Source of the DNA: Streptomyces sp. 7-21
GTDB lineage: Bacteria; Actinomycetota; Actinomycetes; Streptomycetales; Streptomycetaceae
Length of the DNA: 64,000 nt
Reading direction: 5' to 3'
Assembly (NCBI RefSeq): GCF_016741785.1
Contig: NZ_JAERRL010000005.1
Span: 310,001 to 374,000, forward strand
Positions 1 through 64,000 of this stretch are shown here, one piece after another. The position numbers were made by a program, and so were the translations under genes. Under the pieces are notes generated by a model. The model was not told where the DNA came from. It worked only from the letters and a program-made list of their open reading frames with translations, and ran no database searches. How positions within the stretch are numbered: position 1 is the stretch's first letter; each line of letters opens with the position of its first letter.

Positions 1-785
1 TGCGCCCCGACGCGGGCAGCATCACGCTGCTCGGTCACGACCTGGTGCGCCACCCCCGCCGGGCCGCCCGCCTGCTGGCCTACCTCGGGCAGGAGTCCAC
101 GGCGCTGGATGAGCTGACCGTCGCCCTCGCCGCCGAGACCACCGCGCGGCTGCGCGGCCTGGCCGCGCCCGCCGCCCGCCGCGAGCGGGACGAGGTCCTC
201 GACGAGCTGGGCCTGGCGCCGCTGGCCTCCCGCCCGCTCAAGCGCCTCTCCGGCGGCCAGCGGCGGCTGGCCTGCGTCGCCGCCGCGCTGACCGGCGGGC
301 GGCCCGTGCTCGTGCTCGACGAGCCCACCGCCAACATGGACCCCGTCGCCCGCCGCGCCGTGTGGGCCGCCATCGACCGGCGCCGCGCCGAGCACGGCAC
401 CACCGTCCTGCTCGTCACCCACAACGTCCTGGAGGCCGAGACCGTGCTCGACCGGGTCGCCGTGCTCGACGCCGGACGGGTCATCGCCTGCGACACCCCC
501 GGCGGCCTGAAGGCCCTCGTCGGCACCGACGTGCGCCTCGACCTCGTCTGGCGCGCCGATCCGCCCGGCGACGAGCCCGCGCTGGCCGCCCTGCGCGCCG
601 CCGCCGACGTCAGCGGCCGCCGCTGGACGCTGCGGCTGCCGCCCGAGGAGGCCCGGGCCGCCGTCACCACCGTCACCCAGGGACCGGCGTTCGCCGCGCT
701 GGACGACTTCACGCTCGCCACCCCGAGCCTGGAGGACGTCTACCTGGCGCTCGGCGGCCGCGGCACCGGGCTGGTGCGCTCATGA
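1..785 (+). CDS. ABC transporter ATP-binding protein (5' end outside window)
   Basis: This is the C-terminal part of an ABC ATPase that powers export by the membrane protein encoded just downstream. The reading frame is open from the first bases of the window (Arg-Pro-Asp-Ala-Gly-Ser in phase), so the true start and the Walker A loop lie upstream; a GTG at 45 is internal. Visible are the signature LSGGQRRL, Walker B VLVLDEPTANMD and the H-loop VTHN, followed by a C-terminal extension of about 70 residues typical of CcmA/NatA-type exporters. The stop overlaps the next start by 4 bp (ATGA), so the two genes are coupled. The substrate cannot be inferred. Confidence 0.9.
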   Translation, partial: RPDAGSITLLGHDLVRHPRRAARLLAYLGQESTALDELTVALAAETTARLRGLAAPAARRERDEVLDELGLAPLASRPLKRLSGGQRRLACVAAALTGGRPVLVLDEPTANMDPVARRAVWAAIDRRRAEHGTTVLLVTHNVLEAETVLDRVAVLDAGRVIACDTPGGLKALVGTDVRLDLVWRADPPGDEPALAALRAAADVSGRRWTLRLPPEEARAAVTTVTQGPAFAALDDFTLATPSLEDVYLALGGRGTGLVRS

Positions 786-1555
786 CCGCCCCGCTCGCGC
801 CGCCCGCCCGGCTGTGGCCCGCGCTCGCCGCGGTCTACCGCGCCCAGCTCTCCCGCGCCCGCGTCGCCCGCATCCCGCTGCTGTTCGTCGCGACGTTCCA
901 GTCCCTGGGAATCATGGTCCTGATGCGCGGCGTCGTGGACGGAGGCGGCGGCGCCGACGCGGACGAGGCCCGTGCCGTCGTGGCCGGGTCGGCCGTGCTC
1001 GTCGTCGCCTTCGTCGCCCTCAACCTCCTCGCCCAGTACTTCGGGCAGCTGCGCGCCACCGGCGGGCTCGACCACTACGCCACGCTGCCCGTGCCCGCCG
1101 CTGCCGTGGCGCTGGGGACGGCCGCCGCCTACGCCTCGTTCACCGTGCCCGGCGTGCTCGTCACCGCCCTGGCCGGCGGCCTGCTGTACCAGCTGCCGCT
1201 GGGCGGGATCTGGGTGGCGCTCGCCGTCGTCCCCCTGGCCGGCGCGGCGCTCGCCGGGCTCGGCGCCGCGCTCGGTCTGCTCGCGCCGCGTGCGGAGCTC
1301 GCCACACTGTGCGGGCAGATCGGCATGTCGGCCGCCCTGCTCCTGGGCGTGCTGCCCGCCGCCAGCCTGCCCGGGCCGGTGCGCTGGCTGCGCGACCTGC
1401 TGCCGTCCACCTACGGCGTGGAAGCGCTCGCCGGGGCGCTGCGGCCCCGCCCGGACTGGGGCTCCATCGCCGCCAATCTCGGCGTCTGCGCGGCCGTCGG
1501 CGCCGCCGCCCTCGCGCTCGCGACCTGGGCCTACCGCCGCGCCGCGCGGCGCTAG
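782..1555 (+). CDS. ABC-2 type transporter permease
   Basis: This 257-residue integral membrane protein has about six hydrophobic segments, arranged as in ABC-2 permeases of multidrug or polysaccharide exporters. The ATG at 782 overlaps the stop of the ATPase gene, so this start was chosen over upstream in-frame codons. The pattern of an early helix pair, a cluster of Ala/Gly/Leu-rich helices and a final helix with an Arg-rich tail fits an ABC2_membrane family member. It presumably forms the exporter channel with the preceding ATPase. The cargo is unknown. Confidence 0.85.
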   Translation: MTAPLAPPARLWPALAAVYRAQLSRARVARIPLLFVATFQSLGIMVLMRGVVDGGGGADADEARAVVAGSAVLVVAFVALNLLAQYFGQLRATGGLDHYATLPVPAAAVALGTAAAYASFTVPGVLVTALAGGLLYQLPLGGIWVALAVVPLAGAALAGLGAALGLLAPRAELATLCGQIGMSAALLLGVLPAASLPGPVRWLRDLLPSTYGVEALAGALRPRPDWGSIAANLGVCAAVGAAALALATWAYRRAARR

Positions 1556-1633
1556 GGCCGCGCGCACGGCCACGCTCAGCCGAACGGCCGTCCCAGGCAC
1601 CGAACACACGCCCGCACCTGGCAGGATGACCGG

Positions 1634-2320
1634 GTGACCCCACCTCAGCCATCACCCGACCACGACACTGATCGCGACACGGACCACACCGCCGGCGCCG
1701 GCGGTGCCCACGGCCCCGCCCCCGCCTCGCGGCATGACCCCTGGGCCGCGCCCCCGCCCGCCGGGGATGACGCCGGGCCCGCGGCGGCGGGCCGGTGGCG
1801 CGGCGAGATAGCCGAGGGGCTGGCGGTGGCGGCGGCGGTCGCCGCCGTGACCGGCGTGGCGCTGGGACTGCTGTGGCTGTGGCTGGCGCCGCGCGTGCCG
1901 CTCGTCTACGACGGCGAGGCCGTGCTGCTCAGCAACGCCGAGGGCGAGGAGGCCATCGGCGCCGACGGCACGTTCCTGCTGCTGGGCCTCGGGCTCGGCG
2001 CCGTGGCGGGCGGCGTGGTGTTCCTGCTGCGCCGCCACGGCGGCGTCGGGGTGGCCGCAGGTCTCGCCGCGGGCGCGCTGGGCGGCTCCCTGCTGGCCTT
2101 CCGCCTCGGGGTCTGGCTGGGCCCCGGCGAGGACATCGCCGCCCGCGCCCACCAAGCGGGCCGCGGTGTCGTCTTCGACGCGCCGCTCGACCTCGGCGCC
2201 CACGGTGTGCTGTTCGGCCTGCCGTTCGCCGCGCTCGCTGTGCACCTGCTGTGCGTCGCCGCCTGGGGGCCGCGCGACCCCGAGCCGCGGCCCGCCGAAC
2301 GGCCCCACTGGGGCGGCTGA
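1634..2320 (+). CDS. DUF2567-like membrane protein
   Basis: A 228-residue protein with a hydrophilic Asp/His/Pro-rich N-terminal third (about residues 1-55), then a transmembrane segment near 65-85, an extracytoplasmic loop with a YDGEAV...EGEEAIGADG stretch, and three more hydrophobic segments. The layout resembles the actinobacterial DUF2567 family of unknown function, assigned by recall rather than search. The start is the GTG at 1634, 78 bp after the permease gene. No catalytic motif is visible. Confidence 0.6.
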   Translation: MTPPQPSPDHDTDRDTDHTAGAGGAHGPAPASRHDPWAAPPPAGDDAGPAAAGRWRGEIAEGLAVAAAVAAVTGVALGLLWLWLAPRVPLVYDGEAVLLSNAEGEEAIGADGTFLLLGLGLGAVAGGVVFLLRRHGGVGVAAGLAAGALGGSLLAFRLGVWLGPGEDIAARAHQAGRGVVFDAPLDLGAHGVLFGLPFAALAVHLLCVAAWGPRDPEPRPAERPHWGG

Positions 2321-2370
2321 CTCCCCTTTGCCTGCTCAGTCCCGCGCGATCGGCGCGGTCACCGCGCCGG

Positions 2371-2838
2371 TCAGCGCCACCAGGCGGGGGCCAGCTCGAT
2401 CTCCAGGCCGCGCCGCCCGGCCGAGACGAACACCGACGGGTGCCCCAGCGCCGAGCCGTCCACGACGGTCGGCAGCCGCTCGCGCTGGCCCAGCGGCGAG
2501 ATCCCGCCCCGCACGTACCCGGTCGTCCGCTCGGCCACCGCCGGGTCGGCCATCGCCGCCCGCTTCCCGCCCACCGCCGCCGCCAGCGCCTTCAGGGCGA
2601 GCGAGCCCGCCACCGGCACCACGGCGACCACCAGCGCCCCGTCCACCTCGGCGACCAGCGTCTTCAGCACCCGCGCCGGGTCAGTCCCCAGCGCCCGCGC
2701 CGCCTCCTCGCCGTACGAGGCGGTGCCCGGGTCATGTGCGTAGGAGTGCACGGTGAACGGCACGCCCGCCCGCGCCGCCGCCACCGTCGCCGGGGTGCTG
2801 CCCGCGCCCGCCTGGCCGTCCCGCCGCTTCCTGCCCAC
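2371..2838 (-). CDS. ybaK: YbaK/EbsC family aminoacyl-tRNA deacylase
   Basis: A 155-residue cytoplasmic protein of the YbaK/EbsC family, which hydrolyses mischarged tRNA (Cys-tRNA(Pro) in the best known case). Family features visible are RVLKTLVAEVDG (conserved Lys near residue 59), the VVAVVPVAGSL strand, GKRAAMAD, and the Gly-rich GGISPLG loop near 115. Its length matches the family. It begins with GTG at 2838 and runs opposite to hisD. It lies downstream of the Lon-domain gene on the same strand, with a 9-bp tandem repeat between the two. Confidence 0.88.
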   Translation of the reverse strand: MGRKRRDGQAGAGSTPATVAAARAGVPFTVHSYAHDPGTASYGEEAARALGTDPARVLKTLVAEVDGALVVAVVPVAGSLALKALAAAVGGKRAAMADPAVAERTTGYVRGGISPLGQRERLPTVVDGSALGHPSVFVSAGRRGLEIELAPAWWR

Positions 2839-2876
2839 GCTCCGCCTCCCCTCGCCGCCCGGCGGCCCCGGGCCTT

Positions 2877-2912
2877 GTCAGTCAGGTCAGTCAGGTCAGA
2901 CAGGTCAGTCAG
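2877..2912. repeat. Four tandem 9-bp units GTCAGTCAG
   Basis: Four head-to-tail copies of GTCAGTCAG (third copy GTCAGACAG) at 2877-2885, 2886-2894, 2895-2903 and 2904-2912, trailed by a partial TTCAG. On the minus strand the repeat supplies many closely spaced TGA triplets. The stop codon of the Lon-domain gene (2909-2911) lies in the fourth unit. Low-GC microsatellites are rare here, so copy number may vary between strains. Confidence 0.9.
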
Positions 2913-3685
2913 TTCAGGCTGGTCGGCCGCGCCGTCAGGTCGGCGGCGGGCACCGACGGCACCCTGCTGATCAGGGCGGTCTCCCGGCGCAGGACCGACA
3001 GCTCCTCGGCCAGCCGCGCGGCGGTGTCGGGCATCTCCAGCAGCCGCTGCTTGTCGGCCGTGTACAGCCTGGCCGCCGCCGCCACCAGGTAGGAGACCAC
3101 CCCCGGTTCCCGGGGCAGCTCCTGCCCCGGCGCCAGCGTGCGCTCGCTCGCACCCGCCAGCGCGCGCTGGTAGGCGCGGAACGCCCGCAGCACGCCCTCC
3201 GCAAGTGCCCCGGCGCCTTCGCCCGGCTCCTCCGGCACCCGCTCCACCTCGGCCGTCAGGTACGGCCCCGAGGCGTCGACCGACAGCAGCCGGCACCGGG
3301 TCGTGCCGGTCGCCAGCACCTCATAACCGGCAGCATCCCCGGCAGCACTCCCGGCCGGGCCCGCCTCCGGCCGGGGCCGGATCGTCGAGGCGTCCGCGAC
3401 GCAGCCGACGCGGTAGAACGAGTCCATCGGATCGGGCGCGAACCCCGCGCCCGGCCCCGCGTCCGGCGGCTGGGCGCCCTCCTCCGGCAGGCCGGTCGCG
3501 GCCGGGACCACCTCGTGCCCGTCTTTGATCGCCACGACCACGAACGGTCTGGGGCCGTCCTCCGGCAGGTCAAGCAGGTCCCGCATCAGTGCCCGGTAGC
3601 GCGCCTCGAAGACGTTCAGCGGCAGCACCAGACCGGGAAACAGCACCGTGCTGAGCGGGAACAGCGGCAGACGGGTGGTGGTCAC
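2909..3685 (-). CDS. LON peptidase substrate-binding domain protein
   Basis: A 258-residue stand-alone protein with the N-terminal substrate-recognition domain of Lon protease but no AAA+ or protease domain. The start is characteristic: after GTG it reads TTTRLPLFPLSTVLFPGLVL, then LNVFEARYRALMRDLL, the typical Lon-N (PUA-like) opening. The C-terminal part is alpha-helical (VSYLVAAAARL..., DKQRLLEMPD, AARLAEELSVLRRE). The frame stays open far upstream on the minus strand, but that part only shadows hisD; the GTG at 3685 is the start that gives the family's N-terminus. Its role is probably in protein quality control, but is unproven. Confidence 0.88.
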   Translation of the reverse strand: MTTTRLPLFPLSTVLFPGLVLPLNVFEARYRALMRDLLDLPEDGPRPFVVVAIKDGHEVVPAATGLPEEGAQPPDAGPGAGFAPDPMDSFYRVGCVADASTIRPRPEAGPAGSAAGDAAGYEVLATGTTRCRLLSVDASGPYLTAEVERVPEEPGEGAGALAEGVLRAFRAYQRALAGASERTLAPGQELPREPGVVSYLVAAAARLYTADKQRLLEMPDTAARLAEELSVLRRETALISRVPSVPAADLTARPTSLN

Positions 3686-3787
3686 AGGGGGCGAGCCTAT
3701 CGGCTGGCCCGGCACGCGGGACCGCTGCCGAGCCCGCATCGTGAAACCGGCTGAGGGGTCACCCGCGCGGTCTGCGAGACTGGAGCC

Positions 3788-5104
3788 GTGCTGAACCGAA
3801 TCGATCTGCGGGACTCCGGCTCCCCCGGGGTCGACCGCGAGCTGCTGCCGCGCGCCGAACTCGACGTCGAGGCCGCCGTTGAGGCGGTCCGTCCCATCTG
3901 CGAGGACGTGCGCCATCGCGGCACCGCGGCACTGATCGACTACGCGGAGCGATTCGACGGCGTCCGCCTCGAGACCGTGCGCGTCCCCGCCGAGGCGCTC
4001 GAGCGGGCCCTGGCCCAGCTGGACCCGGCGGTGCGCGCGGCCCTGGAGGAGTCCATCCGGCGCGCCCGGGCCGTCCACCGCGACCAGCGGCGCACCGACT
4101 CCACGGTCCAGGTCGTGCCCGGCGGCACCGTCACCGAGCGGTGGGTGCCCGTGGACCGCGTGGGCCTGTACGTGCCGGGCGGCCGGGCCGTCTACCCGTC
4201 CTCCGTGGTGATGAACGTGGTGCCCGCCCAGGAGGCGGGCGTCGGCTCGCTCGCCGTGGCCTCGCCCCCGCAGCGCGAGCACGGCGGCCTGCCGCACCCC
4301 GCCATCCTCGCCGCCTGCGCCCTGCTCGGCGTGGAGGAGGTCTACGCGGCGGGCGGCGCCCAGGCCGTCGCGATGTTCGCGTACGGCACCGAGGACTGCG
4401 CGCCGGTCAGCCTCGTCACCGGCCCGGGCAACGTCTACGTCGCCGCCGCCAAGCGGCTGCTGCGCGGCCTCGTCGGCATCGACGCCGAGGCGGGGCCCAC
4501 CGAGATCGCCGTCCTGGCCGACGGCAGCGCCGACCCGCGCATCGTGGCCGCCGACCTGATCAGCCAGGCCGAGCACGACGTGCTGGCCGCCGCCGTCCTG
4601 GTCACCCCGGACGAGACGCTGGCCGACGCCGTGGACGCCGAGCTCGCCACGCAGGTCGCCGCCACCAAGCACCAGCAGCGCATCACCCAGGCGCTCGGCG
4701 GGCGCCAGTCCGGCACGGTCCTGGTCCGCGACCTCGGCCACGGCCTGGCCGTGGTGAACGCCTACGCGCCCGAGCACCTGGAGATCATCACCGAGGACCC
4801 CGCGGGGCTGGCCGCGGGCGTGCGCAACGCCGGGGCGGTCTTCCTCGGCCCCTACGCCCCGGTCTCGCTGGGCGACTACTGCGCGGGCTCCAACCACGTC
4901 CTGCCCACGGGCGGCTGCGCCTGCCACTCCTCGGGGCTGTCCGTGCAGTCGTTCCTGCGCGGCATCCACGTCGTGGACTACGGCCGCGAGGCCCTGGCGG
5001 AGGTAGCGCGGCACGTGGTCACCCTCGCCGACGCCGAGGACCTGCCCGCCCACGGCGCGGCCGTCCGCGCGCGGTTCGACTGGAAGACCCCGCCAAGCCC
5101 GTGA
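3788..5104 (+). CDS. hisD: Histidinol dehydrogenase
   Basis: Catalyses the last two steps of histidine synthesis, L-histidinol to L-histidine, with NAD+ and a bound zinc. The 438-residue length is normal. The zinc/substrate motif SQAEHD is at about 259-264 (Gln260, His263) and the catalytic Glu-His pair is in PEHLEI (Glu329, His330). Also present are [12 protein letters not shown] and the C-terminal [16 protein letters not shown]. It starts with GTG and is the first gene of the rightward his operon. The promoter must lie in the 102 bp shared with the divergent Lon-domain gene. hisC begins 25 bp after its stop. Confidence 0.97.
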
Positions 5105-5129
5105 GCACCACCCCCCGACGACAGGCACC

Positions 5130-6287
5130 ATGACCAGCATCGACGATCTGCCCATCCGGGACGAGCTGCGCGGCAAGTCGCCCTACGGCGCCCCGCAGCT
5201 GGAGGTCCCGGTGCGGCTGAACACCAACGAGAACCCCTACCCGGTCCCGGACGCCCTGGTGCGCCGCATCGCCGAGCGCGTCTCCGAGGCCGCCCGCACC
5301 CTCAACCGCTACCCCGACCGCGACGCCGTCGCGCTGCGCACGCAGCTGGCGTCCTACCTCACCCGCACCACCGGCTACGAGCTGGGGCCCGCCCGGGTAT
5401 GGGCCGCCAACGGCTCCAACGAGATCATCCAGCAGCTGCTCCAGGCGTTCGGCGGTCCCGGGCGCACCGCCATCGGCTTCGACCCCACCTACTCGATGCA
5501 TGCCCTGATCGCCCGGGGCACCGGCACCGGCTGGATCTCCGGGCCGCGGCGCGAGGACTTCACGGTGGACACCGAAGCGGCCACCGCCGCCATCCGCGAG
5601 CACCGGCCGCACGTGGTGTTCGTCTGCTCGCCCAACAACCCCACCGGCACCGCCGCCGATCCCGAGGACGTCATCGCCCTGTACGACGCGGCGCAGCGGG
5701 CCGCCGGGGGGCACGGCGCGCTGCTGGTCATCGACGAGGCGTACGCCGAGTTCAGCCACCGCCCCTCGCTGCTGCCGCTGCTGGAGGGGCGCCCCAACCT
5801 CGTCGTGACGCGGACGATGTCGAAGGCGTTCGGCGCGGCCGGGCTGCGGCTGGGCTACCTGGCGGCCGACGCGGCCGTGGTCGACGCGGTCCAGCTGGTG
5901 CGGCTGCCGTACCACCTCTCCGCCGTGACGCAGGCCACGGCGCACGCGGCCCTGGAGTTCGCCGATACGCTGCTCGGGTACGTCGAGGAGCTCAAGGCCG
6001 AGCGCGACCGGGTGGTCAAGGAGCTGCGCGCGATGGGCTGCGAGGTGACCGACTCCGACGCCAACTTCGTGCAGTTCGGGCGCTTCGACGACCCCAGGGC
6101 CGTCTGGCAGCGGCTGCTGGACCGGGGCGTGCTGATCCGCGACTACGGCATTCCCGGCTGGCTGCGCGTGACGACGGGTACCCGGCCGGAGAACGACGCG
6201 TTCCTCGACGCGATGCGCGCGGTGATGGACACGCCGTCGGGCGGCGGGGGGAACAGCAAGAGCAGGGAGAGCGAGGGCAACACATGA
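5130..6287 (+). CDS. hisC: Histidinol-phosphate aminotransferase
   Basis: A PLP enzyme that transfers the amino group of glutamate to imidazole-acetol phosphate to give histidinol phosphate. The 385-residue class I/II fold shows [11 protein letters not shown] near the N-terminus, the NNPTGT loop, VIDEAYAEF, and the PLP lysine in [14 protein letters not shown] (Lys232). The ATG at 5130 follows hisD by 25 bp. The stop overlaps the hisB ATG (ATGA), indicating coupled translation. Confidence 0.96.
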
Positions 6288-6883
6288 GCCAGGTGGGACG
6301 CGTGGGGCGCGTGGAGCGCACCACCAAGGAGACCTCCGTGACCGTCGAGATCAACCTCGACGGCACCGGCCAGGTCGAGGTGGCCACCGGCGTCGGTTTC
6401 TTCGACCACATGCTCGACCAGCTCGGGCGGCACGGCCTGTTCGACCTGACGGTCAAGACCGAGGGCGACCTGCACATCGACAGCCACCACACCATCGAGG
6501 ACACAGCCCTGGCGCTCGGCGCCGCGTTCCGCCAGGCGCTCGGCGACAAGCGCGGCATCGTCCGGTTCGCCCACGCCTCCGTGCCGCTGGACGAGTCGCT
6601 CGCCCACGTCACCGTGGACCTGTCCGGCCGCCCCTACCTGGTGCACTCCGAGCCGGAGGGCATGGCCCCGATGATCGGCTCCTACGACACCACGATGACG
6701 CGGCACATCCTGGAGTCGTTCGTCGCCCAGGCCCAGGTCGCGCTGCACGTCCAGGTGCCCTACGGGCGCAACGCCCACCACATCGTGGAGTGCCAGTTCA
6801 AGGCGCTGGCCCGCGCCCTGCGGTACGCCAGCGAGCTCGACCCGCGCCAGACCGGCATCCCCTCGACGAAGGGCGCGCTGTGA
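6284..6883 (+). CDS. hisB: Imidazoleglycerol-phosphate dehydratase
   Basis: Dehydrates imidazole glycerol phosphate to imidazole acetol phosphate. This 199-residue form is the monofunctional actinobacterial type, without the HisB phosphatase domain. The duplicated metal-binding motifs HHTIED and [15 protein letters not shown] are both intact, and the opening VERTTKET...[15 protein letters not shown] is typical. The ATG at 6284 overlaps hisC. The stop overlaps the GTG of the following small ORF. Confidence 0.97.
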
Positions 6884-7038
6884 ACGGCGTCTCGACCCTG
6901 CTGATCGTCGTCGGGCTGTTCCTGGCGGGCGGCGTGTACTCCTTCCACAAGCAGCAGATGCCCAGGGGAGTCGTCGTGCTGCTGGCCATCGGCAGCGCGA
7001 TGTGCCTGCTGGCCGGCGTGCTGAGACTGGAGGTGTGA
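6880..7038 (+). CDS. Small membrane protein inside the his operon
   Basis: A 52-residue protein with two hydrophobic segments (about residues 4-18 and 30-48) separated by a short basic turn, [10 protein letters not shown]. It starts with GTG overlapping the hisB stop (GTGA) and ends 1 bp before hisH, so it is translated as part of the operon. From memory, a similar tiny membrane gene occupies this slot in other Streptomyces his operons. The function is unknown and no enzymatic motif is present. An alternative start upstream would lie within hisB and is not supported. Confidence 0.75.
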
Positions 7039-7039
7039 G

Positions 7040-7696
7040 ATGGCGGCCTCGGCCGCGGCGGCGAAGGACGTCGTCGTCTTCGACTACGGCTTCGGGAACG
7101 TCCGGTCCGCCGAGCGCGCGCTCGCCCGGGCGGGCGCCCGTGTCGAGATCACCCGGGACTTCGACCGCGCGATGAACGCCGACGGGCTGGTCGTGCCCGG
7201 CGTCGGGGCGTTCGCCGCCTGCATCGCCGGGCTGCGCGAGGCCCGGGGGGACTGGGTCATCCAGCGGCGGCTCGCGGGCGGCCGGCCGGTCCTCGGCATC
7301 TGCGTAGGCATGCAGATCCTCTTCGAGCGGGGCATCGAGCACGGCACCGAGAGCGAAGGGCTGAGCGAGTGGCCCGGCACCGTCGGGCCGCTGAAGGCGG
7401 ACGTCGTCCCCCACATGGGGTGGAACACCGTGCGCGCCCCCCAGGACTCCGCGCTGTTCGCCGGGACCGGCCCCGAGGAACGCTTCTACTTCGTTCACTC
7501 CTACGCCGTCCACGACTGGGAGCTGCCCGCCCCGGCCTCGGCGGCGGTGACCGCGCCGAAGGTCACCTGGTCCACCCACGGCGAGCCGTTCGTCGCCGCC
7601 GTGGAGAACGGCCCGCTGTGGGCCACCCAGTTCCACCCCGAGAAGTCCGGCGACGCCGGCGCCACGCTCCTCACCAACTGGATCGAGACCCTGTGA
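7040..7696 (+). CDS. hisH: Imidazole glycerol phosphate synthase, glutaminase subunit
   Basis: The class I glutamine amidotransferase half of IGP synthase; it delivers ammonia to HisF. In 218 residues the triad is visible: Cys88 in [11 protein letters not shown], His199 and Glu201 in [24 protein letters not shown] opens the fold. The ATG at 7040 follows the small membrane ORF by 1 bp, and the stop overlaps the start of priA. Its partner hisF lies two genes downstream. Confidence 0.96.
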
Positions 7697-8424
7697 TGAC
7701 CCCCGCACTCGAACTCCTTCCCGCCGTCGACGTCCGCGACGGCCAGGCCGTGCGCCTCGTGCACGGCGAGTCCGGCACCGAGACCGGCTACGGCGACCCG
7801 CTGACCGCCGCGCTCACCTGGCAGCGCCAGGGCGCGACCTGGCTCCACCTGGTGGACCTCGACGCCGCGTTCGGCACCGGGAACAACCGGGAGGTCATCG
7901 CCGAGGTCGTCCGCGCCATGGACATCCGCGTGGAGCTGTCCGGCGGCATCCGCGACGACGACACGCTCGCCGCCGCCCTGGCCACCGGCTGCACCCGGGT
8001 GAACCTGGGCACGGCAGCGCTGGAGTCCCCCGAGTGGGTCGCCAAGGTCATCGCCGAGCACGGAGACCGCATCGCCGTGGGCCTCGACGTGCGGGGCACC
8101 ACCCTGCGCGGCCGGGGCTGGACCCGCGACGGCGGTGACCTGTACGAGACGCTGGAACGGCTCAACCGCGAGGGCTGCGCCCGGTACGTCGTCACCGACA
8201 TCAACAAGGACGGCACCCTCAAGGGCCCCAACCTCGACCTGCTCCGCTCGGTCTGCGCGGCCACCGACCGGCCCGTCGTGGCCTCCGGCGGGGTGTCCTC
8301 CCTTGACGACCTGCGCGCCCTGGCCACCCTGGTACCGCAGGGCGTCGAGGGAGCCATCGTGGGCAAGGCGCTCTACGCCAAGGCGTTCACCCTGGAAGAG
8401 GCGTTGGAGGCAGTGTCGGTATGA
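7696..8424 (+). CDS. priA: Bifunctional HisA/TrpF isomerase (PriA)
   Basis: A (beta/alpha)8 isomerase of 242 residues acting on ProFAR in histidine synthesis. In actinomycetes the PriA type also isomerises PRA in tryptophan synthesis. The catalytic aspartates are Asp12 (LPAVDVRDG) and Asp131 (VGLDVRG), matching D11/D130 of the characterised Streptomyces enzyme offset by one. No trpF is present with the trp genes here, which supports dual function. The start is the ATG at 7696, overlapping the hisH stop; an adjacent GTG at 7693 is also possible. The stop overlaps the next gene. Confidence 0.93.
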
Positions 8425-8828
8425 CGATCGAGCGCGTGCGGACCGGAGCGAGCCCGTGGCAGGAGAGCATCGGATCCGCGCGCGCCGTGGCGGCCGGCGA
8501 CCTGGTGCTGGTGGCGGGGACGATGCCCCCGGCGGCCGGCGCCGCCGCCACGGGCGACCCGTACGAGCAGGCGCGCGCCGCGTTCGCCGACGCGGTGGCC
8601 GCGCTGGGGCCGTTCGGCCTCGGCGTCGAGTCGGTCATCCGCACGCGCGTCTACCTCAGTCACGGCAGGGACGCCGAGGAGGTCGTGCGGGCGCACAAGG
8701 ACGTGTTCGGAGAGACCGGCCCGGTCGCCACGCTGGTCGTGGTGGCGGGCTTCGCCGACTCCCGGGTGCTGGTCCAGGTCGAGCTGGAGGCCTACCGGGG
8801 GACGGCTGCACAGCGAGGAGAGCCGTAG
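8421..8828 (+). CDS. RidA family enamine/imine deaminase-like protein
   Basis: A 135-residue YjgF/YER057c/UK114 (RidA) family protein. RidA proteins hydrolyse reactive enamine or imine intermediates, classically from PLP enzymes. Visible features are the [11 protein letters not shown] strand, [14 protein letters not shown], the conserved Arg in [10 protein letters not shown], and the terminal [13 protein letters not shown]. The ATG overlaps the priA stop (ATGA) and hisF starts 1 bp after its stop, so it is fully embedded in the his operon. Its neighbourhood suggests clearing by-products of amino acid synthesis; this is inference. Confidence 0.88.
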
Positions 8829-8829
8829 C

Positions 8830-9600
8830 GTGAGTCTGGCCGTACGAGTCATTCCCTGCCTGGACGTGGACGGCGGCCGGGTCGTCAAGGGCATCAACTT
8901 CCAGAACCTCCGGGACGCGGGCGACCCCGTGGAGATGGCCCGCGTGTACGACGCGGAGGGCGCGGACGAGCTGACGTTCCTCGACATCACGGCCTCCTCG
9001 GGCAACCGGGAGACCACCTACGACGTGGTGCGGCGCACGGCCGAGCAGGTGTTCATCCCGCTGACGGTCGGCGGGGGAGTGCGCTCGGCCGAGGACGTGG
9101 ACCGGCTGCTGCGCGCCGGCGCGGACAAGGTGGGCGTCAACACGGCGGCCGTCGCCCGGCCCGAGCTGGTGCGGGAGATCTCCGAGCGGTTCGGCAGCCA
9201 GGTGCTGGTGCTGTCGGTGGACGCCCGGCGCTGCCGCGAGGGCACCACCACGCCGTCCGGCTTCGAGGTGACCACCCACGGCGGGCGGCGCGGGACCGGC
9301 ATCGACGCCGTCGAGTGGGCGCACCGCGCCGCCGAGCTGGGCGCCGGCGAGATACTGCTGAACTCCATGGACGCCGACGGCACCAAGGACGGCTACGACA
9401 CCGAGATGATCAAGGCGGTGCGTGCCCACGTGCGCATCCCGGTCATCGCCTCGGGCGGCGCGGGCGCGCCCGGTCACTTCGCACCGGCGATCGAAGCCGG
9501 CGCCGACGCGGTTCTCGCCGCCTCCGTCTTCCACTTCGGCGACCTGCGGATCGGCCAGGTCAAGGACGCGCTGCGGCAGGCCGGCCAGCCAGTGCGCTGA
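8830..9600 (+). CDS. hisF: Imidazole glycerol phosphate synthase, cyclase subunit
   Basis: The cyclase half of IGP synthase, a 256-residue (beta/alpha)8 barrel that uses HisH-derived ammonia to form IGP and AICAR. Catalytic aspartates are Asp12 ([10 protein letters not shown]) and Asp131 (LSVDARR). Phosphate-binding loops TVGGGVR and [10 protein letters not shown] are present. It starts with GTG 1 bp after the RidA gene. It is the last gene of this his block and is followed by a long hairpin. hisI lies about 11 kb further on; hisG and hisE are not in the window. Confidence 0.97.
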
Positions 9601-9661
9601 CGGTGCCCGCAGGGCCTGCAGGCCGCACGCCCCGGTCGGGAGGCGCGCCACCGTAACGGCG

Positions 9662-9708
9662 GCGCCCCCGCCCGTCCGGAGCCGTGCGGCCCGGACAGGC
9701 GGGGGCGC
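9662..9708. terminator. Strong bidirectional hairpin between hisF and sdhB
   Basis: Arm GCGCCCCCGCC (9662-9672) pairs perfectly with GGCGGGGGCGC (9698-9708), and an inner GTCCGG/CCGGAC extends the stem past a C/A mismatch around an 11-nt loop. There is no T-tract, as is common for actinomycete terminators. It sits between the convergent hisF and sdhB genes, so it probably ends both transcripts. Confidence 0.85.
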
Positions 9709-9738
9709 GGGGTGCGGGGGCATGCCCAGGGGAGCCGC

Positions 9739-10478
9739 TCATCCCCCCTTGCGCGCCGCCCGCAGGTACTCGCGGTTCATCGTGGAGATCGCCGTCAGCG
9801 GGATGCCCTTGGGGCAGACCGTGGCGCAGGCGCCGGTGTTGGTGCAGCCGCCGAAGCCCTCGCTGTCCATGGTGTCGACCATGTCGAGCACCCGCGACTC
9901 CCGCTCGGGCGCGCCCTGCGGCAGCGAGTTGAGGTGCACCACCTTCGCCGAGGTGAACAGCATCGCCGAGCCGTTCGGGCAGGCCGCCACGCAGGCACCG
10001 CAGCCGATGCACTCGGCGTGCTCGAAGGCCGTGTCCGCCGCGTCCTTGGGCACGGGCGTGGCGTGGGCCTCCGGCGCCGAGCCCGTCGGAGCGGTGATGT
10101 AGCCGCCGGAGCCGATGATCCGGTCGAACGCCGACCGGTCCACCACGAGGTCCTTGACCACGGGGAACGCCGCCGCGCGCCACGGCTCGATGTCGATGGT
10201 GTCGCCGTCCGAGAAGTGCCGCATGTGCAGCTGGCAGGTCGTGGTCCGCTCGGGGCCGTGCGGCTGGCCGTTGATGACCATGCCGCAGGCACCGCAGATC
10301 CCTTCGCGGCAGTCGTGGTCGAACGCCACGGGCTCCTCGCCCCGCTGGATCAGCTCCTCGTTGAGGGTGTCGAGCATCTCGAGGAAGGACATGTCGGGGG
10401 AGATGTCCGTGACCTCGTAGGTGGTCATGGCGCCCTCGGCGTCGGGACCGGACTGGCGCCAGATGCGCAGGGTGAGGT

Positions 10479-10482
<4 letters not shown>
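9739..10482 (-). CDS. sdhB: Succinate dehydrogenase/fumarate reductase iron-sulfur subunit
   Basis: The electron-transfer subunit of respiratory complex II, 247 residues. The [2Fe-2S] ligands lie in [10 protein letters not shown] with a distal Cys in RTTTCQLH. The ferredoxin-like clusters use [12 protein letters not shown] and [14 protein letters not shown]. The start is GTG at 10482 (NLTLRIWRQ follows), overlapping the sdhA stop as GTGA; the frame continues further upstream only as an sdhA shadow. It is the last gene of the leftward sdhC-sdhA-sdhB operon. Confidence 0.95.
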
Positions 10483-12428
<1,946 letters not shown>

Positions 12429-12429
12429 G

Positions 12430-13146
12430 TCAGTCCACCAATCCCGTCATCACGCCGATGGGTACGGAGAGGAAGCCGGCGATCAGCACCAGGGCGAAGC
12501 CGTTGGCGGTCGCGCGCAGCACGCGGTTGCGGGCCGGGCTGCCGGCGCCCAGGGTCTGGGCGGCGCTGAAGAGGCCGTGCCGCACGTGCAGCCCGACGGC
12601 GAGCATGGCCACGATGTAGATCGTGTTGCCGTACCAGGTGCTGAACGTCTCGGTGATGTTGTGGTAGGGCTCGCCGGACCGGAAGTCGGGGTTGACCGTG
12701 CCGGTCGTCAGGTCGAGCACGTGCCAGAGCACGAACAGCGCGATGATCACGCCGCCCCAGCGCATCGTGCGGGTCGCGTAGGTCTGCGGCTGGCGCCGGT
12801 GCACGTAGCCCACGGGGCGGGCGGCCAGGTCCCGGCGGCTGAGCTGGACGGCGGCGACGATGTGCCCCACGACGGCGGCGAGCAGCACCGGGCGCATGAG
12901 CCACAGGAACCACTCGTGGTGCAGCACGGGCTCGCCGATGGTGCGCAGCCAGTGGGCGTAGCCGTTCATCTCGTCCGGGCCGAAGAACACCTTGAGGTTC
13001 CCCAGCATGTGCGCCACCAGGTAGAGCAGCATGATGACGCCGGTGACGGCCATCACCGTCTTCTTGCCCACCGTCGAGCGCCAGACCCTGACCACCATGG
13101 GGGCCGGCGCACGGGGGCCGCTTCGCTGATCACTCGCCACAGCCAT
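12430..13146 (-). CDS. sdhC: Succinate dehydrogenase cytochrome b subunit
   Basis: The membrane anchor of complex II, 238 residues with five hydrophobic helices (about 30-50, 78-100, 125-145, 175-195, 215-235). Candidate haem-ligand histidines are in [29 protein letters not shown] and [11 protein letters not shown]. It belongs to the cytochrome b-558/b-556 family found with SdhA of this type. The ATG is at 13146, facing the divergent LysR gene across a 108-bp promoter region with candidate LysR sites. Confidence 0.92.
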
Positions 13147-13188
13147 GACATCAGACGGTAGGAAAGACCAGCGTCATCAGTCCAAGAC

Positions 13189-13221
13189 ATAGCTTCGCTG
13201 ATTCCCATAGGCATCGCCTAT
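13189..13221. promoter_or_regulatory. LysR-type dyad sites between sdhC and lysR
   Basis: A perfect dyad ATAGGC-ATC-GCCTAT (13207-13221) contains the T-N11-A signature of LysR regulators. A weaker related dyad, ATAGC-TTC-GCTGAT, lies at 13189-13202, with centres about 18 bp apart. Both sit in the 108-bp gap between sdhC (leftward) and the LysR-family gene (rightward), as expected for an autoregulating LysR protein that also controls its divergent target. This is inferred from pattern and position. Confidence 0.6.
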
Positions 13222-13254
13222 CGAGGTCGGGTCCCTGCGAGTAGGCTCGGTGCC

Positions 13255-14217
13255 ATGCAGCTCCAGCAGCTCCGCTACTTCACCGCCGTCGCCGAGATGC
13301 GGCACTTCACGCGGGCGGCGCAGCGCGAGCACGTGGCACAGCCGTCGCTGTCCCAGCAGATCCGCGCGCTCGAACGCGAGCTGGGAGCCGAGCTGTTCCA
13401 CCGGGCGCGCGGCCACATCACGCTGACCGACGCGGGCACCGCCCTGCTGCCCCTGGCCCGCCGCATCCTCGCCGACGCCGAGACCGCACGCCGCGAGGTG
13501 CAGGAGGTCGCCCAGCTGCGACGGGGGCGCGTGCGCCTGGGCGCGCCTCCCAGCCTCTGCGCCAGCCTGGTGCCCGACGTGCTGCGCAGGTTCAAGGACA
13601 GCTACCCGGGGGTGGACCTCTTCGTCCACGAGGACGGCTCCCAGGACCTGGTGCGCATCCTCGCCGCCGGCGAGCTGGACCTGGCCCTGATCATCACGCC
13701 CGTGCCCGGCCAGGCGCCCGCGCTGACCACCCGCGAGCTGCTGCGGGAGGAACTCGTCGTGATCTCCGCTCCCGAGGACCCGCCGCCGGTGCCCGAGGGA
13801 TCACGCATCCGCATCCGCGACCTGCGCGACCGGCCGCTGGTGATGTTCCGGCGCGGCTACGACCTGCGGGAGCTGACCCTCGCGGCGTGCGGCCGCGAGG
13901 GCTTCGAGCCGGCCTTCAGCGTCGAGGGCGGCGAGATGGACGCGGTGCTCAACTTCGTGCGGGCCGGGCTGGGGCTCGCGGTGGTGCCGAGCATGGTGGC
14001 CGCGCGCTCCGGGCTGCGCGCCACGCCGTTCGCGCCCCCCGGGCTGCACCGCACCATCTCAGTCGCGCACCGCAGCGACGTCTCGCCGCCGCGCGCGGCC
14101 CGCGAACTCCAGCGCATCGTCATCGGTTCGGTCCGTCCGGCCCGTGACGGCGGCCACGTCCCGCAGACGGGTCAGGCCGCCCCCGGCTCCTCGGCCGGCT
14201 CGCCGTCCCCGGCCTGA
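13255..14217 (+). CDS. LysR family transcriptional regulator
   Basis: A 320-residue LysR-type regulator. The N-terminal winged helix-turn-helix is clear (LQQLRYFTAVAEMRHFTRAA, then QPSLSQQIRALERELGAELFHR at about 30-52), followed by a periplasmic-binding-protein-like effector domain (RVRLGAPPSLCASLVPDVL, VEGGEMDAVLNFVRAGLGLAVVP). It is transcribed divergently from sdhCAB, which is therefore its likely target. The last 46 bp overlap the convergent YesL-like gene. The effector is unknown; a link to carbon or redox state is only a guess. Confidence 0.9.
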   Translation: MQLQQLRYFTAVAEMRHFTRAAQREHVAQPSLSQQIRALERELGAELFHRARGHITLTDAGTALLPLARRILADAETARREVQEVAQLRRGRVRLGAPPSLCASLVPDVLRRFKDSYPGVDLFVHEDGSQDLVRILAAGELDLALIITPVPGQAPALTTRELLREELVVISAPEDPPPVPEGSRIRIRDLRDRPLVMFRRGYDLRELTLAACGREGFEPAFSVEGGEMDAVLNFVRAGLGLAVVPSMVAARSGLRATPFAPPGLHRTISVAHRSDVSPPRAARELQRIVIGSVRPARDGGHVPQTGQAAPGSSAGSPSPA

Positions 14218-14813
14218 CGGGTCTGCCTGCGGTGCTCCACGGCCACGGTCGCCAGGGCCAGCAGCCCGCCGGTCACGAGCAGCAGCGGCAGCAGCATCCA
14301 CACGAACACGCCGCACATCACGCAGGCGAAGGCCAGCAGCACGGACCCGGAGACGTCCCCCGCCGCCCGCTGGGCCGCGGCACGCACCAGCGCGCCCGCC
14401 GCCGCGGCGCCTGCCGCCTCGCGCGGCCCCTCCTCCCAGGCGGCCGCCGTGCGCAGCAGCAGCACCGCCAGCGCCGCGAGCAGCACCAGCGAGGCCACGC
14501 GCACGCCGCCGGACCCGGGAACGACGCCGGCCTGCCCCAGCGACAGGTTCCACAGCAGCAGCAGCGCAACCAGGGTGAAGCCGGCCGCGGCGGCCCACAG
14601 CGCGCGCCAGGCCGCCGCGAAGTCCCGCAGCAGGTCGGCCATGCGCACGCTCCGCCCGGTTACGTGGCGCCTGAGATGCGCGACGCCGGCCGCCACCGCC
14701 GGGAGGGCGGTGACGACCGGCAGGGACAGCACGGCGACCACGACGCCCGTGATCAGGATCTCGCCGAACAGACTGAACCCGGTGGTCCAGCGCCTGGCGC
14801 CCGGCTCGGCCAT
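14172..14813 (-). CDS. YesL-like (DUF624) membrane protein of sugar transporter operon
   Basis: A 213-residue polytopic protein with about five hydrophobic segments. The N-terminus (SLFGEILITGVVVAVLSLPVVTALPAVAAGV) resembles YesL/DUF624 proteins, which are usually encoded beside carbohydrate ABC importers. It lies 62 bp after the second permease gene on the same strand, as the last gene of the sugar ABC operon. Its 3' end overlaps the end of the LysR gene on the other strand. The molecular role of the family is not established. Confidence 0.7.
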   Translation of the reverse strand: MAEPGARRWTTGFSLFGEILITGVVVAVLSLPVVTALPAVAAGVAHLRRHVTGRSVRMADLLRDFAAAWRALWAAAAGFTLVALLLLWNLSLGQAGVVPGSGGVRVASLVLLAALAVLLLRTAAAWEEGPREAAGAAAAGALVRAAAQRAAGDVSGSVLLAFACVMCGVFVWMLLPLLLVTGGLLALATVAVEHRRQTRQAGDGEPAEEPGAA

Positions 14814-14875
14814 CTGGTCCGTCCCTTCTGTCGCTGCTCAGGGCCCGTCCGGCCTGCCTGGCCGGCCCGGCCGCG

Positions 14876-15784
14876 TCAGCTCTTCATGCCCGAGGTGGCC
14901 ATGCCCTCGACGATATAGCGCTGGAAGAGGGCGAAGAACAGCAGCACGGGGACGAGCGCGAGGACCGCCGCCGCCATCTGGCCGCCGTAGTCCGAGACGC
15001 TCGTCTGGTCCACGTACTGGCGCAGCATGAGCGGCAGGGTGTAGTTGTCCGGCGACCGCAGGTAGATCAGCGGCGCCAGGAAGTCGTTCCAGCTCCAGAT
15101 GAACGCGAAGATCGACGCGGTCGCCAGCACGGGCCGCATCAGCGGCAGCATGATCCACAGGAAGATCCGGCCGTGGCCGCAGCCGTCGATGCGCGCCGAC
15201 TCGTCCAGCTCCCGCGGCACCGTGCGCATGAACTGCACCATCAGGAAGACGAAGAACGCCTCCGAGGCCAGGAACTTGCCGATGAGCAGCGGCGTGAACG
15301 TGTCCACCCAGCCCAGCTCGTTGAACATGATGAACTGCGGGATGATCACCACGTGGTACGGCAGCAGCAGCGTGCCGATCATCAGCGCGAAGTACAGGTT
15401 CCGCCCCGGGAAGGAGATCCGGGCGAAGGCGTAGGCCGTCAGCGAGCACGACAGGCAGACGCCGATCACGGACCCGACCGCGAGGATCATCGAGTTCGTG
15501 AAGTACGTCCAGAACGAGATGCCGCCGATGCCCTCCAGAGCGGTTCTGAAGTTGTCCAGCGTGCTCTCGTCCGGTATCAGCCCGGTCTCGCCGATGATGT
15601 TGCTGCTCGGCCGGAACGCCGAGATCACCATCCAGGCGCCGGGGTAGAGGATGATCACCGCCAGCGCGATCGACACGGCGTGGAACACGACGGTCCTGGC
15701 GGCGCGGCGGCCCCGGCGGCGCTGCGGCCGTGCGGCGTGACGCGGCGGTGTGGCGGCCGTCTTCCGGGTCATGATGGTGGTCAT
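14876..15784 (-). CDS. Carbohydrate ABC transporter permease (MalG type)
   Basis: A 302-residue inner-membrane permease with six predicted helices and the cytoplasmic EAA loop ELDESARIDGCGHGRIFLWIMLPLMRP split around the conserved Gly. The closing sequence VEGMATSGMKS is typical of MalG-type subunits. The ATG at 15784 overlaps the stop of the MalF-type gene (ATGA); longer in-frame starts only shadow the upstream gene. Together with the MalF partner and the lipoprotein it forms a CUT1 importer. No ATPase is encoded nearby, so a shared MsiK-like ATPase is likely. Confidence 0.92.
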   Translation of the reverse strand: MTTIMTRKTAATPPRHAARPQRRRGRRAARTVVFHAVSIALAVIILYPGAWMVISAFRPSSNIIGETGLIPDESTLDNFRTALEGIGGISFWTYFTNSMILAVGSVIGVCLSCSLTAYAFARISFPGRNLYFALMIGTLLLPYHVVIIPQFIMFNELGWVDTFTPLLIGKFLASEAFFVFLMVQFMRTVPRELDESARIDGCGHGRIFLWIMLPLMRPVLATASIFAFIWSWNDFLAPLIYLRSPDNYTLPLMLRQYVDQTSVSDYGGQMAAAVLALVPVLLFFALFQRYIVEGMATSGMKS

Positions 15785-16746
15785 CGCCCCTCCCCCGCGT
15801 AGAACACCCAGTAGCGGGAGGTCCGAAAGAAGATCAGTGTGATGATGCCGACGGCGATGACCAGCAGCCACGCCATCGCGGCGGCATAGCCCAGCTGGCC
15901 ACGGGGACCGAAGCCGCTCTCGTACAGGTAGAGGGTGTAGTAGAGCAGCGAGTTGTCCGGGCCGTGCCCGCCCTGGGCGATGATGTACGCCGAGCCGAAG
16001 ACCTGGAACGAGTGGATCGTCTCCAGCACCAGGTTGAAGAACAGCACGGGCGACAGCATCGGCAGCGTGATGTGCCAGAAGCGGCGCACCCTGCCGGCGC
16101 CGTCCATGGCCGCCGCCTCGTACAGCTCGTTCGGGATCTGCTTCAGACCGGCCAGGAAGATGACCATGGGCGCGCCGAACTGCCAGGTCGTCAGCAGGAT
16201 CATCATCGCGAGCGTCAGGTCGGGATCACCGATCCAGCCGCCCTCGGACAGGCCGAAGAACTGGCCGGTCTCGTCGACGATGCCGTTGTCGTTGAACATC
16301 GCCCGCCAGACGATGGCGATCGAGACGCTGGCGCCGATCAGCGACGGCGCGTAGAAGAGCGAGCGGTACGTGCCCTGCCCGCGGCGCCGGTTGTTCAGCA
16401 GCATGGCGATGGCCAGCGCTGCCGCCAGCTTGACGGGCGTGCCGATGACCGCGTACTTCACCGTCAGCTCGACGGAGTCGAGGAAGAGCGGGTCATCGAA
16501 GAGCCGCTCGAAGTTCTCCAGTCCGATCCACTCGCCGCCTCGGATCGGGTGGTAGTCAGTGAACGCCAGGTAGGCGGACGCGACCATGGGGCCCGCCGTC
16601 AGCGCGATGAACCCCAGCAGCCAGGGGGCGAGGAAGACATAACCGGCCCGGGTCTCGGCCCCCCGGCGCGCCGGCCGCCGCGAGGACGGCCGGCGCGCGG
16701 GCTTGCCGGTCTCCGGAGCCCGGGGCGCCTCTTTGGTGATAGTCAC
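15781..16746 (-). CDS. Carbohydrate ABC transporter permease (MalF type)
   Basis: A 321-residue permease with a basic Pro/Arg-rich cytoplasmic N-terminus (1-30) and six helices. The EAA loop is ELYEAAAMDGAGRVRRFWHI. LAFTDYHPIRGGEWIGLENFERLF is the typical first periplasmic loop of CUT1 permeases. It begins 55 bp after the binding-protein gene and overlaps the next permease start. The substrate is likely a mono- or oligosaccharide but is not identifiable from the permease. Confidence 0.92.
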   Translation of the reverse strand: MTITKEAPRAPETGKPARRPSSRRPARRGAETRAGYVFLAPWLLGFIALTAGPMVASAYLAFTDYHPIRGGEWIGLENFERLFDDPLFLDSVELTVKYAVIGTPVKLAAALAIAMLLNNRRRGQGTYRSLFYAPSLIGASVSIAIVWRAMFNDNGIVDETGQFFGLSEGGWIGDPDLTLAMMILLTTWQFGAPMVIFLAGLKQIPNELYEAAAMDGAGRVRRFWHITLPMLSPVLFFNLVLETIHSFQVFGSAYIIAQGGHGPDNSLLYYTLYLYESGFGPRGQLGYAAAMAWLLVIAVGIITLIFFRTSRYWVFYAGEGR

Positions 16747-16800
16747 GAGGAGCTTCCGTTCGGTGGTGCGGTGCGGTCGGACGTCCGGACACCGGCACGA

Positions 16801-18099
16801 TCAGTAGGTGACGATGTTTGTTTCGAGGGAGTCGAAGACACGTGAGACGTACTCGTCGACGCCGATCGTGCCGAAGCCGAACTCCTTGCCGATGATTTCG
16901 ACGTACTCGTTCTCCACGGCGCCGAAGCCCTGCGCGTGGATGGGTGTGGTCTCGGTGGCGTAGCCCTCTTCGCGGACGCGCTGCTCGTACTCGATGACCT
17001 TCTCGTCGTAGCTGCCCGGCTCGACCTCGAGGGCCTCCAGGCGCTGCTGCGAGGCGGGCACGCCAACCTCGGTGCCGATGATCTGCCCGGCCTCGACGTC
17101 GTTGACCAGGAAGTTGATCAGCTCGGCGGCCTCTTCGGGGTGGTCCGTGTTGGCCCCCATCGACATCTGCATGCTCGGCTTGAAGAACATGTGCTTCTGG
17201 CCGTCAGGGCCGGAGGGCGGAGGCATCAGCTCCAGGTTCTCGGTGTCCAGCTGGGAGCCGTAGTTGGCCAGGAAGTTGTCCCAGGTGAACTCGGCCACGG
17301 ACTCGCCCGAGTCGAACGCGCCCAGCGGCTCCAGCTGCTCGTTGCGCTCCGCGGGGAAGGTGTAGGGGCGCACCTCGTCGCCGGACTCCAGGAACTCCTG
17401 CAGGTCGTCCTCGGTGAAGTTCCAGTCGCCGTCGGGGTCGAACGGCTGGATGCCCTGCTGGAGCAGGTGGTGCATGAACAGCCACCAGATGGTGGTGTGG
17501 TCCGTGGCGCCGTAGATCCGCGGGTCGTGGTCCTCTCCGGCCTCGGTCACCTCGGCGACGAAGTCGTAGTACTCGTCCCAGGTGTAGTCCCAGTCGGGCG
17601 CCTCGACGTCGAGCTCGTCCAGCAGGTCCGGGTTGATGATCAGGGACCAGGTGTTGGTGCTCAGCGGGATCCCGACCCGCTGCTCATTCACCACTCCGGC
17701 TTCCAGGACATTCTCGTCAATAGTCGATATGTCGAGCTGCTCTCCTTCGAATTCGCTCATGTCGTACAGCAGGCCGTTGTTGGCGTATTCCTGGATGTAC
17801 GACGTGTCCATCTGAAGGACGTCCGGGAGGTTGCCGCCCGTGGCATCCGTGCTGCGCTGCGTCCAGTAGTTAGGGAAATCGGCGAAGCTGGTCTGCACCC
17901 TGATGTTCGGATGCTGCTCCTCGAAGAGCTCGATGGCTCGCTCGTACCGGTTGGCCCGCTCATCGGCGCCCCACCATGTGAAGTTGAGGGTCACCCGGCC
18001 GCCATCGTCGCCTCCGTCGCCGGAGCCGCAGGCGGTGAGCGCCAGCGAGCCGACGGCGGCTGCGGCCAGACCGCGCATCGCGGTCCTCTTGATTGACAT
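16801..18099 (-). CDS. Sugar ABC transporter substrate-binding lipoprotein
   Basis: A 432-residue extracellular solute-binding protein (family 1). The signal peptide MSIKRTAMRGLAAAAVGSLA ends in lipobox LTAC, so the mature protein is anchored at the Cys near residue 24. After a Gly/Asp linker it begins VTLNFTWWGADERANRY, typical of CUT1 sugar receptors. It leads the importer operon and has an unusually long upstream region with operator-like palindromes. The gene is acidic and slightly lower in GC than its neighbours. The sugar is not determinable here. Confidence 0.93.
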   Translation of the reverse strand: MSIKRTAMRGLAAAAVGSLALTACGSGDGGDDGGRVTLNFTWWGADERANRYERAIELFEEQHPNIRVQTSFADFPNYWTQRSTDATGGNLPDVLQMDTSYIQEYANNGLLYDMSEFEGEQLDISTIDENVLEAGVVNEQRVGIPLSTNTWSLIINPDLLDELDVEAPDWDYTWDEYYDFVAEVTEAGEDHDPRIYGATDHTTIWWLFMHHLLQQGIQPFDPDGDWNFTEDDLQEFLESGDEVRPYTFPAERNEQLEPLGAFDSGESVAEFTWDNFLANYGSQLDTENLELMPPPSGPDGQKHMFFKPSMQMSMGANTDHPEEAAELINFLVNDVEAGQIIGTEVGVPASQQRLEALEVEPGSYDEKVIEYEQRVREEGYATETTPIHAQGFGAVENEYVEIIGKEFGFGTIGVDEYVSRVFDSLETNIVTY

Positions 18100-18186
18100 G
18101 AGAGCCTCCCTGCTCTGTCAATGCGTAACGGCACTTCGCAAGCCGTGTGTCTGCTGTGCATAAAGCGTTCTGTGACACGCGCGAAG

Positions 18187-18198
18187 TGAATCGTTACA
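18187..18198. promoter_or_regulatory. Weak copy of the TGAATCGATTCA operator
   Basis: TGAATCGTTACA, matching 10 of 12 bases of the perfect palindrome at 18443. It lies 88 bp upstream of the binding-protein start, a suitable position for repressor action. Proposed as a second, weaker operator for the same regulator. Confidence 0.4.
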
Positions 18199-18442
18199 AT
18201 ACCGCCACGAAGTGTGAAGGCAACGCGGCAGCGGATAACTATTCGGACACGCCATATCCGTCAGCTGGGCCGTCGCCAATTCCCCTGCGGTGGCAGGGGT
18301 TTCGGCAGCCGGTTCAGTCTGGGCGGAAGCGGGAATGCCCGGCTCGCGGTGCCCGGTGGCGGCCTGGGGCGGGCGCCGTCGCGGCCGCGTGGGCTTCGCG
18401 GCTCCCTTACCCATGGCGGTGACCCTTTCCTCGGTCCACTCG

Positions 18443-18454
18443 TGAATCGATTCA
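18443..18454. promoter_or_regulatory. Perfect palindrome TGAATCGATTCA
   Basis: A 12-bp perfect palindrome with a central CG, the form typical of LacI-family operators in actinomycetes. It is located in the gene-free region upstream of the leftward sugar importer, and a 10/12 copy lies closer to the gene. No LacI gene lies in the window, so the regulator would be encoded elsewhere. Confidence 0.5.
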
Positions 18455-18524
18455 TTCCACGCTCGGCCGGTGCCCCGGTCAGAAAAAAGGGGGAGAGGGG
18501 CGCCTGCCGGACGCAGCGCTAGAA

Positions 18525-18538
18525 GGTAAGCGCTTTCG
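18525..18538. promoter_or_regulatory. Operator-like GGTAAGCGCTTTCG (shared with 59806)
   Basis: Contains the self-complementary core AAGCGCTT, with flanks giving partial dyad symmetry. The identical 14 bases in inverted orientation occur at 59806-59819 upstream of the cupin gene. It is LacI-like in form and 426 bp upstream of the sugar-binding-protein start. A common regulator is proposed. Confidence 0.5.
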
Positions 18539-18924
18539 GAGCGTGCAGGGAGTCTGGCAACGCCTGATCCGCCGCGTCAAGGGCCGCAGGTGATTTGTCG
18601 CTTCCCATCGCGCCCCGTAGTCGCCTGGCTCCGCCTGGCGAGGATGAGTGGTGATGTGTGGTTGTGATTAACTTCGGCTGTCTCTGTGCGGAACGGCGGC
18701 GCGCGGACCCGCCCGTGTTCCGCGCGGGGGCTCACGCGACGCCACCGCCTCCCCGGCGCCGCCTCGCGGACCGCCAGGGGCGCACGGCGGCGGTGGCACG
18801 CCCAGCCTGAACGTCCCGCTTCCGCCAGGCGCGCCGGCCGCAACCGCGGCCGGCGGCCGGCACCGCGGCAGGCCGCGGCAGCGGCCGCCGTCCGGCACGC
18901 GCGGAACGGATACCGGGCAGGCCG

Positions 18925-19761
18925 TCAGGACCTGCCGGGGGCGGTGCGGCCGGAACGGGCCAGCCAGCGGCCCTCGTGGCGGGTGACCGCGATGGGGCGG
19001 CCGAAGCATGCCGACAGCAGCTCGCCGGTGAGCGTGCGCGCGGCCGGGCCGCTCGCCAGCGGCCGGCCCTCCTTGAGCAGCAGTACCCACCCGGTGCTGG
19101 GGGGCAGCTCCTCCAGGTGGTGGGTGACCGTCACGGTCGCCAGCCCGGGGCGCGTCACCGCCAGCCGGTGCATGGCGTCAATCAGGTCCTCGCGGGACGG
19201 CAGGTCGAGGGCGTTGAACGGCTCGTCGAGCAGCAGGAGCGCCGGGTCGGCCATCAGGGCGCGCGCCAGGAGCACCCGGGCGCGCTGCCCGCCCGAGCAG
19301 ACGCCGAACGGGCGGTCGGCCAGCTCCTTGCAGTCGAGCTCCGCCAGCAGCGCGTGCGCCCGCTCCCGGGTGGCGTCGTCGTACTTCCGCCACAGCGGCT
19401 GGACCGTCCCCGTCGCCCCGGTCAGCACGACGGTGTGGGCGGTGGCGCTCTGCGGGACCTTCTGCGCGGCGGACACCAGGCCGATACGGGTGCGCAGCTC
19501 CCGCAGATCCACCCGGCCCAGCTGGTGCCCGAGCACCTCCACCGTCCCCGTGGTCGGGTGCGTCACCGCGCCGAGCAGGCGCAGCAGCGTCGTCTTGCCC
19601 GCGCCGTTCGCCCCCAGCAGCGCCCAGTGCTCGCCCGCCCGCACGGTCCAGTCGATGCCGTCGAGGATCACCTGGCCCGTGGTGAGCCGGCGGACGCCGA
19701 CTCCCGACAGCGCGGCGACGACAGGGGGTGCAGGGGCGGAGGTGAGGGGCTGGGCTGTCAC
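18925..19761 (-). CDS. ABC transporter ATP-binding protein
   Basis: A 278-residue single ATPase domain with Walker A LGANGAGKTTLLRLL (about 54-63), signature VCSGGQRARVLLARAL, Walker B LLLLDEPFNALD and the switch VTHHLEEL. The extended signature and the GEHWALLGANGAGKTT opening resemble the YlmA/ModF-like group of soluble ABC ATPases. No permease gene is adjacent, so it may serve a distant partner or act alone. It begins with ATG at 19761. Confidence 0.85.
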   Translation of the reverse strand: MTAQPLTSAPAPPVVAALSGVGVRRLTTGQVILDGIDWTVRAGEHWALLGANGAGKTTLLRLLGAVTHPTTGTVEVLGHQLGRVDLRELRTRIGLVSAAQKVPQSATAHTVVLTGATGTVQPLWRKYDDATRERAHALLAELDCKELADRPFGVCSGGQRARVLLARALMADPALLLLDEPFNALDLPSREDLIDAMHRLAVTRPGLATVTVTHHLEELPPSTGWVLLLKEGRPLASGPAARTLTGELLSACFGRPIAVTRHEGRWLARSGRTAPGRS

Positions 19762-19857
19762 GGGCGGCAGCCTACGTGCGCCCGCCCGGCGCGCGCTGGG
19801 CGTTCCACTACGCGAACGGGCCGGGGCCGGTGAGAGGGCCGGGCGCGGCGGAGCCGC

Positions 19858-20490
19858 TCAGCCCAGGCCGAGCGCGGCGTCGCGCGCGCGGGCCACGGCG
19901 GCCTCCTCGCCGGCCAGCTCCACCTTCGCCGCCGCCTGCCGGCCGGAAACGAAGAGCAGCAGCTCGCCCGGCTCCCCGGTCACGGTCACCACCGGGGTCC
20001 CCTTGTGCGCCACCACCGTCTGCCCGTTGGGCCGCCGCAGCACCAGCCCCACGGGGCTGCGCCTGCCCATCATCCGTGCAGCCCGCTCCAGCCGGCGCCA
20101 CAGCACCTCGGCCAGCGGCGGATCCACCTCGCGCGGCGTGCCCAGCGGCCGGGCCCGGCGGACGTCCTCGCCGTGGATGAAGAACTCCACGGTGTTCGCC
20201 GCCTCGTCCACCTGCTTCCAGGCGAACGGCGACATCTTCGGCGGCCCCGTCCTGATGAGCTGGAGCAGCTCGTCGTAGGGCCTGGCCGCGTACTCAGCGC
20301 GCGTCCGCTCCAGCCGGGACGCCAGCGGCTTGATCACCAGCCCCGCGGCGTCGGCGCTGCGCTCGCGCACCACGACGTGCGCGGCGAGGTCCCGGGTCGT
20401 CCAGCCCTGGCACAGGGTGGGGGCGTCCGGGCCCGCCTCCTCAAGGACATCGGCGAGCAGTTGCCGCTCCCGCTTGGCGTGTGTCGACAT
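19858..20490 (-). CDS. TIGR03085 family DinB-like metal-binding protein
   Basis: A 210-residue protein of the actinobacterial TIGR03085 group within the DinB/maleylpyruvate-isomerase-like superfamily. Typical features are [39 protein letters not shown] at 6-44 (substrate/metal helix with His38), and [14 protein letters not shown] near 115 with a second His. The ATG at 20490 gives the family N-terminus; the longer open frame shadows hisI. Function unknown; a thiol-dependent activity is possible by analogy. It is divergent from hisI. Confidence 0.8.
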
Positions 20491-20559
20491 GCCTCCCAGC
20501 CTAGGCGCTCGCCCCCCGTGGCCGTCCGTCCTCGCGCGCGCCGGGGGCAGAATGGGGGC

Positions 20560-20919
20560 ATGCCCGCCAACGTCCCCGTTCTCGACCCGGCCATCGCCGC
20601 CCGCCTGAAGCGGAACGCCGACGGCCTCATCGCCGCCATCGCCCAGCAGTACGACACCGGCGAGGTGCTGATGCTCGGCTGGATGGACGACGAGGCGCTG
20701 CGCCGCACCCTGACCACCGGCCGCTGCACCTACTGGAGCCGCAGCCGCCGCGAGTACTGGACCAAGGGGGACACCTCCGGGCACGTGCAGCACGTGAAGT
20801 CCGTGGCACTCGACTGCGACGGCGACACCGTGCTCGTCAAGGTCGACCAGGTCGGCGGCGCCTGCCACACCGGAGACCGGACCTGCTTCGACGCTGGCGC
20901 GCTGCCGCTGGCGCAGTAG
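20560..20919 (+). CDS. hisI: Phosphoribosyl-AMP cyclohydrolase
   Basis: Opens the adenine ring of PR-AMP in the third step of histidine synthesis. This 119-residue monofunctional form has no fused HisE. Metal-binding cysteines are in the C-terminal [12 protein letters not shown], and the family motif [18 protein letters not shown] is intact. The ATG at 20560 was chosen; an upstream ATG at 20551 is out of frame. It is separated from the main his operon by 11 kb and ends only 11 bp before trpE, so it is likely co-transcribed with tryptophan genes. Confidence 0.95.
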
Positions 20920-20930
20920 GCTCGGCCGCC

Positions 20931-22447
<1,517 letters not shown>

Positions 22448-22451
<4 letters not shown>

Positions 22452-23059
22452 CCCGGAACCCCAGCGGCAGCGGCAGCGGAACCAGCGCGACCCGTCGCGC
22501 GCTGGCCGCGGCGTTGCTGTGCGGTGCCGCCGGAGCCGCCGTGGTGCTGATCTCAGCCGGGCAGACCTGGGGGGAGGCGGAGGCGACCATCGCCGACGCC
22601 GACTTCCCGGTCACCGCCAGCGGCTCGGACGTCTCCGGGCTGCCCAGTGCCCTGGCGCTGGTCGGCCTGGCCTCGCTGGTCGCGGTCTTCGCCGTGCGCC
22701 GCACGGGCCGGACGATCGTCGCCTCCGTGCTCTCCCTCAGCGGCGCGGGCGCCATCGCCGCCGCGCTGCTGGGCTCGGGCGACACCGAGGCGCTGGAGGC
22801 GAGCGCCGCCGAGGCCACCGGGCTGACGCACGCGGCTGTCGCCGGCGTGAGTCACACTGGATGGCCGTGGGTCTCCTCCCTGGGGGGCCTGCTGCTGCTG
22901 TTCGCCGGACTGCTCGCGCTCAGCTACGGACGGCAGTGGCCCGCCATGTCGGGCCGGTACGAGCGCGCGGCGCGGCGCGCGCCCCGGGCGGTCGACCCCG
23001 ACCGTCCCGAGGACCTGTGGCGCGCACTGGACCGGGGCGAGGACCCCACCACCCCCTGA
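22448..23059 (+). CDS. Trp operon-associated membrane protein (TIGR02234)
   Basis: A 203-residue protein with four hydrophobic segments (about 17-37, 62-80, 87-107, 136-158). It matches the actinobacterial Trp-associated membrane family that almost always follows trpE. It starts with GTG overlapping the trpE stop (GTGA). The large loop between the first two helices, with [10 protein letters not shown], is characteristic. Function unknown; transport or regulation of aromatic compounds has been suggested only from context. Confidence 0.85.
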
Positions 23060-23124
23060 TCCGTCCGGGACCATCCCGGAGCCACCGACGAGACACCGAC
23101 GAGATACCGGAGCAAGGAGCACGC

Positions 23125-23424
23125 ATGGCGGGCCACAGCGACCACGGAAACACCCCGGCCGCATGGACCGGTGTGATCATCATGATCATCGGGGCTGGTG
23201 TGGGGGGATACCTCACGATCCAGCAGCAGTGGCTCGGGATCGCGGCCGGCCTGGGCATCATGCTGCTGGGGCTGGTCGTCGGCCTGGTCATGCGCGCCAT
23301 GGGCCTGGGCAAGCAGCCCGAGGCAGCCTCCCCGGCCGCCGGCCGGGTCAGCGTTCCGGCGCAGGCCAAGGCCGCGCCGTCCGGTGCCGCCGCGGAGCGG
23401 AAGCGGGCGGTCGCCGGCAAGTAG
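23125..23424 (+). CDS. HGxxPAAW family small membrane protein
   Basis: A 99-residue protein with the eponymous motif HGNTPAAW at residues 7-14, followed by two hydrophobic helices (16-32 and 37-57) and a Pro/Ala/Lys-rich cytoplasmic tail. This family is confined to actinobacteria and sits next to trpE genes; no function is known. The ATG at 23125 is preceded by a good ribosome-binding site (AAGGAG near 23113). A strong hairpin follows the gene. Confidence 0.85.
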   Translation: MAGHSDHGNTPAAWTGVIIMIIGAGVGGYLTIQQQWLGIAAGLGIMLLGLVVGLVMRAMGLGKQPEAASPAAGRVSVPAQAKAAPSGAAAERKRAVAGK

Positions 23425-23476
23425 CCCGCCGCGCCACGGGCCCGCGCGGCCCGGACCGGCGCGGCAGCACACGTGA

Positions 23477-23509
23477 GCCAGGCCCCGGGCACCCCGCCCG
23501 GGGCCTGGC
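23477..23509 (+). terminator. 13-bp GC hairpin after the trpE transcription unit
   Basis: Arm GCCAGGCCCCGGG (23477-23489) pairs perfectly with CCCGGGGCCTGGC (23497-23509) around a 7-nt loop. There is no T-tract. It lies 53 bp after the HGxxPAAW gene, so it probably ends the hisI-trpE transcript. A GTG at 23473 that could extend the next gene falls at this stem, arguing against that longer start. Confidence 0.85.
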
Positions 23510-23592
23510 GGTGTGGTGGCGGCGTCACCGTCCCGGGCCCCCGCCGACGGCGCCGGGTTGCCGCGGCGGGCGGCGCGGCCGACGGTGGGAAC

Positions 23593-24009
23593 GTGCGCCG
23601 TACCGAGATGACGCCGCTGGCCGGGCCGCTCGCGGCGCTCGGCTGCGCGGCCGCCGCGTCCGGCTATGTCGCGGCCGTCGACCCCCGGGAACCCGGGCAC
23701 TATCCGGCCTGCCCCGTGCCCGCGCTCACCGGGCTGCACTGCCCCGGCTGCGGTGGCCTGCGCGCCGCCCACGCCCTGGCCCACGGTGACCTGGCCGCCG
23801 CGCTCGGCGCCAACGCGCTCGCCGTCGCCCTGATCGCCGCCGGGGCCGTGGCGCTGGCGGGCTGGCTGCTGGTCTCGCTCACCGGCGTCCGCGCGCCCCG
23901 CGTGCGCGCCGGCGCGTGGCCGCGCGTTCTCGGCTGGGCCGCGCTCGCCGCCACCGCCGCGTTCACCGTGCTGCGCAACGTGCCGCCCGGCGCCGCCCTC
24001 GCGCCCTGA
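23593..24009 (+). CDS. DUF2752 membrane protein
   Basis: A protein of about 138 residues with three hydrophobic segments and the DUF2752 signature [27 protein letters not shown], whose CPGCG pair could bind metal. The start is uncertain: GTG at 23593 ([10 protein letters not shown]) is preferred over the GTG at 23473, which overlaps a terminator hairpin, and over the ATG at 23608. Members of this family are frequent between trpE and trpC in actinomycetes, but no function is assigned. Confidence 0.78.
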
Positions 24010-24077
24010 CCGGTGCGGGGTGGCTGCCAGCCGCCGCCCAGCGCCCGATACCATCGGAGTGTCTGATCCCTCGGTTA

Positions 24078-24111
24078 CCGCCCCTCGGCCGCCAGCCAGG
24101 GACAGGGGCGG
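24078..24111 (+). promoter_or_regulatory. Possible structured leader of trpC
   Basis: CCGCCCCT (24078-24085) can pair with AGGGGCGG (24104-24111). An alternative pairing CGGCC (24086-24090) with GGCCG (24112-24116) is nearby, ending just ahead of the ribosome-binding site GAGAAAGGGG. Mutually exclusive helices in a trp leader suggest attenuation-like control, but no Trp-rich leader peptide was found. Confidence 0.3.
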
Positions 24112-24142
24112 GGCCGACCCCGACGAGAAAGGGGCCGCTCGC

Positions 24143-24949
24143 GTGAGTGTGCTCGACGAGATCATCGAAGGAGTCCGCGCCGACCTCGCCGAGCGGCAAG
24201 CGCGCGTCAGCCTCGACGACCTCAAGGAGTCCGCCGCGAAGGCCCCGCAGGCGCGGGACGGAGTCGCCGCGCTCAAGGGCGATGGCGTCACCGTGATCTG
24301 CGAGGTCAAGCGCTCCAGCCCGTCCAAGGGGGCGCTCGCCGCCATCGCCGACCCGGCCGCGCTCGCCGCCGACTACGAGGCGGGCGGCGCCGCCGCGATC
24401 TCGGTGCTGACCGAGCGCCGCCGCTTCGGCGGCTCGCTGGAGGACATGGCCGCCGTCCGCGCCCGGGTCGAGGTGCCCGTGCTTCGCAAGGACTTCATCG
24501 TCACGTCCTACCAGCTGTGGGAGGCCCGGGCGCACGGCGCCGACCTGGTGCTGCTGATCGTGGCCGCGCTGGAGCAGCCCGCGCTGGTCTCGCTGGTGGA
24601 GCGCGCCGAGTCGCTGGGACTGACGCCGCTGGTCGAGGCGCACGACGAGGAGGAGGCGCGCCGCGCGGTGGACGCCGGCGCGAGGCTCATCGGCATCAAC
24701 GCGCGGGACCTGAAGACCCTGGAGGTCGACCGGTCGACGTTCGAGCGGGTCGCCCCCGTGATCCCCGACGGCATCGTCCGGGTCGCCGAGTCGGGCGTCC
24801 GCGGCCCGCACGACCTGATCGCCTACGCGAACGCGGGCGCCGACGCCGTGCTCGTCGGCGAGTCCCTGGTGACCGGCCGCGACCCGCGCACGGCCGTCGC
24901 CGACCTGGTCGCCGCCGGCGCTCACCCGGCCCTGCGGCAGGGGCGCTGA
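24143..24949 (+). CDS. trpC: Indole-3-glycerol phosphate synthase
   Basis: Cyclises CdRP to indole-3-glycerol phosphate. A 268-residue (beta/alpha)8 enzyme with catalytic Lys residues in [13 protein letters not shown] (about 49-60) and [11 protein letters not shown] (about 115), plus LIGINARDL and VAESGVRG. The GTG at 24143 ([11 protein letters not shown]) is preceded by GAGAAAGGGG and gives the standard N-terminus; an upstream in-frame start would add an unrelated stretch. It leads trpC-M-B-A. It is monofunctional; the TrpF activity is likely supplied by PriA. Confidence 0.96.
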
Positions 24950-24954
24950 GGCCC

Positions 24955-25134
24955 GTGCCGGCTGCCGCGCCCGCCGCCATCACGGCGGCCACCGCTCCGC
25001 CCGCCTTCGCCCGGCTCGCACCGGGCGCGCGCCCGCGCGGCTGCCGTGCGCCGGCGCGGCGGGCCCGCGGGCGGCGGGTGCGCTACCACATCGGCTGTGA
25101 GCCCGGCCAGATCAACGGGCGGCGATGGCGCTGA
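24955..25134 (+). CDS. trpM: TrpM-like small protein
   Basis: A 59-residue, very basic ORF between trpC and trpB. The C-terminus VRYHIGCEPGQINGRRWR is the recognisable part and matches, by recall, the TrpM tryptophan-biosynthesis modulator of Streptomyces. The N-terminal half is Ala/Pro-rich and poorly constrained. GTG at 24955 begins 5 bp after the trpC stop. In S. coelicolor trpM has been reported to affect tryptophan production and development; the mechanism is unclear. An upstream extension in the same frame overlaps trpC and is rejected. Confidence 0.65.
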   Translation: MPAAAPAAITAATAPPAFARLAPGARPRGCRAPARRARGRRVRYHIGCEPGQINGRRWR

Positions 25135-25239
25135 GCCGGCGGCCCGCATCCTTCTGACGCCCGCGGCCGTTACCCGACGTGGCCACCGCCAGCCAGCTGG
25201 CACCGACTTTCACCGCCTGATGCCCCGGAGGGCTCACGC

Positions 25240-26498
<1,259 letters not shown>

Positions 26499-26502
<4 letters not shown>

Positions 26503-27344
26503 GCGGCACCAACGGCACCACCAGCACCACAGACAACGGCGGGCTCGCCTCCCTCAGCGGCGTGCTGGCCACGGCCAGGCAGGAGAACCGGGCGGCCCTC
26601 ATCGGCTACTTCCCGGCCGGCTTCCCGACCCTGGAAGGCGGCATCCGCGCGGCCACCACCATGGCCGAGTCGGGCTGCGACATCATCGAGATCGGCCTGC
26701 CGCACAGCGACCCCGTCCTCGACGGCCCCGTCATCCAGACCGCCGACGACATCGCGCTGCGCGGCGGCATCCGCATCGCCGGGGTGCTGCGCACCATCCG
26801 CGAGGTCCACGCCGCCACCGGCGTGCCCGTGCTGTGCATGACGTACTGGAACCCCGTGGACCGCTACGGCCCCGAGCGCTTCGCCGCCGAGCTGGCCGAG
26901 GCGGGCGGTGCCGGCTGCATCCTGCCCGACCTGCCCGTCGAGGAGTCCGAGGCCTGGCGCAAGGCCGCCGAGGCCCACGGGCTGGCCACGGTGTTCGTCG
27001 TCGCCCCCAGCAGCCGCGACGAGCGGATCGCCGCGGTCGCCGCCGCGGGCAGCGGCTTCGTCTACGCCGCGTCGCTGATGGGCGTCACCGGCACCCGCGA
27101 GTCGGTCAGCCAGGACGCCGAAGACCTGGTGCGCCGCACCCGCGGTGCGACCTCGCTGCCGGTCTGCGTGGGCCTGGGCGTCTCAAACGGCGAGCAGGCG
27201 GCGAGCGTCGCGGCCTTCGCCGACGGCGTCATCGTCGGCTCGGCGTTCGTGCGCCGCGTCCTGGACCACCAGGACGACGAGGCGGCCGCGGCCAGCGCGA
27301 TCCGGCAGCTGGCCGGGGAGCTGGCAGCGGGCTGCCGCCGGTAG
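26499..27344 (+). CDS. trpA: Tryptophan synthase alpha chain
   Basis: Cleaves indole-3-glycerol phosphate to indole, which is channelled to TrpB. In 281 residues the catalytic Glu lies in [12 protein letters not shown] and the catalytic Asp in the same and following loop (DGPVIQ). The phosphate loops [12 protein letters not shown] and [10 protein letters not shown] are intact. It begins with ATG overlapping the trpB stop. The first 18 residues are a Thr/Asn/Gly-rich extension. It is the last gene of the trp block. Confidence 0.96.
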
Positions 27345-27401
27345 CGGTCCGGCACCGGGCTGGCGGGGGCGGCGGGCAGCCGTCAGGTAGAGTCATCGCC
27401 C

Positions 27402-27467
27402 ATGGCTGGTTACCTTCCCCAAGTGCGGCCGCAGCGCGCCGGGTTCGCCGGAAGGGGCCGGCGGTGA
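27402..27467 (+). CDS. 21-residue micro-ORF coupled to DUF1266 gene
   Basis: ATG at 27402 opens MAGYLPQVRPQRAGFAGRGRR and stops at 27467, overlapping the GTG of the next gene by four bases (GTGA). A -10-like TAGAGT sits 8 bp before the ATG, so it could be read from a leaderless transcript. No homologue is known to me. It may be a translational-coupling leader or chance; low confidence. Confidence 0.3.
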   Translation: MAGYLPQVRPQRAGFAGRGRR

Positions 27468-28690
27468 GCGGCCCGGCAGCCGCCGGGGAGCCGCCGTGGC
27501 AGCCGCCCTCCGCGGTGGAGCAGGCGCTGTACGAGGCCGGCTCGGCCGGCGACTGGGACGCCTACTTCGCCGCCCTTGCCGGCACGGACCTGTACCTGCC
27601 GCAGTCCAGGGAGTTCTCCGACGCCGTGCCCGACCGGTTCCGGCCGGAGCCGTTCCGCGATCCCCGGTTCGACGGGCTGTGCGTGGCGGCGTTCACCCGC
27701 GGCATGGTGCCGCCGCCCGCCGGCGGCCGGATCTTCGAGCGCGCCACGCTCAGAACGCTCGCGAAGATCTGGCCGCAGCCGGTCCGCTGGCTCGCCGTCA
27801 ACCCCGGCACGCCCGTGGAGACCTACCTGCCCGCCGACCCCAAGCGGTGGAAGCGGCATGCCAAGCGGGCGCCCGAGGAGCCGCGCCTGAAGACGCTGTG
27901 GACCGGCCACGTGCGCGACGCCATGGCCCACGGCCTGGCCTGCGGCGCCCTGCTGATGGTCAACAACGGCGCGCTGTGGAACCACCTCGGCTGGCAGCAC
28001 GGCGGCTACACCGAGGAGAAGACGCTGCTGAAGACGTGGTGGGACGTCACCCGCCGCGACGACTGGCTGCACCTGACCAGTCTGCTGCTGCGCGGCGAAC
28101 TCTCCCCGCCGGTCTGGGAGTTCGTGCTGCGGGTGCGGCAGGCGATGCGCGCGGACTCCGGTGTCCTGCCCGCCGCCGCGCAGTGGCGTGACACCGCCGA
28201 GCGGGTGATGGTCTCCCGGGCGGCCCAGGTCGTCGACGCCACCGGCCAGCCGCCCGGCTTCGACCTGCACGCCGACATCGCGCTGGTGCAGGAGCTCATC
28301 GGCCGCGTGCTGCGCTACGAGGCGCGGTTCCGCGCCGACGGCCTGCTGGCGGAAGGGGAGTGCGTGCGGTCCGTGCTGGCCTGGGACATCGGGCGCGGCT
28401 CCTGCATGGCCCGCTGGGGGCTGGGCGCGCAGCTGTGTGACCTGGACGAGACGCGGCAGGCCGTGCTGAGCGCGGGCGCGGCGGCCCGGCAGGTCTACAG
28501 CTCCTGGGGCGACTTCGCCGCCGGGTACGTCCTCGGCCGCTGCCTGCACTTCGACAGCGAGGAGTTCGGCAGCTGGTACACGGAGATGGTCGACGTGCAC
28601 CGCCTGCTGACCACCGACCCGGAGAGCCCGTGGCTCAGCGTGCCGTGGTACGTCGACGAGCAGCCGCCGGCCGGCCCCGCCAGGGCCTGA
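27464..28690 (+). CDS. DUF1266 domain protein
   Basis: A 408-residue cytoplasmic protein. The N-terminal half has an SseB-like look (AVEQALYEAGSAGDWDAYFAALAG, LAVNPGTPVETYLP), and the C-terminal half carries the DUF1266 pattern: CVRSVLAWDIGRGSCMARWGL, then YSSWGDFAAGYVLGRCLHFD and the final WLSVPWY. The GTG at 27464 is preceded by GAAGGGG and is the first start that gives a sensible N-terminus; the frame is open into trpA but non-coding there. DUF1266 proteins are of unknown function. Nothing here identifies a substrate. Confidence 0.75.
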   Translation: MSGPAAAGEPPWQPPSAVEQALYEAGSAGDWDAYFAALAGTDLYLPQSREFSDAVPDRFRPEPFRDPRFDGLCVAAFTRGMVPPPAGGRIFERATLRTLAKIWPQPVRWLAVNPGTPVETYLPADPKRWKRHAKRAPEEPRLKTLWTGHVRDAMAHGLACGALLMVNNGALWNHLGWQHGGYTEEKTLLKTWWDVTRRDDWLHLTSLLLRGELSPPVWEFVLRVRQAMRADSGVLPAAAQWRDTAERVMVSRAAQVVDATGQPPGFDLHADIALVQELIGRVLRYEARFRADGLLAEGECVRSVLAWDIGRGSCMARWGLGAQLCDLDETRQAVLSAGAAARQVYSSWGDFAAGYVLGRCLHFDSEEFGSWYTEMVDVHRLLTTDPESPWLSVPWYVDEQPPAGPARA

Positions 28691-28743
28691 GGACCGCCGC
28701 GCCCCGGGCAGCCGGGGGAACTCAGGCCGCGCGCCGGCGGATC

Positions 28744-28803
28744 TTACGGAACGCTGACGCTCCGCGTTTGGCCCGCCGCCAGGGCGCCGCCCGCGCCTAG
28801 CGT
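28744..28803 (+). promoter_or_regulatory. Direct-repeat site and -10 box of the epimerase promoter
   Basis: TTACG (28744-28748) and TGACG (28755-28759) form a direct repeat of 11-bp period, the geometry bound by OmpR/PhoB-family regulators. After 38 bp comes TAGCGT (28798-28803), a plausible -10, placing transcription start about at the ATG (28810), so a leaderless mRNA is likely. The same repeat occurs at 31899 and 37120. Confidence 0.6.
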
Positions 28804-28809
28804 GGGCGC

Positions 28810-29877
28810 ATGCGCGTGCTCGTCACCGGAGGGGCCGGGTTCATCGGCTCCCACATCGTGGAGGAACTGCATTCCCGCGGGCACCAGCCGGTGGGCTTCG
28901 ACACCCGCCCGTGGCCGGGGGCGCCGCCCGGCGTGCCGTGGATCACCGGCGACGTCCGTGACGCCGTGGCCCTGGCGGACGCCCTGCGCGGCGTCGACGC
29001 CGTCTGCCACCAGGCCGCGCGGGTGGGCCTGGGCCGCGACTTCGCCGACGCGCCCGGCTACGTGGACGTCACCTGCCTGGGAACGGCGCGGCTGCTGACG
29101 GCCATGGCGCGGGCAGGCGTGGACAAGCTGGTGCTCGCGGGGTCGATGGTGGTCTACGGCGAGGGCCGGTACGACTGCTCCGAACACGGCACCGTGCGCC
29201 CCGGGCCACGCCGCGAGGAGGACCTGGCGGCCGGGCGGTTCGAGCCGCGCTGCCCCCGCTGCGGTGCGGCGCTGCGCCCCGGCCTGGTCACCGAGGACGC
29301 CCCGGCCGACCCCCGCAACGTCTACGCCACCACCAAGCTGGCGCAGGAACACCTGGCGGCCTCGTGGGCACGCGAGACCGGCGGCCGCGTGATCAGCCTG
29401 CGGTACCACAACGTCTACGGCGACCGCATGCCGCGGGACACGCCCTACGCCGGGGTCGCTTCGTTCTTCCGCTCCGCGCTGGCGCGCGGTGAGGCGCCCC
29501 GCGTCTTCGAGGACGGCGCGCAGCGGCGTGACTTCGTGCACGTCACGGACGTGGCCGCCGCCAACGCCGTGGCGCTCACCGCCCTGCCCGGCCGCCCGGC
29601 GGGCACGCTGCGCGCCTACAACACCGGCAGCGGCGAGGTCAGGACGGTCGGGGAGCTGGCCCGCGCGCTCACCGCGGCCTGCGGCGGCCCCGAGCCGGTC
29701 GTCACCGGCGAGTACCGGCTGGGCGACGTGCGGCACATCACCGCCTCCTCGGAGCGGCTGCGGCGTGAGCTCGGCTGGCGCCCCGGCGTCGGCTTCGCCG
29801 AGGGCATGGCGCGCTTCGCGGCGCACGAGCCCGCCGCGGACACCGCCGGGCAGGCGGACCCGTCGCCGGCCTCCTGA
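28810..29877 (+). CDS. NAD-dependent epimerase/dehydratase
   Basis: A 355-residue extended short-chain dehydrogenase of the nucleotide-sugar epimerase type. NAD binding uses VTGGAGFIGSHI (6-17). The catalytic pair is Tyr172 and Lys176 in VYATTK. An unusual insertion around 147-155 carries CPRCG (Cys148, Cys151), a possible zinc knuckle. The start ATG has no Shine-Dalgarno and follows a -10 box, fitting leaderless expression. It probably makes an activated sugar for the glycosyltransferases at 32-33 kb, but the substrate is unknown. Confidence 0.85.
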   Translation: MRVLVTGGAGFIGSHIVEELHSRGHQPVGFDTRPWPGAPPGVPWITGDVRDAVALADALRGVDAVCHQAARVGLGRDFADAPGYVDVTCLGTARLLTAMARAGVDKLVLAGSMVVYGEGRYDCSEHGTVRPGPRREEDLAAGRFEPRCPRCGAALRPGLVTEDAPADPRNVYATTKLAQEHLAASWARETGGRVISLRYHNVYGDRMPRDTPYAGVASFFRSALARGEAPRVFEDGAQRRDFVHVTDVAAANAVALTALPGRPAGTLRAYNTGSGEVRTVGELARALTAACGGPEPVVTGEYRLGDVRHITASSERLRRELGWRPGVGFAEGMARFAAHEPAADTAGQADPSPAS

Positions 29878-29889
29878 ACGCCCCGCGCA

Positions 29890-29926
29890 CCGCGCCGCAC
29901 GGCCCCAGCGCGGCCGTGCGGCGCGG
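29890..29926. terminator. 15-bp perfect hairpin between convergent genes
   Basis: CCGCGCCGCACGGCC (29890-29904) pairs perfectly with GGCCGTGCGGCGCGG (29912-29926) around a 7-nt loop, between the end of the epimerase gene and the end of the histidine kinase gene. It probably acts in both directions. Confidence 0.85.
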
Positions 29927-29942
29927 CCCTGCGGCGGCGGCG

Positions 29943-31079
29943 TCACACGCCCTGCGGCGCGGCCGGCAGGATCACCTCGAAGCGGCAGCCGCCCGGCACG
30001 TTCCGCACGCCGGTGCGCCCCTCGTGCGCCTCGACGATGCCGCGCACGATCGCCAGGCCGAGCCCCGCGCCCGACGGGGGAGTACGGGCGTCGGTGCCGC
30101 GCCAGCCGGTGTCGAAGACCCGCGGCAGATCGCCCTCGGGGATGCCGCCGCAGCCGTCGGTCACCGACAGCACCACCGAGTCCTCCCGGCGCGTGGCCGC
30201 CACCGCGACCGTGCCGTCGGCCGGCGTGTGGCGTATCGCGTTGACCAGCAGGTTCGCCAGCACCCGGCTCATCTCCTTGCCGTCCACCTCGACCGGCACG
30301 GACTCCACGCCCGCGTCCGCCAGCCGCACCCCGCGCTGCCGCGCCAGCGGGTCCGCGCCGGCGATGGCGTCGCTGATCAGGTCGTACACCGACATGCGGC
30401 TGGGGGTGAGCGCCAGCGCCCCGGCCTGGATCCGGGACAGCTCGAACAGGTCGCCGACCATCGTGCTCAGCCGCTCCACCTCGCTGCGGATCTGCTGGTG
30501 GTAGCGGGCCGGATCCTCCGCGATGCCGTCCTCCAGCGCCTCGGCCATGGCCCGCAGCCCCGCCAGCGGGGACCGCAGGTCGTGCGAGATCCAGGCCACC
30601 AGCTCCCGGCGTGAGGACTCCAGCGCGCGCTCCCGTTCCCGGGCCGCGGCCAGCCGGCGGCTCGCGCCGTCCAGCTCCCGCGCCAGCGCGGCGAGTTCGG
30701 CGGGCATCGGGCCGCCCGGCGGGGTGAAGCCGCCGCCCTCGCCCAACACGCGCGCCGCCCCGGCCAGGCCCCGGTGCGCGCCGATCACCCAGCGCCCCAG
30801 CAGCAGCGCGGTCACCGTCGCGGCCACCGCCGCCACCAGGCCGACCGTCACGACTACGGCCAGGTCGTGCGCCGAGAGGAACATCGCCCAGGCCACCGAC
30901 AGCGTGCCCGCCAGCATCGCGGCCACGGTCACCGCCGTCAGCACCGCCAGCGACACCGCGACTGAGCGGCGCCGGACCGCCGCCAGCGCCGCCGCCCCCG
31001 CCGCGCCCGCCACCGCGGCACCCACCGCCGCGTACAGGGCGATCAGCGGCAGCTCCCTGAGCAGATCCGCCGGACCCAC
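29943..31079 (-). CDS. Sensor histidine kinase
   Basis: A 378-residue membrane kinase. Hydrophobic segments lie at about 10-35 and 40-98; a HAMP-like linker follows. The H-box is AWISHDLRSPLAGLRAM with phospho-acceptor His166. The N-box is VLANLLVNAIRHTP, with G-boxes DGCGGIPEGDLPRVFDTG and GAGLGLAIV. It starts with GTG 4 bp after the response-regulator stop, so the two form one unit. There is little extracytoplasmic sequence, suggesting that it senses a signal within the membrane. Confidence 0.93.
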   Translation of the reverse strand: MGPADLLRELPLIALYAAVGAAVAGAAGAAALAAVRRRSVAVSLAVLTAVTVAAMLAGTLSVAWAMFLSAHDLAVVVTVGLVAAVAATVTALLLGRWVIGAHRGLAGAARVLGEGGGFTPPGGPMPAELAALARELDGASRRLAAARERERALESSRRELVAWISHDLRSPLAGLRAMAEALEDGIAEDPARYHQQIRSEVERLSTMVGDLFELSRIQAGALALTPSRMSVYDLISDAIAGADPLARQRGVRLADAGVESVPVEVDGKEMSRVLANLLVNAIRHTPADGTVAVAATRREDSVVLSVTDGCGGIPEGDLPRVFDTGWRGTDARTPPSGAGLGLAIVRGIVEAHEGRTGVRNVPGGCRFEVILPAAPQGV

Positions 31080-31083
31080 GCCG

Positions 31084-31836
31084 TCAGCCCTCCTCCCCGT
31101 TGCCGGTTCCGGCCCCGGCCCCGGCGCCGACGCCGGCCGCGCCGTCGAAGCGGTAGCCGACCCCCCACACCGTCGTGATCAGCCGGGGCCGCGCCGGGTC
31201 CGCCTCCACCTTGTGCCGCAGCCGCCGCACGTGCACCGTCACCGTCGACAGGTCGCCGAAGTCCCAGCCCCATACCCGCGACATCAGCTCCTCCCGGCTG
31301 AACGCCACCCCGGGGTGGCGCAGGAAGTGCGCGAGCAGGTCGAACTCCCGCAGCGTCAGCCGCAGCGGCCCCCTGCCGTCGGCGGCCGTCCGCGCGGCCG
31401 GGTCCACCGTGATGCCCCCGCCGTGCAGCACCGGACCGCCCGGGGCGGCCCCAAGGCCGCCGGCCGTCCGCCGCAGCACCGACGACACCCGCAGCACCAG
31501 CTCCCGCGGGCTGAACGGCTTGGTCACGTAGTCGTCGGCGCCGACCTCCAGCCCCAGCACGCGGTCCTCCTCGTCGCCGCGTGCCGTCAGCATCACCACC
31601 GGCACCGGCCCCAGCTTCTCCCGCAGCCGGGTGCAGACCCGCAGCCCGTCCAGGCCGGGCAGCATCAGGTCCAGCACCACCAGGTCCGGCGGCGCGGCGG
31701 CCGCGCGGGCCAGCGCGGACGGGCCGTCGGCCGCACGGTCCACGGTGTAGCCGGCTCTCAGCAGGTAGCCGGCCACCACCTCGGTGACGGTCGGATCGTC
31801 GTCCACGACGAGCACGCGGCGGGATGGCTGGTTCAT
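31084..31836 (-). CDS. OmpR/PhoB family response regulator
   Basis: A 250-residue regulator. The receiver domain has acidic residues VDDDP (12-14), phospho-acceptor Asp56 in VVLDLMLPG, and Lys106 in TKPFSPREL. The C-terminal winged helix includes LTLREFDLLAHFLRHPG, VFSREELMSRVWG-like sequence and VTVHVRRLRHKVE. The ATG at 31836 was chosen over a GTG at 31851 because it gives the standard N-terminus. It is partner of the kinase downstream. A direct-repeat site upstream (31899-31914) suggests autoregulation. Confidence 0.93.
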   Translation of the reverse strand: MNQPSRRVLVVDDDPTVTEVVAGYLLRAGYTVDRAADGPSALARAAAAPPDLVVLDLMLPGLDGLRVCTRLREKLGPVPVVMLTARGDEEDRVLGLEVGADDYVTKPFSPRELVLRVSSVLRRTAGGLGAAPGGPVLHGGGITVDPAARTAADGRGPLRLTLREFDLLAHFLRHPGVAFSREELMSRVWGWDFGDLSTVTVHVRRLRHKVEADPARPRLITTVWGVGYRFDGAAGVGAGAGAGTGNGEEG

Positions 31837-31898
31837 GCCAGCGAGTCTCACACCCGCGGCCGCCCGGCGTGGCGCGGGGCAGGGGCACGCGGCACCGA

Positions 31899-31914
31899 CG
31901 TCAGGGTTTCGTAA
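31899..31914 (-). promoter_or_regulatory. Direct-repeat regulator site before the response regulator gene
   Basis: Read on the minus strand: TTACG (31914-31910), six bases, TGACG (31903-31899), the same 11-bp-period repeat as at 28744. Eighteen bases around it match the 28.7-kb site at 16 positions. It faces the response regulator gene. A candidate -10 (GAGACT, 31849-31844) lies 49 bp further, one helical turn more than in the other two promoters. Confidence 0.55.
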
Positions 31915-31961
31915 GACGCCAGCGCCCGGTATGTCCGGTTCGTGCTCGTAGGGTGGGGGCC

Positions 31962-32663
31962 GTGATCCAATCCCAACACCCCGTTGGCGACCTCGTGTTG
32001 CCCTGTCTCAACGAAGCTGAGGCCCTGCCCTGGGTGCTCGGCCGCGTCCCGGCCAGATGGCGCCCGGTCGTCGTGGACAACGGCTCCACCGACGGCTCCG
32101 CCGCACTCGCCGAGCGCCTCGGCGCCCGCGTCGTCCACCAGCCCGTGCGCGGTTTCGGCGCCGCCTGCCACGCCGGGCTGGCCGCCGCGACCGCGCCGCT
32201 GGTCGCCTTCTGCGACTGCGACGCCAGCCTCGACCCCGCGGACCTGCCGCGCCTGGCCGAACCCGTGCTGACCGGGCAGGCCGACCTCGTCCTCGGCCGG
32301 CGCCGGCCCACCGCACGCGGCGCCTGGCCCGCCCACGCCCGCCTCGGCAACCGGGCGCTGGCCCGCATGACGCGCCGCCGCACCGGAGCACCGCTGCACG
32401 ACCTCGGCCCGCTGCGCGTGACCCGCACCGAACCGCTGCGCGCCCTCGGCCTGACCGACCGGCGCAGCGGCTACCCGCTGGAAATGGTGGTCCGCGCCGC
32501 CGACGCCGGCTGGCGCATCGAGGAGACCGACGTCGCCTACCGCCCGCGCGCCGGCCGCTCCAAGGTCACCGGCACCTGGCGCGGCACCTGGCACGCCGTC
32601 CGCGACATGCGGTCCGTCCTCGCCGCGCCCGCCGCGGCGCCCGGGAAGGCGGTGACGCCGTGA
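31962..32663 (+). CDS. Family 2 glycosyltransferase
   Basis: A 233-residue GT-A fold glycosyltransferase related to dolichol-phosphate sugar synthases. DLVLPCLNEAEALPWVL is the nucleotide-binding opening, VVVDNGSTDGS follows, and FCDCDASLDPADL supplies the DxD-like acidic pair for metal and nucleotide sugar. The conserved RSGYPLEMVVRAA and RAGRSKVTGT motifs are present. The GTG at 31962 was preferred because upstream codons are Arg-rich and unlike the family. Its stop overlaps the next gene. It lies divergent from the two-component genes. Confidence 0.85.
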   Translation: MIQSQHPVGDLVLPCLNEAEALPWVLGRVPARWRPVVVDNGSTDGSAALAERLGARVVHQPVRGFGAACHAGLAAATAPLVAFCDCDASLDPADLPRLAEPVLTGQADLVLGRRRPTARGAWPAHARLGNRALARMTRRRTGAPLHDLGPLRVTRTEPLRALGLTDRRSGYPLEMVVRAADAGWRIEETDVAYRPRAGRSKVTGTWRGTWHAVRDMRSVLAAPAAAPGKAVTP

Positions 32664-33364
32664 CCCGGCCCGCCCGCACCGCTCCGGACGCCCCGGCCGG
32701 CCCGGCCGCGCTGCTCGTCATCGCCAAGGAACCCGTGCCCGGCCGCGTCAAAACCCGGCTCACCCCGCCGTTCACACCGGTCCAGGCCGCCCGGCTGGCC
32801 GAGGCCGCCCTCGCCGACACCCTGCGCACGCTGCTGCGCGTGCCCGCGCGGCGCCGCGTCCTCATCCTCGACGGCCGCCCCGGCCGCTGGCTGCCCCGCG
32901 GCTGGCACGTCGCGCCGCAGCGCGGCGACGGCCTCGACGACCGCATCGCCCGCGCCTTCACCGCCTACGGCGGGCCCGGGCCCGCGCTGCTCGTCGGCAT
33001 GGACACCCCCCAGCTCACCCCCGGGCTCCTCGCACCCGCCACCGCGCCCGACGGCTGGCCCCCAGGCCGCGCCTGGATCGGCCCGGCCGCCGACGGCGGC
33101 TTCTGGGCGCTCGGGCTCCGCGAGCCGGGCGACGCCCGCCACGTGCGCGGCGTGCCGATGTCCGAGCCCTACACCGGCGCCGAGCAGCGCCGCCGCCTCG
33201 AAGCGGCCGGCCTGGACGTCCGGGACCTGCCCGAGCTGCGCGACGTGGACACCGCCGCCGACGCCACCGAGGCCGCCAGCCAGGCCCCCGGCAGCGCCTT
33301 CGCCGCCGTCCACCGCAAGCTGCTCGCCGCCGGATCCCTACCCGAGGAAGCCGTCCGCCGATGA
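32660..33364 (+). CDS. TIGR04282/DUF2064 glycosyltransferase-like protein
   Basis: A 234-residue nucleotidyl/glycosyltransferase-like protein (DUF2064, TIGR04282). The N-terminal LLVIAKEPVPGRVKTRLTPP contains the Gly-Arg-Val-Lys-Thr-Arg motif of sugar nucleotidyltransferases, and VGMDTPQL and GPAADGGFWALGLR are family signatures. The GTG overlaps the preceding stop and the stop overlaps the next ATG, so GT2, this gene and the methyltransferase are translationally coupled. The arsenosugar label attached to this family elsewhere is not supported by context here. Confidence 0.82.
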   Translation: MTRPARTAPDAPAGPAALLVIAKEPVPGRVKTRLTPPFTPVQAARLAEAALADTLRTLLRVPARRRVLILDGRPGRWLPRGWHVAPQRGDGLDDRIARAFTAYGGPGPALLVGMDTPQLTPGLLAPATAPDGWPPGRAWIGPAADGGFWALGLREPGDARHVRGVPMSEPYTGAEQRRRLEAAGLDVRDLPELRDVDTAADATEAASQAPGSAFAAVHRKLLAAGSLPEEAVRR

Positions 33365-34044
33365 CCACCGCTACCGCAACCCCTGCCCACGGGCCGGCCT
33401 CAGAGCCCTGGTCCGCCGACCCCTACGCCCGCGCGCTGGCGCGCGGCCGCGGCCCGCTGTACCTGCGGTGCTCCGACGGCCGCCGCCTGCCGCTCGACGT
33501 GGCACGCTGGTGCGCCGGCCCGAACCCGGCCGACCGCACCGTCCTGGCCCGCTGCGCCGGCGCCGTCCTCGACGTCGGCTGCGGCCCCGGCCGCATGGTC
33601 GCCGCGCTCGCCCGGCAGGGCCGCCCCGCCCTCGGCATCGACACCGCACCCGCCGCCGTCGCCCGCACCCGCGGCGCGGGCGGCGCCGCCCTCCTCCGCT
33701 CCGTCTTCCAGGACCTCCCGCGCGAAGGCTGGTGGGGCAGTGTCCTGCTCCTGGACGGCAACGCCGGCATAGGCGGCGACCCCGCCGCCCTGCTGCGGCG
33801 CCTGTACCAGCTGACCGCCCCCGGCGGCCTGCTGCTCGCCGAGGCGGCCGCGGGGCCGCCCGACGCCGACGAACGACTGACCGCCCGCCTCGACGACGGC
33901 GACGGCCCGGCAGGCCCGCCGTTCCCCTGGGCCAGAACCGGCCACCAGGCGCTGCGGGCCCACGCCGAACGCGCCGGCTGGCACACCGCCGGGCAGTGGA
34001 CCGTTCAGGACCGGCCGTTCCTCGCACTGCGCCGGCCCGCCTGA
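33361..34044 (+). CDS. SAM-dependent methyltransferase
   Basis: A 227-residue class I methyltransferase. Motif I is VLDVGCGPGRMVAAL (about 71-85), followed by GIDTAPAAVA and a post-motif VLLLDGNAGIGGDP. The ATG at 33361 overlaps the DUF2064 stop (ATGA). The final 40 bp overlap a convergent gene. It is probably a modification enzyme for the product of the two transferases; the acceptor is unknown. Confidence 0.85.
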   Translation: MTTATATPAHGPASEPWSADPYARALARGRGPLYLRCSDGRRLPLDVARWCAGPNPADRTVLARCAGAVLDVGCGPGRMVAALARQGRPALGIDTAPAAVARTRGAGGAALLRSVFQDLPREGWWGSVLLLDGNAGIGGDPAALLRRLYQLTAPGGLLLAEAAAGPPDADERLTARLDDGDGPAGPPFPWARTGHQALRAHAERAGWHTAGQWTVQDRPFLALRRPA

Positions 34045-34478
34045 GCCGCCCGCCGCCGCCCCACCGCGACCGCCCGCAGCCACAGCAGGCACGTCACGGC
34101 CGCCGTCACCCCCAGCACCAGCAGCAGCCCGCGCGGATAGTCCAGCGGCAGCACACTCGGATTGGCCGGCTCCCCGGGCCGCAGCAGCGCCGGCAGCGCC
34201 ACCAGCACCGCGCACCCGGCGACCACCAGCCCGCCCCGCACCACCCCCGCCGCCGGCAGCCGCCGCACCAGCCAGCCCACCGCCAGCACCAGCGGCGCCA
34301 GCAGCGCGTCGTGCACCACCGCCGCCCCCGCCAGCCACACCGCCACCCGGCGCGGCGTCTCCGGCCCCGTCAGCGCAACCAGCTGCCACACCCCCACCGC
34401 GCCCAGCGCCACCCCGCACACCCCCAGGGCAGCCCGCACCACCGTCAGCGTCCGCACCGCCGTACCCGTCCCCCTCAC
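34005..34478 (-). CDS. Small polytopic membrane protein
   Basis: A 157-residue protein with four hydrophobic segments and short charged loops (VRGTGTAVRTLTVVRAAL at the start, RGLLLVLGVTAAVTCLLWL near the end). The GTG at 34478 overlaps the stop of the molybdopterin oxidoreductase gene (GTGA), indicating coupling. No family was recognised. The 3' end overlaps the methyltransferase gene on the other strand. Confidence 0.65.
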   Translation of the reverse strand: MRGTGTAVRTLTVVRAALGVCGVALGAVGVWQLVALTGPETPRRVAVWLAGAAVVHDALLAPLVLAVGWLVRRLPAAGVVRGGLVVAGCAVLVALPALLRPGEPANPSVLPLDYPRGLLLVLGVTAAVTCLLWLRAVAVGRRRAAQAGRRSARNGRS

Positions 34479-35677
34479 CGGTCCGCCTCCCCGCCCGCCG
34501 GCCCGGCCGGCTCCAGCCGCCCCACCCACTTCGTCTGGCACACCCCCGGGCGGTTCGGCGCGATCACCCGCGCCGGAAAGCCGTGGTCCAGCGACAGCAC
34601 CTCGCCGTTCAGCCGCAGCGCCAGCAGCGTCAGCGGATCCCACGCGTACGGGCCCGGCATCTCCGTCACCCCGAACGAACCCCGCTGCTGAAGCGACACC
34701 ACCCGCACCGGCGAGCCCTCCGCCGCCCCCGCCCGCCGCAGCAGCTCCGCCAGCCGCACGCCCGTCCACTCCGCGTCCGCGCTCCACCCCTCCACGCACG
34801 CGATCGGCAGCCGCGCCGTGTGCTGCGGCATCGCCCGCAGCTCCGCCAGCGACACCGTGAAGCCGCGCGGCCCGGTCACCGTCAGCCGCCACACCGACGG
34901 TGACAGCTCCGCTTCGCTCAGCCCGGCCTGCGCCGCCGTCCGGTTCACCGGCAGCCCCTGCGGGCCGTGGTCCGGATGGCGGGGCGCCAGCAGCGTCAGG
35001 TCCCGCAGCGGCGGGAACGTCTGCCCCGCCGTCACCGCCGTCACCGTCGCCGCCGCCGCGCCCACCCCGCGCAGCAGCGACCGCCGCTCACCCGCGAACT
35101 CCCCGGCGTCACCGGCGTCCCCGGCCCGGGCGCGCCGCCAGTGCGCCACCACCACGGGCGCCACCACCGCCAGATGCACCAGCAGCGCCCCCGCCAGCAC
35201 CCACGCCAGCGCCCAGTGCACCCGGCGGAAGGAGAACGGCCACGGGTACCACCCCACGATGTTCACCGCCCCGAGCACCACCTCCAGCAGCGCCGCCGCC
35301 ACCAGCACCGCCACCGACGCCCGCGCCAGCCCGTGCCGCACCGACCGCACCGGCGGCCAGGCGAACAGCCGCGGATACACCGACCACAGCTTCGCCAGCA
35401 GCACCGGCACCAGCGCAAGCCCCGTGGCCACGTGCAGCCCCTGCGAGACCCGGTACCCCCACACCGGCCGCGTCGGCAGCTGCGGCGCCAGCCAGCCCGG
35501 CGGCGTCTGCAGCAGGTGGCTGATCAGGCCCGTCACCAGGCACACCGCCATCCCCGCGCCCAGCCACCGGCCGAGCACCACCACCGTCCGCGCGTCCCGC
35601 GGCCCGCCCCTGAACCGGGGCCACCACGCCGGCGGCGTCTCCCGCTCCAGCCTCAGCACCCTCGCACCCCTTCGCAT
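34475..35677 (-). CDS. Molybdopterin-dependent oxidoreductase fused to cytochrome b561-like domain
   Basis: A 400-residue two-domain membrane protein. The N-terminal half (about 30-180) has four or more helices with histidines in SQGLHVATG and VHWALAWVLAGALLVHLAV, as in b561-type haem anchors. The C-terminal half (about 205-390) is a sulfite-oxidase-fold Mo domain; the likely Mo-ligand Cys is in PIACVEGWSADAEWTG, and PGVCQTKWVGRLE closes the domain. A linker RRSLLRGVGAAAATVTAVTA resembles a Tat-like segment. The fusion suggests electron transfer between membrane haem and an external Mo centre; substrate unknown. Confidence 0.82.
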   Translation of the reverse strand: MRRGARVLRLERETPPAWWPRFRGGPRDARTVVVLGRWLGAGMAVCLVTGLISHLLQTPPGWLAPQLPTRPVWGYRVSQGLHVATGLALVPVLLAKLWSVYPRLFAWPPVRSVRHGLARASVAVLVAAALLEVVLGAVNIVGWYPWPFSFRRVHWALAWVLAGALLVHLAVVAPVVVAHWRRARAGDAGDAGEFAGERRSLLRGVGAAAATVTAVTAGQTFPPLRDLTLLAPRHPDHGPQGLPVNRTAAQAGLSEAELSPSVWRLTVTGPRGFTVSLAELRAMPQHTARLPIACVEGWSADAEWTGVRLAELLRRAGAAEGSPVRVVSLQQRGSFGVTEMPGPYAWDPLTLLALRLNGEVLSLDHGFPARVIAPNRPGVCQTKWVGRLEPAGPAGGEADR

Positions 35678-35711
35678 CCCCAGCCTTGAGTCCCTTGCGC
35701 CCTCGGCCCTC

Positions 35712-37076
35712 TCACCACCGCGTCAGCCACAGGTGGTTGACGGCCAGCGCCAGCACCGCCTGCGCCGCCAGCCACCACCGCACCCGCTCCCGCGGCAGCA
35801 GCGCGGCGGCCGGCAGCAGCCACAGCAGGAACGGCAGCCAGATCCGCTCCGTCTCGGCCTTGCTCATCCCCGACAGGTCCGCGACCGCCATCGCCAGCGC
35901 CCCGGAGGCCACCAGCAGCACCAGCGCGGCCCGCCCCCGCACGACCTCACCCGCACGCCACGCCGCCGCGTACGCGCGGCCCGCCCCCGGCAGCGCCACC
36001 CCCCAGCGCCGCAGCGCCGCCGCCGACGCCAGCCCGGCGGTCAGCACCTGCGCCGCCAGGTTCGCCCACACGAAATACGCGTATGGGCGCGTCGACGCCG
36101 CCCCCTGGTAGTAGCGCTCCACCAGCGTCAGATAGCCGTCCAGCCACCAGAACCCGCCCGCCGTGAACGCCACCACCCACGGCACGATCCCGGCCAGCAC
36201 CCACGGCAGCGGCCGGGCGTTCCGCGCCAGCAGCAGCACCCCCGCCCCGATGATCCCGATCAGCACCAGCCCGTACGACAGGTACAGCAGCAGCCCGAAC
36301 AGCACGCCCGAACCGGCCGCCGCCGCGCGCGGCGCCCGCGCCGCCCCCGTCGCCGCCAGCGTCAGCAGCGCCACCGCCCAGGCCGCCACGGCCGCGAAGT
36401 AGCCGTCCGCCGACACCCCCAGCCACACCGCGCCCGGCGCCAGCACCACGAACGGCGCCGCGCGCCGCGCCAGATCCTCCCCGGCCAGCTGCCGCACGGT
36501 CACCAGCACCGCCGCCGCGGCGCTGCCCGCCGTCGTCACGCAGAACACCGCCGCCCAGCCGCCGCCGCCCAGCCCGATCCGGTCCAGCGCCTCGAACGTC
36601 AGCAGCGCCCCCGGCGGATGGCCCGCCACGTGCGCGGGCCAGTTGAACTCCGGCGAGCCGAACAGGATGTGGTCGGTGAAGGTCCGCAGGAAGTGACCGA
36701 CGTCCCCGACCTCGCCCACCGACGCCAGGTACTCGTTGTGGTACAGCAGCCGTCCGGCGGCGCCGCGCTCCCAGCCGTCCACGAGCGCCAGCGCCCACAC
36801 CCACGCCATCGAGCCGCCCCAGGCGCCCCACAGCAGCCGCCGCCAGGGCAGCCGCCGCGCCAGCACCGGCCCGTACGCCACCGCCAGCCCCGCCAGGGCC
36901 AGCGCGGCCGGCGTGCCGGGCCCCACGTGCGGATTCCACCGCGCGTGGATCGGCGGCCACGGCAGTACCAGATCGTTCTCGTCATTGATCGCCGCCCCCG
37001 TGACGGCCGCGGCGGCGAACAACGCCACCGCCGCGCCCGCGGCGGCCACATCGGCCCGTTGTGTCACCCGGCTCAC
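35712..37076 (-). CDS. Polytopic membrane protein, possible GT-C glycosyltransferase
   Basis: A 454-residue protein with around eleven hydrophobic helices. The first large loop contains LVLPWPPIHARWNPHVGPG and later NWPAHVAGHPPGALL, and a DLSGMSKAETERIWLPF loop sits before the last helices. This resembles polyprenyl-phosphate-dependent GT-C mannosyltransferases, but no certain DxD motif is seen. GTG at 37076 is annotated, yet the proposed -10 box TAGCGT overlaps it, so GTG at 37067 (TQRADVAAAG) is the more likely leaderless start. It leads the leftward operon with the oxidoreductase. Confidence 0.7.
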   Translation of the reverse strand: MSRVTQRADVAAAGAAVALFAAAAVTGAAINDENDLVLPWPPIHARWNPHVGPGTPAALALAGLAVAYGPVLARRLPWRRLLWGAWGGSMAWVWALALVDGWERGAAGRLLYHNEYLASVGEVGDVGHFLRTFTDHILFGSPEFNWPAHVAGHPPGALLTFEALDRIGLGGGGWAAVFCVTTAGSAAAAVLVTVRQLAGEDLARRAAPFVVLAPGAVWLGVSADGYFAAVAAWAVALLTLAATGAARAPRAAAAGSGVLFGLLLYLSYGLVLIGIIGAGVLLLARNARPLPWVLAGIVPWVVAFTAGGFWWLDGYLTLVERYYQGAASTRPYAYFVWANLAAQVLTAGLASAAALRRWGVALPGAGRAYAAAWRAGEVVRGRAALVLLVASGALAMAVADLSGMSKAETERIWLPFLLWLLPAAALLPRERVRWWLAAQAVLALAVNHLWLTRW

Positions 37077-37135
37077 GCTAAGCGCGCCGCACCGCCCCAG
37101 GGCCCGTCACCCAGGGAAGCGTCACCGCTTCGTCA
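37075..37135 (-). promoter_or_regulatory. Direct-repeat site and -10 box of the membrane-protein promoter
   Basis: Minus strand: TGACG (37135-37131), six bases, TGACG (37124-37120), then after 39 bp TAGCGT (37080-37075). The hexamer is identical to that of the epimerase promoter and the spacing differs by one base. The flanks (ATCT before, CT after) are also shared with the 28.7-kb site. Confidence 0.6.
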
Positions 37136-37213
37136 GATCCCGGTCCGCCGGATCCCGGCGCCGCCGCCGGCACCCGCCCGTGTCCTGCCCCGCGGCGGGG
37201 TCGTTGGCCTGGC

Positions 37214-37966
37214 GTGAGCCAGAACAACCACAGCAACCGGAAGCCCAAGCGCACCGCCCGCGAGCGGCTGCGGCAGGAACGGAAGAAGGAGAGGGCGGCC
37301 GAGCGCCGCAAGCGGACGCTCAAGGTCGCGGCGGCCGCCGTCGCCGTCCTCGCCATCGCCGCCGGAGCCGGCATCATCGCCACCGGGCGGGACAGCGACG
37401 ACTCCGGCAACGGCCCCGAGGCCCGCCCGGTCTCCGTCGGCCAGAACGACGCCCCCGCCACCCTCACCGTCTACGAGGACTTCCGCTGCCCGGCCTGCGC
37501 CGCCTTCGAGACCGGGTTCCGCGACACCATCCACGAACTGACCGGCGCCGGGAAGCTGCGGGTGGAGTACCACCTGGTCACGATCATCGACGGCAACCTG
37601 GGCGGCTCCGGCTCCCGGCAGGCCGCCAACGCCGCCGCCTGCGCCCGCGACGAGGGAAAGTTCACCGAATACCACGACGTCCTCTTCGCCCGGCAGCCCG
37701 CCGAGACCGAGGACGCCTACGCCGACACCAGCCACCTGCTGGAGCTGGCGGACGAGGTCAGCGGCCTGGACAGCCCGGCGTTCCGCGACTGCGTCACCGG
37801 CGGCAAGCACGACGACTGGGTGCGCCGCTCCAACGCGGCGTTCCTCGACTCCGGCTACAACGCCACCCCCACCGTGCTGCTCAACGGTGAGGACGTCTAC
37901 GGCGACAGCTCCGACCCCCTCACCCCCGAACGCCTCGAAGAGCGGGTGAACGACCTCGCCAGCTGA
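37214..37966 (+). CDS. DsbA family thioredoxin-like protein
   Basis: A 250-residue membrane-anchored oxidoreductase. A basic cytoplasmic N-terminus (1-35, Arg/Lys-rich) precedes one helix (about 36-56). The DsbA-like domain has active-site Cys92-Pro-Ala-Cys95 in YEDFRCPACAAFE. The cis-Pro loop is in ATPTVLLNG. It probably acts outside the cell on disulfide bonds. The start is GTG at 37214. It stands upstream of lgt, 78 bp away. Confidence 0.88.
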   Translation: MSQNNHSNRKPKRTARERLRQERKKERAAERRKRTLKVAAAAVAVLAIAAGAGIIATGRDSDDSGNGPEARPVSVGQNDAPATLTVYEDFRCPACAAFETGFRDTIHELTGAGKLRVEYHLVTIIDGNLGGSGSRQAANAAACARDEGKFTEYHDVLFARQPAETEDAYADTSHLLELADEVSGLDSPAFRDCVTGGKHDDWVRRSNAAFLDSGYNATPTVLLNGEDVYGDSSDPLTPERLEERVNDLAS

Positions 37967-38044
37967 CCGCCCGGATGACAGCACGCCCGTTACCGCCCCG
38001 TGGTTTACCCCCCGGAGCCGGGGCACGGTAGCGTCTGGGACACC

Positions 38045-39058
38045 ATGGAGATCCTTGCCTCTATCCCCAGCCCGAGCGAGAGCGAGGTCCACCTCGGACC
38101 GTTCCCGCTGCGCGGCTATGCGCTGTGCATCATCATCGGCGTCTTCGTCGCGATCTGGCTCGGCGGCCGCCGCTGGGTCGACCGGGGCGGACGGCCGGGG
38201 ACCGTCGCCGACATCGCGGTGTGGGCGGTGCCGCTCGGGCTGGTCGGAGCCCGGATCTACCACGTCGTGACCGACTACCAGCTGTACTTCGGCGAGGGCC
38301 GCGACTGGGTCGACTCGGTCAAGATCTGGGACGGCGGCATCGGCATCTGGGGCGCCATCGCCGGCGGCGCGCTCGGCGCGTGGATCGCCTGCCGTACCCG
38401 CGGCATCGCGCTGCCGCCGATGGCCGACGCCATCGCGCCCGGCATCGCCTTCGCGCAGGCCATCGGCCGCTGGGGCAACTGGTTCAACCAGGAGCTGTAC
38501 GGCCGCGAGACGGACCTGCCCTGGGCGCTGGAGATCGACAACGGCCTCGACCAGGGCACCTTCCACCCGACCTTCCTGTACGAGTCGCTGTGGTGCCTGG
38601 GCGTCGGCCTCCTGGTGATCTGGGCCGACCGCCGGTTCCGCTTCGGCCACGGCCGCGCCTTCGCCCTGTACGTCGCGGCGTACACGGCCGGCCGCTTCTG
38701 GATCGAGTCACTGCGCATCGACGAGGCGCACGAGGTGCTCGGCATGCGGCTGAACAACTGGACGTCGCTGCTGGTCTTCACCCTCGCCGTGCTGTACCTC
38801 GTGCTCTCCGCCCGCCTCAGGCCGGGCCGCGAGGAGACCGTCGAGCCCGCCGACGAGGACACCGCCGGGGACGGGGACGACGGCCACCAGGACAGGCAGA
38901 ACGGCCCGGACGGGCAGCACAGCCAGGACGGCCAGGGCAGCCAAGGCAGCCAGGACGGCCAGAACGACGGGGACACCGGCGGGAACGGCACCGGGCCGGC
39001 CACCGCGGCGGACACCGGGAAGACCAGCGGCAACGCCCAGGACCCCTCCCGCGCCTAA
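38045..39058 (+). CDS. lgt: Prolipoprotein diacylglyceryl transferase
   Basis: Transfers diacylglycerol from phosphatidylglycerol to the lipobox cysteine of prolipoproteins, the first step of lipoprotein maturation. The 337-residue protein has seven hydrophobic segments and the Lgt signature GRWGNWFNQELYG at 141-153. The ATG at 38045 gives the usual N-terminus; an earlier in-frame GTG adds non-conserved residues. The last 75 residues form an Asp/Gly/Gln-rich low-complexity tail beyond the catalytic core. It would process the lipoproteins of this window (16.8, 46.4 and 62.7 kb). Confidence 0.95.
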   Translation: MEILASIPSPSESEVHLGPFPLRGYALCIIIGVFVAIWLGGRRWVDRGGRPGTVADIAVWAVPLGLVGARIYHVVTDYQLYFGEGRDWVDSVKIWDGGIGIWGAIAGGALGAWIACRTRGIALPPMADAIAPGIAFAQAIGRWGNWFNQELYGRETDLPWALEIDNGLDQGTFHPTFLYESLWCLGVGLLVIWADRRFRFGHGRAFALYVAAYTAGRFWIESLRIDEAHEVLGMRLNNWTSLLVFTLAVLYLVLSARLRPGREETVEPADEDTAGDGDDGHQDRQNGPDGQHSQDGQGSQGSQDGQNDGDTGGNGTGPATAADTGKTSGNAQDPSRA

Positions 39059-39060
39059 GG

Positions 39061-39081
39061 CCGCCCGCACACCGCGGGCGG
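39061..39081 (+). terminator. Hairpin after lgt
   Basis: CCGCCCGC (39061-39068) pairs with GCGGGCGG (39074-39081) around ACACC, immediately after the lgt stop. Short GC stem without T-tract. Confidence 0.7.
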
Positions 39082-39176
39082 GGCCTGGTCAGTATGGCCT
39101 GCCTTGCTAGCGGACCGCCGCGGCCCGTGCCACCCTTGCACCCGGTGAACACCCGAGTCAGGGGGAGGTCAGCGCC

Positions 39177-39893
39177 ATGTCCGCAACCGCGTCCGTCTCC
39201 GCTGAAGCGCACCACAGCCACCGCGACGTCAGCGGTGGCTGGCTGCGTCCCGCTGTCTTCGGCGCCATGGACGGCCTGGTGTCCAACCTGGGCCTGGTCT
39301 CCGGCGTCGCGGGCAGCTCCGCTTCCTCCTCCGCCGTCGCGATCGCCGGAATGGCGGGCCTGGCCGCGGGCGCGTTCTCCATGGCGGTGGGGGAGTACAC
39401 CTCGGTCGCCTCGCAGCGCGAGCTCGTCCTCGCCGAACTGGAGGTCGAACGCCGTGAGCTGCGCCGCCACCCGGCCGCCGAGCTCGACGAGCTCACCCAG
39501 GTCTACGTGCGGCGCGGCGTCGCACCCGAGCTGGCCCGGGAGGTGGCGCGGCAGATGTCGGCCGACCCGGAACAGGCGCTGGAGATACACGCCCGCGAGG
39601 AGCTGGGCGTCGCACCCGGCGACCTGCCCTCGCCCACCGTGGCCGCCCTCTCCTCGTTCTTCTCCTTCGGCGTGGGCGCGCTGCTGCCCGTGCTGCCGTA
39701 TCTGCTCGGCGCCACGGCGCTGTGGCCCGCCGCCGTGCTGGCGCTGCTCGGCCTGTTCCTGTGCGGCGCCGTCGTCAGCCGCGTGACCAGCCGCAGCTGG
39801 TGGTACAGCGGCCTGCGGCAGCTCCTCCTCGGCGCCGCCGCCGCGGCCGTCACCTACGGCGTCGGAGCCCTCTTCGGCACCGCGCTCACCTAG
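39177..39893 (+). CDS. VIT1/CCC1 family transporter
   Basis: A 238-residue membrane protein of the vacuolar iron transporter family, exporting Fe(II) or Mn(II) from the cytoplasm in characterised members. Family signatures are RPAVFGAMDGLVSNLGLVSGVAG (about 22-44) and AGAFSMAVGEYTSVASQ (63-79), followed by an amphipathic acidic region (85-145) and three C-terminal helices. It starts with ATG at 39177 and is apparently monocistronic. The metal specificity is inferred from the family. Confidence 0.88.
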   Translation: MSATASVSAEAHHSHRDVSGGWLRPAVFGAMDGLVSNLGLVSGVAGSSASSSAVAIAGMAGLAAGAFSMAVGEYTSVASQRELVLAELEVERRELRRHPAAELDELTQVYVRRGVAPELAREVARQMSADPEQALEIHAREELGVAPGDLPSPTVAALSSFFSFGVGALLPVLPYLLGATALWPAAVLALLGLFLCGAVVSRVTSRSWWYSGLRQLLLGAAAAAVTYGVGALFGTALT

Positions 39894-39974
39894 GCCACCC
39901 GGCGCGCCCCCCGGCGCCGCCAGACCGCGCGGGAGGCGCGGGGAACACCCACGCGGTACTGTGTGTTTCCCCAG

Positions 39975-39990
39975 GGTTTCAATTGTTTGA
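39975..39990 (-). promoter_or_regulatory. GlnR-like box 1 upstream of gltB
   Basis: Minus strand GTCAA-N6-GAAAC, nine of ten positions of the actinomycete GlnR pattern GTnAC-N6-GAAAC. It overlaps a TTGACA hexamer on the plus strand. Assigned by eye. Confidence 0.4.
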
Positions 39991-40141
39991 CAGCGGGCAT
40001 GAGCCCACCGGCCCATGGGCATAGGCGCCCGCACAGGCCACTCCTCCCGGCGGCCATGCCCGCCCTCTCCGGATCACTCGGGCAGCGCGAAAGTCCACAT
40101 CGCGGACGTTCCTATCCGCTTCCCGGGAACCGGGCCATCGT

Positions 40142-40157
40142 GTAACCTGCACGAAAA
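40142..40157 (+). promoter_or_regulatory. GlnR-like box 2 upstream of gltB
   Basis: GTAAC-N6-GAAAA, matching the GTnAC-N6-GAAAC pattern at nine of ten informative positions, 70 bp before the gltB start. Nitrogen control of glutamate synthase by GlnR would be logical, but is an inference. Confidence 0.45.
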
Positions 40158-40226
40158 TTTCCCTCTCCATGCCAGGGCCAGCGTCGTCCCTCGGAGCCAC
40201 GCACCAAGACGACGACGGGAGAGCCG

Positions 40227-43200
40227 ATGCGTTCTGCGTCCCACCCGGCACGACAGGGGATGTACGACCCGCGCTACGAGCACGACGCCTGCGGCGTCGG
40301 CTTCGTCGCCACGCTCACGGGTGAGGCCAGCCACGACCTCGTCGACAAGGCCCTCACCGTCCTGCGCAACCTGGAGCACCGCGGCGCCACCGGCTCCGAC
40401 CCCGACACCGGTGACGGGGCAGGCATCCTCCTCCAGGTCCCCGACGCGTTCCTCCGCGACGTCGTGCCGTTCCCGCTCCCGGCCGCCGGCTCCTACGCCG
40501 TCGGCACCGCTTTCCTTCCCACCGACGGCCCCGACGCCGCCGCCAGCCAGGTGGCCCGCATCGCCGAGAGCGAAGGGCTCACCGTCCTCGGCTGGCGGGA
40601 CGTCCCCGTCGCGCCCGAGCTGCTCGGCGAGGCGTCCCGCGCCGTGATGCCCGTCTTCCGGCAGCTGTTCGTGGCCGACGCCAAGGGCGCGCTGGAGGGC
40701 ATCGCCCTCGACCGGCGCGCCTTCGTTCTCCGCAAGCGCGCCGAGCACGAGGCCGGGGTCTACTTCCCCTCGCTGTCCGCGCGCACTCTCGTCTACAAGG
40801 GCATGCTCACGACCGGGCAGCTGGAGCCGTTCTACCCCGACCTGTCTGACCGGCGGCTCGCCAGCGCCATCGCCCTGGTCCACTCGCGGTTCTCCACCAA
40901 CACCTTCCCGAGCTGGCCGCTCGCCCACCCCTACCGGTTCGTCGCCCACAACGGCGAGATCAACACCGTCCAGGGCAACCGCAACTGGATGCGCGCCCGC
41001 GAGTCCCAGCTCGCCAGCGACCTGTTCGGCGAGACCATCGACGGCAAGACCCCGCTGGAGCGGGTCTACCCCATCTGCACCCCGGGTGCCTCCGACTCCG
41101 CGACCTTCGACGAGGTCCTCGAACTCCTCCACCTCGGCGGCCGCTCCCTGCCGCACGCCGTGCTGATGATGGTCCCCGAGGCGTGGGAGAACCACGAGTC
41201 CATGGACCCGGCCCGCCGCGCCTTCTACCAGTACCACTCCACGCTGATGGAGCCCTGGGACGGCCCGGCCTGCGTGACGTTCACCGACGGCACCCAGGTC
41301 GGCGCCGTGCTCGACCGCAACGGCCTGCGCCCCGGCCGCTACTGGGTCACCGACGACGGGCTCGTCGTGCTCTCCTCCGAGGTCGGCGTCCTGGACATCC
41401 CGCCCGCCAAGGTCGTCCGCAAGGGCCGCCTCCAGCCGGGCCGGATGTTCCTGGTGGACACCGCCGAGCACCGCATCATCGAGGACGACGAGATCAAGGC
41501 CGCCCTGGCCGCCGAGCACCCCTACGAAGAGTGGCTTGAGGCCGGCCTCATCGACCTCGGCGACCTGCCCGAACGCGAGCACGTCGTCCACACCCACGCC
41601 TCGGTCACCCGCCGCCAGCAGACGTTCGGCTACACCGAGGAGGAGCTGCGGGTCCTGCTGGCCCCCATGGCGAAGACCGGCGCCGAGCCGATCGGCTCCA
41701 TGGGCACCGACACCCCGATCGCCGCCCTGTCGGACCGGCCGCGGCTGATCTTCGACTACTTCACCCAGCTGTTCGCGCAGGTCACCAACCCGCCGCTGGA
41801 CGCCATCCGCGAGGAGCTCGTCACCTCCCTGCACTCCTCGCTCGGGCCGCAGAGCAACCTGCTCGAGCCCACCCCCGCGTCCTGCCGCAGCGTGACCCTG
41901 CCGTTCCCCGTCATCGACAACGACGAGCTGGCCAAGCTCATCCACATCAACGCCGACGGCGACATGCCCGGCTTCGCCTCCGCCACCCTCTCCGGCCTGT
42001 ACCGGGTCGCGGGCGGCGGCCAGGCGCTCGCCGACCGCCTCGCCGAGATCTGCGCCGAGGCCGACGCCGCCATCGCCAGCGGCGCCCGCCTGCTGGTCCT
42101 CTCCGACCGGCACTCCGACGCCGAGCACGCCCCCATCCCGTCGCTGCTGCTCACCTCCGCGGTCCACCACCACCTCATCCGCACCAAGCAGCGCACCCAG
42201 GTCGGGCTGCTCGTCGAGGCCGGCGACGTCCGCGAGGTCCACCACGTGGCGCTGCTCATCGGCTACGGCGCCGCCGCCGTCAACCCCTACCTGGCCATGG
42301 AGACGGTCGAGGACCTCGTCGCCCGCGGCACCTACCTGCCCGGCATCGACGCCCAGACCGCCATCCGCAACCTCATCAAGGCGCTCGGCAAGGGCGTGCT
42401 GAAGGTGATGTCCAAGATGGGCATCTCCACCGTCGCCTCCTACCGCGGCGCTCAGGTCTTCGAGGCCGTCGGCCTGGACCAGTCGTTCGTCGACACCTAC
42501 TTCCACGGCACCACCTCCAAGATCGGCGGCGCCGGGATCGACGTCATCGCCCGCGAGACCGCCGAGCGTCACGCCAAGGCCTACCCCGCCTCCGGCGTCG
42601 CCCCGGCCCACCGCAACCTGGAGATCGGCGGCGAGTACCAGTGGCGCCGCGAGGGCGAACCGCACCTGTTCGACCCCGAGACGGTCTTCCGTCTCCAGCA
42701 CTCCACCCGCGAGCGGCGCTACGACATCTTCCGCCAGTACACGCAGCGGGTGAACGAGCAGTCCGAGCGGCTGATGACGCTGCGCGGCCTGTTCCGCCTG
42801 AAGACCGGCGAGCGCCCGCCCGTGCCGCTGGAGGAGGTCGAGCCCGCCAGCGAGATCGTCAAGCGGTTCTCCACCGGCGCGATGAGCTACGGCTCCATCT
42901 CCAAGGAGGCCCACGAGACCCTCGCCATCGCCATGAACCGGCTGGGCGCCAAGTCCAACACCGGCGAAGGCGGCGAGGACCCCGAGCGGCTGCGCGACCC
43001 CGCCCGCCGCAGCGCCATCAAGCAGGTCGCCTCCGGCCGCTTCGGCGTCACCAGCGAGTACCTCGTCCACGCCGACGACATCCAGATCAAGATGGCGCAG
43101 GGCGCCAAGCCCGGCGAGGGCGGCCAGCTGCCCGGCCACAAGGTGTACCCGTGGGTCGCCAGGACCCGGCACTCCACGCCCGGCGTCGGCCTCATCTCGC

Positions 43201-44789
43201 CGCCGCCGCACCACGACATCTACTCCATCGAGGACCTGGCGCAGCTCATCCACGACCTGAAGAACGCCAACCCCAGCGCCCGCATCCACGTGAAGCTGGT
43301 CTCCGAGGTCGGTGTGGGCACCGTCGCCGCGGGCGTCTCCAAGGCGCACGCCGACGTCGTCCTCATCTCCGGCCACGACGGCGGCACCGGCGCCTCGCCG
43401 CTGACCTCGCTCAAGCACGCCGGCGGCCCCTGGGAGCTGGGCCTCGCCGAGACCCAGCAGACGCTGCTGCTCAACGGGCTGCGCGACCGGATCGTCGTGC
43501 AGACCGACGGCCAGCTCAAGACCGGCCGCGACGTGCTGATCGCCGCGCTGCTCGGCGCCGAGGAGTACGGTTTCGCCACCGCCCCGCTGGTGGTCTCCGG
43601 CTGCGTCCTGATGCGCGTGTGCCACCTGGACACCTGCCCGGTCGGCATCGCCACCCAGAACCCGGTGCTGCGCGAGCGGTTCACCGGCAAGCCGGAGTTC
43701 GTCGAGACGTTCTTCGAGTTCGTCGCCGAAGAGGTCCGCGAGCTGCTCGCCGAACTCGGCTTCCGCAGCCTCGACGAGGCCATCGGCCACGCCGAACTCC
43801 TCGACGTCTCCCGGGCCGTCAACCACTGGAAGGCCCAGGGCCTGGACCTGGCGCCGCTGCTGTACGTGCCCGAGCTGCCCGACGGCGCGGCCCGGCGCCG
43901 CACCACCAGCCAGGACCACGGCCTGGCCAAGGCCCTGGACAACGAGCTGATCCGGCTGGCGGCCGACGCGCTGTCCGCCCCCACCGCCGAGGAGGCGCAG
44001 CCGGTCCGCGCCCAGCTCCCCATCCGCAACATCAACCGCACCGTCGGCACCATGCTCGGCCACGAGGTGACCAAGCGGTTCGGCGGAGCCGGGCTGCCCC
44101 GGGACACCATCGACATCACCTTCACCGGCTCCGCCGGGCAGTCCTTCGGCGCGTTCGTGCCGCACGGCATCACGCTGCGCCTGGAGGGCGACGCCAACGA
44201 CTACGTCGGCAAGGGCCTGTCGGGCGGCCGCATCATCGTCCGCCCCGACCGCGACGCGGAACACCTCCCCGACCACTCCGTCATCGCGGGCAACACCCTC
44301 GCCTACGGCGCCACCGGCGGCGAGATCTACCTGCGGGGCCGGGTCGGCGAGCGGTTCTGCGTGCGCAACTCCGGCGCCACGGTCGTCGCCGAGGGCGTCG
44401 GCGACCACGGCTGCGAGTACATGACCGGCGGCCGGGCCGTCGTGCTCGGCGAGACCGGCCGGAACTTCGCGGCCGGCATGTCCGGCGGCATCGCCTACGT
44501 CCTCGACCTCGACGAGCGCCACGTCAACCCCGGCTTCGTCCAGATCGAGGGGCTGGAGGAGGATGACCGGCAGTGGCTGCACGAGACGGTGCGCCGCCAC
44601 GCCGAGGAGACCGGCTCCGCCGTCGCCGCCAGGCTGCTGGCCAACTGGGAGGCCGCACTGGCGCGTTTCAGCAAGATCATGCCCACCACCTACAAGGCCG
44701 TGCTCGCCGCCAAGGACGCCGCCGAGCGGGCGGGGCTGAGCGAATCGGAGACCCACGAGAAGATGATGGAGGCGGCGACCCATGGCTGA
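40227..44789 (+). CDS. gltB: Glutamate synthase (NADPH) large subunit
   Basis: Makes two glutamates from glutamine and 2-oxoglutarate (GOGAT). The 1520-residue chain has a type II glutaminase domain whose nucleophile is Cys22 in [10 protein letters not shown] after a short propeptide; a central domain; the FMN/synthase domain with [30 protein letters not shown] and [14 protein letters not shown]; the [3Fe-4S] cysteines in [18 protein letters not shown]; and a C-terminal GXGXG helix domain. The ATG at 40227 was chosen, though the ATG at 40260 is possible. It overlaps gltD by 8 bp. Confidence 0.97.
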
Positions 44790-46242
44790 CCCGAAGGGCT
44801 TCCTCACCACCGGGCGCGAGGTCGCCCAGACCCGCCCGGTCAGTGAGCGCGTCAAGGACTGGAACGAGGTATACGTCCCCGGCTCGCTGCTGCCCATCAT
44901 CAGCAAGCAGGCCGGGCGGTGCATGGACTGCGGCATCCCGTTCTGCCACAACGGCTGCCCGCTGGGGAACCTCATCCCCGAGTGGAACGACTACGCCTAC
45001 CGCGGCGACTGGGCCGCCGCCAGCGAGCGGCTGCACGCCACCAACAACTTCCCGGAGTTCACCGGCCGGCTGTGCCCCGCGCCCTGCGAGTCCGCCTGCG
45101 TCCTGGGCATCAACCAGCCCCCCGTGACCATCAAGAACGTCGAGGTCACCATCATCGACAAGGCGTGGGAGGCCGGGCGCGTCACCCCGCAGCCGCCGCA
45201 GCGGCTGTCCGGCAAGACCGTCGCCGTCATCGGCTCGGGCCCTGCCGGCCTCGCCGCCGCCCAGCAGCTCACCCGCGCCGGCCACACCGTCGCCGTCTAC
45301 GAGCGCGCCGACCGCATCGGCGGCCTGCTGCGGTACGGCATCCCCGAGTTCAAGATGGAGAAGCGGCACCTCAACCGCCGCATCGAGCAGATGCGGGCCG
45401 AGGGCACCAAGTTCCGCACCGGCATCGAGGTCGGCCGCGACATCGACGCCGCCGCGCTGCGCAAGCGGTACGACGCCGTCGTCATCGCCGCGGGCGCCAC
45501 CACCCCCCGCGACCTGCCCGTGCCGGGCCGCGAGCTGAAGGGCGTGCACCAGGCCATGGAGTACCTGCCGCTGGCCAACAAGGTGCAGGAGGGCGACCTG
45601 GTGGAGTCGCCCATCTCCGCCAAGGGCAAGCACGTCGTGGTCATCGGCGGCGGCGACACCGGTGCCGACTGCGTCGGCACCGCCCACCGCCAGGGCGCCG
45701 CGTCCGTCACCCAGCTGGAGATCATGCCCAGGCCGGGGGAGGAGCGGCCCCCGCACCAGCCGTGGCCCACCTACCCGATGACGTTCAAGGTCACCTCCGC
45801 GCACGAGGAGGGCGGCGAACGCCTCTACGAGGTGTCCACCACCCGCTTCGAAGGCGACGAGAACGGCAACGTGCAGTGGCTGCACCTGGTCGAGGTCGAC
45901 TTCCGGGACGGCAGGTTCCACCCCCGGCCGGGCACCGAACGCCGCATCCCCGCCCAGCTCGTCACCCTCGCCATGGGCTTCACCGGCACCGACCAGGAGA
46001 ACGGCCTGGTCAGCCAGTTCGGCCTGGAGCTCGACGAGCGCGGCAACATCGCCCGTGACGCCGACTACGCCACCAACGTCGACGGCGTGTTCGTCGCGGG
46101 CGACGCCGGGCGCGGCCAGTCCCTCATCGTCTGGGCCATCGCCGAGGGCCGCGCCGCCGCCAGGGGTGTGGACCGGTACCTCACCGGGGAGAGCAGCCTG
46201 CCCTACCCGATCCGGCCCACCGACCGGGCGCTCGCCGTCTGA
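44782..46242 (+). CDS. gltD: Glutamate synthase small subunit
   Basis: The NADPH-oxidising subunit of GOGAT, 486 residues. N-terminal cysteines for [4Fe-4S] clusters are in [17 protein letters not shown] and [12 protein letters not shown]. The FAD-binding motif is [15 protein letters not shown] and the NADPH motif [13 protein letters not shown]; the second FAD contact is [16 protein letters not shown]. The ATG at 44782 lies 8 bp inside the gltB end, so translation is coupled. It is followed by a 143-bp region with DasR-type sites. Confidence 0.97.
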
Positions 46243-46267
46243 CCCCTCCCACCTCACCGTCCCCTCC

Positions 46268-46283
46268 AGTGGTGTAGACCACT
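46268..46283. promoter_or_regulatory. DasR-responsive element (dre) 1
   Basis: AGTGGTGTAGACCACT, an almost perfect inverted repeat (AGTGGT...ACCACT) matching the dre consensus ACTGGTCTAGACCACT at 14 of 16 positions. It lies 103 bp upstream of the binding-protein start, in the gap after gltD. DasR is the GntR-family regulator of GlcNAc and chitin use in Streptomyces. Confidence 0.8.
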
Positions 46284-46356
46284 AACGGTGCCGTTCCGTG
46301 ATACCGGCATCTAGTAAGCCCGCGGGCGCGCTGCCACAATCGACGCTCACCAGCGC

Positions 46357-46372
46357 GATGGTCTACGCAACT
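46357..46372. promoter_or_regulatory. Degenerate dre site 2
   Basis: GATGGTCTACGCAACT keeps the left half TGGTCTA and the end ACT of the dre consensus (11 of 16). It lies just before the ribosome-binding site GGAGGGG of the dasA-like gene. Two dre sites ahead of dasA would match what is remembered for S. coelicolor. Confidence 0.45.
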
Positions 46373-46385
46373 GGAGGGGACCGCC

Positions 46386-47690
46386 ATGACGCACTCTCCC
46401 CGGGGCAGAACCCCCCGCGGCAGGGCCCGCCGGCTGACCGCCGCAGCGGCCGTACTCTCCCTCGCCGCCCTCACCGCGTGCGGCGACGAGGGCAGCGGCT
46501 CCTCCTCCGGCGGCGGCACGCTCGACGTATGGATCATGGAGGGCACCAACCCCGACGCCCGCCCCTACTTCGACGACCTCGCCGCCGCCTTCGAAGAGCG
46601 CACCGGCGCCACCCTCAACGTCCAGTTCATCCAGTGGGCCGACGCCCACGACCGCTTCATCACCGCCATGGCCGGCAACGAGCTGCCCGACGTCGCCGAG
46701 TTCGGCACCACCTGGGCCGCCGAATTCGCCGCCGCCGGCGCCCTGACCGACCTCACCGACACCATCGAGGAAGCCGGCCTGACCGACGACCTCGTCCCCG
46801 CACTCGCCGAGGCCGCCACCGTCGACGGCCGCATGTACGGCATGCCCTGGTACGCCGGCGTCCGCTCCCTGATGTACCGCGCCGACATCTTCGACGAACA
46901 CGACCTCGAACCCCCCACCACCTGGCAGGAACTGCGCGACGTCGCCCTCCAGCTGCGGGACCTCGAACCCGACATGATCCCCTTCCCGGTCAGCGGCGAC
47001 AGCGAGTACGGCCTCTACCCGTTCATCTGGGGCGCCGGCGGCGACCTCGCCCGCCAGAACGACGACGGCCAGTGGGAAGCCACCATCAACGAACCCGAAG
47101 CCGTCGAAGGCATCGAGTTCTACACCTCCCTCGCCACCGAAGACGGCCTGTCCGTCGCCGCCGCCAACACCTGGCTGGAGACCGACCAGCTCGAAAGCTT
47201 CCAGAACGGCGAAGCCGCCATGGTCCTCAACGGCAACTGGACCGTCGCCACCCTCCTCGAAGACGACCCCGCCTGGGAAGACCGCCTCGGCGTCGTCCCC
47301 ATACCCGGCCAGGACGGCGGCTTCAGCCCCTCCTTCGTCGGCGGCTCCCTCCTCGGCGAGTTCAACAGCGACCAGCCCGACCTCGCCTGGGAACTCATCG
47401 AGATGATGTCCACCGGCGAGTACGGCGCCCAGTGGGCCGAGGAATCCGGCTACTTCCCCGGCCAGCAGTCACAGCTCGAACAGGTACAGCAGCAGGCCGA
47501 CCCGCTCGTCGCCCCCTTCGCCCAGCAGATGAACGAAGCCGGCGCCACCGTCCCCGTCGCCGAACCCTGGGGCGCCATCCAGGGCGAAAAGATCATCAGC
47601 CAGATGCTCCAGGCCATACTCGGCGGCGAATCCGTGCAGGCAGCGGCCGACCGGGCCGCCGAAGCGATGGACGAGAACTTTGCCGGCTGA
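46386..47690 (+). CDS. dasA: Chitobiose/GlcNAc-type ABC binding lipoprotein (DasA-like)
   Basis: A 434-residue extracellular sugar-binding lipoprotein. The signal peptide has twin Arg in RGRARRLTAAAAVLSLA and lipobox LTAC. The mature part begins TLDVWIMEGTNPDARPYFDD and includes VDGRMYGMPWYAGVRSLMYR, as in DasA/NgcE-type receptors. GGAGGGG precedes the ATG. Two dre-like sites upstream suggest control by DasR and hence chitobiose or GlcNAc uptake. The assignment rests on these sites and general likeness, not on a search. Confidence 0.7.
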   Translation: MTHSPRGRTPRGRARRLTAAAAVLSLAALTACGDEGSGSSSGGGTLDVWIMEGTNPDARPYFDDLAAAFEERTGATLNVQFIQWADAHDRFITAMAGNELPDVAEFGTTWAAEFAAAGALTDLTDTIEEAGLTDDLVPALAEAATVDGRMYGMPWYAGVRSLMYRADIFDEHDLEPPTTWQELRDVALQLRDLEPDMIPFPVSGDSEYGLYPFIWGAGGDLARQNDDGQWEATINEPEAVEGIEFYTSLATEDGLSVAAANTWLETDQLESFQNGEAAMVLNGNWTVATLLEDDPAWEDRLGVVPIPGQDGGFSPSFVGGSLLGEFNSDQPDLAWELIEMMSTGEYGAQWAEESGYFPGQQSQLEQVQQQADPLVAPFAQQMNEAGATVPVAEPWGAIQGEKIISQMLQAILGGESVQAAADRAAEAMDENFAG

Positions 47691-48729
47691 CACCCAGACC
47701 ACCGGCGGCCCCAACGGCGCCAGCGACGGGGGCGGTGCCGCCGGCGGCACCGCCCCCGCCCCCGTCAAGGCCCCCGGCACCCCCGGCAGCAGCGGCACCC
47801 CGCCCCGGCCCCAGCGCCCCCGCAGAACCGGCCCGGCCCGCGCCGCCCTGCGGCCCTGGCTGCTCCTGGCCCCCGCCCTCGCCGTCCTCGCCGTCCTGCT
47901 GCTGTGGCCGATCGCCCGCGTCGTCATGCTGTCCTTCCAGGACTACGGCCTGCGGGAGATCAACACCGGCGAGACCAACTACACCGGCCTCGACAACTAC
48001 CGGGACATCCTCAGCGACGGCTTCCTGTGGGACACCGTCCTGCCCAACACCGTGGTCTTCGCCGCCCTGTGCGTCGGACTCACCGTCCTCCTCGGCACCC
48101 TCGTCGCCCTGCTGCTCCAGCGCCTCGGCCGCACCTGGCGCACCATCTGCTCCACCGTCATCCTCGCCGCCTGGGCCATGCCCGCCGTCACCGGCACCTA
48201 CGTGTGGATCTGGATCTTCGACCCGCTCAACGGCATCGTCAGCGGCGGCCTCGACAGCATCGGCGCCATCGAACCCCGCGAAACCAACTGGTTCACCGAC
48301 CGCTGGGCGTTCTACGGCATCGCCACCCTCAACGTCGTCCACCACAGCTTCCCGTTCGTCGCCCTCACGGTCTACGCCGGACTGCTCACCATCCCCCGCG
48401 AACTCCCCGAAGCGGCCCTCATGGACGGCGCCAACGCCTGGCAGCGGTTCCGGCACATCACCGTCCCCACCCTCCGCCCCGTCTTCCTCGTCGTCACCAT
48501 CCTGTCCACCATCTGGGACTTCAAGGTCTTCGCGCAGATCTACCTCATGCCAGGCGGCAGCGGCAGCAACCCCGACGTCCTCAACCTCGGCGTCTGGTCC
48601 TACATCGAGTCCTTCAACCGCAACGCCTACGGCACCGGCTCCGCCATCGCCGTCCTCCTCACCCTCCTGCTCCTGGCCATCACCGTCCTGTACGTCAGGG
48701 CCCTGTTCAAGGAGAGGGACGAACTGTGA
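47680..48729 (+). CDS. dasB: Sugar ABC transporter permease (DasB-like)
   Basis: A 349-residue MalF-type permease with a Gly/Pro/Thr-rich cytoplasmic N-terminus (1-50) and six helices. The EAA loop is ELPEAALMDGANAWQRFRHITV. The only in-frame start near the expected place is TTG at 47680, which overlaps the dasA-like gene by 11 bp; TTG is unusual here, and a later start would lose the first helix. Its stop overlaps the next gene. No ATPase follows, so a shared MsiK ATPase is likely. Confidence 0.72.
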   Translation: MPADTQTTGGPNGASDGGGAAGGTAPAPVKAPGTPGSSGTPPRPQRPRRTGPARAALRPWLLLAPALAVLAVLLLWPIARVVMLSFQDYGLREINTGETNYTGLDNYRDILSDGFLWDTVLPNTVVFAALCVGLTVLLGTLVALLLQRLGRTWRTICSTVILAAWAMPAVTGTYVWIWIFDPLNGIVSGGLDSIGAIEPRETNWFTDRWAFYGIATLNVVHHSFPFVALTVYAGLLTIPRELPEAALMDGANAWQRFRHITVPTLRPVFLVVTILSTIWDFKVFAQIYLMPGGSGSNPDVLNLGVWSYIESFNRNAYGTGSAIAVLLTLLLLAITVLYVRALFKERDEL

Positions 48730-49556
48730 CCCGCGCCCGCCGCTCCACCGCAAGCCGCCTGGGACTCGGAGCCGCCGTCGCCGCCCTGCTGGCCTTCACC
48801 CTCTTCCCCGTCTACTGGATGGTCAGCTCCGCCCTCGACCCCGGCGCCGGCCACCGCGGCGCCGCCGTCCTCCCCGAAGGCCTCACCCTCGACCACTTCC
48901 GGTACGTCCTCGACACCGGCGACTTCAGCCGCTACCTCGCCAACTCCGCCCTGGTCGGCCTGGGAACCGTCCTGCTCTCCGGCCTGCTCGCCCTCTTCGC
49001 CGCCGTCGCCGTCGCCCGCTTCCAGTTCCGCATGCGCACCACCGTGCTCGTCCTCATCCTCGTCGTGCAGATGGTGCCGCTCGAAGCCCTCGTCATCCCG
49101 CTCTTCCTCCAGATGCGCGACCTGGACATGCTCAACAGCCTCCTCGGCCTCACCCTCGTCTACCTGGCCTTCTCCCTGCCGTTCGCGGTCTGGACCCTCC
49201 GCGGCTTCGTCGCCGCCGTCCCCAGGGAAGTCGAGGAAGCCGCCTACCTCGACGGCTGCGGCTGGTGGCGCATGTTCACCTCCGTGCTGCTGCCCCTCGT
49301 CGCCCCCGGACTCGTCGCCACCAGCATCTTCGCCTTCATCGTCGCCTGGAACGAGTTCGTCCTCGCCTTCACCTTCCTCCAGGACGACACCAAGTACACC
49401 GCCGCCGTCGGCCTCCACCGCTTCTTCGGCCAGTACGACACCGAATGGGGCGCCGTCATGGCCGGCTCCACCCTCATCACCCTCCCGGTGCTCGTCTTCT
49501 TCGTCCTCGTCCAGCGCCGCCTCGCCGGCGGACTCGCCGCCGGCGCCATCCGCTGA
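48726..49556 (+). CDS. dasC: Sugar ABC transporter permease (DasC-like)
   Basis: A 276-residue MalG-type permease with six helices. The EAA loop is EVEEAAYLDGCGWWRMFTSVLLP, and the C-terminus VQRRLAGGLAAGAIR is typical. GTG at 48726 overlaps the preceding stop (GTGA). It completes the binding-protein and two-permease importer. The absence of an ATPase gene is normal for Streptomyces CUT1 systems. Confidence 0.75.
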   Translation: MTRARRSTASRLGLGAAVAALLAFTLFPVYWMVSSALDPGAGHRGAAVLPEGLTLDHFRYVLDTGDFSRYLANSALVGLGTVLLSGLLALFAAVAVARFQFRMRTTVLVLILVVQMVPLEALVIPLFLQMRDLDMLNSLLGLTLVYLAFSLPFAVWTLRGFVAAVPREVEEAAYLDGCGWWRMFTSVLLPLVAPGLVATSIFAFIVAWNEFVLAFTFLQDDTKYTAAVGLHRFFGQYDTEWGAVMAGSTLITLPVLVFFVLVQRRLAGGLAAGAIR

Positions 49557-49608
49557 CCCCCACGCACCCGGCCGCCGCCTGACCGCCGCGGATGGTATGC
49601 CTGCTGCC

Positions 49609-49821
49609 ATGACCGCTGACCCCCAGCCCCTGCCTGGCGCGGACGAGGCGCCGCCCGAACAGCCGCCCGAGGTGCTGTGCGCGCTGTGCGGGCGGCCGCT
49701 GCACGACCGCCTGGCCCGGCAGTGGCGCCTGGGCCCCGAATGCCGCGAGAAGCTGAAGCTGCGGCTCGCCCCCTCACCGCCGCCGCACGAACCGGCGCAA
49801 GAGACGCTGCCGGGCATCTGA
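49609..49821 (+). CDS. Small zinc-ribbon-like protein
   Basis: A 70-residue protein with CALCGRPLHDRLARQWRLGPEC near the middle: a CxxC pair followed by a third Cys, suggesting metal binding. It resembles the DUF6011 type of small actinomycete proteins, from memory. ATG at 49609 is used; ATG at 49597 would add four residues. The C-terminus is Pro-rich. Role unknown. Confidence 0.6.
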   Translation: MTADPQPLPGADEAPPEQPPEVLCALCGRPLHDRLARQWRLGPECREKLKLRLAPSPPPHEPAQETLPGI

Positions 49822-50586
49822 CCGGACGCCAGCACCCAAGCGGCGCGCAGCCCGAACACGGCCTCACATCCGGGACCACGTCGACCTCACAGCCCGGCGC
49901 GAAGGGAGCAAACCCTGCGCCAGCAACGGGCGTATGACCACCAGGCACCGCAACGACGACCACACGCGCACCACATCGAGGCCGGCCCCGCCGCCGTATC
50001 CGGCGAGCAGGTCGCCAAGGCGGTCCGGAGCCCGCGGCCGCAGGGCCGCCCCGGCCATCTCGCGGCTGCGGGCGACCAGGCCGGCAGGCAGAACGCCGGT
50101 GGCCACCAGCCGCTCGCACTCCTCGTCAAGCTCCGCCGCCAGCGCGGCGGCGCCTCGCGCACCCTCCGCAGGGCGGCACCCGCCGCGGCCCACGCCCGCC
50201 GCCGACGCACCCGACAGCCCCCCGAGACGCCCCAGCACGGTGCCCGGCACGCGGCGGTCGCCAGCACCGGCGGCTGCCGCCACAGCACACGCGGAACCGG
50301 AACCAGCGCCCGCGACATCGCCCCCCGGCGTCGACGCGCGCCTGGCCGGTATCCACTTCCAGCAACACCTCACCCACGCGCAGGGGCGCCCCCTCAGCAT
50401 GGCCGACGACGACCTCGCCCCCGGCCATGAGCGGCAAGCGTCCCCGGAGAAGCACGCCCGCGCCACGGAAGTCCCGGGCGCCGCCGCTGCCCGCGCTCCG
50501 CCGCACCCGGCGCCCCGCCCGGCCAGCGTCCGGATCGTGGCCTCACCCCGCTCACCCCCCGCCGCGGCCGCATAGGCTTAGCCACC
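49822..50586. other. 765-bp region with decayed gene remnant
   Basis: No intact gene was accepted between the zinc-ribbon gene and chorismate mutase. Rightward frames are Arg/Pro/Ser-rich with rare codons. The minus strand shows good codon structure in two different frames that meet at a G-run (see the pseudogene entry). Confidence 0.45.
49864..50506 (-). pseudogene. Possible frameshifted gene with lipoyl-like segment
   Basis: Two minus-strand frames look coding in turn. The upstream one (from GTG at 50506) contains EGAPLRVGEVLLEVDTGQARVDAGG, like the hairpin of a lipoyl/biotinyl domain but with Gln where the modified Lys would be. After the C-run at 50321-50326 the plausible frame switches to one reading LDEECERLVATGVLPAGLVARSRE with about 90% G/C third positions, ending at 49864. 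A single-base indel in the homopolymer would join them. Both the family and the joining are uncertain; sequencing error is an alternative. Confidence 0.3.
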
Positions 50587-50934
50587 ATGAAGAGCCTCGA
50601 TGACCTCGACGACAGCGTGCGCGAGGAGCTGCTCCAGCTCCGCGAAAGCATCGACAACATCGACGCCGCCGTCGTCCACATGCTCGCCGAGCGCTTCAAG
50701 TGCACCCAGCGCGTCGGCAAGCTCAAGGCGGAACACGACCTCCCGGCCGCCGACCCCGAACGCGAGGCCCGCCAGATCGCCCGGCTGCGGCGCCTCGCCG
50801 AAAGCGCCCGCCTCGACCCGGGGTTCGCCGAGAAGCTGCTCAACTTCATCATCGCCGAGGTCATCCGCCACCACGAAACCCTCGCCAGCGCCTCCGACAC
50901 CGCCAGGCCGGACGGCGGCGCCCGCCGCCCCTGA
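50587..50934 (+). CDS. Chorismate mutase, AroQ class
   Basis: Rearranges chorismate to prephenate at the branch to phenylalanine and tyrosine. The 115-residue helical protein has the AroQ pattern LRESIDNIDAAVVHMLAERFKCTQRVGKLKA (about 18-48) with Arg and Lys active-site residues, then DPEREARQIARL and FIIAEVIRHHE. It is monofunctional, with no DAHP synthase or prephenate dehydratase fusion. The ATG is at 50587. It competes with TrpE of this window for chorismate. Confidence 0.93.
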   Translation: MKSLDDLDDSVREELLQLRESIDNIDAAVVHMLAERFKCTQRVGKLKAEHDLPAADPEREARQIARLRRLAESARLDPGFAEKLLNFIIAEVIRHHETLASASDTARPDGGARRP

Positions 50935-50976
50935 AACCCCCTGGCCCCGGCGGCCGCGACCGCCTACGGTGCCCGC

Positions 50977-51357
50977 ATGCACAGAAGCCGCGTCTACGCC
51001 GTACTCATCGACACACCAGAAGAAGAAGCGGAGCAGGCGGCGGCCTTCTGGTCAGCGGCGCTCGGCGCCACCGCCCGGCCCGACCCGGACCACAGCCAGT
51101 TCACCGTGCTCCACGGGGCGCTCCCCGGCATCGTCGCCGCCATCCAGTCCGTGAACGACGCGCCGCGCTACCACGTCGACATCGAGTCCGACGACCCCGA
51201 AGCCGAGACCCAGCGGCTGATTGCCCTCGGCGCCACGGAGATCACGCGCTGGCTCGACTGCCGCGTCCTGCGCGCCCCCGGCGGCCACCTGCTGTGCGTG
51301 CTGCCCGTGCACAGCCCGCCCGAAGTCTTCCAGGCCGAGGCCCGCACCTGGCCCTGA
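50977..51357 (+). CDS. VOC family (glyoxalase-like) protein
   Basis: A 126-residue vicinal oxygen chelate fold protein. Features are VYAVLIDTPEEEAEQAAAFWSAALGA at the start, YHVDIESDDPEAETQRLIALGA in the middle, and the strand VLRAPGGHLLCVLPV, as in single-domain glyoxalase/bleomycin-resistance relatives. Metal ligands are partly visible (His near 67). It starts with ATG at 50977. Substrate unknown. Confidence 0.85.
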   Translation: MHRSRVYAVLIDTPEEEAEQAAAFWSAALGATARPDPDHSQFTVLHGALPGIVAAIQSVNDAPRYHVDIESDDPEAETQRLIALGATEITRWLDCRVLRAPGGHLLCVLPVHSPPEVFQAEARTWP

Positions 51358-51366
51358 CACCGCCGC

Positions 51367-51386
51367 GCCCGGCCAGCCGGCCGGGC
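51367..51386. terminator. Hairpin between convergent VOC and TetR genes
   Basis: GCCCGGCC (51367-51374) pairs with GGCCGGGC (51379-51386) around AGCC, in the 36-bp gap between the two stop codons. Likely bidirectional. Confidence 0.75.
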
Positions 51387-51393
51387 GGGCCGC

Positions 51394-52110
51394 TCAGACG
51401 CCGGGCTGGAACAGCCCCGTCAGCACCCGCCCCAGCAGGCGGTCGAAGAGCCGCTCCGCGGGCTCACCACCCTCACCACCGGCAGCCGGCTCCGCCAGCG
51501 CAGCGGCCACGTGCGGATGCCCGCCCGCCTCAGTCAGCCGCGCCAGGTACTCCTCGTGCGCCCGCTGCCACTGCGGCATGGTCCGGCCCGCGCGGCGCTG
51601 AGCCAGCTCGGTGCGGCTGAGCGACGCGACCACCGTGTTCATCACGCCGACCGCCTCCAGCTTGTCCCGCGCGGACACGGGCACCTCAGCGACCGCCGCC
51701 AGGGCATGCTCCAGGAAGACAGCGGCGCGCGGACCCGCCGGCATACCCGAGGCCGTGGCATCCAGCAGCCACGGGTGACGGTGGTAGACGCCGCGGACGC
51801 CCCGGCACAGGACCAGCAGGTCATCGAGCCACCGCCCCGTCCCGAGCCCGTCATAGGAGATCTCCCCGTACACGCGGTCGGTCATCAGCTCGATCAGCTC
51901 GTCCCGCGTGGCCACATACCGGTACAGCGAGGCGGGGGCGGAACCAAGCTCCTGGGCGACGGCCCGCATGGTCACGGCGGCCAGGCCCCGTTCGTCGGCC
52001 ACCGCCACCCCGGCGCTGGCCAGGCGGTCCCGGTCGAACGCCGGGGCCGGGCCCCGCCCGGAGCGCTCGGGGCGCAGCCAGATACTGGCCGGAGATCGGT
52101 CGGGCACCAT
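51394..52110 (-). CDS. TetR family transcriptional regulator
   Basis: A 238-residue regulator. The helix-turn-helix is TMRAVAQELGSAPASLYRYVATRDELIELM (about 50-79), and the C-terminal part resembles the TetR_C ligand-binding domain (WLDDLLVLCRGVRGVYHRHPWLLDA). The ATG at 52110 was chosen; longer starts are Arg/Gly-rich and not family-like. A candidate -10 (TAAGAT) lies about 35 bp upstream. The divergent region toward pepN holds a gene remnant. The regulated gene is not evident. Confidence 0.88.
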   Translation of the reverse strand: MVPDRSPASIWLRPERSGRGPAPAFDRDRLASAGVAVADERGLAAVTMRAVAQELGSAPASLYRYVATRDELIELMTDRVYGEISYDGLGTGRWLDDLLVLCRGVRGVYHRHPWLLDATASGMPAGPRAAVFLEHALAAVAEVPVSARDKLEAVGVMNTVVASLSRTELAQRRAGRTMPQWQRAHEEYLARLTEAGGHPHVAAALAEPAAGGEGGEPAERLFDRLLGRVLTGLFQPGV

Positions 52111-52546
52111 CTCCTCCTTCTGCGAACGACGTACGCGGTATCTTAGCCGGGCGCGCACCGCCCCCACCGCCACGCCCCCAGGGCCGCCGGCACCCCACCC
52201 GCCGCAAAACCCACTGCCCAACCCCGCCCGCCCAGACCGGGTTGCGCGGTGCCGGAGACAAGACACCACCCACTCCCGCCGGGCAGCCACACCCCTCACC
52301 CCCAGCGAAGGAACCTCCCGTGCCGCCCGCCCCACCTGACCGAACCCCCCGTCACCGACAGCGGCGCCGGCCCCCTACGCCCTCACCCCCGGCCCTGACC
52401 GCGCCATCTGGGCCGCTCACGAAAACAGCGCCGCCGCCCGCCTCACCCGCCCCCGCACCTGACCCCACGACACACCGCGATCGCCCACCCCCACCAGCGG
52501 GGGAGCGGGACACCAACCCCCCGCCACCGTGCGGCAGCATGGCCCC
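52111..52546. other. 436-bp region between tetR and pepN
   Basis: Apart from a promoter-like stretch next to the TetR gene and the lyase-like remnant at 52336-52462, no intact gene was seen. The DNA is strongly C-rich on the plus strand. Confidence 0.5.
52336..52462 (+). pseudogene. Remnant of a virginiamycin B lyase-like propeller gene
   Basis: Reading from 52336 gives LTEPPVTDSGAGP. After one extra C in the run 52371-52375 the next frame continues YALTPGPDRAIWAAHENSA and AARLTRPRT to a stop at 52462. The GPDRAIW element resembles the GPDGALWF blade repeat of streptogramin (virginiamycin B) lyases, so this looks like the last blade of such a gene, frameshifted and without its front part. 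The family likeness is by eye. Confidence 0.4.
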
Positions 52547-55096
52547 ATGGCAGCACTCACACGCGACGAAGCCGAGGCCCGCGCCCGACTCCTCACCGTC
52601 CACCGCTACACCATCGACCTCGACCTCACCCGCGGCCCCGACACGTTCGTCTCCACCACCACCATCGACTTCACCACCCGCCACCCCGGCGACACCTTCG
52701 CCGAACTCCGCCCCGCCACCCTCCACCACGCCACCCTCGACGGCCAGCCCCTCGACCCCGCCACCCTCACCGACGGCCGCCTCCCCCTCACCGGCCTCAC
52801 CCCCGGCGACCACCGGCTCACCGTCACCGCCGACATGTCCTACTCCCGCACCGGCGAAGGCATGCACCGCTTCACCGACCCCGCCGACGGGCTCACCTAC
52901 CTCTACAGCATGTGCTGCCTCACCGACGCCCCCGCCATCTTCGCCGCCTTCGACCAGCCCGACCTCAAAGCCGTCTTCGACGTCACCGTCACCGCCCCCG
53001 ACGACTGGACCGTCCTCGGCAACGGCACCGCCACCCCCGTCCCCGGCCAGCCCGGCCGCTGGCGCTGCGCCACCACCCCGCCCCTGAGCACCTACGTCAT
53101 CGCCATCGCCGCCGGCCCCTACCACAGCATCCGCACCGAACACGCCGGCATCCCCTTCGGCCTCCACGTCCGCCGCTCCCTCGCCGAACACCTCGACAAG
53201 GACGCCGGCGAAATCCTCGCCCTCACCCGCGCCTGCTTCGACCGCTACCACCAGATCTTCGACGAGCCCTACCCGTTCGACTCCTACGACCAGGCATTCG
53301 TCCCCGAATTCAACGCCGGCGCCATGGAAAACCCCGGCCTGGTCACCCTCCGCGACGACTACATCTACCGCTCCGCCGTCACCGACAGCCAGCGCGAACA
53401 ACGCGGCGTCGTCATCGCCCACGAAATGGCCCACATGTGGTTCGGCGACCTCGTCACCCTCCGCTGGTGGGACGACATCTGGCTCAACGAGTCCTTCGCC
53501 GAATACATGGGCTACCAGGTCCTCGCCGACGCCACCGACTACCAGCCTTGGACCGAATTCGCCGCCACCCGCAAACCCTGGGGCTACGACGCCGACCAGC
53601 GCCCCTCCACCCACCCCGTCGCCCCCGCCCCCGGCGCCGTCACCGACACCGCCGCCGCCTGGACCAACTTCGACGGCATCTCCTACGCCAAAGGTGCCTC
53701 CGCCCTCCGCCAGCTCGTCACCTGGCTCGGCAACGACACCTTCCTCAAGGGCGTCAACGACCACTTCGCCCGCCACCGCTTCAGCAACGCCACCCTCGAC
53801 GACTTCATCGACGCCATGGCCCGCGCCTCCGGCCGCGACGTCCACGCCTGGGCCCACGCCTGGCTCCGCACCCCCGGACCCGACACCCTCACCCCCGCCA
53901 TCGAACAAAGCCCCGCCAACGACACCTGGACCCTCCACCTCACCCACACCAGCCACCCCCACACCCCCCGCCCCCACCGCCTGCGCCTCGGCTGCTACGA
54001 CACCCCAGAGACCCCAGAGACCCCAGAAACCCCCGGCACCCACACACCCCAGCCCACCCCCCGCACCCCCCACCACCTCGACCTCCCCGCCGACACCACC
54101 ACCACCCACCACACCTTCAACGGCCCCCGCCCCAGCCTCCTCGTCCTCAACGACGGCGACCTCACCTACGCCAAAATCCGCCTCGACCCCCACTCCCTCA
54201 CCACCGCCACCCACACCCTCTCCACCCTCCCCGACCCCCTCACCCGCGCCGTCGTCTGGAACGCCCTCCGCGACATGGTCCGCGACGGCGAACTCCACCC
54301 CACCGCCTACCTGGACACCGCCCGCCGCCACCTCCCCACCGAACCCGTCACCTCCCTCACCGAAGCCGTCCTCACCTTCGCCCGCACCGCCATCGCCGAC
54401 ACCTACCTCGGCCCCACCCAGCGCATCACCGCCCTGGCCACCCTCACCGCCCTCGCCCACGACCTGCTCACCAGCCCCGACCCCGCCCGCCGCCTCGTCG
54501 CCACCCGCACCCTCATCGACACCGCCACCACCCCCGACGAAATCCGCTCCTGGTGGCACCACGGCACCGTCCCCGGCGGCCCCGCCCTCGACCCCGAACT
54601 CCGCTGGCGCCTCCTGCACCGCCTCGCCGTACTCGGCGCCACCACCCCCGACGAAATCGACGCCGAAACCGCCCGCGACCCCAGCGCCACCGGCGCCCAA
54701 GGCGCCGCCCGCTGCCGCGCCGCCCTCCCCGACCCCGCCGCCAAACAAGCCGCCTGGGACGCCATGTTCGGCCCCGACGACCGCCTCTCCAACTACCTGT
54801 TCACCGCCACCGCCCAAGGCTTCTGGCACCCCGAACACCACCACCTCACCGCCCCCTACCGCACCCGCTACTTCACCGACGCCCCCGCCCTCGCCGCCCG
54901 CCGCGGCCACGCCCTCGCCCAAGCCGCCACCCGCACCGCCTTCCCCCGCACCCACACCGACCACGACACCCTCCGCCACGGCGAACACTGCCTGACCACC
55001 ACCCTCACCCCCGCCTTCCGCCGCGGCCTCACCGACCAGCTCGACGACCTCCGCCGCGCCCTCCGCGTCCGCGAACGCCACCACACCGACCACTGA
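52547..55096 (+). CDS. pepN: Aminopeptidase N (M1 family)
   Basis: A zinc aminopeptidase of 849 residues that trims N-terminal residues from peptides. The exopeptidase motif GAMEN is near 261, and the zinc site HEMAH (His292, Glu293, His296) with Glu315 in LNESFAEY is intact. The N-terminal beta domain and C-terminal helical domain (ERAP1-like) are present. A Pro-rich linker near 485-510 contains three Thr-Pro-Glu repeats from a 9-bp tandem repeat (54002-54028). The ATG at 52547 was chosen over an upstream GTG. Third codon positions are nearly all C. Confidence 0.93.
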   Translation: MAALTRDEAEARARLLTVHRYTIDLDLTRGPDTFVSTTTIDFTTRHPGDTFAELRPATLHHATLDGQPLDPATLTDGRLPLTGLTPGDHRLTVTADMSYSRTGEGMHRFTDPADGLTYLYSMCCLTDAPAIFAAFDQPDLKAVFDVTVTAPDDWTVLGNGTATPVPGQPGRWRCATTPPLSTYVIAIAAGPYHSIRTEHAGIPFGLHVRRSLAEHLDKDAGEILALTRACFDRYHQIFDEPYPFDSYDQAFVPEFNAGAMENPGLVTLRDDYIYRSAVTDSQREQRGVVIAHEMAHMWFGDLVTLRWWDDIWLNESFAEYMGYQVLADATDYQPWTEFAATRKPWGYDADQRPSTHPVAPAPGAVTDTAAAWTNFDGISYAKGASALRQLVTWLGNDTFLKGVNDHFARHRFSNATLDDFIDAMARASGRDVHAWAHAWLRTPGPDTLTPAIEQSPANDTWTLHLTHTSHPHTPRPHRLRLGCYDTPETPETPETPGTHTPQPTPRTPHHLDLPADTTTTHHTFNGPRPSLLVLNDGDLTYAKIRLDPHSLTTATHTLSTLPDPLTRAVVWNALRDMVRDGELHPTAYLDTARRHLPTEPVTSLTEAVLTFARTAIADTYLGPTQRITALATLTALAHDLLTSPDPARRLVATRTLIDTATTPDEIRSWWHHGTVPGGPALDPELRWRLLHRLAVLGATTPDEIDAETARDPSATGAQGAARCRAALPDPAAKQAAWDAMFGPDDRLSNYLFTATAQGFWHPEHHHLTAPYRTRYFTDAPALAARRGHALAQAATRTAFPRTHTDHDTLRHGEHCLTTTLTPAFRRGLTDQLDDLRRALRVRERHHTDH
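54002..54028 (+). repeat. Three tandem 9-bp units in pepN
   Basis: ACCCCAGAG twice, then ACCCCAGAA, encoding (Thr-Pro-Glu)3 in a linker between domains. In frame, so copy-number change would not break the gene. Confidence 0.85.
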
Positions 55097-55110
55097 CACC
55101 CACCACACCC

Positions 55111-55152
55111 AAAAAAAAAAAGGGGCGGCGCGCCACCACCACGCGCCGCCCC
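55111..55152. terminator. A-tract plus 11-bp hairpin after pepN
   Basis: Eleven A residues (55111-55121) are followed by GGGGCGGCGCG (55122-55132), a 9-nt loop and CGCGCCGCCCC (55142-55152). Read leftward this is a textbook intrinsic terminator (stem then T11); read rightward it is a GC hairpin 15 bp beyond the pepN stop. A run of eleven A is very unusual in this composition. Confidence 0.85.
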
Positions 55153-55295
55153 CAACCACACCCGACCCCCGCCCCGCCACCCCGCTTCCCTCAATCGAGC
55201 GAAGACCCCCCACAACCCACCCAACACCCCACTACTCCGCGTACGTTGGGGCCAACACACCGCAACCGGCCGCCGCCCACACACGGAGGACGCCC

Positions 55296-56759
55296 ATGCC
55301 CGCGCCCCACCCCCTCGCCGGTGGCACCGCGGGGCCCCGCGCCCTGCGGCCACTCCTCGACACCACCCTCACCGCCCTTGCCGACGGCGCCGCCGACCGC
55401 GGCGGCCCCCTCCCCCCAGGCGGCCCCGACGCCGTCACCCGCCGCCTCACCACCGTCCTCCACCCCGCACTGCCCGAACACGGCACCGACCCCCACACCG
55501 CACTCCGCGACCTCATCCACGCCCTCACCCACGGCGCCGCCGACCCCGCCGACCCCCACTGCACCGCCCACCTCCACTGCCCCCCACTCGCCATCGCCAC
55601 CGCCGCCGACCTGGCCGCCAGCGCCCTCAACCCCTCACTCGACTCCTGGGACCAGGCCCCCGCCGCCTCCGCCCTCGAACAACACCTCACCCGCGAACTC
55701 GCCACCCTCGTCCACCCCGACGGCCCCCACCCCGACGCCCTCGTCACCACCGGCGGCACCGAATCCAACCTCCTCGCCGCCCTCCTCGCCCGCGAACACC
55801 ACGGCACCCACCTCGCCCTCATCTGCGGCGCCAACGCCCACCACAGCATCCAGCGCGCCGCCTGGCTCCTCGGCCTCCCCGCCCCCCTCGTCCTGCCCAC
55901 CCCCCGCGGCGTCCTCGACCCCCACCACGTCCACACCACCCTCACCTGCCTCACCCCCCACACCCCCGCCCTCGTCATCGCCACCGCCGGCACCACCGAC
56001 GCCGGCGCCATCGACCCCCTCACCACCCTCGCCGACACCGTCGCCCACCACCGCACCACCCGCCCCACCACCCTCCACGTCGACGCCGCCTACGGCGGAC
56101 CACTCCTCCTCAGCCACACCCACCGCCACAAACTCGCCGGCCTCCACCGCGCCGACACCGTCACCCTCGACCTCCACAAACTCGGCTGGCAGCCCGCCCC
56201 CGCCGGCCTCCTCACCACCCCCGACACCACCGCCTTCCGCCCCCTCGCCCACCACGCCGACTACCTCAACGCCCCCGACGACACCGACGCCGGCCTCCCC
56301 GACCTCCTCGGCCGCTCCCTGCGCACCACCCGCCGCGCCGACATCCTCAAAACCGCCGTCACCCTCCGCGCCCTCGGCCGCACCGGCCTCGCCGCCCTCA
56401 TCGACGCCACCTGCTCCACCGCCCAGCGCCTCGCCGACCTCATCGCCGCCGAACCCCGCCTCACCCTCCACGCACCCCCCACCATCAGCACCGTCCTCTT
56501 CCGCCCCACCGGCGCCACCGACGACCAGGTCGCCCGCCTCCGCCGCGACCTCCTCACCAGCGGCCGCGCCGTCCTCGGCCGCGCCCGCGCCCACCACCCC
56601 CGCCACCCCCACCAGCCACCCCCGCTCTGGCTCAAAGCCACCCTCCTCAACCCCCACACCCAGCCAAGCGACCTCACCGCACTGCTCAAACTCGTCCTCG
56701 ACCACACCCCCGACACCCCCCGCACCCCCCACACCACCCAGGAACCACCGCCCCGATGA
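55296..56759 (+). CDS. PLP-dependent decarboxylase (lysine/diaminobutyrate type, DesA-like)
   Basis: A 487-residue group II decarboxylase. The segment HLHCPPLAIATAADLAASALN and SLDSWDQAPAASALEQ resembles DesA and diaminobutyrate decarboxylases. TTGGTESNLLAALLARE binds PLP phosphate, HVDAAYGG carries the PLP-pairing Asp, and the Schiff-base lysine is Lys295 in LDLHKLGW. The stop overlaps the N-monooxygenase gene, suggesting that the pair makes an N-hydroxylated diamine such as N-hydroxycadaverine. The substrate is inferred. GTTGG-GG-CCAAC, a small dyad upstream (55244-55255), may be regulatory. Confidence 0.82.
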   Translation: MPAPHPLAGGTAGPRALRPLLDTTLTALADGAADRGGPLPPGGPDAVTRRLTTVLHPALPEHGTDPHTALRDLIHALTHGAADPADPHCTAHLHCPPLAIATAADLAASALNPSLDSWDQAPAASALEQHLTRELATLVHPDGPHPDALVTTGGTESNLLAALLAREHHGTHLALICGANAHHSIQRAAWLLGLPAPLVLPTPRGVLDPHHVHTTLTCLTPHTPALVIATAGTTDAGAIDPLTTLADTVAHHRTTRPTTLHVDAAYGGPLLLSHTHRHKLAGLHRADTVTLDLHKLGWQPAPAGLLTTPDTTAFRPLAHHADYLNAPDDTDAGLPDLLGRSLRTTRRADILKTAVTLRALGRTGLAALIDATCSTAQRLADLIAAEPRLTLHAPPTISTVLFRPTGATDDQVARLRRDLLTSGRAVLGRARAHHPRHPHQPPPLWLKATLLNPHTQPSDLTALLKLVLDHTPDTPRTPHTTQEPPPR

Positions 56760-58183
56760 CCACCCCCGCCACCTCCACCAAGCCCACCGACCCCCGCCAC
56801 CCCCTCGACCTCGCCGGCATCGGCATCGGCCCCGCCAACCTCTCCCTCGCCGCCCTCGCCCACCCCCTCCCCGCCCTCACCACCGCCTTCTACGACGAAC
56901 GCCCCGCCTTCCACTGGCACCCCGGACTCCTCATCGACGGCACCACCCTCCAAGTCCCCTTCCTCGCCGACCTCGTCACCCTCGCCGACCCCACCAGCCC
57001 CTACACCTTCCTCAACTACCTCCGCCACGAACAGCGCCTCTACCCCTTCTACTTCGCCGAACGCTTCCACGCCCCCCGCGCCGAATACGACGCCTACTGC
57101 CGCTGGGTCAGCCAGCGCCTGCCCACCTGCCACTTCCGCCACCGCGCCACCGCCATCCGCTGGCTCCCCGACCACGCCGTCTACGCCCTCGACCTCACCC
57201 GCCTCACCCCCGACGGCAGCCCTCACAGCACCCACCGCATCCACGCCCGCAACCTCGCCCTCGGCATCGGCACCGCCCCCCACGTCCCCACCCCGCTCCA
57301 GCCCCTCCTCGGCACCGACGACGGCGCCCCCGTCCTCCACAGCGCCGACTACCTCACCCACCGCCCCCGCCTCCTCGCCGCCGACCACATCACCGTCATC
57401 GGCTCCGGCCAGTCCGGCGCCGAAGTCTTCCTCGACCTCCTCCGCCACCGCCCTCACGGCCGCGAACGCCTCCACTGGCTCACCCGCAGCCCCGCGTTCG
57501 CGCCCATGGAATACAGCAAGCTCGGCCTCGAACACTTCACCCCCGACTACACCCGCTACTTCCACGCCCTCCCCGAACCCACCCGCGACCGCCTCCTCAC
57601 CCGCCAGTGGCAGCTGTACAAGGCCATCGACCACGACACCCTCGCCGCCATCCACGACGAGCTCTACCAGCGCACCCTCAGCGGCACCTGGCCCGACGCC
57701 CGCCTCACCCCCGGCGTCACCCTCCGCGCCGCCAGCCGCACCGGCCCCACCGGACTCGAACTCCACCTCAGCCACGACGAACAGGGCCACCGCACCCGCC
57801 TCACCACCAGCGCCCTCGTCCTCGCCACCGGCTACCGCGAACGCCCCCTCGACGACCTCCTCGGCCCCCTCGGCACCGCCCTCCACCGCGACACCGCCGG
57901 ACGCCCCGTCATCGAAGCCGACTACCGCCTCCGCCTCGACCCCGCCCTCACCGGCGCCATCTACGCCCTCAACGCCGAACGCCACACCCACGGCGTCGGC
58001 GCCCCCGACCTCGGCCTCGTCGCCCACCGGAGCGCCGTCATCCTCAACTCCCTCACCCAGCGCACCGCCTACCCGCTCCCGGAACGCACCGCCTTCACCA
58101 CCTTCGGGCTGCGCGCCGACGGCACCCGCGAACCGGCCACCGTGCCCCGGCAGCTCAAAAGAGCGGGAAACCGCTCATTCTGA
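56756..58183 (+). CDS. Lysine/ornithine/diamine N-monooxygenase (SidA/IucD/PvdA family, DesB-like)
   Basis: A 475-residue flavin N-hydroxylase that makes hydroxylamines for hydroxamate siderophores. The FAD motif GIGIGPANL starts at Gly21, the substrate/FAD segment LQVPFLADLVTLADPTSPYTFLNYL is family-specific, NADPH binding is in VIGSGQSGAEVFLDLL, and the closing motif is LVLATGYRERPL. The ATG overlaps the decarboxylase stop (ATGA). The expected acyltransferase and synthetase genes (desC, desD) are absent nearby. The substrate is probably the amine made by the upstream decarboxylase. Confidence 0.88.
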   Translation: MTTPATSTKPTDPRHPLDLAGIGIGPANLSLAALAHPLPALTTAFYDERPAFHWHPGLLIDGTTLQVPFLADLVTLADPTSPYTFLNYLRHEQRLYPFYFAERFHAPRAEYDAYCRWVSQRLPTCHFRHRATAIRWLPDHAVYALDLTRLTPDGSPHSTHRIHARNLALGIGTAPHVPTPLQPLLGTDDGAPVLHSADYLTHRPRLLAADHITVIGSGQSGAEVFLDLLRHRPHGRERLHWLTRSPAFAPMEYSKLGLEHFTPDYTRYFHALPEPTRDRLLTRQWQLYKAIDHDTLAAIHDELYQRTLSGTWPDARLTPGVTLRAASRTGPTGLELHLSHDEQGHRTRLTTSALVLATGYRERPLDDLLGPLGTALHRDTAGRPVIEADYRLRLDPALTGAIYALNAERHTHGVGAPDLGLVAHRSAVILNSLTQRTAYPLPERTAFTTFGLRADGTREPATVPRQLKRAGNRSF

Positions 58184-58270
58184 GAATTGTGGGTGTCTTT
58201 TTAAAACATGGACGTCGCGTGGTCACTTCCCGATAGAAGCGTACCCATCGGTAACTCCTAGGGTTGACTT

Positions 58271-59704
58271 ATGCGCCGAGCCAAAATCGTCTGCACACTT
58301 GGGCCTGCCACGGACTCATATGAGCGCATCGCGGCGCTCGTTGAAGCCGGAATGGACGTCGCCCGACTCAACCTGAGCCACGGCGACCACCGCGAACACG
58401 AACTCCGCCTCCAGCGCGTCCGCCGCGCCGCCACCGAAAAAGGCCGCAGCGTCGGAATTCTCGCGGACCTCCAGGGACCCAAGATCCGGCTCGGCACCTT
58501 CCTCGAAGGCCCCGTACTCCTCGAACCCGGCGACGAATTCACCATCACCACCGAAGACGTCCCCGGCAACCAGCACATCTGCGGCACCACCTACAGCGGC
58601 CTCGCCGCCGACGTCACCCCCGGCGAACGCGTCCTCATCGACGACGGCCGCGTCGCCCTCCAGGTCACCGCCGTCGACGGCCCCCGCGTCCACACCCGCG
58701 TCACCGAAGGCGGCCTCGTTTCCGACCACAAAGGCATCAACCTCCCCGGCGCCGCCGTCTCCGTCCCCGCCCTCTCCGCCAAAGACGTCCAGGACCTCCG
58801 CTGGGCCCTCCGCGCAGGCGCCGACATCATCGCCCTCTCCTTCGTCCGCAACGGCGACGACATCAAGGACGTCCACCGCGTCATGGCCGAAGAAGGACGA
58901 TTCCTCCCCGTCATCGCCAAAATCGAAAAACCCCAAGCAGAACAGAACCTCCAGGACATCATCGACGCCTTCGACGGCATCATGGTCGCCCGCGGCGACC
59001 TCGGCGTCGAAATCCCCCTCGAACGCGTCCCCCTCCTCCAGAAGCGCGCCATCGCCCTCGCCAAACGCAACGCCAAACCCGTCATCGTCGCCACCCAGAT
59101 GCTCGACTCGATGATCGAGTCCTCCCGCCCCACCCGCGCCGAAGCCTCCGACGTCGCCAACGCCATCATGGACGGCACCGACGCCGTCATGCTCTCCGGC
59201 GAAACCAGCGTCGGCCGCTACCCCATCGACACGGTGCGCACCATGAGCCGCATCGTCGCCGCCGCCGAAGACGACCTCCTCTCCCACGGCCTCACCCCCC
59301 TCGCCGACAGCCACAAGCCCCGCACCCAGGGCGGCGCCGTCGCCCGAGCCGCCGCCGAGATCGGCGACTTCCTCCAGGCCACCCTCCTCGTCGCCTTCAC
59401 CCAGAGCGGCGACACCGCCCGCCGCCTCGCCCGCTACCGCTCACCCATCCCCGTCATCGCCTTCACCCCCGACCCCGCCACCCACGCCCAGCTCACCCTC
59501 ACCTGGGGCGTCGAAACCCACCTCGTCCCCACCGTGCAGACCACCGACGACATGGTCGCGCAGATGGATGAGCAGCTCCTCCGCCTCGGCCGCTGCCGCC
59601 GCGGCGACACCGTCGTCATGACGGCCGGATCGCCGCCCGCCACCCCTGGCACCACCAACCTCGTCCGCGTCCACCACGTCGGCGAGGACGACGCCCCCCG
59701 CTGA
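58271..59704 (+). CDS. pyk: Pyruvate kinase
   Basis: Converts phosphoenolpyruvate and ADP to pyruvate and ATP at the end of glycolysis. The 477-residue chain starts MRRAKIVCTLGPAT and shows NLSHGDH, the catalytic-lysine region IAKIEKPQAEQN, MVARGDLGVE, and ATQMLDSMI. The C-terminal allosteric domain is present (GDTVVMTAGSPPATPGTTN). The ATG at 58271 is preceded by an 87-bp lower-GC gap. A hairpin follows the gene. Confidence 0.96.
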   Translation: MRRAKIVCTLGPATDSYERIAALVEAGMDVARLNLSHGDHREHELRLQRVRRAATEKGRSVGILADLQGPKIRLGTFLEGPVLLEPGDEFTITTEDVPGNQHICGTTYSGLAADVTPGERVLIDDGRVALQVTAVDGPRVHTRVTEGGLVSDHKGINLPGAAVSVPALSAKDVQDLRWALRAGADIIALSFVRNGDDIKDVHRVMAEEGRFLPVIAKIEKPQAEQNLQDIIDAFDGIMVARGDLGVEIPLERVPLLQKRAIALAKRNAKPVIVATQMLDSMIESSRPTRAEASDVANAIMDGTDAVMLSGETSVGRYPIDTVRTMSRIVAAAEDDLLSHGLTPLADSHKPRTQGGAVARAAAEIGDFLQATLLVAFTQSGDTARRLARYRSPIPVIAFTPDPATHAQLTLTWGVETHLVPTVQTTDDMVAQMDEQLLRLGRCRRGDTVVMTAGSPPATPGTTNLVRVHHVGEDDAPR

Positions 59705-59726
59705 GCCCACACAGGTGCCACGTCTG

Positions 59727-59763
59727 AAGGGTCCCGCCGCCGCCACCGGCGCCGGGACCCCTT
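59727..59763 (+). terminator. Hairpin after pyk
   Basis: GGGTCCCG (59729-59736) pairs with CGGGACCC (59753-59760), with possible AAG/CTT extension, about 25 bp after the pyk stop. Confidence 0.75.
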
Positions 59764-59805
59764 GTCACGTCCACCACCACCGTGATTGGCTCGTCTCACC
59801 CGCAG

Positions 59806-59819
59806 CGAAAGCGCTTACC
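59806..59819. promoter_or_regulatory. Operator-like CGAAAGCGCTTACC (shared with 18525)
   Basis: Exact reverse complement of the 14 bases at 18525-18538, with the self-complementary core AAGCGCTT. It lies 107 bp upstream of the cupin gene start. It resembles LacI-family operators. Confidence 0.55.
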
Positions 59820-59874
59820 GAAGACAGCGCGGCGCCCCGGCAACGTCCCACCGGGCACCCGAGGAGACCGCCAC

Positions 59875-59904
59875 GTGACCGCCGGCCAGCTCCTCACCTG
59901 GTAA
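59875..59904 (+). CDS. 9-codon leader-like micro-ORF before the cupin gene
   Basis: GTG at 59875, preceded at good spacing by GAGGAG (59861-59866), encodes VTAGQLLTW and stops with TAA at 59904, 21 bp before the cupin ATG. A second ribosome-binding site (AGAAGGA) serves the cupin gene. It may couple or modulate translation; chance cannot be excluded. Confidence 0.35.
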   Translation: MTAGQLLTW

Positions 59905-59925
59905 GGAACAGAAGGACAGCAGCCC

Positions 59926-60660
59926 ATGACCCTGGAAAACCCCCTCCCCGGCGCCATCGGCCTGAGCCACATCACCCCCTACGACTGGACCGCCACCGAC
60001 GGCGTCCGGGGCGGCAGCCCTCACATGCACACCGCCTGCACCGAGGCCTACGTCGTCACCGCCGGAAAGGGAGCCGTCCAGACCCTCAGCCCGCAGGGCT
60101 ACCACCACACCCCCCTCGAACCCGGCACCATCGCCTGGTTCAGCCCCGGCACCGTCCACCGCATGATCAACGAGGACGGGCTCAAGGTCACCGTCCTCAT
60201 GCAGAACAGCGGCCTCCCCGAAGCAGGCGACGCCGTCTTCACCTTCCCCGCCGAGATCCTCGCCGACCCCGAGCGCTACGCCGAAGCCGCCGCCCTCCCC
60301 GCCAAGGAAGGCCCCGAAGCCGAGAAGGCCGCCCGCGCCCGCCGGGACCTCGCCATCGAGGGCTACCTGCCCATCCGTGACGCCCTCCGCGACGGCGACC
60401 CCGAACCGCTGCGCGCCTTCCACGCCGCCGCCGCCCGTCTCGTCTCCGGCCGCGTCGCCGCCTGGCGCGCCCGCTGGCGCGACGGGGCGCTCGCCGCCGC
60501 CGAACGGACCGGCGCACACCTCGACGCTCTGGAGAAGGGCGACCCCACCCACCTGTGGCAGGCCGCTATGAACACCACCGGCCCGACCCGCGCCGCTGGC
60601 TGCGGCATGTGCGGCCACCGCCAGGAGTACGAGGTCCCCGGCGTCACGCTCCCGGCCTGA
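59926..60660 (+). CDS. Cupin domain protein
   Basis: A 244-residue protein with one cupin barrel (about 20-100). Metal-site motif 1 appears as GGSPHMHTACTEAYVVTAGKG (His27 and His29 with Glu33) and motif 2 as PGTIAWFSPGTVHRMIN (His near 77). A helical C-terminal part ends in CGMCGHRQEYE, with two closely spaced Cys. The upstream LacI-like site suggests sugar-related control; enzymatic activity (isomerase or similar) is unknown. Confidence 0.78.
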   Translation: MTLENPLPGAIGLSHITPYDWTATDGVRGGSPHMHTACTEAYVVTAGKGAVQTLSPQGYHHTPLEPGTIAWFSPGTVHRMINEDGLKVTVLMQNSGLPEAGDAVFTFPAEILADPERYAEAAALPAKEGPEAEKAARARRDLAIEGYLPIRDALRDGDPEPLRAFHAAAARLVSGRVAAWRARWRDGALAAAERTGAHLDALEKGDPTHLWQAAMNTTGPTRAAGCGMCGHRQEYEVPGVTLPA

Positions 60661-60666
60661 CGCGGG

Positions 60667-61446
60667 TCAGTACTTGGGCCCCACGTGCGCGTCCATCAGC
60701 GCCACGGACGCCTTGCGGGCGATCGAGACGTTGAACGGAGCGCCGTTGCGTTCCAGGATTCTCCACTCGGCCCCTACCAGGTCGAGAGCATAGGTAAAGA
60801 GCCCTCGGATGTCGTCAGAGCGGTTACTGAAGAAGTACCGAGCGTATTCGTACCGTTTCCTCTCGCCCGCGACTGACTTGGTCGTCCAGTTGGTGACGCG
60901 GCAGCCGTCGGAGTGGATGCAGCCCCGGATGAATGCCCAGGCGTATCGATCCACGAGCGCGTGCTGCCAGGGCTCCAGCGCGATATGGCGGTCGTGCTTC
61001 CTCCCTGCACCGTGCTGAGGGAAGAGGCATGTCCAGTGGTGTGTGAACGACTTCACTTCCGTGCAGCCCTTCAGCTGACGGTGCCGGATCCGCGGCGTGA
61101 CCATCACGGCCCTCATGGCGTCTTCGGCTGCCGTGATCAGACCGGGCCAGAGGTCGTCACAGAAGATCGAGAGATGATGCTGACCAGGACGGGAAACGAT
61201 GTGGCCGTCCCCTAGATACAACCCGAGGAGGTAGACGTAGGCGCGCTCGTCGAAATCACGGGGTGTGCAGCGTGGGCAGTCGTGCGGTCGCTGGAAGGGC
61301 ACACCGAGGGACCGGCGTTCTTCAGAGCGCCACCAGGAGATCGTGCCAGGCGGGACCCGGAGTCGCTCGGCGACCGAGGCTACCGTGGCACCGCCTCTCA
61401 GCAGTGTGAGCGCTTCCGTACGGATGGCGGGGGGATAGGACTTCAC
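60667..61446 (-). CDS. HTH protein with LAGLIDADG homing-endonuclease-like core
   Basis: A 259-residue protein. Residues 1-45 form a transposase-like helix-turn-helix (RTEALTLLRGGATVASVAERL, VPPGTISWWR). A CPRC pair (Cys57, Cys60) follows. Two LAGLIDADG-like helices are visible: YLLGLYLGDG (72-81) and FIRGCIHSDG (172-181), each ending in the acidic residue needed for cleavage. It is free-standing, not in an intron or intein, and lies 74 bp from tRNA-Leu. GC and codon use are lower and more varied than in its neighbours, hinting at acquisition. It might be a regulator rather than a nuclease. Confidence 0.75.
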   Translation of the reverse strand: MKSYPPAIRTEALTLLRGGATVASVAERLRVPPGTISWWRSEERRSLGVPFQRPHDCPRCTPRDFDERAYVYLLGLYLGDGHIVSRPGQHHLSIFCDDLWPGLITAAEDAMRAVMVTPRIRHRQLKGCTEVKSFTHHWTCLFPQHGAGRKHDRHIALEPWQHALVDRYAWAFIRGCIHSDGCRVTNWTTKSVAGERKRYEYARYFFSNRSDDIRGLFTYALDLVGAEWRILERNGAPFNVSIARKASVALMDAHVGPKY

Positions 61447-61519
61447 ACGCGCACAGTCGCAGACGGGCCAGTGCCGAGGGGAAGAGAAGGAAGAACATCA
61501 CTCGGCTGAGTGACCCTTG

Positions 61520-61603
61520 TGCCGGGTGCGGGATTCGAACCCGCATGCCCTATCGGGCGGAGGTGTTTGAGACCTCTGTGTATCCCGGTTCCACCAACCC
61601 GGC
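61520..61603 (-). tRNA. tRNA-Leu (anticodon CAA)
   Basis: An 84-nt class II tRNA on the minus strand. Acceptor stem GCCGGGT/ACCCGGC, anticodon stem GAGGT/ACCTC with loop CTCAAAC giving anticodon CAA (reads UUG), a long variable arm GCCCGATAGGGC, and T-arm GCGGGTTCGAATCCCGC. Discriminator A; CCA is not encoded (CAA follows). It is the only tRNA recognised in the window. Confidence 0.95.
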
Positions 61604-61696
61604 ATGTTCATCGCCACAGAAGTCTATCCGTTCCTGGCAGCCGCAAGCCACTAGGTACCCTCGTCAGTGGCCACCTTGTACGAACCGAGGAGCAGC

Positions 61697-62386
61697 GTGA
61701 GCACCCCCGACGTTCCGGATGAGAACCCCACTCCCGCCGAAGCCGCCTCTGCTGCGGAGGGGAGCGACGCGCACGTGCCGCCGCAGACGACGCGTGTCGT
61801 GATCGCCGAGGACGAGGCCCTGATCCGGATGGATCTCAAAGAGATGCTGGAGGAGGAGGGCTACTCCGTCGTCGGTGAGGCGTCGGATGGCGAGCGTGCC
61901 GTGGAGCTGGCCCGGGAGCTGCGGCCGGACCTGGTGATCCTGGACGTGAAGATGCCGGTGATGGACGGGATCTCGGCGGCGGAGAAGATCGCTGCCGAGG
62001 CGATCGCGCCGGTGCTGATGCTGACGGCGTTCTCGCAGCGGGAGCTGGTGGAGCGGGCCAGGGACGCGGGTGCGATGGCGTACCTGGTGAAGCCGTTCAG
62101 CAAGAGTGACGTGGTTCCGGCCATCGAGATCGCGGTGTCGCGGTTCCATGAGCTGAAGGCGTTGAGCGGCGAGGTGGCGGACCTGACGCAGCGGCTGGAG
62201 ACGCGGAAGCTGGTGGACCGGGCGAAGAGCGTGCTGCAGACGCAGTACGGGCTGACGGAGCCGGCGGCGTTCCGGTGGATCCAGAAGACGTCGATGGACC
62301 GCCGGCTGTCGATGCGGCAGGTGGCGGAGGCCGTGCTCCAGGACGCGGCTGAAAAGGCGCAGAAACAGCAGAAGTCCCAGAAGTAA
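61697..62386 (+). CDS. ANTAR domain response regulator (PdtaR-like)
   Basis: A 229-residue response regulator whose output binds RNA. After an acidic Ala-rich N-terminus, the receiver domain has VVIAEDEALIRM, phospho-acceptor Asp83 (VILDVKM) and Lys132 (LVKPFSK). The ANTAR domain spans about 160-215 (LVDRAKSVLQTQYGLTEPAAFRWIQ, then SMRQVAEAVL). Such proteins act by antitermination. The GTG at 61697, with GAGGAG six bases upstream, was chosen over a GTG at 61667. Third positions favour G, unlike the genes just to the left. Confidence 0.92.
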   Translation: MSTPDVPDENPTPAEAASAAEGSDAHVPPQTTRVVIAEDEALIRMDLKEMLEEEGYSVVGEASDGERAVELARELRPDLVILDVKMPVMDGISAAEKIAAEAIAPVLMLTAFSQRELVERARDAGAMAYLVKPFSKSDVVPAIEIAVSRFHELKALSGEVADLTQRLETRKLVDRAKSVLQTQYGLTEPAAFRWIQKTSMDRRLSMRQVAEAVLQDAAEKAQKQQKSQK

Positions 62387-62709
62387 CTTAGGTTTCGTCT
62401 CTGTGGGCGAGTGCAGGTAAAACTGCCCATAACTTGATACGTAGTGGTATGGCGCGTCCCTTTTCTGGGGCGCGCTTCTGTTTTGCCTGGCATAAGGCCG
62501 ATCTTGGCTGGATCATCCGCTTACCGGCGGGTCGTGTTGTGTTTCGGGCATGTGGCGCAGGTCACGAGGAGATCACAACTGTCGCCGTGGAGTGTCTGTG
62601 AAGCTTCCGGGGCAATAGATTCCGCTGCACGCCGCACCGGTGTTCGTTGGTGCGTGTCATCGGTGCGGCTTGTTCGTTGTTGCTAGGTCCGCTTCCAGGG
62701 GGTTTTGTC
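62387..62709. other. 323-bp intergenic region before the amino acid importer
   Basis: Contains the terminator of the ANTAR gene (62452-62484), then a lower-GC stretch likely to hold the promoter of the binding-protein gene. No other gene was seen. Confidence 0.6.
62452..62484 (+). terminator. Intrinsic terminator of the ANTAR regulator gene
   Basis: GCGCGTCCC (62452-62460) pairs with GGGGCGCGC (62467-62475), one G-U pair, loop TTTTCT, followed by TTCTGTTTT. A stem plus T-tract, classical in form. Confidence 0.85.
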
Positions 62710-63858
62710 GTGCTCGGAAGAACCGTCGTGAGGTGCGCGATACCCGTCGCGGCCGGTGCGTTGCTGCTGACCGGATGCGGCGGTGGCGGAAGCGATGCGG
62801 TCAAGATCGCCTTTCAGGGGCCGCTTTCAGGGGACAACGTCGCGCTGGGGGAGAACATGGAGCGCGGCATTCAGCTGGCGATCGATGAGGCGAACGCTTC
62901 GGGGGACTATGACTTCGAGATTGAGTACTTCCCGACGGACGACGCGGGGCAGGAGGGGCAGGCCAACACGGCGGCGCAGCGGGCGATCGATGACCCGGCG
63001 GTGGCGGCTGTGATCGGTCCCGCTTTCTCCGGCCCGGCGAATGTCGCCGGGCCGTTGTTCGGTGAGGCGGGGCTGGCGGCGGTGTCGACGTCGGCGACGG
63101 ATCCGTCGTTGACGGAGCAGGGTTTTCCGACGTTCCTGCAGGCGGTTCCGGCGGACAGTCTGCAAGGGGCGGCGATGGCTGAGTTCCTGGCGGCGCAGGA
63201 CGGCGTGGAGACCGTGATGGTCGTGGACAACGTGACGCCGTACGGGGAGGGTCTGGCGGATGTCGCGGCGGCGGACCTTGCGGATGCGGGGATCGAGGTG
63301 CTGCGGGAGAGCGTGCCGGAGGACACGGTGGATTACGGCAGCGCCGCGCGGACGGTGGTGAACTCCGGTGCTGATGCCCTGATTTACGCGGGTTACTATG
63401 CGGCGCTTGGTCCGTTCGCGACGCGTTTGCAGGAGGCGGGCTTCGACGGGATCGGGGTGTCGGGGGACGGTTCGAACGACCCGGAGCTGCTGAATCTGGC
63501 GGGGGGCGCGGTGGAGGGCTGGTATCTGACCTGCCCGTGTACGGATGCGTCGGAGAACCAGGCGACGCAGGCGTTCGCGGAGCGGTACGAGGAGGAGTTC
63601 GGGGTGGCGCCGGGGACGTACTCGGCGGAGTCGTACGACGCGACGAACATGATCATTGAGACGATTGCGGAGCTGGGTGGGGATCCGTCGCGTGAGGAGC
63701 TGTACGAGGCGCTGGCGAATGCTGAGTACGAGGGGCTGACGAAGACGTTCTCGTTTACGGAGAGCGGGGCGCTGGCGAACGAGACGATCTACTTCTACCA
63801 GGTTGAGGGTGGGGAGATCGGTTATCTGGGGGAGACGAGCGAGCTGGTGGGCGGCTAA
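62710..63858 (+). CDS. Branched-chain amino acid ABC transporter substrate-binding lipoprotein
   Basis: A 382-residue periplasmic-type binding protein of the LivJ family (type I fold). The signal peptide ends in lipobox LLTGC. The mature part opens VKIAFQGPLSGDNVALGENMERGIQLAIDEAN, then VIGPAFSGPANVAGPLFGEAGLAAVSTSATDPSLT, and YSAESYDATNMIIETIAELGG near the end, as expected. GTG at 62710 has AGGGGG seven bases upstream and gives a normal signal sequence; TTG at 62647 and GTG at 62728 are alternatives. It heads an operon continuing past the window. Confidence 0.9.
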   Translation: MLGRTVVRCAIPVAAGALLLTGCGGGGSDAVKIAFQGPLSGDNVALGENMERGIQLAIDEANASGDYDFEIEYFPTDDAGQEGQANTAAQRAIDDPAVAAVIGPAFSGPANVAGPLFGEAGLAAVSTSATDPSLTEQGFPTFLQAVPADSLQGAAMAEFLAAQDGVETVMVVDNVTPYGEGLADVAAADLADAGIEVLRESVPEDTVDYGSAARTVVNSGADALIYAGYYAALGPFATRLQEAGFDGIGVSGDGSNDPELLNLAGGAVEGWYLTCPCTDASENQATQAFAERYEEEFGVAPGTYSAESYDATNMIIETIAELGGDPSREELYEALANAEYEGLTKTFSFTESGALANETIYFYQVEGGEIGYLGETSELVGG

Positions 63859-63960
63859 AAGCGGTCGCTGGTGGGCCTGGCCGGTGCGGGTCGTGTGGCT
63901 CGTGCCGGCCGGGTGCGGCCGTGGTGTCTGGTCCGGTTCTCTTGTTGAGGAAGTCCGTGC

Positions 63961-64000
63961 ATGTCTCCTTCGGATTTTTGGGACGTTCTTGTCCTGGGCG
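63961..64000 (+). CDS. Start of next gene, probably ABC permease (truncated by window)
   Basis: ATG at 63961 with GAGGAAG ten bases upstream begins MSPSDFWDVLVLG and runs off the window. A hydrophobic segment appears to start immediately. Following the branched-chain amino acid binding protein, a LivH-type permease is expected. Only 13 codons are visible, so the identity rests on context. Confidence 0.5.
   Translation, partial: MSPSDFWDVLVLG

Follow-up and report, generated by a model that had tools for sequence, protein, structure and literature searches.

The window, that is, the whole stretch of 64,000 nucleotides of Streptomyces sp. 7-21 analysed here, contains an open reading frame (60667-61446) encoding a protein for which we use the working name HTE. 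The gene lies directly 3′ of a tRNA-Leu(CAA) gene, in the order pvdA-like, pyk, cupin-like, HTE, tRNA-Leu, pdtaR and livJ-like. We take 58271..59704 to be a pyk-like gene (pyruvate kinase), 59926..60660 a cupin-like gene and 61667..62386 a pdtaR-like gene for an ANTAR-type response regulator, and the outer neighbours are presumably pvdA-like and livJ-like. The parts of the locus are as follows.

60667..61446, minus strand: HTE gene, 259-aa protein with a helix-turn-helix (HTH) and two LAGLIDADG motifs; GTG start (AlphaFold2 model, PDB fold matches)
61309..61434, minus strand: N-terminal helix-turn-helix, aa 5-46 (HTH_Tnp_1 at aa 2-49; modelled helices 6-17, 22-29 and 33-46)
61267..61278, minus strand: CPRC pair, aa 57-60 (conservation in homologues)
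61201..61233, minus strand: LAGLIDADG motif 1, aa 72-82, with acid D80 (conservation of D80)
60901..60933, minus strand: LAGLIDADG motif 2, aa 172-182, with acid D180 (conservation of D180)
61042..61446, minus strand: N-terminal half of HTE, aa 1-135, co-exchanged with tRNA class (trees, distance tests, class-associated residues, boundaries at other loci)
60670..61014, minus strand: C-terminal half of HTE, aa 145-259, tending to follow the flanking chromosome (trees, distance tests, locus pairs)
61519..61603, minus strand: tRNA-Leu(CAA), class II allele, hypervariable partner of HTE (ARAGORN, Rfam, allele survey)
61447..61518, minus strand: 72-bp spacer from the tRNA 3′ end to HTE (minimum-free-energy fold against shuffles)
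61604..61653, minus strand: approximately 50 bp 5′ of tRNA-Leu(CAA), presumed start of the exchanged block by analogy with other loci
61667..62386, plus strand: pdtaR-like flanking gene, chromosomal marker (beside the tRNA in relatives)
58271..59704, plus strand: pyk-like flanking gene, second chromosomal marker
59926..60660, plus strand: cupin-like gene between pyk and HTE, outside the element (also in L188)

The host genome (4.8 Mb assembly, 58 contigs) holds one HTE copy. Several features named in the original prediction were confirmed at the locus. The position beside tRNA-Leu(CAA) is as described, the HTE start codon being 72 bp from the tRNA gene, which gives an Rfam tRNA match of 51.4 bits when searched alone. 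The original prediction saw no intron or intein with the gene; since tRNA is the sole Rfam match within 59600-62000 (E≤0.1) no known intron family is present there, and no intein family of Pfam was matched by the window protein or 70 homologues. The differing codon use is real but modest, with a GC3 of 0.785 against 0.82-0.94 in five neighbouring genes. No terminator is claimed in the spacer because its minimum-free-energy fold is no better than that of shuffled sequences (z 0.38). Both the window and L188 (genome G284) have a cupin-like gene separating pyk from HTE, and the window cupin protein had no match at that position in the other loci checked.

The two LAGLIDADG helices with acidic ends, the transposase-like HTH and the CPRC pair that had been read from the letters of HTE were all borne out. 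In Pfam, HTH_Tnp_1 was found in the window HTE at E 2.5e-4 and LAGLIDADG_3 weakly at E 0.034, both below the family cut-offs. At E≤1e-3, LAGLIDADG_3 was matched by 42 and HTH_23 by 40 of 70 aligned homologues, and HTH and LAGLIDADG families were the sole matches of the homologues. The motifs read LLGLYLGDG (D80) and FIRGCIHSDG (D180). D80 is kept in 186/186 homologues and D180 in all 185 with a residue there, the remaining one of the 186 having a gap. Of 104 intact homologues, 102 have C57 and 101 have C60 (176/186 and 156/186, respectively, in a wider set); metal binding by this pair, which stands alone, is putative.

The AlphaFold2 model (pLDDT 90.9, 70-row alignment) consists of three N-terminal helices followed by two LAGLIDADG-type domains in one chain, and the HTH precedes the LAGLIDADG part in Pfam and model alike. 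The closest PDB fold by Foldseek was I-Tsp061I (1.0e-8). VIA-align, in which rows within Z 1 count as tied, gave the TliVMA intein (Z 16.3), I-DmoI (Z 15.8, 160-164 residues, rmsd 2.9-3.1) and WhiA (Z 15.8, 174 residues, 8% identity). The window HTE had no match in NCBIfam, two weak matches of unknown function in PHROGs and 0 matching families in PADLOC; with 70 members at E≤0.01, the PADLOC models named 'homing endonuclease' gave 8 and 2 matches and mads_1 gave 4. A sequence search of the PDB gave nothing for the single protein and weak matches alone for the profile.

Relatives of HTE were confirmed 198 times in one genome collection, and the median dN/dS over 117 pairs of similar homologues was 0.11 for the N-half and 0.17 for the C-half; the open reading frame is therefore more than a chance one. 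Taken together, fold, invariant acids and dN/dS indicate that HTE is a selected protein with an intact-looking, predicted endonuclease active site. Purifying selection of this strength (dN/dS about 0.11-0.17) would also fit a host function. Within a pair, the N-half had often diverged more at synonymous sites than the C-half (e.g. 0.77 versus 0.35), as older or exchanged N-half alleles would give, and some pairs showed the opposite.

The distribution of HTE is broad and patchy, and its linkage to tRNA-Leu is nearly complete. All 80 named relatives listed from the genome collection are Streptomyces, and in a survey of the class at E≤1e-15 HTE was found in 85 of 394 genomes and 25 of 137 genera. 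A tRNA-Leu gene adjoins 179 of the 180 survey loci, mostly CAA and co-directional, with a divergent CAA gene in one family and a divergent UAG gene in another. Among 110 loci, 80 from the genome collection and the rest from the window's relatives, HTE or fragments of it lay 3′ of tRNA-Leu(CAA) on the same strand in 109 and divergent from tRNA-Leu(UAG) in one, with a median distance of 93 bp from the tRNA to the matched part of HTE. From the 85 HTE-positive survey genomes 70 were examined, 30 of the same genus (window included) and 40 of other genera. The same-genus loci were all beside tRNA-Leu(CAA) (30/30), and 39 of the 40 other-genus loci had an adjacent tRNA-Leu, the 40th ending at a contig edge. 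These 39 comprised 31 CAA co-directional, five CAA divergent (all in family f21) and three UAG divergent (in family f6). Of 60 genomes of genus g8, 19 carry HTE; in 18 it is divergent from tRNA-Leu(UAG), and in the 19th a contig end cuts the locus. With three arrangements at two isoacceptors, inherited gene order does not suffice to explain why HTE keeps to tRNA-Leu genes.

The comparison of relatives with and without the gene, proposed together with the original prediction, gave 17 intact, nine damaged or incomplete and 11 undetected copies in 37 same-genus genomes, the locus itself being outside the examination in one of the 11. Occupied and empty alleles exist at the same locus in relatives (e.g. 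L091 and L130), and tandem HTE pairs occur in four loci (L008, L083, L211 and L213). Empty, decayed and tandem states are accordingly all represented. The window HTE had no match among phages or among plasmids, and none of 12 pattern matches in IMG/VR was confirmed, so that HTE behaves as a chromosomal element. As a lead, the suggestion that the element is mobile or domesticated and may cut the tRNA locus is upheld by acids that are invariant in a gene that is patchy and decaying. Unconserved acids together with vertical presence in all relatives had been named as the pattern of a regulator; the acids are conserved and the gene is missing from part of the relatives.

Regulation nevertheless has to be considered. 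A domesticated HTE could bind the tRNA-Leu/pdtaR region and control expression in the manner of WhiA, co-evolving with its binding site, and the N-terminal HTH, the WhiA fold match at Z 15.8, the strong purifying selection and the co-variation of the N-half with tRNA class described below are all in its favour. We regard this as quite unlikely, since both acids are invariant in HTE while WhiA is degenerate and without nuclease activity in the passages of PMC10714963 that treat it, HTE is absent or damaged in 20/37 same-genus genomes, and regulation leaves unexplained both the exchange of whole tRNAs between class I and class II and the mirror case at UAG.

The tRNA next to HTE is hypervariable. 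Within a genus, tRNA genes normally rank among the least variable sequences. At 142 pdtaR-tRNA-pyk loci, a set that counts some genomes twice, the CAA tRNA was of class II with a long variable arm (83-88 nt) in 64 and class I-like with a short variable loop (74-79 nt) in 78, and both classes hold several very different sequences. Rfam recognised a tRNA at gathering level in seven of nine loci tried, in both classes, and missed L001 and L025. The minimum-energy fold of the class I tRNA of L130 is no cloverleaf, yet it is a tRNA by ARAGORN and Rfam. In 36 same-genus genomes there were 29 distinct tRNA-Leu(CAA) sequences with a median pairwise identity of 0.67, and none of 35 same-genus copies had at least 0.95 identity to that of the window. 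Changes in the tRNA gene of relatives, which the original prediction suggested looking for, are thus present on a large scale, the whole tRNA being exchanged.

The control isoacceptors in the window's genus were CAG and GAG. tRNA-Leu(CAG) was 99-100% identical in 30 of 37 genomes (query's genome included) and 86-87% in five, with a best match of 84% in two; CAG identities are from BLAST and CAA identities are global with gaps counted, a difference far exceeded by the contrast. tRNA-Leu(GAG) was identical in 8/8 copies from four genomes, apart from the extent of the encoded 3′ CCA. The five copies at 86-87% (G005, G012, G019, G023 and G029) represent a second tRNA-Leu(CAG) allele, and the four of them that were read are nearly identical to each other. 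A CAA search pattern with a gap of 15-45 misses class I tRNAs, and one with a gap of 10-15 also matches other tRNAs. The statement of one CAA tRNA per genome holds among the matches listed and in the PMC4932002 table for six Streptomyces genomes.

The variability goes with the isoacceptor to which HTE is linked, CAA in the window's genus and UAG in g8. In g8 the linked UAG tRNA had a match of 74-100% to the query copy in 58 of 60 genomes, and reached at least 95% in only two of the 58, one being the query itself; the unlinked CAA tRNA had at least 95% identity in 55 of 57. In genus g3, one identical CAA tRNA was common to 5/5 HTE-free genomes examined, one further HTE-free genome being outside the comparison, and 4/4 HTE-bearing genomes had four other CAA tRNAs, including two of class II. 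In the window's genus, genomes without HTE also varied (seven class I, three class II), as did the UAG tRNAs of HTE-free g8 genomes. Because of these varied tRNAs, past presence and loss of HTE must be assumed. Small HTE remnants in three of 20 HTE-negative g8 tRNA loci inspected, which were those most like the query tRNA, make past presence plausible; for the remaining HTE-free loci it is an assumption.

Eight g8 genomes (G468, G209, G461, G482, G493, G473, G463 and G458) contain pieces of the 3′ part of tRNA-Leu(CAA), 25-50 nt long and 96-100% identical, on the contig of the intact gene and 5-17 kb away from it. They resemble the attachment-site duplications of integrated elements.

Such fragments, and the varied tRNAs of HTE-free genomes, would be expected if the tRNA-Leu locus were hypervariable for another reason, for instance because it evades phage or defence nucleases or is a hot spot of integration, with HTE merely persisting there as a hitch-hiker. 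We consider this improbable. In g8 it is the CAA tRNA, the one with fragments, that is conserved, while the HTE-linked UAG tRNA varies; the diversity seen in g3 is confined to HTE-bearing genomes; the promoter side and the whole tRNA change, beyond the 3′ end; and tRNA class follows the N-half of HTE specifically.

This last relation emerged from trees, distances and locus pairs. On the pyk+pdtaR tree of 77 loci, tRNA class required 22 changes, hardly fewer than with shuffled labels (mean 24.2, minimum 18), and on the HTE tree of 76 loci 10 changes (shuffled minimum 18). When HTE was split in the 76-locus set, the N-half required 10 changes, the C-half 19 and the flanks 21, with a shuffled minimum of 16 for each; finer tRNA types gave a weaker contrast (27, 35 and 35, respectively). 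A second set of 81 loci, at least three of which stand for genomes of the first set, gave 15 changes for the N-half, 29 for the C-half and 28 for pdtaR, which was thus not associated with tRNA class. For the 44 loci of this set from within the genus the counts were 5, 14 and 14, and within-genus shuffles were as low in 0/300, 226/300 and 225/300 cases, respectively. tRNA class thus follows the N-half of HTE, unlike the C-half or the flanking genes. Class-associated residues concentrate at aa 1-60, the HTH and what follows, and at aa 76-135, the first LAGLIDADG beta-sheet, and fall off after approximately aa 140.

The exchange has sharp boundaries. Distance correlation with the flanks falls between −140..−50 and −45..−1 of the tRNA and returns in pyk; the segment 50-140 bp 5′ of the tRNA, pdtaR and pyk intercorrelate (rho 0.40-0.54), whereas this correlation is absent for the tRNA and the 45 bp immediately preceding it. 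L009 and L033 are homologous at 94.7% up to −52 and again at 94.8% from +528/+509, inside HTE, and these near-identical chromosomes differ in carrying class I and class II tRNA, respectively. A similar block is exchanged in L022/L074, L015/L050 and L049/L079. L205 and L236 share 98.2% up to −68 and 95.5% from +430/+126, with class II and class I tRNA, respectively, and L236 retains the HTE C-half only. Between L091 (occupied, class II) and L130 (empty, class I), homology is lost approximately 53-65 bp 5′ of the tRNA and resumes 117 bp 3′ of the empty-site tRNA. In the compared pairs the exchanged block starts 41-68 bp 5′ of the tRNA. There are exceptions: the HTEs of L091 and L093 are closely related (90% DNA identity across the region) and their tRNA classes differ, and at several class-associated positions the window HTE, whose adjoining tRNA is class II, carries residues of the class I type. 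Within class II, N-half and tRNA distances are uncorrelated (rho −0.02, 76-locus set). In no locus pair did the cassette show greater similarity than the flanking DNA, and a very recent transfer between distant species was therefore not among the events detected.

In Streptomyces class I alleles (e.g. L009, L022 and L015) the near-palindromes CCTTCGTTTCGAAGG and CCTTCGATTCCAAGG lie just 5′ and just 3′ of the short tRNA, respectively, and could be a leader/trailer pairing or a protein-binding site. The left exchange boundary in the same genus falls just past a conserved GAGCCTACCTAG that may belong to the divergent promoter of pdtaR. Likely −10 boxes, identified by eye, are at different distances from the tRNA in class I and class II alleles.

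Two general causes of the exchange were rejected. Integration of a prophage or other element at the tRNA is not the main cause because the change extends over the promoter side and the entire tRNA, and most loci retain the order pdtaR-tRNA-pyk. Generic recombination was rejected because the correlation breaks near the tRNA, with −140..−50 and pdtaR following the chromosome and the tRNA and its last 45 bp not doing so, and because pdtaR is unassociated with tRNA class.

Co-inheritance and hypervariability of the same kind would also arise if HTE attacked tRNA-Leu transcripts rather than the gene, the linked divergent tRNA serving as a resistant antidote, in which case tRNA and N-half must travel together. 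Such a toxin-antidote pair at the RNA level appears unlikely to us: in both its fold and the placement of its acids HTE matches LAGLIDADG enzymes that cut DNA, exchange in the compared pairs sets in 41-68 bp 5′ of the tRNA, beyond the tRNA itself, and no known defence or toxin family matched HTE well.

In the reading that we prefer, HTE is probably a homing element of bacteria: it would cut alleles of tRNA-Leu and put a resistant tRNA of its own in their place. HTE would be a free-standing LAGLIDADG homing endonuclease with its target at the adjoining tRNA-Leu gene. When HTE-bearing DNA meets a chromosome with a different tRNA-Leu allele, the enzyme would cut at or near that tRNA, and repair of the break from the HTE-bearing copy would bring in the element's own tRNA-Leu and the HTE gene. 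Alternatively, repair could join the element's tRNA-Leu and N-terminal specificity half in frame to the resident C-half. The element's tRNA is proposed to escape cutting because its sequence has diverged. If the cell needs this tRNA, survivors would be chromosomes with the resistant tRNA, constituting a natural cleave-and-replace drive, and later decay of the nuclease gene would make the locus available to another cassette. Donor and recipient could perhaps meet through conjugal chromosome transfer between hyphae. The fold, the invariant acids, the tRNA-Leu linkage, the hypervariability of the linked isoacceptor, the sharply bounded joint exchange of tRNA and N-half and the empty, decayed and tandem states are observed; that DNA is cut, that the tRNA gene is the target, that the linked tRNA resists cutting and is needed, how donor and recipient meet and the drive are what we infer. 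In its widest form, our hypothesis is that a chromosomal gene drive cutting a leucine tRNA gene and carrying a resistant tRNA (a natural cleave-and-rescue system) has repeatedly forced class I/II switching of a single-copy tRNA across actinobacteria, by means of a swappable N-terminal specificity module matched to the tRNA allele; we lean slightly towards this being correct.

Several observations count against homing. The LAGLIDADG fold is shared by the non-catalytic regulator WhiA; L091/L093 and the window HTE are exceptions, and varied tRNAs occur in HTE-free genomes; the correlation within class II is −0.02 and no cassette is more alike than its flanks; and copies in phages or plasmids were not found.

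The original prediction is extended in three respects: the tRNA is the exchanged, hypervariable part, the N-half of HTE moves along with it, and there are three tRNA-Leu arrangements. One tRNA-Leu exists in 29 versions in 36 genomes of the window's genus and flips class, whereas CAG and GAG are nearly constant there. Should this variability be driven by the nuclease, HTE would be a bacterial selfish element that attacks a needed gene while supplying a resistant copy. The persistence of homing elements in bacterial chromosomes, and the tolerance of leucyl-tRNA recognition for loss of the long variable arm, now become testable. Among the matches listed from the open-licence PMC literature, no description of the element or of tRNA-Leu(CAA) class I/II switching was recognised, and a search of PMC9569102 and PMC12772374 by term showed nothing on either.

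Among known systems, I-DmoI and I-Tsp061I share with HTE (residues 57-259) the two-domain LAGLIDADG fold at 13-18% sequence identity in structural alignments; both are intron-encoded by their entry titles, whereas HTE has no intron and an added HTH. In its model HTE shows the two domains and the terminal acids of two-motif (monomeric) LAGLIDADG endonucleases, and cleavage is predicted. WhiA/DUF199 (PDB 8dy9, 3hyi) likewise combines a LAGLIDADG fold with an HTH in actinobacteria, but its N-terminal domain is degenerate, its HTH C-terminal and nuclease activity lacking, in the relevant passages of PMC10714963, while HTE has invariant acids, an N-terminal HTH and a patchy distribution.

SegB of T4-like phages is also a free-standing homing endonuclease beside tRNA genes and promotes inheritance of the tRNA region, but is of the GIY-YIG type, phage-borne and associated with various isotypes, according to excerpts of PMC2988022 and PMC13096335; HTE is LAGLIDADG in Pfam and fold, chromosomal and tied to tRNA-Leu, with no phage copies found. 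Horizontally acquired tRNA clusters with HNH homing genes and a tRNA-Leu(TAG) with a short variable loop are reported in PMC6582537.

The closest parallel is offered by the WHO elements of Torulaspora and Lachancea yeasts, as presented in extracts of PMC7282813. There, sensitive FBA1 alleles are cut by a LAGLIDADG enzyme whose gene lies downstream of FBA1, a resistant 3′ end takes the place of the old one at every homing event, and FBA1 evolves fast with a discordant phylogeny. In both systems the LAGLIDADG gene is directly downstream of a fast-evolving, phylogenetically discordant partner, the unit comprises the enzyme gene and the upstream partner region, and tandem and decayed copies occur; the allele-specific relation is proven for WHO and proposed for HTE. 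They differ in that WHO is intein-derived with a zinc finger while HTE has an N-terminal HTH and no intein or zinc-finger match. WHO also leaves duplicated FBA1 fragments, whereas no tRNA fragment was found downstream of HTE (T-arm motif in 0/142 loci, one 15-nt match at E 0.01), and the hosts of HTE are bacteria in which the whole tRNA is replaced. As in homing elements, occupied and empty alleles are present at the HTE locus and the partner is replaced together with the element, except in L091/L093 and the window. In its proposed action HTE is thus most like the yeast WHO elements, yet it is no member of that family.
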